NCBI GenBank assembly: GCA_021827255.1
Contig: JAKAWO010000003.1
Coordinates: forward strand, 1 to 37,910
Reading direction: 5' to 3'
Length of the DNA stretch: 37,910 bases
Source of the DNA: Acidobacteriota bacterium
Lineage (GTDB): Bacteria > Acidobacteriota > Terriglobia > UBA7540
Shown piece by piece: positions 1 through 37,910 of the stretch. Every line of letters starts with the position of its first letter. Position 1 is the stretch's first letter. The notes beneath the pieces are model-generated. The model saw only the letters and a program-made list of their open reading frames with translations. It did no database searches and was not told where the DNA came from. The position numbers and the translations under genes were made by a program.

Positions 1-1620
1 GCCGCGGTGATACTGAAGATAGAGTTCACTTTTCCAGACCGGGAGGTTCAGCTTGGCGAGATCGCTCTCGACATCGTTGAAGAACTCCTGGGCGGTCGAG
101 AACTTGAAGTTCGGGAAGGCGGCTTGGGGCGAATTCTGCCATCTCACGGCGGCGTCGAGCATCGCCCGCGTTGGCCCGCCGCCGTGATCGCCCACCCCAT
201 AGAGGAGCATCTGCTGGCGGTAGCCTGAGCACAAGGGAGTGTCTTCAGCAATGTACTGAGAGTCCCGGACAGGACTGATGCCGTTCGAGTAGCCGTGGGG
301 AAAATAGGTGAGCACGCGGCTGCCATCGGGCGACTCCCACCAGAAGAGCTTGTAGGGAAACGGCGTGGTGTCATTCCAGGACATTTTCTGGGTGATGAAA
401 TAGTCCACGCCGGAGCGCTTGTAAATCTGAGCGAGTTGCCAGCTATAGCCAAACGAATCGGGATTCCAGCCGATCTTCACATCCACGCCGAACTTCTGCT
501 GGAAATACCGCTTGCCGGTCAGGAGCTGACGCACCAGGGATTCACCGCAGGGCATGTTGAGGTCCGGTTCGCACCACATGCCGCCCACCATCTCCCAGCG
601 GCCGTCTTTCACCCGCCGCTGAATCTCTTCAAACTCCGGGGGATAGTATTTTTCCAGCCACAGAAAGTCCTGAGCGGAGGACTGCGCGTAAATGAAGCCG
701 GGATACTCGCCGATGAGCTCGAGCGCCGTGCCGAAGGTGTCGCGCACCACCTCCAGCGCTTCTTCCCAGGGCCACAGCCAGGCCAGGTCAATGTGAGAAT
801 TCCCGACGGCGCGAATGGTGAATTGCTTCATCCATCCCGCCAAGGGTTGCATTTTCCGGTCCGCTTCGGTCAGTGACTGATCGAACACTTTCTGGTCGCC
901 GTGCTCGAGCGCGCCAAAATCAATGGTCTTGACCGCAGCCGCCAGTTGCGAGTTTCGCTCCGCCTGGCCTTCAGGAAATCCACGCGAGGCCGCCTGAACG
1001 GCCAAAATTTCTTCCAGCATCGTCTGGGGGTTTGACCGAGTGACGGGATAATCCACTTCGAGGCGTGAAAAAATGCCCGCCGGGTCGGGCGCGTAAGCGG
1101 CGATCAAAAACTTCTGGCCCGGCGCCGCGCTGTCGGTCAGCAGAATCGGTTGCTGAGTGTTGCGGTACGCCATCTCGATCAGCGAGCCGCCAGAAAAGGC
1201 TCGCATCAAACCGGGTCCGCCGAAGAAGAGGCGCAGGTCGAGGCGAACAGGGAGTCCTTCGATGTCATATCCGCCCATCGTCTTGGGAATGACAATCCAT
1301 TTGCGAAACCACATCCCCATCCCGTTGGGCAGAGGCTGGCGGTGCTCGCCCGGCTTGAGGCGGTGAAAGATGGGCCAGGTGGAATCGTCAAGGCTCGGAT
1401 CCTCAGGGTGAGACAAATTATCGGGATGCATTTTCCACCCTCGAATGGGTTCTCCTAGCATGGCCTCGAGTTTCGCCAGTGGTTCGGCAAAAGGATTGTT
1501 CTGAAAGCCGCGAGCGCGAGCTTGCGGCGCCGCTAACAGGACACCTGCATTCAGCCATCGTTCCACTAGAAGGGAGGATGCCGAAGCTTGAAGAAATCTG
1601 CGGCGGTCGAGTGAGCGCAT
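1..1620 (-). CDS. Glycoside hydrolase family 38 alpha-mannosidase, exported, partial (C-terminus beyond window edge)
   Basis: Manual reverse-strand translation from ATG at 1620 is open to base 1: MRSLDRRRFLQASASSLLVERW (Tat-like RRxFLQ signal) ... NSHIDLAWLWPWEEALEVVRDTF ... KIGWNPDSFGYSWQLAQIYKRSGVDYFITQKMSWNDTTPFPYKLFWWESPDGSRVLTYFPHGY, typical GH38 motifs. Missing from the ORF track because it runs off the left edge. Confidence 0.9.
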   Translation of the reverse strand, partial: MRSLDRRRFLQASASSLLVERWLNAGVLLAAPQARARGFQNNPFAEPLAKLEAMLGEPIRGWKMHPDNLSHPEDPSLDDSTWPIFHRLKPGEHRQPLPNGMGMWFRKWIVIPKTMGGYDIEGLPVRLDLRLFFGGPGLMRAFSGGSLIEMAYRNTQQPILLTDSAAPGQKFLIAAYAPDPAGIFSRLEVDYPVTRSNPQTMLEEILAVQAASRGFPEGQAERNSQLAAAVKTIDFGALEHGDQKVFDQSLTEADRKMQPLAGWMKQFTIRAVGNSHIDLAWLWPWEEALEVVRDTFGTALELIGEYPGFIYAQSSAQDFLWLEKYYPPEFEEIQRRVKDGRWEMVGGMWCEPDLNMPCGESLVRQLLTGKRYFQQKFGVDVKIGWNPDSFGYSWQLAQIYKRSGVDYFITQKMSWNDTTPFPYKLFWWESPDGSRVLTYFPHGYSNGISPVRDSQYIAEDTPLCSGYRQQMLLYGVGDHGGGPTRAMLDAAVRWQNSPQAAFPNFKFSTAQEFFNDVESDLAKLNLPVWKSELYLQYHRG

Positions 1621-1755
1621 TTTCTAACCTCCAGGGCTGCCGGAGGACCGCGGGGGCGCGCGCCTCCGGCTCACCAGTATAATCCGCGGCGAGATGATGG
1701 GCCGCGGCCTCGTTGAACTATAAATCCATCCTGCCTCGGGCGGCAAGGGGCGGCG

Positions 1756-2721
1756 TTATTCGAGGGGCTCAAAGCGCCCTCCCTTCCAAGGGCAGACCTT
1801 CTCAACGGCAAGCGTCCGGACGGGCGCGCCGCGCCCGATGACGTAAAAACGGACGCGACCTTTCCAGATGGGAACCATCCTGCCGCCTTGCAGTTCAAAG
1901 GTAACCTTGCCCTGCGTTTTTGTGCCGGGCGCGCCGATATTTCTTACTGCGGGCGCGAGCACTTTGATTGCAGAGGGATAGAAGGTGAAATTTGTCAGTT
2001 CGAGCGGGGCTTGCCAAACCGTGCGGAATCCTTGCGCGCTCACCTGGCGGATCACCATTTTTCTGAGGCTCGATCCAAGCCCGGAGGGCGCGGCTTCGGT
2101 TGAAACCAGGCATTCGCCGCCACTGCCGCGAAGGTCCTGAACCTCCATAGCTTTGATGGCCGTTCCCATGCCGGCGTAAGGGAAACTGAGGAACGGCCCG
2201 CCGACATACTTGCCGTTGGCCGGACTGAAAAGCTGGAGCTGCACTTGGGCCAAGGCGCGGGTGCCGACCCAGGCAACCAGCAGAGGCTTTCCTTGCGCGC
2301 GGGGCACGAGAAACCGGACGATCACGGCATGCCCTGCCACAAAGTCGTGGAGATAATCGCCGCCCATCGCGTCCAGGAGCGCGCGGTCGGTGGGGAAGCG
2401 ATCCGGCGGTATCTGTTTGATCGAGCGGCTATCCGCCCAGCCAATTACCTTCTCCAGGTTCGCTGGATTCGCCGCCGCGAGGCGTACCCACGCAACCCCG
2501 CCTTTCGATTTCGTTTCGAGCATCTCCGCCAGCTCGCCTCGGCCGAGCTTCCCTATCACGGCCTTTGCGTCGGCGGGTTTTCTTAAGAGAACAGTCCCTC
2601 GATCGGGAACGTAAGCCCAGGCGAGCCGCACAGGGGTTGTTGGCTTCTCGCGCCGTCGGGCAAAAGCAGGCGGGAAGACCCATGCGGCAAGCACAATGGC
2701 GGCAATCACGCGCTGGCTCAT
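1756..2721 (-). CDS. Exported hypothetical protein with SH3-like N-terminal region
   Basis: 321 aa ORF with signal peptide (MSQRVIAAIVLAAWVFPPAFA) and an SH3-like segment (VLLRKPADAKAVIGKLGRGELAEMLETKSKGGVAWVRLA..GWADSRSI). Confidence 0.75.
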   Translation of the reverse strand: MSQRVIAAIVLAAWVFPPAFARRREKPTTPVRLAWAYVPDRGTVLLRKPADAKAVIGKLGRGELAEMLETKSKGGVAWVRLAAANPANLEKVIGWADSRSIKQIPPDRFPTDRALLDAMGGDYLHDFVAGHAVIVRFLVPRAQGKPLLVAWVGTRALAQVQLQLFSPANGKYVGGPFLSFPYAGMGTAIKAMEVQDLRGSGGECLVSTEAAPSGLGSSLRKMVIRQVSAQGFRTVWQAPLELTNFTFYPSAIKVLAPAVRNIGAPGTKTQGKVTFELQGGRMVPIWKGRVRFYVIGRGAPVRTLAVEKVCPWKGGRFEPLE

Positions 2722-2901
2722 TCTGCCTGCTATTGTTCACTCCAAAGCGTACTTTGACAATTGGAATTTTCCATTCGCTTCACGACGCCCTACTTGTTGT
2801 CCGCTACGGCCTTGCTCCCGGGTGGGCCTTTCGAATGGAAACTGGGGGGAAAGAGTTGTAAGCTTTTGCTTGAGACGACGTTGGGAGAGGAGGGTCCTCC
2901 G

Positions 2902-4938
2902 TTGCTCGCCTTCAGGTCCTACCTCGGCTTCTTAATCTTTGTATCCGTGATCTTGGGGGTCTGTTTCGGCGCTCGGCCTGCGCTAGCCCAAGGACCTCCT
3001 GGCGCCATGATGGCGCCCCCCGAAGAGATGAACTTTGGCGTCAGTCAAATGGGCGCTCTGGCCCGCAATCAGAAAGAGTGGGCGGTTGCGGGCCGGGTGA
3101 TGACCATGTCGGGAAATTTCATCCGGGGCGCCCACGTGCTGGTCAGCCCTCTCCAGGCGGACGATCGCCGGGTTCTCGAGTCGGGTGCTTCGGGCGATTT
3201 CCAGACTGTCTATTTTTTGACCGAGCTGTACGTCACGGATTTTGAAGTGTGGCTGACTGTTAAGAAGGAAGGCTTCGAGACGGCGCACGAACTCATCCAT
3301 TACGCTGATTTCCCCAACCCGGTTTGGCTTCCGATAACGCTCCGGACGGAAGGGCAGGACCCTACGCTGCTTCCGCGGCAGGAACTTATTTCGCACCTCG
3401 TGCCTGAACTTCAATCGCTCGGGCCTTCCGACGGGCTCCTGGCCAAGAGCGAAAAGGAGTATGCGAAGGGTGTGCGGGAATTTGTCGGCAAAGGCCGCCC
3501 GGACCTTTCGTTGGATGATTTTTACGATGTGGCCAGGCGCAATCCGAATTGCGCAAAGTGTCGAACCATGCTGGCGCTGGCCGAACTTGACTCCGGCAAC
3601 TGGGACGGCGCGGCGCGGAACGCTGAATCGGCCGCCCAATGGACTCTGAAAAACACGGCGGGCGGGAGCCCTGAAGCCCTGGAGTTGGCTGGCGTGATGG
3701 AAAGCTGGCTTCACAATCCAAAGGCTGCGACCTATTTCCTGGTCGATGCGCACAAGCTGAAGCCGAGTGACCCGCTCGTGCTTCAGGAAATCGGGCGCGC
3801 ACAATTCGAGCTTGGAAGGTTTGAAGTGGCCGACACTTACCTTTCAAAGTCCATAGCGGCCGGCGCAGGGCCCGAGGCGCGTCTCCTCAAGGTGCAGGCC
3901 CTGCTCGGCGAAGGCAGTCTCGATAAGGCGAATGCGGAAATGCGCCGTTTCCTGAACGGACGGAAAGTGGAAACGATGCCGATCGAGGTTCGCCGAGTCT
4001 GGGCCGAGCTTCAAAATGGCAAGCAGATAAGGGCCCTTTACGCCGAATCGGGCAAGAGAAAGGTAAGAACAGCCGCCTCTTTCGACTACCTCCACTACAC
4101 CGCCCGGCAACTCAAGGGCTTGGTACCCGCCAAAGACCAGAGCCGACTGAAACCGATTCTGGCTGCGGTCGGGGAGAATGTCGCCGCCCTATTCCGAAAT
4201 TTCCAGAACACGATTTCGGTGGAGCAGATTCGCCAGGAACAACTTCGTCGGAATGGCAAGATTTCAGCGTCTCGTAGCGGGAAGTATCGTTATCTCTGCC
4301 TGGTGCCTTCCCACCACTCGATTCTCGGATTCACCGAATACCGGCAGAACGTGGAGCGGGGTGGAGGATTGCCCAGGGGGCTGGACAGAGGCTACATGTT
4401 GACCTCGGGATTTGCGTCGGCAGCGCTTGTCCTCCACCCCGCTTTTCAGTCTCAATCAAAATTTCGCTACCTTGGCCGCCAGGTGGTGGACGGCCACGAG
4501 ACCTACGTCATTGCTTTCGCCCAGGAACCGATGAAGGCTCGGCTGATGGGAGCCTTCGATTTCGGCAATCACCGCGCGCTGATTTTCGAGCAGGGTTTGG
4601 CCTGGGTCAACACCCGGAATGACGAGATCGTCCGTCTCCGCACCGACCTGCTAAAGCCGTTACCCGAAGTCCGACTGAGGGAAGAAACCACCCAGATTGA
4701 TTACCACGATGTGCGCTTCAAGAAGCTGGCGCGAGCATTCCCGCTTCCGGAGACGGTTGTTGTGACCGTCCATTGGAACGGCAAGAGGCTTCGCAATGTG
4801 CATCGCTATTCGGATTTCAAGCTCTACAATGTGGGTCTCTCTGAAAAAATCAAAGTGCCCAAAACGCAGAACGCGGCCTCCAAAGCCGTGACCGATTCCT
4901 CCAACCCGCCGGTGGGGTCGAAAGTGGCCCAACCGTAA
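2902..4938 (+). CDS. Exported TPR/carboxypeptidase-regulatory-like protein
   Basis: ORF listed from 2761, but an in-frame TTG at 2902 is preceded by a GAGAGGAGG Shine-Dalgarno and directly begins a signal peptide (LLAFRSYLGFLIFVSVILGVCFGARPALAQ). It continues with a CarboxypepD_reg-like segment (AVAGRVMTMSGNFIRGAHVLVSPL) and helical TPR-like repeats. Confidence 0.75.
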   Translation: MLAFRSYLGFLIFVSVILGVCFGARPALAQGPPGAMMAPPEEMNFGVSQMGALARNQKEWAVAGRVMTMSGNFIRGAHVLVSPLQADDRRVLESGASGDFQTVYFLTELYVTDFEVWLTVKKEGFETAHELIHYADFPNPVWLPITLRTEGQDPTLLPRQELISHLVPELQSLGPSDGLLAKSEKEYAKGVREFVGKGRPDLSLDDFYDVARRNPNCAKCRTMLALAELDSGNWDGAARNAESAAQWTLKNTAGGSPEALELAGVMESWLHNPKAATYFLVDAHKLKPSDPLVLQEIGRAQFELGRFEVADTYLSKSIAAGAGPEARLLKVQALLGEGSLDKANAEMRRFLNGRKVETMPIEVRRVWAELQNGKQIRALYAESGKRKVRTAASFDYLHYTARQLKGLVPAKDQSRLKPILAAVGENVAALFRNFQNTISVEQIRQEQLRRNGKISASRSGKYRYLCLVPSHHSILGFTEYRQNVERGGGLPRGLDRGYMLTSGFASAALVLHPAFQSQSKFRYLGRQVVDGHETYVIAFAQEPMKARLMGAFDFGNHRALIFEQGLAWVNTRNDEIVRLRTDLLKPLPEVRLREETTQIDYHDVRFKKLARAFPLPETVVVTVHWNGKRLRNVHRYSDFKLYNVGLSEKIKVPKTQNAASKAVTDSSNPPVGSKVAQP

Positions 4939-5073
4939 TCGCCATTGCAGCCCGCGCGAAAACGGCATCCGAAAACTTTCGTTACGCATATAATGGCTGT
5001 GATGCGCTTGGACGGACTGGCAGGACGGTGAAGCGCGGCGCTCGGTCGTCCGCCATGCGACGAAGAAGCTCAG

Positions 5074-6546
5074 ATGGCCACGGCAATTTCAGAAAAGGCG
5101 GGTGTCAAAGCGGAGCACGAGCCGGTCATCGGCCTCGAAGTTCACGTCCAGCTACTCACTCAGTCCAAAGCCTTCTGTTCCTGTTCGACCCGGTTCGGCG
5201 ACCCGCCCAATTCGAATACCTGCCCGGTGTGCCTGGGCCTCCCGGGAGCGCTGCCGGTTCTGAACCGCGAGGCCGTGAGCATGGCGATGAAGGCGGCGAT
5301 GGCTCTTGGTTGCGCGATCAATTCCCGTTCGCGTTTCGCGCGGAAGAATTATTTTTATCCTGATTTGCCGAAGGGTTACCAAATCTCACAGTACGAAGAA
5401 CCGCTGGCCGAACGGGGCTGGCTGGAGATTGAAGTGAACGGCGCGCGGCGGCGCATTGGCATCACCCGAGTCCACATGGAAGAGGACGCCGGCAAATCGC
5501 TGCACGAAGGTTTTGCGGATTCCGACACCAAGTCCTACATTGACCTCAATCGCTCGGGGGTGCCGCTGATCGAGATTGTCAGCGAGCCTGATCTGCGCTC
5601 GCCCGAGGAAGCTTACGACTACCTGACGCGCCTGAGAACGCTGATGCTCTATCTGGGCGTCTCGGACTGCAACATGGAGGAGGGCAGCTTGCGGTGCGAC
5701 GCCAACGTCAGCGTCCGGCCTGCCGACTCGCCGGATTTCGGCGTCAAGACGGAAGTGAAGAACCTGAACTCATTCAAATTTCTGCAACGGGCGCTAGCCT
5801 ACGAGATCGAGCGCCAAATTCGAGTTCTGGAGCACGGCGGCGCGATCGAGCAGGAGACGCGGCTTTGGGACAGCCGCGAGCAGAAGACCTTCGGCATGCG
5901 GAGCAAGGAATTCGCGCACGACTACCGATATTTTCCCGAGCCTGATCTCGCCCCGCTCGAAGTTTCCGAGGCGTGGAAAGAAGAAGTTCGCAGGTCGTTG
6001 CCGGAATTACCGGAGTCGCGGCGCCATCGGCTGATGGCCCAGTACGCTCTGCCGGCTTACGACGCCACTCAGCTCACGTCCTCGCGCGAGCTGGCTGATT
6101 TTTTTGAGGCGACGGCCAAGACTTCGGGAGAGTCTAAACTTGCCGCCAACTGGATTCTGAGCGAATTGCTCTATCTCTTGGGGGAAGCGGGCCGGGCGAT
6201 CTCCGAATCTCCGGTTTCGCCGAGCCATCTGGCGGAATTGATCCGGCTGATTTCCGGTGGGACACTTTCCGGAAAGATGGGAAAGGAAGTTCTTGCCCAG
6301 ATGTTCAGGTCGGGGCAGCCCGCCTCGGCGGTGACGGCGGAGCGAGGGCTCGAGCAGATCACCGACCAGGAAAAGATCGCCGCGGTGGTTCGAGAAATCA
6401 TTGCCGCCCATCCTCAACAAGCCGAGCAGTACCGGAAGGGCAAAACGGCGACGCTCGGCTGGTTCGTCGGCCAAGTGATGAAGGCCACGCGCGGCCAGGC
6501 GAACCCGCAGGCCGCGCAGGAGACATTGAAAAAGGAGCTGGGATGA
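5074..6546 (+). CDS. gatB: Aspartyl/glutamyl-tRNA(Asn/Gln) amidotransferase subunit B
   Basis: 490 aa; [55 protein letters not shown] and C-terminal [16 protein letters not shown] are GatB hallmarks. Confidence 0.98.
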
Positions 6547-6612
6547 GCGGCGACGGATATTGCTCAGCCGATGGGCGACGGTTGAGTTTTTTCGCCTCGC
6601 CCAGGTGGTGCT

Positions 6613-7974
6613 TTGATGAAAGCGAGAAGCCTTAGACTCGCGCTGGCGGCGCTGGCGATTCTCTCGGCCGGGGCGGGGCGGCCTTTGTGGGCGGCGGCGC
6701 AGACCTCCGCGCCGCGGCCACAACAGAGGGTCTTGCCCGCTGAACATCCAAGATCCTCCAAGGTATCCCCTGCCGGAACCGCTCAGGCACGAGCCAATGC
6801 GCTTCTTGAGGAAGGCGTGACGCTCCAGCAGGAAGGCAAAATAGCGGCGGCGATTCTCAAGTTTCGGGAGGCCATCCAAGCCAACCCGAATTGGTCCAGG
6901 GCCTACGTGGCCCTTGGCGGCGCGCTGGACCGCCATCACGATCTGCCGGGCGCCATGGAGGAATACCGCAAGGCTTTGCGCTTGGATCCCGATGACGCGC
7001 TGGCGCACCTCAATCTGGGCATGGCGCTGCGGCGCCAAGGACATATGAGGGCGGCGCTGGGAGAGCTGGCGAAGGCGGTGGATCTCGCGCCCGAAAGCGC
7101 CACGGCGCACAACGAATTCGGCCTAGCTCTGGCGCTCGATGGAGTTTTGCACACCGCCGTCCAGCAATTCCGCACCGCGGTCATGCTGAAACCGGATTGG
7201 GCTGCGGCCCGGAACAATTTGGCGAACGCGCTTTCCCTGGGCGGCAATCTACACCAAGCTGTTCGCCAGTACCGAAAGGCGATCGCGCTGGCCCCTCATT
7301 GGGCGGAGCCGCACAACAACTTGGGCAACGCGTTGCGGGATTTGGGCGACAGCCAAGGAGCCGTGGCCGAGTACCAGAAAGCATTGCGTCTGGATCCAAA
7401 TTATGCTGCGGCGTACAACGATCTGGGGCTGGCGCTTAAAATGGGTGGCAACGTAGAAGGCGCCATCGCCGACTACCAGAAAGCCGTGCGCTTAAAGCCC
7501 GATTACACCGCGGCGCACAGCAACCTGGCGGCCGCTTATTACCAAAAGCACGAGTGGCAATTGGCGGTCGAGCAATACCGTGAGGCGGTGCGGGTCGAGC
7601 CGAAGATGGCCAGCGGCCACTTCAACCTGGGGTTGGCGCTGGAGGCGGCGGGCCGGCGTCACGCGGCGCTCGGCGAATACGAAGAAGCCATGAAGCTCTC
7701 ACCCCACATTGGGCTTTACCGAGAACAGTACCAGCGTCTGGCCCGGGAGCTGTCCAATCCGCCGGCCCCGCCGCCCAAAACCACTGGCGCCGCAACCGCT
7801 CCGCTGGTCCCGCCGCCCGCCCGCCAGGCCGGCGCCGCTTCGTCCAAAGCGCCGGCGGCGCCCGCGACTCGGGCGTCTTCCACCGAGCCTCCCAAACCCC
7901 AAAGGTCAAAGCGCAAACGGCGCGCTCCCCATTTGCTGCGCCGCCTGCTGCGCCGGCCTCTGCCGCCTAACTAA
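6613..7974 (+). CDS. Exported TPR-repeat protein with Pro/Ala-rich C-terminal tail
   Basis: 453 aa; repeated TPR units (AxxNLGNALRDLGDSQGAVAEYQKALRLDPNYAAAYNDLGLALKMGGNVEGAIADYQKAVRLKPDY). Confidence 0.88.
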   Translation: MMKARSLRLALAALAILSAGAGRPLWAAAQTSAPRPQQRVLPAEHPRSSKVSPAGTAQARANALLEEGVTLQQEGKIAAAILKFREAIQANPNWSRAYVALGGALDRHHDLPGAMEEYRKALRLDPDDALAHLNLGMALRRQGHMRAALGELAKAVDLAPESATAHNEFGLALALDGVLHTAVQQFRTAVMLKPDWAAARNNLANALSLGGNLHQAVRQYRKAIALAPHWAEPHNNLGNALRDLGDSQGAVAEYQKALRLDPNYAAAYNDLGLALKMGGNVEGAIADYQKAVRLKPDYTAAHSNLAAAYYQKHEWQLAVEQYREAVRVEPKMASGHFNLGLALEAAGRRHAALGEYEEAMKLSPHIGLYREQYQRLARELSNPPAPPPKTTGAATAPLVPPPARQAGAASSKAPAAPATRASSTEPPKPQRSKRKRRAPHLLRRLLRRPLPPN

Positions 7975-8021
7975 GATTCGTCCCATCGCGGCGCGAAGTG
8001 GTCGCGCGGAGTTTGCCGGAG

Positions 8022-9563
8022 CTATTCCCGCAGCAGCGCGGCAAGGGAGGGACTGTGCTTGTAGCCGAAGGTCGGATGGTAGCAATAGAGAATGCGGAGC
8101 GGGCGCTCACCGAGAAGCGAGAGGTTGACTTTTTCCTCCGCCCAACCCCGCGAGCCCATCGCTTCCTCGAAGGGCGGGACGCTCGACGGGTTGCGCCCCA
8201 GCAGGAAACGCTGAATGGAGAAGTAGGCGTCGTCGCCAAGGACCACGAGGGTGCGAAGATTGGGAAATAGTTCCAGCTCGGCGCGCAGGTGCTGAGTGCA
8301 ATTTTGCACGGCTCGCTCGGGGACGTGCGGCCCCGAGGAGTGGCAGCGCACGGCGTCGGTCAGCACGAAGCGGCTCTTGAACTCCGCGAAGTCCTTCACG
8401 CCCAGCAGCTCAAAAAGGGCCGCCGTAAACCGGATCGTTTTCCCTTGGTTGCGGTAGAGGGAATTCTCCGAGCGGAGGGGCGCGCAGCGGCCGACCACGG
8501 CAATTTGCACGGAGTTTAAATCGGGATAATCCCTTTGCACGTGCTGGGCCAGAAATTCACGGGGCGGCAGCCGGATGGTGGTGATCGCGGCGCATTCGCG
8601 GCAGGCTTCGATCCGTAGCCGAAGCGATTCGGCGGCGAGTCCCGGAATGCGCGCTTTGGGGCTGGTGATGGGCGGACCGGTGATGGCGAGCTGGAGCAGC
8701 AGTTCGGCGGTGGCGCCGCGCGGTCCGAAGATGGCGTTGTCAATCAACCGGACGCTTCCCACTCGCGCGGCCACCAGCGCCACGGTTCCAGCCGTGATTT
8801 GTTGGACCGGCTTGAGCGTGGCGGGATGCACGATCGCCACGTAGTCAAGGTTGACGCCGGGATCAGCCAGGAGGATTTCCCGCATCGCCGCGACCACTCG
8901 GCTGGTTTCGTCCTCGCCATCGTGGACCATTTCCTGGGCTCGCGCCAGACTGCGCGAAAGAGCGAGCGCCGACCGCCGCTCGGCGTCGCCCAAGTAAAGA
9001 TTGCGCGAGCTCAAGGCCAGGCCGTCTTCGTCACGCACGATGGGGCAAAGAACCAGGCGCGGGCTCAGGTTAAAATCCTCCACCAGGCGGCGAATAATGG
9101 CGGCCTGCTGAAAATCTTTCTGTCCAAAGTAAGCAATATCGGGTCGAACGATGTTGAAAAGCTTCAGCACCACGACGGCGACGCCGCGAAAATGGCCAGG
9201 ACGCGCGCGCCCCTCAAGCGGCTTACCGAGCGGCCCGGGATCCACCCAGGTTCCGAACCCCTCCGGGTACATTTCGCTTGCGGAGGGCGCAAAGATGGCC
9301 TCCACATTGTAAGCGCCGAGCCGGTCAATATCCTGGGCAAGCTGCCGCGGGTAACGCTCCAAGTCCTCGCCGGCGCCGAACTGGGCAGGATTCACAAAGA
9401 TGGAGACAACAACGACGTCGCATTGGCGCTTGGCTTGCCGCACCAGGCTCAGGTGGCCTTCGTGCAGCGCGCCCATGGTGGGCACGAGGCCGACGGATCT
9501 TCCGCCTGCCCGCGCTTCTTTGATGAAGGCTCGGATCTCTTCGATGGTCTTGATCACTCGCAT
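8022..9563 (-). CDS. panC: Pantothenate synthetase (pantoate-beta-alanine ligase) fused to a C-terminal uracil-DNA-glycosylase-like (Fe-S type) domain
   Basis: 513 aa single ORF. Residues ~1-282 are PanC (PTMGALHEGHLSLV, FVNPAQFGAGEDLERYPR, FGQKDFQQ, DGLALSSRN, VRLIDN). Residues ~305-513 carry C-x2-C (CREC), LTDAVRCHSSGPHVPERAVQNC (C-x14-C), LELFPNLRTLVVLGDDAYF and CYHPTFGY, resembling family 4/5 UDGs. Confidence 0.9.
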   Translation of the reverse strand: MRVIKTIEEIRAFIKEARAGGRSVGLVPTMGALHEGHLSLVRQAKRQCDVVVVSIFVNPAQFGAGEDLERYPRQLAQDIDRLGAYNVEAIFAPSASEMYPEGFGTWVDPGPLGKPLEGRARPGHFRGVAVVVLKLFNIVRPDIAYFGQKDFQQAAIIRRLVEDFNLSPRLVLCPIVRDEDGLALSSRNLYLGDAERRSALALSRSLARAQEMVHDGEDETSRVVAAMREILLADPGVNLDYVAIVHPATLKPVQQITAGTVALVAARVGSVRLIDNAIFGPRGATAELLLQLAITGPPITSPKARIPGLAAESLRLRIEACRECAAITTIRLPPREFLAQHVQRDYPDLNSVQIAVVGRCAPLRSENSLYRNQGKTIRFTAALFELLGVKDFAEFKSRFVLTDAVRCHSSGPHVPERAVQNCTQHLRAELELFPNLRTLVVLGDDAYFSIQRFLLGRNPSSVPPFEEAMGSRGWAEEKVNLSLLGERPLRILYCYHPTFGYKHSPSLAALLRE

Positions 9564-9780
9564 GGGACGCGGATCGGGGAGTTCTCCTCCTGGCGCGAGT
9601 CTTGAGCAGGGCGCTCGAACGCAGCCGGCAAGGCCATGGACGGGTTGCCGTGAAAGGTTAGAGGATCACGCCCTGAACTTCTATCGGCCCTTTTGGCCGC
9701 TGATCTGAGGCAGCGGACCGACCGACCCGCCACGGGAGAGCGGCGGGCGGCCATCGAGATACGAGACCCCTCCCGAAAGC

Positions 9781-10662
9781 TCAGACCTTTCGCGCGGCTT
9801 CTTTTTCAAACTGCTCGCGCACACTGGCAGACCAGTGGTAGGACTCGGCATCCGCCGGATAGCGCCCCTGTTCTACGTCGGCTTTGAACTGCTCCATAGC
9901 TTGCTGAGTGGCCCGCCGAAGGTCGGCATAAGGGCGCACAAACTTGGCGGGCGGGGTAAAACTCATTCCCACCAGATCGTGGAAGACCAGCACTTGGCCA
10001 TCACAGTCGGGCCCGGCGCCGATGCCGATGGTCGGAATCCTCAGCCGTCGAGTAATCAGCCGAGCCAACTCGCGCGGCATTGCCTCGAGCACCACGGCAA
10101 AGGCCCCGGCGTCCTCCACGGCCTGGGCGTCGCTCGCAAGCTCGCCGGCGGATTCAAGCGTCCTCCCTTGCGCGCTGTAGCCGCCGAGTCGGTTCACCGA
10201 TTGCGGCGTCAGGCCGATGTGAGCCATCACTGGGATTTCCGCGTCCAGCAAACGGCGGATCACCCCAGCGCGCTTTCGCCCGCCTTCCAGCTTGATGGCT
10301 TCGGCGCCGCCCTCCTTCACCAAGCGCAAGGACGCGGCCAGGGCTTCCTTTTCCCCCAGGTGATAGGAACCGAAAGGCAAATCGGCCACCAGGAGGGCGC
10401 GCCGCGCGCCGCGCCGCGCCGCCCGCAAATGATGGAGCATCTCCTCCAGCGTCACCGGCACGGTTGAATTGTAGCCTAGGACGGTCTGCCCCAGGCTATC
10501 GCCGACCAGCAAAACGTCAAAGCCGGCTTCATCCACCATTCGCGCCGTTGGATAATCGTAAGCCGTGAGGCAGGTGATTTTTTCTCCCCGCAGCTTGCGC
10601 TCGAGGAGGATCGGGACGGTCATCTTGCTCACGGCCGCTTCGCGGTCCATGGCAACCTCCAA
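9781..10662 (-). CDS. panB: 3-methyl-2-oxobutanoate hydroxymethyltransferase
   Basis: 293 aa; KITCLTAYDYPTARMVDEAGFDVLLVGDSLGQTVLGYNSTVPVTLEEMLHH, VADLPFGSY, IGIGAGPDCDGQVLVFHDLVG. Confidence 0.98.
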   Translation of the reverse strand: MEVAMDREAAVSKMTVPILLERKLRGEKITCLTAYDYPTARMVDEAGFDVLLVGDSLGQTVLGYNSTVPVTLEEMLHHLRAARRGARRALLVADLPFGSYHLGEKEALAASLRLVKEGGAEAIKLEGGRKRAGVIRRLLDAEIPVMAHIGLTPQSVNRLGGYSAQGRTLESAGELASDAQAVEDAGAFAVVLEAMPRELARLITRRLRIPTIGIGAGPDCDGQVLVFHDLVGMSFTPPAKFVRPYADLRRATQQAMEQFKADVEQGRYPADAESYHWSASVREQFEKEAARKV

Positions 10663-10714
10663 AAGGCGGTGATCTCAAGGACGCCGTGAATCCTTGATTT
10701 ACGTTCCCGCCGTC

Positions 10715-11380
10715 TCAGTCCGCCGTAGCGGATCCGAGCGGCAGATAATACTGAGTCCCCTTGACCGGCTGGCTCAGGCGCGTGAGCAACTGCTGCAGAT
10801 CTTCGCCGCGACCGACAAAATCAATTTCGGAGGTCTCAATCACCAGCAGGTTGCTCGCCTGATAATGGAAGAAGAAATGCTCGTAAGCGTTGACCACAGC
10901 TTCCAGATACTCATCCGAAATTCGGTGCTCGAAGGGAACATTCTTCTTCTCAATGCGCTCTCTGAGCTTCTCCGGCTTCGCTTGCAAGTATATCACCAGA
11001 TCCGGGATCGGAATCTGCTCGGCCAGCAGAGCATGGTACTCCTCGTAAAGCGCCAGCTCCGCGTCGCTCAGGTTTAGGTTGGCGAAGATGCGGTCCTTCT
11101 CAAAGATAAAATCGCTGACGACCGTGCGGCGGGCAGTGGAAGCGAGATCGAGGTCGCTGAGCAGCCTATAGCGACGCAACAGAAAATAGGCCTGCGCCTG
11201 GAAAGCCGCCCCCGGCCGGTCGCGATAAAAACCTTCCAGAAATGGATTGTCCTCCGCGTCGCGGAGACGTTCAGCGCGCAGGCGGTCGGCCAGGATGTCC
11301 GCTAAGGAGGTTTTGCCGACGCGAATCGGCCCCTCGACCGCGATGAACCTCGGCGGGTCGTGTTCTGGCAGGCGGATCAC
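10715..11380 (-). CDS. Deoxynucleoside kinase (dAK/dGK-type)
   Basis: 221 aa; P-loop FIAVEGPIRVGKTSLADILA, FIFEKDRIFANLNL, PDLVIYLQAKPEKLRERIEKKN. GTG start overlaps the folK stop (GTGA). Confidence 0.92.
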   Translation of the reverse strand: MIRLPEHDPPRFIAVEGPIRVGKTSLADILADRLRAERLRDAEDNPFLEGFYRDRPGAAFQAQAYFLLRRYRLLSDLDLASTARRTVVSDFIFEKDRIFANLNLSDAELALYEEYHALLAEQIPIPDLVIYLQAKPEKLRERIEKKNVPFEHRISDEYLEAVVNAYEHFFFHYQASNLLVIETSEIDFVGRGEDLQQLLTRLSQPVKGTQYYLPLGSATAD

Positions 11381-11889
11381 TCGCCCTCGCGGCGATTCAT
11401 AGACTCTTTCAAGCGGATCACTTGGCCCGCGTCCCGGGTTTCCGCCAGCAGCTCGAGCACCGTGCGCAGGGTGGCGGGATGCCGAAGGGTGGGGGCAAGC
11501 TCCCGCAGCGGAACCAGCACGAACCTCCGCTCCGCCAAGCGGGGATGCGGAATCGTGAGCCGGGCCACGCGAACGAGAGCATTTTCATAGAGCAGGATGT
11601 CAATGTCAATCGGCCGCGGTCCGAGCCGACGGCCGGGGCGCCGGCCGATGGCTCGCTCGATTTTCTTGAGCGCGCTGAGCAGCGACAGCGGCATCCTTTC
11701 CGTTTCTGCTTCCGCGACGCAGTTGATGAACCAAGCCTGAGCCGGAAACCCCACGGGCTCGCTGCGATAGAATGACGAAACACGTTTGACGCGCACGCCG
11801 GCGCTGGACATCTGCTCGAGCGCCTGGCGAAGGTGCGCGACGCGGTCGCCGAGGTTCGAGCCGAGTGAGAGGTAAACGCGCTTGCCCAT
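11377..11889 (-). CDS. folK: 2-amino-4-hydroxy-6-hydroxymethyldihydropteridine diphosphokinase
   Basis: MGKRVYLSLGSNLGDRVAHLRQALEQM, SSFYRSEPVGFPAQAWFINCVAEAET, GRRPGRRLGPRPIDIDILLYEN, LTIPHPRLAERRFVLVPL. ORF track extends upstream to a TTG at 11955 overlapping the ruvB stop; the ATG at 11889 fits the domain start better. Confidence 0.95.
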   Translation of the reverse strand: MGKRVYLSLGSNLGDRVAHLRQALEQMSSAGVRVKRVSSFYRSEPVGFPAQAWFINCVAEAETERMPLSLLSALKKIERAIGRRPGRRLGPRPIDIDILLYENALVRVARLTIPHPRLAERRFVLVPLRELAPTLRHPATLRTVLELLAETRDAGQVIRLKESMNRREGE

Positions 11890-11951
11890 CAGAATCGCCA
11901 GCGTTCGATGGCTCCCGCGCCTCGTTCTGCCGCCGGGCGCGGCGGCTGGCT

Positions 11952-12983
11952 TCAACCAAACAGGGTCGGGGCGCCGCCGACGGGCGGCAGGGGCATTTGA
12001 AGGTGTTGATAGGCCGCTTCGTTGGCCCGTCGCCCGCTTTTGGTGCGGCTGATGAATCCGATTTGCAGCAGGTACGGCTCAACCATATCCACCAGCGTAT
12101 CCACTTCTTCGTTGAGCGTTGCAGAGATCGCCTCCACGCCGACCGGCCCGCCGTGATAATGTCGAATGATGGTGGAAAGAAAGGTGCGATCCAGGTCGTC
12201 AAGCCCCTGCGCATCCACGCCTTCGAGTTCGAGCGCCTGGCGAGCGACCTCGAGAGTGATCTGGCCGTCCGCCTTGACCTCCGCAAAGTCCCGCACGCGC
12301 CGCAGCAGCCGGTTGGCGATGCGCGGTGTGCCGCGCGCCCGCCGCGCGATTTCGCCCGCCGCCGGCGCATCGAGCTTCGCCTCCAAAATCTCCGCCGACC
12401 GCAGGATAATTTTCTGCAAGTCCTCGACCGAATAAAATTGCAGGTGAAAGAACAATCCAAAGCGGTTCCGCAGCGGCGCCGAAAGGCTTCCAGCGCGCGT
12501 GGTCGCGCCCACTAGCGTGAATTTTTTCAGCGGCACGTTGATGGTCTTGGCGAACATCCCCTTGTCCACCACAAAATCCACCTTAAAGTCTTCCATCGCC
12601 GGGTACAGAAACTCCTCGATATTGATGGGCAGCCGGTGAACTTCATCAATAAACATGACGTCACCCTCGCCAAGATTGGTCAGGATGCCCATTAGGTCGC
12701 CGGTGCGCTCGAGCGATGGCCCCGAGGTGGTGGTGATCTTCGCGCCCATCGCGTTGGCGATGATGTAAGCGAGCGTGGTTTTGCCGAGGCCCGGCGGCCC
12801 ATAGAGCAGGGTGTGCTCGAGCGGCTCGCCACGCTGCTTTGCCGCCTGCAAGCCGATCGAGAGCTTTTCCACCACCGCCATCTGCCCCACGTATTCGCCC
12901 AGCGAGGGCGGCCGCAGCGTGCGGTTAAAGCTCTCCTCGTCTTTCGAGATCAAATCGGAGGAAACCAGTCTCACTCTCGACAT
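11952..12983 (-). CDS. ruvB: Holliday junction branch migration DNA helicase RuvB
   Basis: 343 aa; [64 protein letters not shown]-terminal [22 protein letters not shown]. Confidence 0.99.
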
Positions 12984-13037
12984 AAATCTCTAGCCCGGCT
13001 CCATAGCCCGCGCGCTCTCCCGGCCCCTGACCACCGA

Positions 13038-13676
13038 CTACTGCCGACTGCCATCTCCTTTCGCATGCACCCTCTCAAAAACCTTCTGTAAGAACTCCTC
13101 AATGTTTTTCAAATTCCTGTGCCGAGCAAAAATTTCGACGGCAGTGCGTTCCGCCTCGGCGCGCGAATATTCGAGTTGTTCGAGCACCTGAATCGCCTCC
13201 GCCCGTAGTTCCGGGCCAGCGGCCTCCGGCTCAATCGAAAGCGGTTCCTCGGCGCGCGCCAGCGCGAACTTGGCCATCCTGCCGCGCAGGTCGGTGACGA
13301 TGCGCTCCGCCATCTTTTGCCCGATGAACGGCAGCTCTTTCAGAAAGGTTATGTCGCCGCGCTCGATGGCCAGGGCAATTTCATTCAGCGGCCGCACCAG
13401 GCATTTGAGCGCCTTCATAAAACCCACGCCCGGCACGGTCGTAAAGACTTCAAAAAATTCCCGGTCGAGCGGGTCGAGAAAGCCGACCAGCTTGGGCTCT
13501 AAATGCCCTCCACCCACGCCGCCGTCAATGTAATAGATGGTGTAAAGGGTCAGCGGATTCTTGCGATCGCTTTCGTGCCGTAGCCGCGCTGCGATCCCGC
13601 TTGGCACGAGCACTTCATAGCTGATCGAGTTCACCCGCACCAAGAGCGTGTTCCGCCCGATGCGGTCGTAAAGCAC
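13038..13676 (-). CDS. ruvA: Holliday junction branch migration protein RuvA
   Basis: 212 aa; N-terminal OB-fold region, FTTVPGVGFMKALKCLVRPLNEIALAIERGDITFLKELPFIGQKMAERIVTDLRGRM (HhH). Confidence 0.94.
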   Translation of the reverse strand: MLYDRIGRNTLLVRVNSISYEVLVPSGIAARLRHESDRKNPLTLYTIYYIDGGVGGGHLEPKLVGFLDPLDREFFEVFTTVPGVGFMKALKCLVRPLNEIALAIERGDITFLKELPFIGQKMAERIVTDLRGRMAKFALARAEEPLSIEPEAAGPELRAEAIQVLEQLEYSRAEAERTAVEIFARHRNLKNIEEFLQKVFERVHAKGDGSRQ

Positions 13677-13748
13677 CTCGCCTGTGATCTCTGAAATCAG
13701 AGGCTTGTCCCTCCCCCCGGCGCGTCGCTGTTCCTCCCGGCGATTTCT

Positions 13749-13836
13749 GTAGCGGCGAACTACGTTCGCCGGATTCTTCCGGTTCGTCCCCTTTGCGTTC
13801 GTGTTGCGCCGGTCTATGACCGGCGTCCCCAGCTAC
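13749..13836. repeat. Composite inverted-repeat (REP/BIME-like) element between ruvC and ruvA
   Basis: Outer GTAGC (13749-13753) / GCTAC (13832-13836) enclosing hairpin GGCGAA-CTACG-TTCGCC (13754-13770) and hairpin CGCCGGTC-TAT-GACCGGCG (13807-13825). Confidence 0.55.
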
Positions 13837-14393
13837 GGAAAATTCCGGCGGGGCTTGAATCCGTTTGACGCCGCCTTCACCGAGTCAAGGTAACACAGCG
13901 CCACCGCCAGCGCATCCGCCACGTCCGGCGGCTGCGGCGGATATCCGAGCGAGAACCGTTGCTGCACCGCCCGCTGAACCTGCAATTTGGAAGCGTTGCC
14001 GTTCCCCGTGACCGCCTGCTTGATGCGCTTGGCGGGAACGTGAAACACCGGGATCCGAGCGATCCGCGCCGCCAGGCAAATCACTCCTCGCGCGTGCCCC
14101 ATCAGTATAGCCGTGCGCGGGTAATCGGTATGGCTATAAACTTCCTCCAGGCACATCGCTTCCGGCCGGAAATCGCGCAGCACTTCTTGAACGCTTTTGT
14201 AGAGGGATTCCAGCCGCAGCGCCAGGTTGTTGCCGCTGGGGCGCGGCGGCCGAATCACTCCCGCCTCCACCAGTTCCATCGCTCGCAGGTCGCCCTCAAT
14301 CACGCCGTAACCTGTGATGTTTAGCCCGGGGTCAATCCCAATCACCCGGGCCGCCGTCCGCCCCGCCGCTCTCATAGCTTTGGATTTTATCAT
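13833..14393 (-). CDS. ruvC: Crossover junction endodeoxyribonuclease RuvC
   Basis: VIGIDPGLNITGYGVIEGD, CLEEVYSHTDYPRTAILMGHARGVICLAA, RIKQAVTGNGNASKLQVQRAV, DVADALAVALCYL. ATG at 14393 chosen over the upstream start at 14456 because RuvC homology begins immediately after. Confidence 0.96.
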   Translation of the reverse strand: MIKSKAMRAAGRTAARVIGIDPGLNITGYGVIEGDLRAMELVEAGVIRPPRPSGNNLALRLESLYKSVQEVLRDFRPEAMCLEEVYSHTDYPRTAILMGHARGVICLAARIARIPVFHVPAKRIKQAVTGNGNASKLQVQRAVQQRFSLGYPPQPPDVADALAVALCYLDSVKAASNGFKPRRNFP

Positions 14394-14493
14394 GCCGCCG
14401 CAGGGCCAACGGGCGCGGCCCATGCGCCTTCGCCTGCAACTGACAAGCCTTCCCAATTACCAGGCCACAGTAACGCTCCAGGCGCTTTTTGCA

Positions 14494-14508
14494 TCTAATG
14501 CCATTAGA
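14494..14508. promoter_or_regulatory. 15-bp palindrome TCTAATG-C-CATTAGA, candidate operator upstream of BON-domain gene
   Basis: Perfect inverted repeat read directly in the ruvC/BON divergent intergenic region. Followed by GC hairpin GGCGGC-CCAGC-GCCGCC at 14511-14527. Confidence 0.4.
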
Positions 14509-14576
14509 GGGGCGGCCCAGCGCCGCCGGAGAACGTCCGATGGGGCGCGAAGGGCTTTGCCTCCAGGAGGTGCCAC

Positions 14577-15170
14577 ATGCTCAATCGAGTTGCTCGATCT
14601 AAGCGAGTCAAGCTGGGAATTGCTGCAACCTTCATGCTGGCGATGGCACTACCGAGCGCATTCGCAGCCAAAAAGTTGCCGCCTAAGCCTCAATTACACC
14701 ACCAGCAAAATACGCCGCACACCAGCGTATGGCTCCAAAAGCAAGTCCGCCATCAGCTCTTGATGCTGCCTTATTACACGGTCTTCGATAACCTCGAATA
14801 CCGCGTGAGCGGCTACCGAGTAGAGCTGTCAGGACAGGTGGTGAATCCAGTGCTCAAGTCGGACGCGGAAGCCGCGGTGAAGCGGATCGAAGGCGTCCAG
14901 CAGGTGATTAACCACATCGAGGTGCTGCCGCTTTCCAATTTCGACGACCAAATCCGCATTGCCGCCTACCGCAGGATCTACGGCTATCCCACCTTTGAGA
15001 AATACGCCATCCAAGCCATGCCGCCCATTCACATCATCGTGAAGAATGGACACATCACTCTGATGGGCGTTGTGGATTCAAAGATGGACAGCCAGATTGC
15101 TTATATGCAGGCGCGAAGCGTGCCGGACGTCTTTTCCGTCACCAATGACCTTCGCGTCGTAGAGGACTAA
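14577..15170 (+). CDS. Exported BON-domain protein (two BON-like repeats)
   Basis: 197 aa; signal peptide (GIAATFMLAMALPSAFAA), VRHQLLMLPYYTVFDNLEYRVSGYRVELSGQVVNPVLKSDAEAAVKRIEGVQQVINHIEVLP and a second BON unit (IHIIVKNGHITLMGVVDSKMDSQIAYMQARSVPDVFSVTNDLRV). AGGAGG SD upstream. Confidence 0.88.
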   Translation: MLNRVARSKRVKLGIAATFMLAMALPSAFAAKKLPPKPQLHHQQNTPHTSVWLQKQVRHQLLMLPYYTVFDNLEYRVSGYRVELSGQVVNPVLKSDAEAAVKRIEGVQQVINHIEVLPLSNFDDQIRIAAYRRIYGYPTFEKYAIQAMPPIHIIVKNGHITLMGVVDSKMDSQIAYMQARSVPDVFSVTNDLRVVED

Positions 15171-15182
15171 TGAACATTGGGT

Positions 15183-15205
15183 TGCGGCGGCTTGATGCCG
15201 CCGCA
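15183..15205 (+). terminator. GC-rich hairpin downstream of BON gene (terminator-like or REP-like)
   Basis: TGCGGCGGC-TTGAT-GCCGCCGCA, 9-bp perfect stem 13 nt after the stop codon; no clear U-tract immediately follows. Confidence 0.4.
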
Positions 15206-15461
15206 GCCCGGATTCTTGTGGCCTGACGCTCCAACCCCACCTTCTTTTTAGGCTGGCTATTCTTGATGGGTCGCTTATTCAGCAAGTTCGTAAAGGTGCG
15301 GGCGACGGCCGAGGCGGATAGGCGCGGATGAGCAGACGTCAGAACTGCGATCCACCCACAACTGCGGGGCTCGCCAAAGGCGTGCGCAAGGCGCCCTCGG
15401 TGGTCCTTCTGACCATTCCGGAACAGCAAGGCCCTTAAAGAAACAGCCGATGGAGTCAAAA

Positions 15462-15487
15462 CCAAAATTCTTCGGCTAGGATTTTGG
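15462..15487 (-). terminator. Candidate intrinsic terminator for the galT-like/HAD/HEAT-like minus-strand cluster
   Basis: CCAAAATTCT / AGGATTTTGG stem (one G-T wobble) with 6-nt loop, overlapping the HEAT-like gene stop. Minus strand continues with TTTTGA. Confidence 0.4.
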
Positions 15488-16426
15488 AACCGGTGGATGG
15501 GGCAGAGCGGGGTGAGCTTTTTTGGCTTCCGCCCCCAGCCAGACGCTGGCCACCCTCCACGCGTCGCCTTCTTTTTGAAGGACCATTTCGTAATTGGCAA
15601 GCGCCTGGGGCGTTTCAAAAATCACGTGCGCGAGCACGCGAGCCTTATTGGGCGAAAAGGTTTGGCTGACCATCCGCACGTCCACTGGGGGCGAGTGCTG
15701 ATTGCCCGCTTGGGCTGCCGTCGGGGCGCCTTCAAGCGCGGGAATGAAATAGGTGCGGATCGCCTGACCCACCGAACCGCCAGCGGTCTTGCCCGCGTGC
15801 TCCGGGAGGTAGCGGGCGCGGGTCTCGATAACTTCAGCCGCGTTTTCTATGTCGTCCTGAATGACGGGATCGGTAATCTCTTTACTGATCGCGCGCAATT
15901 GAGGAACCAGGGCGGCGTCCGAATGCACCGTGAGTGCGAGAATCGCATCCTGGGTGACGCTGCGGTCGGGTTCACGGTCGGAGTTGCGAATCTGATGGAG
16001 CAGAATGGCCGTCGCTGATGGAACACCAGACCCTCCTAAGGCCCCGTAATAGAAACGGCGCAAATCGAGGTTGCGCGGATCGGCCACTAGCTTCGATAGA
16101 GCATCGAGGGCCTGTCTTCCACCGATATAAGCTAGAGAGCGGGCCGCGAACGTGGCTGTACGGTCATCGCTGAGCGCCGCTTGGAGTTGGGGAATGATGG
16201 CCGGTCCAGCGGCAAAGGCCGCGCGGTAGAGCAATCGGCCCGCCTCCTGATTAGTCGAAGTCAGCATGGCGTAAAGAAGGTTCGGCGTCCACTTGCCCGG
16301 CAACACGGGTGCCGAGCGAACCGGCCGTGATGGCTCGCGGTGGGGAGAAGCCGGCTGGACCGATCTTGCCCTTGCCGCCGCCAGCGCCAGCAGGCCGATG
16401 GAAAGCCAGATTTTCTTCGAACTCAC
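15476..16426 (-). CDS. Exported HEAT-repeat-like protein
   Basis: GTG at 16426 overlaps the upstream HAD gene stop (TAGTG) and begins a signal peptide (SSKKIWLSIGLLALAAARA). HEAT-like segment LQAALSDDRTATFAARSLAYIGGRQALDALSKLVADPRNLDLRRFYYGALGG. ORF track start (16561) is likely too far upstream. Confidence 0.75.
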   Translation of the reverse strand: MSSKKIWLSIGLLALAAARARSVQPASPHREPSRPVRSAPVLPGKWTPNLLYAMLTSTNQEAGRLLYRAAFAAGPAIIPQLQAALSDDRTATFAARSLAYIGGRQALDALSKLVADPRNLDLRRFYYGALGGSGVPSATAILLHQIRNSDREPDRSVTQDAILALTVHSDAALVPQLRAISKEITDPVIQDDIENAAEVIETRARYLPEHAGKTAGGSVGQAIRTYFIPALEGAPTAAQAGNQHSPPVDVRMVSQTFSPNKARVLAHVIFETPQALANYEMVLQKEGDAWRVASVWLGAEAKKAHPALPHPPVPKS

Positions 16427-17121
16427 TATGACAAGCCCCCTCCTGGCTCTGGGGCGCCTGTTAGCAGCGCGGATAATTCTCTCAGATCGTTTACTATAAG
16501 GTCGGGCTGCTCTTTGAGAAGCGACGGACCTCCCAAGCCGTAAGTAACACCGCACGTCCACACCCCGCTATTCCGCCCCGTAAGGACGTCGGTCGCCGAG
16601 TCTCCGATCATCAATGTCTTAGATGCAGGAGCCTTCGATTCTGCCATAAGGCGCAAAACGCCGACTGGGTCAGGTTTCTTACGTTCGAAGCTATTCCCTC
16701 CGTAAACCTGAAAGAAGTAACGATCCAGGCCGAGACCCGACAGGATAGCGCGGCTGAAATTCACGGGCTTATTGGTGAGCACGGCGAGCTTGCGGGTGAG
16801 TAAAGCCTCCAGCGCCTTGCAAACGCCTGGATAGGGTGTGGTGTGGTCCAGCATGTGGGCGCGGTATTCGTCCAGAAAGATCGCGGCCCCGCGTTCGACT
16901 TCCTCTTCGCTCGCCCCCTCACCGAGCGCGCGCCGCACCAGGACCGTCACGCCTTGGCCCACATAGGAGGCAATTTGGTCTTCGGGCAGCAGCGTCCGGC
17001 CCATTCGCGCGAGCGTCGCGTTTACGCTCAGAGCCAGATCCTGTTCGCTATCAATGAGCGTGCCGTCGAGATCGAAGATCAGCAATTCGATCTGGCCAAG
17101 GGTGTCGGGAGGGATGGGCAT
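16426..17121 (-). CDS. HAD-superfamily hydrolase, phosphoglycolate phosphatase-like
   Basis: 231 aa; LLIFDLDGTLIDSEQDLALSVNATL, LAVLTNKPVNFSRAILSGLGLDRYF, GGNSFERKKPDPVGVL, KTLMIGDSATDVLTGRNSGVWTCGVTYGL. Confidence 0.93.
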   Translation of the reverse strand: MPIPPDTLGQIELLIFDLDGTLIDSEQDLALSVNATLARMGRTLLPEDQIASYVGQGVTVLVRRALGEGASEEEVERGAAIFLDEYRAHMLDHTTPYPGVCKALEALLTRKLAVLTNKPVNFSRAILSGLGLDRYFFQVYGGNSFERKKPDPVGVLRLMAESKAPASKTLMIGDSATDVLTGRNSGVWTCGVTYGLGGPSLLKEQPDLIVNDLRELSALLTGAPEPGGGLS

Positions 17122-17130
17122 CGGCGCAGC

Positions 17131-18150
17131 TTACTCCACTGAAGGAACGACAGCCGGTTCCGGTTCGAGGGCGCGCAGAACTACGGCCGCCTCTTCGGCC
17201 GAAATGGGATTAAAGTAAAACCCCTCCGGGACGAGGTAGTACGGCTCGCTCTCCAGCTCGGGAACCATTTCGATGTGCCAGTGATAATCTTCTCGAATCG
17301 TCGTCCACCAATCCTCCCTCGGCCGTTTGGCCTCGAGGTTGGGCTCGGTGTGAATCACCATGCGCAGATGCTGGGAGATCCTCTCGATCCTCTGGAGGCT
17401 GGTCTTTAAGATACCGGCGAGGGAGGCGGGTCGGCCCGCTGCGGCCAAGTCCTGCTCGAAGGACGAGGAGTGCTCATTCGGCAAAATCCATAGCTCGTAA
17501 GGGAAACGGGCTGCGTAAGGGCAAAGGCTAGTAAAATCCGATGTTTGGTCCACGACCCTCAAAGAGGACTCACGCTCTTGCTGAAGGATGTCACAGAAAA
17601 TACACCGCTCCTTGCGATGGAAATGAAACTGGCTCCAGCGGAATTCAGCCTCCACCGCGCCCGGAACCACCGGCGTTGCCAGGATCTGCGAATAGCCATG
17701 CTCCTGGCTTGTGGGGCCGCTCCTCCCTTGAACCTTGAAAAGACAAACATAGCGGAAGCGATGGTCGCGCTTTAGGTCGAGGATCCTGTCGCGGTAAACC
17801 TCAATGATCCGAGCGACCTCCTCGATAGTCAACTGCGCTAATGTCACCCCATGGCGGCGGGTCGCCACCAGAATTTCGTGCGCTCCCAGCGCATTCATGC
17901 GGTCAAACATGCCTTCGCCGGCGCGGTCGAGTCCGCCTTCAATCCTGAAGAGCGGCGAGCGGTCCGGAAAAACACGGATCTCCCAGCGGCCGTCCGCGCC
18001 CTTCTTCTCATAAATACTGGCAGGCGTAAATCGCTCGTGACCCGGACAAAAAGGACACTCGCCGCCTGAATCCAGCGCCGCCGGCAAGCTGGGGCGCTTT
18101 CCGGTTACAACCCAGCGCCGCTGGATAGGGTCCAATCGCAATTCAGCCAT
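17131..18150 (-). CDS. Galactose-1-phosphate uridylyltransferase-like protein with altered catalytic motif (HGY in place of HPH)
   Basis: 339 aa; MAELRLDPIQRRWVVTGKRPSLP, ECPFCPGHE, GAHEILVATRRHG, GPTSQEHGYSQILATPVVPG, RCIFCDIL, DYHWHIEMVPELE: GalT fold signatures. Confidence 0.85.
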   Translation of the reverse strand: MAELRLDPIQRRWVVTGKRPSLPAALDSGGECPFCPGHERFTPASIYEKKGADGRWEIRVFPDRSPLFRIEGGLDRAGEGMFDRMNALGAHEILVATRRHGVTLAQLTIEEVARIIEVYRDRILDLKRDHRFRYVCLFKVQGRSGPTSQEHGYSQILATPVVPGAVEAEFRWSQFHFHRKERCIFCDILQQERESSLRVVDQTSDFTSLCPYAARFPYELWILPNEHSSSFEQDLAAAGRPASLAGILKTSLQRIERISQHLRMVIHTEPNLEAKRPREDWWTTIREDYHWHIEMVPELESEPYYLVPEGFYFNPISAEEAAVVLRALEPEPAVVPSVE

Positions 18151-18420
18151 CTGATTTTCCTCGAGCGAGATCGTGAATTGTGTCCGGAGGCCAAGCCAAA
18201 GAACGGGCGGGCGGCGGCCGGTAACGTCCAGACACTAAATTGCCTATTGTAGCCCGAATGCACCAACGCGGAGGATGTGTTCTCTTCGCATCTCCGCACC
18301 GCGGGGCGCACGACATTAAAGTGGTAAGGGTCATGCGGCCGCGTTAAGCCGCGTTAAGCCTCGACGAGCAACGGTTCTCATGATAACCTGGAAATTCGCC
18401 TCTGCCGTTCCAGTCGTGTC

Positions 18421-19740
18421 ATGGCGGAACTTTATCCCTTTCGAGCCTTACACTACGACCCGGCTGCTGTGGGCAATCTCTCGAAGGTCGTGACGCAACC
18501 CTACGATAAAATCTCCTCCGACATGCAGGCTCGGTACTATGAAGCCCATCCTGCCAATCTGGTCCGCATCATTCTGCGGGAGAAGAGCGATAGCGCCGAG
18601 AACTTTTATCGGGAGGCAGCACGCGAATTCCGAAGCTGGATCGAAAATGGGGCGGTGGTCTCCGAGCGAGACGCGTGTTTTTATCCCTATGCGCAGGAAT
18701 ACGAGGTTCCGGGAACCTCCGGCGAGCGCCGGAGTCGTTGGGGCTTTATCGGCCTCTTGCGCCTCGAAGATTACCCCGCACGGATAGTCCATCGCCACGA
18801 AGAAACACTTTCCGGCCCGAAAGCGGACCGTCTGGAGTTGCTCAAAGCCACACGCGCCAACTTTGGCCACATTTTCATGCTGTACAGCGACCCGGCGGGA
18901 GCGGTCGAGAATCTCTTCCGCGGAGAAATCGCGGCGCGGCCATGGCAGCAGGCCACGGATGAGTACGCGACCAACCACCGCGTTTGGCGCGTTTCCGATC
19001 CCGGCGTCATCGAGCCAGTGGTGGAAGCCATGCGCGGCAAACGGCTGGTGATCGCGGATGGGCATCATCGTTATGAGACGTCGCTATCCTACCGCAACCT
19101 GCGCAGGGAGGAAGCCCCAGGGGACGACCGCGCCGAGCACGTGATGGCCACTTTTGTGCCGATGGAGAGCGAAGGATTGTTGATTTTGCCCACCCATCGC
19201 GTCGTCCACGGCCTCACGAACTTTGACTGGAACCGCTTTTCGGCCGACGCCCGGGGGTTCTTTGACTGGACCGAATTAACGGTCGCCGGCTCAGCGGATC
19301 GAGAGCTTGGGGAATTTCTCGAACGTTCAGGGCGCGAGCGCCCCTCATTGATCGCCTACGGCGGCGATGGCCACGCGGCGCTGCTGAGGCTGAGGCAGCA
19401 AGCTGATCTTCCGCGAGGGCTTACCGACCTGCCTGAGGGACTCCGCGGACTTGACGTGGTTCTGTTGCACCGTCTCTTGCTGGAAGACGTGCTGGGCATT
19501 GATCCGCAAGCGGTGCGGGAGCAGAAAAACCTCCGCTACGTGCCGGAAATCCAGCAGGCAGTCCAGGAAGTGGATGGCCGCCACGCCCAGATTTCTTTCT
19601 TGATGAATCCCACTCCGATCACCGCGGTTTGGGAAAATGCGCTGGCCGGCCAAGTTCTTCCTCAGAAATCTACCGATTTCTACCCAAAACTGCTCTCGGG
19701 CTTGACGTTCTACTGGATGGATAACCCGGCAGGGCAGTAG
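18421..19740 (+). CDS. DUF1015 family protein
   Basis: 439 aa; YPFRALHYDPAAVGNLSKVVTQPYDKIS, VIADGHHRYETSLSYRN, ATFVPMESEGLLILPTHRVV, YVPEIQQAVQEVDGRHAQISFLMNPTPI. Confidence 0.92.
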   Translation: MAELYPFRALHYDPAAVGNLSKVVTQPYDKISSDMQARYYEAHPANLVRIILREKSDSAENFYREAAREFRSWIENGAVVSERDACFYPYAQEYEVPGTSGERRSRWGFIGLLRLEDYPARIVHRHEETLSGPKADRLELLKATRANFGHIFMLYSDPAGAVENLFRGEIAARPWQQATDEYATNHRVWRVSDPGVIEPVVEAMRGKRLVIADGHHRYETSLSYRNLRREEAPGDDRAEHVMATFVPMESEGLLILPTHRVVHGLTNFDWNRFSADARGFFDWTELTVAGSADRELGEFLERSGRERPSLIAYGGDGHAALLRLRQQADLPRGLTDLPEGLRGLDVVLLHRLLLEDVLGIDPQAVREQKNLRYVPEIQQAVQEVDGRHAQISFLMNPTPITAVWENALAGQVLPQKSTDFYPKLLSGLTFYWMDNPAGQ

Positions 19741-19825
19741 CAGCAGCCTTCGCCCTTCAACGAGCGAGGGGCCCTACGGCGAGACGCAGAAGCCCCCCTC
19801 CCCGAGCGCCCTCCAACGCGCGAGG

Positions 19826-20182
19826 CTAGGCGGGCGGCGTGGAGAACGACTTTACGGCCGCCTGAACGTCGTTGTAAACCTCGAAGACGGTCACAAGCTT
19901 AGTGATGTTGAGTTGCTCGCTGATTTTTTTTGTAAGGTTGGCGAGTTTGACGCTGGCCCCTTTGCTGCGCGCGGAGGTGTAGCCGGCGACCAGTGTGCCC
20001 AGTCCGGCGCTGTCCAAGTAACTCACCTCGCCCAGATCGAGGACCACGCGCGTCGCTCCTTGGTCCAATAGTTCCCTGAGTTTCGAACGCAATTGGTTGC
20101 TTTCACCGCCCAGGGTCACCCGCCCGGCCAGCCGTAGCACGGTGACGCCTTCAGCACTCTCTTCTTCGATTTTCAGAGCCAT
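19826..20182 (-). CDS. STAS-domain anti-sigma factor antagonist
   Basis: 118 aa; VTVLRLAGRVTLGGESNQLRSKLRELLDQGATRVVLDLGEVSYLDSAGLGTLVAGYTSARSKGASVKLANL. Confidence 0.93.
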   Translation of the reverse strand: MALKIEEESAEGVTVLRLAGRVTLGGESNQLRSKLRELLDQGATRVVLDLGEVSYLDSAGLGTLVAGYTSARSKGASVKLANLTKKISEQLNITKLVTVFEVYNDVQAAVKSFSTPPA

Positions 20183-20261
20183 CCCATCCTCCCGTCTTGT
20201 GTGGCGCGCTCCCGCGCCGAATAGTAGCCCTTTTCAAGCGCAGTCCCGGCACGGGTTCCCT

Positions 20262-20420
20262 TCACTCAAACTCCGAGCAGGACATAAAGTAGTCGCAACA
20301 AGGGCAGACCATCTTGCACCTTTGCGATTCCAGCCTCGAGTTGCAGACCGGACAGAACTGATTGGGAAACTCTTCAACCTGCGCGCGCGCTGCGCCGCTT
20401 TGGGAAGCGTGTCTCAGCAT
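20262..20420 (-). CDS. Small zinc-ribbon-like protein
   Basis: In-frame ATG at 20420 gives 52 aa MLRHASQSGAARAQVEEFPNQFCPVCNSRLESQRCKMVCPCCDYFMSCSEFE with paired CxxC motifs, preceded by GGAGAGAGGAGAG. Confidence 0.6.
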   Translation of the reverse strand: MLRHASQSGAARAQVEEFPNQFCPVCNSRLESQRCKMVCPCCDYFMSCSEFE

Positions 20421-20651
20421 AAGGTCTCTCCTCTCTCCAGGATCGCAGCGGCTTCCGGGATCAGGCGAACAGCCGCCGCACAAATCCATCGTTCCGCGCG
20501 CGCATCACTCCCAAACCGAGGCTGAACATGCCAGCGGCCAAGCGCGCCGCCAACATGGCCATGTTAAATGTCACTCGCCGACCACCGGGGCCCGTCCCAA
20601 CCAGCCTGCCGAGCTCAATGGCATGCGCGCGGCGGTATTCATATTCGGGCT

Positions 20652-21866
20652 TTAGCCGTAACGTGCCTGGATGAAATCGCTGATGCTTCGAAAGGCGCGC
20701 TCGAGCGCCGCTTCGTCGGCCAAGAAGACCATTCGGAAATGCCGTGAGCCTGGCATCTGGCCAAACCCGCCTCCGTGAACCACCAGCACCTGCTTTTCCA
20801 GCAGCAGCCCTTTCGCAAACTGCTCGTCTTCTTCCTGGATCTCGATGCGAGGGAAAGCATAAAAGGCGCCCTGCGGCGGAACGCAAGTGAGCCTCGGCGT
20901 TCGGCGGCACCAGGCTATGGTCAGGTCGCGTCGGGAGCGCAGTTTTCGCCGAACCTCGGTCAAGTGATCCTGCGGTCCGTCAAGCGCCGCGGGTATAGCC
21001 TCTTGGAAAGGAAAGCTGGCTGAGAGCCGAGCCCGTAAGAGCTTATGCACTCCCTCGCCATACGCTTTGACAGCGGCTGCCTCACCGCTTAATATCCCCC
21101 AGCCCACGCGCCATCCGGGCACGAGGTAAGCTTTAGAAAGTCCGCCGAGCGTCAGCACTGGGACGTCGGGCGCGAGCGCCGCGATGGAAATGTGCGGTTC
21201 ATCACCAAGGATCAGTTTGTCGTAAATTTCATCGGAGATAATCACCAGATTGCGCCGCCGTGCCAACTCGGCAATCCTCTCTAAGGTGGGGCGCGAATAA
21301 ACGGCGCCCGTCGGGTTATTGGGGCTGATGACCACGATGGCGCGCGTGCTGTCGGAAATCCGACTTTCCAGATCATCCAAATCAGGCTGCCAGCCTTTCG
21401 ATTCGACCAGCGGGTAGCAAGTCGGCTCGACTCCCAGCTTCGCCAGCACCGCGCTATAGAGTGGATATTCGGGCGAGGGCGCGAGCACGGTTTCGCCTGG
21501 ATTCACGAGCGCGGTCAGGCAGACATCTACCGCTTCGCTCACGCCAGCGGTGATGAAAACCGTTTGGACGTTCCGAATGCCCTTGCGTTCCGCTTCCCGC
21601 CGCACAGCCTCGAGGGCTGCGGGCGTGCCGGGTGAGGGAGCGTAGCCGTTCCTTCCCTCCTGCAGGGCTCGAATGACCGCTTCAATCAAATGCGGCGGCG
21701 TCTGGAAGTCAAAACTCAGCGGGTCGCCGATATTAAGCGGCAGGATTTGCTTCCCTTGCCGAGCCAGCTCGTCAGCGAGCACCGCAAGGTCACGAATGGC
21801 GTAGCGAACACGCTCCAATCGCCTCGCGGCCGGAACTTCCTGAATTTGCTGAACTCGAGAGATCAT
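20652..21866 (-). CDS. Pyridoxal-phosphate-dependent aminotransferase, AlaA-like
   Basis: From ATG 21866: MISRVQQIQEVPAARRLERVRYAIRDLAVLADELARQGKQILPLNIGDPLSFDFQTPPHL; ISPNNPTGAVYS; TLGGLSKAYLVPGWRVGW (PLP Lys). Track start 22190 would run into the divergent phosphoesterase gene. Confidence 0.92.
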   Translation of the reverse strand: MISRVQQIQEVPAARRLERVRYAIRDLAVLADELARQGKQILPLNIGDPLSFDFQTPPHLIEAVIRALQEGRNGYAPSPGTPAALEAVRREAERKGIRNVQTVFITAGVSEAVDVCLTALVNPGETVLAPSPEYPLYSAVLAKLGVEPTCYPLVESKGWQPDLDDLESRISDSTRAIVVISPNNPTGAVYSRPTLERIAELARRRNLVIISDEIYDKLILGDEPHISIAALAPDVPVLTLGGLSKAYLVPGWRVGWGILSGEAAAVKAYGEGVHKLLRARLSASFPFQEAIPAALDGPQDHLTEVRRKLRSRRDLTIAWCRRTPRLTCVPPQGAFYAFPRIEIQEEDEQFAKGLLLEKQVLVVHGGGFGQMPGSRHFRMVFLADEAALERAFRSISDFIQARYG

Positions 21867-22073
21867 CTGCGAATAACGTTTGTAACAGAAAGGCCCGTTG
21901 TGGTCAATGCGGCTCGACACAATTTCGCTCCGCGTCAAGCCATATAAGAATGTAACTTTCGTATGTACCCCATCGGTTACATTTAACACATCTCGCTCCG
22001 CGCTCTGGCTTGCGGCGCGAAAGCGGTGCATAATTCCCTTCTTGCAAGGCGATCCTAACTCCGGTGGCGCACG

Positions 22074-23396
22074 ATGAAGCGGTTGACGATCATGGTGGCG
22101 CTCTTGGTCTTGGCGGGGCCTCAGCGCGCACGCTCGCAGGCCGCGCCCAAGGGCATGGACAAGATTGAGCATGTGGTTTGGATTATTCAAGAGAATCGCA
22201 GCTTTGATAATTATTTCGGGAAATACCCCGGCGCCGAGGGCATTCCGCCCGGAACCTGCTTGCCCAAGTTGCCCGGCTCAGCAGCCTGTGTCAGGCCGTT
22301 TCACTTGCCCGCGAGGTTTCCAGCCTGCGACCTCTCGCACAACTGGTCTATCGCCCATGCAGCTTACGACCACGGCGCGATGGACGGCTTTGTGTGGGCG
22401 GAGGGGACATCGTACACCATGGGGTACTACACGGGAAGCGACATTCCCAATTATTGGAACTACGCTCGACATTACACGCTCGACGACCGCTTCTTTTCTT
22501 CGCTGAACGGTCCGAGCCTGCCGAACCACGTTTATACCGTGGCGGCGCAGTCGGGCGGGCTGATCGTTAATCCCGGAAACCTAAAACAACTGAAGCGCGT
22601 GATGGACGACCCCGATGGCTTCAGCTTCGCTTCCATGATAAATCTGTTCTCGAAATCGGCCATCTCTTGGAAGTATTACATTGAGACCCTCCCCAAGCGT
22701 CGAGGGCGCGTCACGGGGATGAATCTTCGTTATCCTAACCCGAAAAAATTCTCACTCTGGAACCCGCTCGTGGGCTTTGCCGCGGTGCGCAGAAACCCGT
22801 CGCTTATGGAGCACCTGGTGAGCCAGGACGAATATTACCAGGACTTGAAACATGGCACGCTGCCCGAGGTTTCATGGCTCATCCCGGCATTTCAGGACAG
22901 CGAGCATCCTCCCGAACCTGTTCGCCAAGGCATGTGGTATGTCACGCGGCTGATCAATGCGCTGATGCAGAGCCGGTATTGGGACAACAGCGTCATCTTC
23001 CTGACGTGGGATGATTACGGAGGATTCTACGACCATGTTGATCCGCCGCAGGTGGACGCTTACGGCTACGGCCCGCGCGTTCCGCTGCTGGTCATTTCTC
23101 CGTTCGCCAAGGCGGATTACATTACGCACCAGATGGGCGATTTTACCTCTATGCTGAAATTCATCGAGGAGCGCTGGGGGCTGGGGCATCTGACAGCGCG
23201 CGACGACCGCGCCAGCGATTTGCGCGACGCATTCGACTTCAATCAAAAGCCAAACCCGCCACTGATTGCTCCCGTGCCCAATGGCCTCCGGTCGCGCCTC
23301 GTCGAGTATTACGGCTGCACCTACGCGCCGCTCGTGCCCATCGGTAGAATCCGTCGCCCGCCGCCGCCCCGCCGCCCGGTGGCCGTCAAGAAGTGA
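22074..23396 (+). CDS. Exported phosphoesterase (phospholipase C / acid phosphatase superfamily)
   Basis: 440 aa; signal peptide, [68 protein letters not shown]. Confidence 0.93.
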
Positions 23397-23617
23397 GCCA
23401 AGCGCGCAGGAAGGTTCGCCGTTGAGATGATGGATGCTCCTGCGGGCCTGTGGCGGGCTGGTTCGCTGGCAACGCTGGCGATGGCCACAAGTGCCAGCCG
23501 TGTGAGATCAGGCCCCTTTCACCCTCAGCAATCCCGGCCCAGAGCGTGCCTGCGGACGAAACCGTTGCGCCCACTGCACCACTCCGAGAGGCGCTGGCAG
23601 GATGTATCTCGGTTCGG

Positions 23618-26600
23618 TCAAATCTGATCTCCGTGCGCCGTCGAGGGCCGCAGTTCGCCGCGACGGAGGGAACGCTCTTTCAGCATGGCGAAGAAGATGG
23701 GGATCAGAAGCAGCACGGCGATGGAAGAGGTGATCATGCCGCCCACAATGGGCGCGGCGATGGGCTTCATCACGTCCGAGCCGATGCCGCTTTCCCAGAG
23801 GATCGGCCCCAGGCTCGCAATCACGCAGGCGACGGTCATCAGCTTGGGCCGCAGGCGATGCACCGCGCCTTCAATCGTCGCCGCCTCTATGTCCCCGTGC
23901 TCGAGCGGACGGCCCGAAGCCAGCCGCCGGTCCAGCGCTTCGTGGAGATAGACCATCATCACCACGCCGGTCTCGACGGCAATGCCAAACAGGTCTATGT
24001 AGCCTACCCAAACGGCCACGCTGAAAAGGTAACCCATCAGCCATTGCAGGATAAGGCCGCCGGTCAGGGCGAAAAACGTGGGGAAGAACAGCATGGTGGC
24101 TTCGGCGGCGGACTGAAAGACCATGTAGAGCAAGAGAAAAATAATGAAAAACACGATGGGCACAATCAGCTCGAGGCGTTTCTTGGCCCGCAACTCGAAC
24201 TCGTATTCGCCGGACCAATGATACGTATATCCTGGCGGAAGCCGGAGCTTTTGGTTGAGCAACCGGGTGGCACGCTCGACAAAGCCGCCGTAGTTTGAGG
24301 TGTTGAGGTTGAGGTAGATATAACCGGTGAGTTGCCCTTCTTCGTCGCGGATGCTCGCCGGGCCGCGCGAGAAGTAGATTTTCGCCACTTCGCCAATGGG
24401 AATCTGTGCTCCTGTCGGCGTGGCAATGACCACCTGCCGGAGGGCGTTGAAGTTATCCCGAAAGTCCCGGTTATAGCGCACGTTAACTGGGAACCGCTCA
24501 CGTCCCTGAATGTTCACGGCAATATCTTCGCCGCCGATGCCGGATTGGACGGCGCGTTGGACATCAGCCACGGTGAGTCCGTAGCGGGCCGCTTCCGCGC
24601 GGTCCACTTGAATGTTGATGTAAAACCCTTCGGCCACTTTTTCCGCAAAAGTTGAAGCGACTTGGGGCATGGAAGAAAGGATTTGACTGATCTGGGCGCC
24701 GACGCGCTGAATGCCATCCAAAGTTGGCCCTTGAACCTTCAACCCAACGGGCGTTTTGATGCCGGTCAGCTCCATATCCAGGCGATTCTCGATCGGCATA
24801 GTCCAGGTGTTGGTGAGGCCGGGGAATTGCAGCTTGGCATCCATTTCGCGGACGAGCTCGTTGTAGGTCATGCCCTGCGGCCACTGATTGCGCGGCTTCA
24901 GCATGATCGTGGTGTCGTACATGCTGAGGTCCGCGTTATCCGTGGCACTGTTCGAACGCCCCACCGTGCCAAAAACGCTTTTGACCTCTGGAAACGATTT
25001 GATGATTCGGTCCTGCTCCTGAAGCAACTGTGAAGCCTGACCGATGGAAATGCCCGGCAATGCCGTGGGCATATAGAGCGAGGAACCCTCGAAGAGCGGG
25101 GGCATAAACTGGCTGCCGATGCGCCGGGCGAGTGGAACCGTCAGGATGAGAAGCACCAGGGCGACGAACAAGGCCGTTTTCCGAAAGCGAAGGCAGAGCC
25201 GCAGGATGGGCAGATAGATCGCCTGGGTGAAACGGGAAACGGGGTTCTGAGACTCCGGCCGCAGCTTGCCGCGGATAAAGATCAGCATGAGGACGGGAAC
25301 CAGGGTGATGGACAAAATCGAGGAGATGCTCATGGACAGGGTCTTGGTCCAGGCGAGCGGCCTGAACATGCGGCCTTCCTGGGCTTGCAAGAGAAAGACG
25401 GGAAGGAAGGAAACGATGATAATCAGCAGCGAGAAGAATAGGGCCGGCCCCACTTCTTTGGCGGCGTCAATCAAAATGCGGCGCCGCTCGCGCGCGGTCA
25501 CCAGCGGAGGCGGCGCGGAAGGCGCCCCGGCGGCGGTCTCCGGCGGATCATCGGCTAAATTCGTGGCCTTGTTCGGTGGTTCCTGCCCTGGCGGAGAAGA
25601 GGGCACTGGCGATTGTCGCTCGGAGAGATGCCGGTAACCGTTTTCGACCATCACGATCGCGGCGTCCACCAAGACGCCGATGGCGAGCGCCAGCCCACCG
25701 AGCGACATGATGTTGGAACTGACGTGGAGGTAGTACATGGGGAGGAAGGAGCCGATGACAGCAATGGGGATCGTCAGGATGGGGATCAAGGCCGAGCGAA
25801 AGTGAAAGAGAAAGATGATGATGACCAGGCTGACCACGACGATTTCTTCCAGCAGGTCGCGTTTCAAGGTATTGATGGAAGCCTCGATGAGCCCCGAACG
25901 GTCATAGCCGGCTTTGATCTCGACGCCGGGCGGCAGCGAGGAGCGAATTTCCGCGAGCTTTTTCTTGACGCCGTTAATGACCTTGAGGGCGTTCATGCCG
26001 TACCGCATCACCACAATGCCGCCAACGGTTTGCCCTTCGCCGTTCCAGTCGGCGACCCCCTCGCGAATGTCTGGCCCGAAAGCCACCGTCCCGAGGTCGC
26101 TGACCAGCACGGGCACCCCGTTGTGTACTCCGACGGGAATTTCGGCGAGGTCCTTGAGAGACTTGAAATAGCCCAGGCCGCGCACCATGTATTCGGCGCC
26201 GCCGAGATCGAGCACCCGGCCACCCACCTCGTTGGTGCTCTCGCGCACGCGGTCAATCACGCGGGAAAGCGGAATGTTATAAGCGCGAAGCTTGTCCGGA
26301 TCGAGTTTCACCTGGTATTGCCGCACAAAGCCGCCAATGGTGGCAATTTCCGCGACGCCGGGAACCGTCTCCAGTTGGTAGCGCAGATACCAATCCTGCA
26401 ACGTGCGAAGATCCGCCAGGCTGTATTTGTGGGTGTGATCCACCAGGACGTATTCGTAAACCCATCCGGCACCCGTCGCGTCGGGACCAATCACCGGGTG
26501 GACATTCGGAGGCAACTCGCCTTGAATTTCCTGCAAGTATTCGAGCACGCGCGAGCGCGCCCAGTACAAATCGGTTCCGCTCTGGAACACGACGAAGACA

Positions 26601-26875
26601 TAAGAGTCTCCAAACATCGTCTGGGCGCGCACCGCCTTGACGCGGGGCGCGGCGAGCATCGTGGTGGCGATGGGGTAGGTCACCTGATCCTCGATGATAT
26701 TCGGCGGCTCGCCGGGCCAGCGCGTGTGAATGATGACCGCGACGTCAGAGATGTCCGGCAACGCGTCGAGCGGAACATGCAGCATGGACCAGAGGCCGGC
26801 GAAAATGAGCAGAGCCGTGCCGGTAAAGACCAGAAAGCGGTTGCGCCCGCACCACTCAATCCAGCGATGGATCAT
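23618..26875 (-). CDS. Heavy-metal RND efflux transporter, CusA/CzcA family
   Basis: 1085 aa; LDALPDISDVAVIIHTRWPGEPPNIIEDQVTYPI, NIMSLGGLALAIGVLVDAAIVMVENGYRHL, GYTYHWSGEYEF, FFIIFLLLYMVFQS. Confidence 0.95.
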   Translation of the reverse strand: MIHRWIEWCGRNRFLVFTGTALLIFAGLWSMLHVPLDALPDISDVAVIIHTRWPGEPPNIIEDQVTYPIATTMLAAPRVKAVRAQTMFGDSYVFVVFQSGTDLYWARSRVLEYLQEIQGELPPNVHPVIGPDATGAGWVYEYVLVDHTHKYSLADLRTLQDWYLRYQLETVPGVAEIATIGGFVRQYQVKLDPDKLRAYNIPLSRVIDRVRESTNEVGGRVLDLGGAEYMVRGLGYFKSLKDLAEIPVGVHNGVPVLVSDLGTVAFGPDIREGVADWNGEGQTVGGIVVMRYGMNALKVINGVKKKLAEIRSSLPPGVEIKAGYDRSGLIEASINTLKRDLLEEIVVVSLVIIIFLFHFRSALIPILTIPIAVIGSFLPMYYLHVSSNIMSLGGLALAIGVLVDAAIVMVENGYRHLSERQSPVPSSPPGQEPPNKATNLADDPPETAAGAPSAPPPLVTARERRRILIDAAKEVGPALFFSLLIIIVSFLPVFLLQAQEGRMFRPLAWTKTLSMSISSILSITLVPVLMLIFIRGKLRPESQNPVSRFTQAIYLPILRLCLRFRKTALFVALVLLILTVPLARRIGSQFMPPLFEGSSLYMPTALPGISIGQASQLLQEQDRIIKSFPEVKSVFGTVGRSNSATDNADLSMYDTTIMLKPRNQWPQGMTYNELVREMDAKLQFPGLTNTWTMPIENRLDMELTGIKTPVGLKVQGPTLDGIQRVGAQISQILSSMPQVASTFAEKVAEGFYINIQVDRAEAARYGLTVADVQRAVQSGIGGEDIAVNIQGRERFPVNVRYNRDFRDNFNALRQVVIATPTGAQIPIGEVAKIYFSRGPASIRDEEGQLTGYIYLNLNTSNYGGFVERATRLLNQKLRLPPGYTYHWSGEYEFELRAKKRLELIVPIVFFIIFLLLYMVFQSAAEATMLFFPTFFALTGGLILQWLMGYLFSVAVWVGYIDLFGIAVETGVVMMVYLHEALDRRLASGRPLEHGDIEAATIEGAVHRLRPKLMTVACVIASLGPILWESGIGSDVMKPIAAPIVGGMITSSIAVLLLIPIFFAMLKERSLRRGELRPSTAHGDQI

Positions 26876-28447
26876 TTACATGCCTCCCCCGGTAGTCACG
26901 GTCAATTGCTTGGCGGCAATGGTCTGTCCGCCTTTTTGGGCGTTAATGCTGACCTGCCAGGTGCCTCCGCTGCCCAGATTACCGTTCCCTTCGTACCTTC
27001 CGCCGCCCTTGTCGGCGAGCGTCACCGCGGCGTGCAGCGCGGACATGCCCATAGCGGGCATAGCGGGCATAAAAAGCATCACGGTCACTTGAGCGCCTTC
27101 GATAGGCTTGCCGTCTGAGCCGGTTAGCTGGACGCGGAACGTATTGGTTCCCTTGCGAGGCGGAGAAGGGCTTGTGGTGAATTCAATGGACGCTTGTGCG
27201 CGCGGGGCGTTCATGGCGGCGGCGGCGCCCGCGCCCGGCGGGGGAGGCATGAACGAGCCGAGCGCCGCCTGAAGCTGGCTCTCCGAATCAATCAGGAAGT
27301 TGGCCGAGGTCACGATGCGCTCACCGGCTTTTAGCCCTTTGAGAACGATGAACTGGTTGCCCGCCTGCGTCCCGAGTTCGACGTTCCGCGGTTCCAGATA
27401 CCCGCCTCCGCGATCAATGAAGACGATATTTCTTGTCCCCGTTTGGAAAACCCCCGAAGCCGGAATGGCAAGATGCCGCCCCAGGGGAATCTTCATGGCT
27501 ACATTGACGAACATTCCCGGAGTCAGCTTGAGGCCGGGGTTAGGAAACGCCAGCCGCACTTTTACCGTGCGGGTGCTCATATCCACCTGCGGCCAAATGT
27601 TGTCCACGCGGCCGTAAAAAGTGCGGCCGGGATAAGCATCCACGGTGACGGTGGCCGGATCGCCCATTTTGATCTGCCCGATTTGGTTCTGAAAAACATG
27701 GGCATAGACCCACACGGTAGAAAGATTCGCTATGGCATAGAGCCGCGTTTCCGGCTGCGCGTACATCTGGGGCAATGCATTGCGTTCCGTGATGAAGCCG
27801 GAAACAGGTGAATCAATTTCAAGCCCATTGCGCACCTGTCCAGTTGATTTGAGCCGGGCGATTTCGCGCGCCGGGATTTGCCATTGTTTCAGGCGCGCCC
27901 CCGCCGCGCTAAGGAGTGACACGGCTCCCGAAGCCACCCCGGGGACGGAGCTGGCAGCTAACAGACTTTGGTTCCGCTGGGCGATCAGATACTCCTGCTC
28001 GGCGGTAACCAGTTCGGGGCTGTAAATGGTAAAGAGCGGCTCGCCCTTGCGGATGTACTGGTAAGTGTAATTCGCAAATACCTGCTGGATCCAGCCCGCG
28101 AAGCGGAGTTGGATGTAAGAGAGCAGTTGCTCATCCACATCCACGTTGCCGACCGTCCGAATTTCGTTATAGACCGGTCTGACTTCAACCACGCCGGATT
28201 TCACGCCGATGCTTTGCAGCCGCTGGGGCGAGAGTTGAACCGCCGCGAGAGGCGTCCGCGTGGCTGCGGTCTGGCCCGGAGCCGGAGTGGATGATTCCGC
28301 CGACGGCGCAGCGGAGTCCGTCCGCAGCATCGCCGTGGGCGCGGCCGCGCGATCGAGCCCGTAGCGCCATCCTATGAAGGCCAAGGCGGCCGCCAGCAGC
28401 GCCGCGATGACCGTGGTCACGATGAATGCCGCGCGATAGTTTTTCAT
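26876..28447 (-). CDS. RND efflux periplasmic adaptor (CusB-type) with C-terminal YtkA/FixH-like domain
   Basis: 523 aa; IRTVGNVDVDEQLLSYIQLRFAGWIQQVFANYTYQYIRKGEPLFTIYSPELVTAEQEY; C-terminal FRVQLTGSDGKPIEGAQVTVMLFMPAMPAMGMSALHAAVTLADKGGGRYEGNGNLGSGGTWQVSINAQK. Confidence 0.92.
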   Translation of the reverse strand: MKNYRAAFIVTTVIAALLAAALAFIGWRYGLDRAAAPTAMLRTDSAAPSAESSTPAPGQTAATRTPLAAVQLSPQRLQSIGVKSGVVEVRPVYNEIRTVGNVDVDEQLLSYIQLRFAGWIQQVFANYTYQYIRKGEPLFTIYSPELVTAEQEYLIAQRNQSLLAASSVPGVASGAVSLLSAAGARLKQWQIPAREIARLKSTGQVRNGLEIDSPVSGFITERNALPQMYAQPETRLYAIANLSTVWVYAHVFQNQIGQIKMGDPATVTVDAYPGRTFYGRVDNIWPQVDMSTRTVKVRLAFPNPGLKLTPGMFVNVAMKIPLGRHLAIPASGVFQTGTRNIVFIDRGGGYLEPRNVELGTQAGNQFIVLKGLKAGERIVTSANFLIDSESQLQAALGSFMPPPPGAGAAAAMNAPRAQASIEFTTSPSPPRKGTNTFRVQLTGSDGKPIEGAQVTVMLFMPAMPAMGMSALHAAVTLADKGGGRYEGNGNLGSGGTWQVSINAQKGGQTIAAKQLTVTTGGGM

Positions 28448-29820
28448 GGCAGTGTCACTCCTGTCAGTTGTTCGAGTCGCGCCAGCGCCGTCTCATGGTC
28501 CGCCAGCGTGCTCCAGTACTCGATGTCCAGGTTGAGCAGGTCCAGAAACGAATCGAGCAAGGTCTGGAAGTCTTCTCGGCCCGTCTGGTAAGAGGCGAGG
28601 CCGGCATCGAACGTGGCGGTAGCTTGCGGGATCAGGCCCTGGCGATAAATCCTCAAGAGACGGCCCCCCGTCTCGGCCTTCACAAATTGGTCTTGAACTT
28701 CGAAATACACCTGCTGGACCTGGGCTTCGTATTCGCGCCGGGAGCTGTTGAGATCCTCAACAGCCTGAGCCAATTCGGGTCGCTGCCTGCGGCTCCGCCA
28801 GATGGGAAGCTTAACGCCGAACGTCAGCATGTAATAATTGGGGAACTGCGGCCCAGTCTGCTGCCACATATACTGAACGTTGAAATCGGGGTAAAAGTCC
28901 TTGCGCGCAAGTTCTACCTGGAGGCTCTGGCCCCGTACCATCTCCTGTTCCGATAGGACATTCGGATTCTGTGTCCTGACCCGGCCTAGAAGTTCGTCTG
29001 ACGTGTAAGGCAGAGATGTTTCCGACATTTCCGCCGTTGTGATGTCGGGCGAGTCCGGCGGCCGGTTGAGGAGCTGCTTCAACCGAGCCTCGAGACTTCC
29101 CATTTCCTGATGGCGAATTTCGAGCTCCCGCAGAATTTTCGTTTGCTGCAACTGCGCCTTAAGAACGTCCTGTTGATTTCCCTGGCCCACACGGTAACGA
29201 GCCTCGGCAATCTTCTCGATCTGCTCGATCAATTTCTCATCGCGGTGGAGGATTCCTAAGGTCTGCTGAATATACGCAAGGCGGAAATACGTCGCCTTCA
29301 ATTGCTCAATCACCGAGCGCCGGACCGTCTCAACCTGTTCGCGGCGAGCGGCCGCGACTCGCTGGGCCGCTTCGCCGCGGAGACGGAGCTTTCCGGGATA
29401 GGGGAAATCTTGTGAAATGCCGATGCCGAGGTAAGCGAAGTTGTTGTTGGTAAACCCCGCGAAAGGACGTGGACTCCCCACGCTCAAGTTCTGCACAACA
29501 ACCTGGGGGTCCGGCAATGCTGAGACTTGAGAAGGAACCTGCGTGGCCGCCTGCCAGGCGCGACGCGCCGCCAGGATGCGGGGATTGTTTCGCTCGGCTT
29601 CCGCAACCAATTTCGAGAGCGGCGTGGGCGACGCGGAAGGCATTTGCGTCTGGAACCATTGGCTCGACATTTCGCCTGGACGCGTTGGCATTTGCTGCGC
29701 GCCAACCGGCGCGCCGGCCAACACTAGAAATAGGACTGCCGTTAGGCCCGAGCGCCGTCGAGGCTTCTCAGCCTGGGGCGGCAGCCCTCGTTTGTTGAGG
29801 CGCGGGTGGGGTAAGTTCAT
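28444..29820 (-). CDS. TolC-family outer membrane efflux protein (CusC/CzcC-like)
   Basis: 458 aa; TPLSKLVAEAERNNPRILAARRAWQAATQVPSQVSALPDPQV, GISQDFPYPGKLRLRGEAA, FGVKLPIW. ATGA overlaps with both neighbouring genes. Confidence 0.92.
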   Translation of the reverse strand: MNLPHPRLNKRGLPPQAEKPRRRSGLTAVLFLVLAGAPVGAQQMPTRPGEMSSQWFQTQMPSASPTPLSKLVAEAERNNPRILAARRAWQAATQVPSQVSALPDPQVVVQNLSVGSPRPFAGFTNNNFAYLGIGISQDFPYPGKLRLRGEAAQRVAAARREQVETVRRSVIEQLKATYFRLAYIQQTLGILHRDEKLIEQIEKIAEARYRVGQGNQQDVLKAQLQQTKILRELEIRHQEMGSLEARLKQLLNRPPDSPDITTAEMSETSLPYTSDELLGRVRTQNPNVLSEQEMVRGQSLQVELARKDFYPDFNVQYMWQQTGPQFPNYYMLTFGVKLPIWRSRRQRPELAQAVEDLNSSRREYEAQVQQVYFEVQDQFVKAETGGRLLRIYRQGLIPQATATFDAGLASYQTGREDFQTLLDSFLDLLNLDIEYWSTLADHETALARLEQLTGVTLP

Positions 29821-30557
29821 GGTCGTGTTCCTCCAGTCAGGTTCAGGCCGTAGAGATTACGCGCGTAAACGAAGCTCCACAGCCGGTCAAAAAGCTCTCT
29901 CGACATGGGCTGCTTGAGTTCAAATTCGAAAATTTCGCGGTACCCGCTGACCCGGAAGTGGTAGGGGTCAGGCCGGGCGATGGTTTCGATATCCGCCCAG
30001 CGCCAGCTTCGAGCGCCGCGATCGCGTGGGGTCACATAGTCAATGCCGGTGGAGCGAAATCGAAGAACGCCGTTCGTGCCGCCACCGCGTGTTCGATGTC
30101 GAGCCGGCAGCGTCGCGAAAGCCCGAGCGTTGGGATCGGGAACGCCGTCTTCGCTCGGCTTGCCTATGCTCCGGGCGAGTTCAGCGGCCACTCGCGGCGG
30201 AATCTCCGATCGCAATTGGAAACGGAACCTTCGGTCTCCCGGCAAGTGCCAGCCCCGGTTTTCGTAGCTGGTCAGGGCCAGACGGTGCGAACGGAGATCA
30301 AAGGTTTTGATATTTTCAAACGACCAGGAAAGCGGAGCGCCCTGCCCAGGCTCAAACTTCACGCTGCCCGCGCCAATCAGCAATGTTCCACGAATCTTCC
30401 GTAAGCCGTGATGCCACTCGGCGGGCGATTGCCAGCCGGAAGCCGCCGGGTCGGCAGGCGCCCGTCGCGAAAATCCGGCCCTCGCCGCCGGCGCCCAACT
30501 CATCAGCGCCAGAAGACACAGGACCTCGTATCCCAAGGGGTTCCTTCGGACTCCCAT
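29817..30557 (-). CDS. Exported protein of unknown function with two possible PH/GRAM-like beta repeats
   Basis: ATG at 30557 with AAAGGAGGG SD; signal peptide MGVRRNPLGYEVLCLLALMSWAPAARA. Two similar segments: GTLLIGAGSVKFEPGQGAPLSWSFENIKTFDLRS and GVLRFRSTGIDYVTPRDRGARSWRWADIETIARP. Confidence 0.75.
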   Translation of the reverse strand: MGVRRNPLGYEVLCLLALMSWAPAARAGFSRRAPADPAASGWQSPAEWHHGLRKIRGTLLIGAGSVKFEPGQGAPLSWSFENIKTFDLRSHRLALTSYENRGWHLPGDRRFRFQLRSEIPPRVAAELARSIGKPSEDGVPDPNARAFATLPARHRTRGGGTNGVLRFRSTGIDYVTPRDRGARSWRWADIETIARPDPYHFRVSGYREIFEFELKQPMSRELFDRLWSFVYARNLYGLNLTGGTRP

Positions 30558-30672
30558 TTTCCCTCCTTTGCAAACCTCATTTTTGGTGGACGAGAGTGCG
30601 GAGGCGGCGGGCGCGAAACACACGGGTGCTCGTCGCCTCAGCGGTTAAAACCTCGAAAAGCGGACGGAGGAT

Positions 30673-31017
30673 CTAAACCAGCAGGATTGAGTTGAGGAGA
30701 TAAATCGGAGGTGGTGAAGGGTCGTTCGCTGGCAACAGCAGACGTGGCGCCGACCGGCCTTGGACTAGGAGACCCGGCCCGACGGCCTGGTCGAGCGACG
30801 AGGTCACCCATCGCACGGGCGCAACTTTGTACGGCGCGGTTGCCGTAAGTGAAGGCGTGCGAGCCGTGCCAAGCCGGCAGCAATTGGAAGACTTCGAGCT
30901 GCAGGGCATATTGGCGCTGTGGCAGCAGGGGCTTTGGGGCGACACGCCGCCTTGAAGCCCACAGACCGCGGCGAGCAGTTGGCACGCCATCACTCCGGTA
31001 GCTACCCATTTGCCCAT
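30673..31017 (-). CDS. Small Cys-rich exported protein at head of metal-efflux operon
   Basis: From ATG 31017: MGKWVATGVMACQLLAAVCGLQGGVSPQSPCCHSANMPCSSKSSNCCRLG ... PPPIYLLNSILLV; signal peptide followed by a CC-x6-C-x7-CC cluster. Same strand as the efflux genes. Confidence 0.65.
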   Translation of the reverse strand: MGKWVATGVMACQLLAAVCGLQGGVSPQSPCCHSANMPCSSKSSNCCRLGTARTPSLTATAPYKVAPVRWVTSSLDQAVGPGLLVQGRSAPRLLLPANDPSPPPIYLLNSILLV

Positions 31018-31036
31018 TTCGAAAACCCGCACCCCA

Positions 31037-31066
31037 CTTATAACATCATTCCTGCATCAGATTCAA
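31037..31066 (-). promoter_or_regulatory. Candidate sigma70-type promoter for the metal-efflux operon
   Basis: Reverse strand TTGAAT (31066-31061) - 18 nt - TATAAG (31042-31037); predicted TSS ~13 nt upstream of ATG 31017. Confidence 0.4.
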
Positions 31067-31265
31067 CCCGCTTCGCGCATCCGGCAATCTTAGGCGTCCG
31101 ATCGCCGCTAGAATAGAAGCCTTGCGTAGGGCGTTTTCCATCGCCGCATCTCCTTCTCCCACCAGGGATTTCGAGCAGAAGCATGTTGCTTGAAGAGGGC
31201 GCAGCCTTCAGTGACGAATCGCACAGGGGTAGAAGGGCGTCATCACGCTTGGTCGAAGGGCGCAC

Positions 31266-31296
31266 TTGACTTCCACGGCCATTGCGCCGCTAGAAT
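31266..31296 (+). promoter_or_regulatory. Candidate sigma70-type promoter, near-leaderless, for TPR gene
   Basis: TTGACT (31266-31271) - 19 nt - TAGAAT (31291-31296); GTG start at 31303 lies at about the expected TSS. Confidence 0.35.
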
Positions 31297-31302
31297 CAGA
31301 GG

Positions 31303-32724
31303 GTGAAGGCTTGTACCAGATTGCTGATCGCGACGCTCATTGTGGGGCCGACGGCGGCGAATGCGCGCTCCGTGAAGTTGCCGCCCTTGCCCGCTCTCGA
31401 TGTTTCTCATGTATTCCCCGGAGTTCGTCTGCAAATTCAGGCAGCCGATGCGGCCGCGCGCTCTCACCCGAACGATCCCAACGTCGTCGGAAAGCTGGGC
31501 ATGGTTCTTGACGCGTATCAGCAATACGCGTCGGCCGCGATTTGTTACCGGCGGGCGCATCGGCTGGCGCCCGGTTCGTTCGAATGGATTTATGATCTGG
31601 CTTACGCGGAAATGAAGTTGGGACAATATAGGGATGCCGCCCGGACCTTTCGCGTGGCCGTGAAGGCGCAGCCCGGCTATCTTCCCGCCAAGTTGAATCT
31701 TGGGGAATGCCTTCTCTCCGCTGGCCAATGGACCGAGAGCCGCAACCTGTTTGCGGCGATCGGGCGGGCTTACCCCGATAACCCCGAAGCCTATTACGGT
31801 TTGGGGCGAGCTGAGGCGCAACAAGGCGATACGGCGGAGGCCGCCGCGGCGCTCGAGAGGGCGTGCCAACTGTTTCCGCAATACGGTGGCGCGCATTACG
31901 CGTTGGCCCTGGCTTACCGCAAGCTCGGGCACCCGCGAAAAGCCAAAATCCAATTTGCCGCTTACCAAGCGAACATCACCACCGACCCCCCCGCCGTGGA
32001 TCCGATGCGCGCCGCGGTCGAGCAGTTGAACCAGGCCCCGCTCCATTATCTGCAGCGCGGATTGGCCCTCGAGCAGGCCGGCGATCTTCAAGGCGCCATC
32101 CAAGCGCACCGGAAGGCGATCGAGCTCGATCCCGACTTCGTGCAACCGCACATTAACCTCATCCAGCTCTACGCGCGCGCCGGCGAGTACGCCAAGGCGG
32201 AGCAAGAATATCGTATCGCGGTTCGACTCAATCCTCGCCGCTCTGACTGTTACTACAATTATGGAGTTCTGATGTTCGGACTTGGAAAGTATTCGGAGGC
32301 GGAGCAAGCCTTCCGCAAGGCCGTTGAAATCAATCCGTACTACGCAGAGGCGCATAACAATTTGGGTTTTCTTCTGGAACGACAAGGGCACACGCGCCAG
32401 GCCCTTCGGGAATTCCGGGAGGCGGTTGAAGACCAGCCGGATTACCGACTGGCTCGCTTTCACCTTGGCCAAATTCTGGCGAATCAACGTGACTACGCTG
32501 GGGCCATCGCGCAATTCCGGAAGATTCTCACACCCGACGACGACAAAACTCCGACTTTCTTGTATGCGCTGGGCGCCACATATGCCCGGGCGGGAGATTT
32601 CCGCCACGCGCTCGTGTACATGCGCAAAGCTCAGGCCGAAGCGTCCGCGCGGGGCCAGACTCAATTGCTGGCCGGTATTCAGCACGATCTGAAAACGTTG
32701 GAAAACTATTCGGGCGGGCGCTGA
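31303..32724 (+). CDS. Exported TPR-repeat protein
   Basis: 473 aa from GTG 31303; signal peptide and repeated TPR motifs ([64 protein letters not shown]). Confidence 0.9.
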
Positions 32725-32776
32725 GGAGCCGCAGAGCCCCTCCCGCGCGAATCGCGTCCGCATCCAGGATGACCCT

Positions 32777-34504
32777 TTGACTCGGCGAGACATTCTCCGC
32801 TCGGCGCTGGCCTTAGCGAGCTTTCCGCCCCAAGTTGGCGGCGCTCTGGCCGGGCTAGCGGCTCGCCGTCCTCTTTTCCGCGATGTCGCCTCCCAGGTTG
32901 GCCTGGACTTTTTTCTTTACGGTGGCCCCACTCGCGAGCATTACATGCCCGAGATCATTGGCGCTGGCGTGGCGCTGTTTGACTACGACAACGACGGCGA
33001 TCTCGACGTCTATCTCCTCCAGGGCGGCCTGCTGAATCCGAGCGTCCGGCCGCTCCTTCAACCTCCGCCCGGTTGGAAACCTGGGAATCGGCTTTTCCGG
33101 AACATGCTCTCTGAAACCGGCAAGCTGCATTTCGTGGATGTGACGGAGAAAGCCGGGGTCGGACATATCGGCTTCGGAATGGGCGTCGCGGTCGGCGACT
33201 ACGACAGTGACGGTTATCAGGACCTCTACATTACGAACTTCGGACACAATGTGCTCTACCACAACAATGGCAACGGAACTTTTACCGATGTCACGGGCAC
33301 GGCGGGCGTGGACGATCCTCGTTGGAGCACCAGCGCCGCCTGGGTGGATTACGACGGCGACGGGCGACTCGACCTCTTCGTGTGCGACTACGTGGACTTC
33401 ACCGTGCAGGGCAACAAGCGCTGCTACGCGCCCGCGGGCGAGCTCGATTACTGCTCGCCCCGAGCCTATGATCCCCTTCCCTCGCGGTTGTTCCGCAATC
33501 TGGGCAACGGTAGGTTTGAGGACGTCACCGCCACGTCGGGGATCGGTTCCCGGAACGGATACGGCCTGGGGGTAATCTGCGCGGATTTCGACCAGGACGG
33601 CCGGATGGACATTTACGTCGCCAACGACTCGGCAGCTAACTATCTCTGGGTTAACCAAGGCAATGGAACTTTCAAGGAAGGCGCGCTCGAAGCCGGTCTG
33701 GCCTATAGCGCAGACGGGCTGGCGAAGGCGGGCATGGGCTTGGCGGCCGACGACATTGACAACGACCACCATTTAGAGGTAATCGTCACCAACCTGACCG
33801 GCGAAGGTGTCACGCTGTTCCGCAGCGATGGCAAGGGCTTCTTCGACGATGCGACGGCCCAATTTCGCCTCGCCCAGGCCACCTTCGGTTACACCGGCTA
33901 CGGGGTCGGGTTCTTGGATTACGACAACGACGGCCTGATGGACCTCTTCATTGCCAACGGCGCCATGACGATCATTGAATCTTTGCGCGCCCGCTCTCAC
34001 ACCGCTTACCCTTACGCCCAGAAGAACCAGTTGTTCCACAATCAGGGGCCGGGCAATGGCTTCCAGGACGTAACCGGCGTTGCAGGACCCGCCTTTACCC
34101 CGATTGCAGTCGGCCGTGGAGTGGCGTTCGGAGACGTCAATAATGATGGCGCTTTGGATATCGTCGTCACCAACGAGAACGGTCCCGCCCGATTGCTGTT
34201 AAACGAGGCCGGGGTCCAAGGCCACTGGTTGCTGGTGCGCCTGACGGCGGCTGAAGGCAACCGCTTTGGCATGGGCGCCGAAGTCGGTCTTTTTCGCCGT
34301 GGCCAGCCGACGCTTTGGCGGCGCGCTCATACGGATGGCAGCATGTTAAGCGCCAGCGACATTCGCGTTCACTTTGGCCTTGGGTCAAGCCGGCGCGCGG
34401 ACGCCGTGGTCGTCCGCTGGCCGGCCGGCCCCAGCGAGAAGTGGACCGAGATCAAAGCGGACCAGATCGTGACCCTGCGAAAAGGAAGCGGGCAGCGCCT
34501 TTGA
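32777..34504 (+). CDS. CRTAC1-family protein: FG-GAP/VCBS repeats with C-terminal ASPIC/UnbV domain
   Basis: 575 aa; DxDxDG-type repeats (DYDNDGDLDVYLLQG, DYDSDGYQDLYITNFG, DYDGDGRLDLFVCDY, DFDQDGRMDIYVAND, DIDNDHHLEVIVTN, DYDNDGLMDLFIANG, DVNNDGALDIVVTNENG) and LVRLTAAEGNRFGMGAEVGLF..VHFGLGSSRRADAVVVRWPAG. Confidence 0.93.
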   Translation: MTRRDILRSALALASFPPQVGGALAGLAARRPLFRDVASQVGLDFFLYGGPTREHYMPEIIGAGVALFDYDNDGDLDVYLLQGGLLNPSVRPLLQPPPGWKPGNRLFRNMLSETGKLHFVDVTEKAGVGHIGFGMGVAVGDYDSDGYQDLYITNFGHNVLYHNNGNGTFTDVTGTAGVDDPRWSTSAAWVDYDGDGRLDLFVCDYVDFTVQGNKRCYAPAGELDYCSPRAYDPLPSRLFRNLGNGRFEDVTATSGIGSRNGYGLGVICADFDQDGRMDIYVANDSAANYLWVNQGNGTFKEGALEAGLAYSADGLAKAGMGLAADDIDNDHHLEVIVTNLTGEGVTLFRSDGKGFFDDATAQFRLAQATFGYTGYGVGFLDYDNDGLMDLFIANGAMTIIESLRARSHTAYPYAQKNQLFHNQGPGNGFQDVTGVAGPAFTPIAVGRGVAFGDVNNDGALDIVVTNENGPARLLLNEAGVQGHWLLVRLTAAEGNRFGMGAEVGLFRRGQPTLWRRAHTDGSMLSASDIRVHFGLGSSRRADAVVVRWPAGPSEKWTEIKADQIVTLRKGSGQRL

Positions 34505-34793
34505 CCGCGTCTCCACTCCCTTTCAATCGAGCGTTGAGGACTCGCGCCTTGCTGTGGGCCTCGGGTGCTCTCGCCGCAGGGGCCGAGAGGAGCGAACCAA
34601 CTCATTGCGTGGGCGCAAGCTATGCCGGCCCTTGCTCACTGGTTTTTCGATTTGGCGCGCCCCATTCCAAGCCTCGGACGCTCCCCGCGGCTCGTGCGTT
34701 GATCGAGGGTGACGCCAAGTGGTATGGTGACGAGAGAAGTCACGTGAACCGCGGATATACCCGTGAGCGGGGTAGAGCGATCAGGACTCCGAG

Positions 34794-37052
<2,259 letters not shown>

Positions 37053-37192
37053 CGGAATATCGTCAATGACTCCCTGCCGTCAGCCGCGGAAGGGTTTTGC
37101 CCTTCGCAGAATAGCCAAATGAGCGGTTCATTATCCGCCTAATCGGCTGATTCCGCTTGGCCCACGAACCATTCGTCCGAACATGTAGGGTT

Positions 37193-37208
37193 TGGGCAGT
37201 GCCGTGCT
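37193..37208 (+). promoter_or_regulatory. Candidate sigma54 (-24/-12) promoter
   Basis: TGGGCAG-TGCC-GTGCT versus consensus TGGCACG-N4-TTGCW; correct GG-N10-GC spacing. Confidence 0.35.
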
Positions 37209-37246
37209 GATACAAAGGGTGCTCGTAGCCAAGCCCGGGATTACAC

Positions 37247-37366
37247 ATGCTGAAGATCACGACCAAAGCGAGCGGTGCGGAGTTGATGGACGAGGCTCCA
37301 ATGGCCAATCACATCATCAACGAAGTGATCGGGCGCGGTGAAAATCTGGAGAGAGGAGAGAAATGA
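37247..37366 (+). CDS. Small ORF (39 aa), possibly truncated remnant or leader peptide
   Basis: ATG 37247: MLKITTKASGAELMDEAPMANHIINEVIGRGENLERGEK, stop TGA 37364-37366 next to the Crp/Fnr ATG at 37368. Confidence 0.3.
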   Translation: MLKITTKASGAELMDEAPMANHIINEVIGRGENLERGEK

Positions 37367-37367
37367 G

Positions 37368-37910
37368 ATGCGATCTCCATATGGGTTGGAGTTGATTGAA
37401 AGTTGCCAAAGCTGCCGAGTGCGCGGCAAAGGGTTTTTCTGCGAGCTCGGACCGGCCACGCTGCGCGACTTCGAAGGCCTGAAATTCACCAACAGTTATC
37501 CGGAAGGCGCGGTGTTGTTTGTGGAAGGCCAGGCGCCTCGCGGCGTCTTTGTGCTCTGCCAAGGCCGTGTGAAACTGTCAACCAGTTCCAGCGAAGGGAA
37601 GACGTTGATTCTACGAATCGCCCGTCCGGGCGACGTCCTGGGACTTAGCGCGGCGGTCACCGGCCAACCCTATGAGGTTACCGCCGAAGCTCTCCATCCC
37701 TGCCAGGTCAATTTTATCGGGCGTGATGATTTTCTCCGCCTGGTGAAACAGCACGGTGAGGCTGGCGTGCGAGCGGCGGAAAACCTCAGCTCGAGCTACA
37801 GCGCGGTGACCGAACAACTGCGCACCGTGGGGCTAGCCGGCTCGGCGCCGGAAAAGCTTGCCCGCCTCTTGCTGGATTGGTCCGAGGAGGGAGAAGTTTC
37901 ACCTCAAGGC
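37368..37910 (+). CDS. Crp/Fnr-family transcriptional regulator, partial (C-terminus beyond window edge)
   Basis: Manual translation from ATG 37368 (GAGAGGAGAG upstream): MRSPYGLELIESCQSCRVRGKGFFCELGPATLRDFEGLKFTNSYPEGAVLFVEGQAPRGVFVLCQGRVKLSTSSSEGKTLILRIARPGDVLGLSAAVTGQPYEVTAEALHPCQVNFIGRDDFLRLVKQ; open to window end. Confidence 0.92.
   Translation, partial: MRSPYGLELIESCQSCRVRGKGFFCELGPATLRDFEGLKFTNSYPEGAVLFVEGQAPRGVFVLCQGRVKLSTSSSEGKTLILRIARPGDVLGLSAAVTGQPYEVTAEALHPCQVNFIGRDDFLRLVKQHGEAGVRAAENLSSSYSAVTEQLRTVGLAGSAPEKLARLLLDWSEEGEVSPQG

Follow-up and report, generated by a model that had tools for sequence, protein, structure and literature searches.

A conserved fusion of PanC with a uracil-DNA glycosylase superfamily-like, putative Fe–S domain in Acidobacteria

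The residues described for family 4 uracil-DNA glycosylases (UDGs) are Glu41, Gly42, Glu47, Phe54, Asn80, Asn89 and His155, of which Asn89 is equivalent to Asn120 of family 5 and Asn80 corresponds to Asn123 of Escherichia coli UDG (PMC5387724). The k2/Km of the wild-type family 4 enzyme is 2.4e5, compared with 2.7e2 for E41Q and 5.5e3 for N80A (PMC5387724). In one report, the N123D substitution was used to make E. coli UDG act on cytosine, and the N123D:L191A mutant tells cytosine from methylcytosine, its choice of base being shifted (PMC3989344). UdgX is defined by the motif GEQPG together with the KRRIH R-loop (PMC10359453). The locus described here encodes a domain that appears to belong to the same superfamily, on one polypeptide with pantoate–beta-alanine ligase (PanC). 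A PanC–UDG fusion was found neither in a plasmid search nor in the literature searched.

The window, i.e. the whole stretch of 37,910 nucleotides that was analysed, had previously been read from its sequence alone. This sequence-only reading proposed an uninterrupted 513-codon frame at 8022–9563, coordinates that proved to be exact; the frame is read from the minus strand, with an ATG start and a stop codon at 8022–8024. It encodes a complete PanC, a linker of ~22 residues and a C-terminal domain of ~209 residues, as follows.

8022–9563, minus strand: panC::UDG-like fusion ORF, 513 residues and a stop codon; one ORF in 26 genomes
8718–9563, minus strand: PanC (pantoate–beta-alanine ligase) domain, residues 1–282 (TIGR00018, PF02569, Foldseek match 2ejc)
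9444–9470, minus strand: HIGH-like nucleotide-binding motif ALHEGHLSL, residues 32–40; His34, Gly36 and His37 invariant in 14 aligned fusions
8652–8717, minus strand: interdomain linker, residues 283–304; lowest conservation (39% mean pairwise identity), low pLDDT from residue 296
8025–8651, minus strand: Fe–S UDG-superfamily-like domain, residues 305–513 (PF03167, hhalign, AlphaFold2 and Foldseek)

A complete PanC with intact motifs had been claimed for residues ~1–282, and the searches agree. TIGR00018 gives 337 bits on the fusion protein (cut-off 212.75), Pfam PF02569 (Pantoate_ligase) matches the PanC part with E = 4e-105, and Foldseek matches this part to Thermotoga maritima PanC (2ejc) with E = 3.8e-36, a TM score of 0.97 on the target and 53% identity over the aligned stretch. 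The fused protein is the sole PanC match in the genome of the window and the only PanC found in fusion-carrying genomes, so that the enzyme is presumably functional. A conserved internal translation start was not apparent by eye in the alignment of the linker.

The C-terminal part, submitted as a slightly longer query, matched no Pfam or NCBIfam family at E < 1, and residues 305–513 of the window protein scored 22.3 bits with PF03167 against a gathering cut-off of 24.3. An annotation as plain PanC hides this second domain, which in the window protein falls slightly short of the Pfam cut-off. In individual scans, 24 of the 26 fused homologues matched PF03167 (best E = 6.7e-8), and those of G429 (28.2) and G425 (26.3) were above its cut-off when the genomes were searched. 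Searched against the PDB, the profile of the domain gave a single match, T. thermophilus UDGb (2d3y; E = 0.0083). Using hhalign, the nearest profile was that of an unnamed UDG-like group (probability 96.9%, E = 1.5e-10), and family 5 was matched with a probability of 94.7% (E = 6e-8); family 4 and a Mug-like group gave 2.0 and 0.6%, respectively, and the values for six profiles of unrelated proteins at these loci were 0.1–0.9%. The PDB structures that Foldseek matches best to the AlphaFold2 model of the domain (pLDDT 79.7, pTM 0.81) are UDGs of families 4 and 5, TDG and UdgX (probability ~1.00, TM about 0.5), and the UDG fold envisaged in the sequence-only reading is thus borne out by the structure prediction. 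Membership of the UDG superfamily is well supported by these profiles and models. Membership of any named UDG family is not supported, because the defining motifs fail.

The unnamed group contains a standalone UDG-like protein (L086:3317–4096, contig C10 of G399) with the motif ISEAAPVNRDDYFY and no HP. It is ~41% identical to Enterococcus genes annotated as 'uracil-DNA glycosylase family protein', and its only match within the phylum sample is the fused domain of the window. The Enterococcus members (L166:4941–5537 and L167:4944–5537) are without the Fe–S cysteines and HP and represent another UDG-fold group in which the active site is rebuilt. In a family 5 UDG (L151, contig C39 of G414) the third cluster Cys is replaced by Trp (AAVRWAPP) and the first Cys pair is shifted (ASQCCPR), and the cluster may be altered in this protein. 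A search of 396 genomes of the phylum with the domain profile gave, besides the window, one weak match of 56 residues, beyond which no standalone ancestor of the C-terminal domain was found in these genomes.

Residue invariance was scored over the 24 fused sequences that were compared. The following residues are identical in all 24.

8592–8603, minus strand: CREC, putative 4Fe–4S ligands Cys321 and Cys324
8487–8489, minus strand: Arg359, at the motif 1 position of family 4 Glu41 according to profile alignments
8454–8456, minus strand: Tyr370, probably equivalent, judged by spacing, to the stacking Phe54 of family 4
8355–8357, minus strand: Asp403 (LTD), aligned with the base-reading Asn80 position of family 4
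8343–8345, minus strand: Cys407, third putative cluster ligand
8298–8300, minus strand: Cys422, fourth putative cluster ligand
8073–8078, minus strand: His496-Pro497, motif 2 (HP)

Phe379 and His408 are also identical in 24 of 24 fused domains, and His496 aligns with His155 of family 4. The C-x2-C ... C-x14-C spacing of the 4Fe–4S cysteines in families 4 and 5 is present throughout the 24 sequences. The earlier description of the domain, with Fe–S ligands and HP kept and motif A degenerate, stands in its first part, as C321-x2-C324, C407-x14-C422 and H496-P497 are positioned as described. Its second part has to be revised: the family 4 motif 1, GE(A/G)PG, was not found, and in its place the fused domain has GR-x-A/S with an invariant Arg359. 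The family 5 motif GLAPG was not found in the aligned fused domains either, and the region aligned with the water-positioning Asn of motif 3 (family 4 Asn89, family 5 Asn120) is variable and has no conserved Asn. Since Arg359, Tyr370 and Asp403 form an invariant set (24 of 24), the site was replaced rather than eroded, and a conserved replacement motif suggests altered function rather than decay. We infer that the domain holds a putative 4Fe–4S cluster and probably keeps a base-type pocket, with Tyr370 for stacking and with His496. Arg359 and Asp403 would fit a ligand other than uracil, which argues against an orthodox uracil-excision enzyme. If confirmed, the fused domain stands for a UDG subgroup whose active site is conserved but different.

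Most fusion loci retain the gene order ruvC-ruvA-ruvB-folK-dNK-panB-panC::UDG-like. In the window, the genes of this row, conserved in order, include the following.

9781–10662, minus strand: panB, upstream partner gene (PF02548, 3.6e-108)
10715–11380, minus strand: deoxynucleoside kinase (dNK) gene (PF01712, 5.1e-32)
11377–11955, minus strand: folK (PF01288)
11952–12983, minus strand: ruvB (PF05496)

A deoxynucleoside kinase and ruvCAB in the same row, together with the retained HP motif and pocket aromatic, would suit an active non-canonical glycosylase or nucleosidase that was joined to PanC by fusion of neighbouring genes with no functional link. Its choice of base would be altered by the Asp that replaces the base-reading Asn, much as, in the E. 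coli study, the Asn-to-Asp change (N123D, in N123D:L191A) shifts base choice (PMC3989344). We consider this reading unlikely in view of the change of the motif 1 Glu to Arg, the missing Asn (family 4 Asn89, family 5 Asn120) and the ordinary UDGs in the same genomes. The domain is also less basic than family 5, though near family 4 (mean net charge +3.0 for the fused domain, compared with +17.6 for family 5 and +5.0 for family 4). In every one of the 40 order genomes, one or more UDG matches exceed the Pfam cut-off; where looked at, they are of family 4 and family 5 type, and uracil repair is therefore not dependent on the fused domain.

In the full-length model of the fusion (pTM 0.62, linker pLDDT < 50) the position of one domain relative to the other is not predicted and no defined contact is seen. 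This result and the loss of the canonical catalytic residues are what one would expect of a catalytically dead domain that only stabilizes or oligomerizes PanC or binds a partner; such a role is improbable, as a pure scaffold has no need of the invariant Arg359, Tyr370, Asp403 and His496, and sister genera have PanC without the domain.

PanC without the UDG-like domain is present in G407, G410 and G411 of the same family (loci L076, L077 and L079) and, outside this family, in G396. The first three group together in the PanC tree (support 87/94), the backbone of which is weak, and the PanC sequences of G410 and G411 extend into fused-linker-like sequence before the stop codon. This linker remnant suggests that the domain was lost in G410 and G411 rather than that they branched before its gain, the PanC tree backbone being too weak to prove it.

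A complete single-ORF fusion occurs in 26 of the 40 genomes of the order, the 25 others being 53–78% identical to the window protein, and in four further genomes (G408, G418, G421 and G430) the fusion gene is cut by contig ends. The 513-codon frame, put forward from one sequence, has full-length homologues in 25 other genomes, which is far beyond chance, and the PanC–UDG-like fusion is real and conserved. In a scan of one genome per species, covering 85,462 species and reaching close relatives only, 24 loci were found, all of them in Acidobacteria (some with subdivision 13 or gp13 in the title) and none outside. That two genes were joined artificially, by an assembly error or a frameshift, has a negligible probability, because the same fusion is shared by 26 genomes, which come from a wide range of metagenome projects and assemblies, and the fusion-carrying relatives have no stop codon between the PanC and UDG parts, where the sequence-only reading had advised looking for one.

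When the window is compared with G420, dN/dS is 0.161/1.8 (~0.09) in PanC and 0.13/1.27 (~0.10) in the UDG-like domain, dS being close to saturation. Pairwise identities average 61% in PanC, 54% in the C-terminal domain and 39% in the linker. Purifying selection on the C-terminal domain is about equal in strength to that on PanC.

Uracil breakdown can supply beta-alanine to PanC, and a uracil-to-beta-alanine link to the fusion was considered and rejected. Of the 40 genomes of the order, 39 lack PanD (PF02261), with PanC and PanB kept, but PanD is also missing in all but one of the same-class relatives listed, class members without the fusion included, and a D-hydantoinase/dihydropyrimidinase-type protein is over the cut-off in only five of the 40 order genomes. 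PLP decarboxylases (PF00282) were found in only 24 of these 40.

That PanC is fused here to something other than a canonical uracil-DNA glycosylase is very probably correct. A presumably working PanC is covalently joined to a putative Fe–S domain of the UDG superfamily as a family-wide, selectively maintained single protein. As to function, the UDG-fold module would be ligand- or redox-responsive and would tune or place PanC, and pantothenate synthesis would thereby follow nucleotide or redox state. Taken as a whole, PanC with a repurposed Fe–S UDG-fold module in a regulatory role is the best explanation, and we judge its chances to be somewhat short of even. That the domain regulates PanC or senses a ligand for it is, for its part, proposed tentatively and is ranked above the non-canonical glycosylase and then the scaffold. 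More doubtful is the specific form in which the UDG fold has become an Fe–S ligand or redox sensor controlling a coenzyme A precursor enzyme, where the Arg/Asp/His pocket may read a nucleotide, a base or a small charged metabolite. Three observations count against the regulatory explanation: G407, G410 and G411 have PanC without the domain, so that PanC does not strictly need it; with His496 kept some glycosylase chemistry is possible; and the full-length model does not place the domains relative to each other. If confirmed, this is a case of a metabolic enzyme that has acquired a DNA-repair fold with an iron–sulfur cluster, by which the supply of coenzyme A is tied to nucleotide or redox state.

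Among the described systems, family 5 (UDGb, e.g. T. thermophilus 2d3y) is the nearest named family by profile and shares the four-Cys pattern, LT-x2-RC and HP with the fused domain, which differs in having GR-x-A/S in place of GLAPG, in not keeping Asn120 and in being joined to PanC. The unnamed 'uracil-DNA glycosylase family protein' group (L086 and Enterococcus L166 and L167) has a similar P-x6-(F/Y)-Y type stretch after the motif 1 strand, but its members are standalone, keep the Glu in motif 1 and have no HP, and those of Enterococcus are without the cluster cysteines. UdgX shares the superfamily fold, whereas its GEQPG motif and KRRIH loop are absent from all aligned fused members. On the PanC side, residues 1–282 share motifs, score and fold (2ejc) with PanC (TIGR00018); the matched solved PanC proteins comprise ~276–306 residues, whereas the fusion protein runs on into a second domain. 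The bifunctional PanC/(d)CMP kinase (NCBIfam NF010004) is likewise a PanC with a C-terminal nucleotide-related domain, and its model matches residues 1–284 of the fusion; its second domain, however, is a kinase, and the fusion matches the PanC half only (310 bits against a cut-off of 524).
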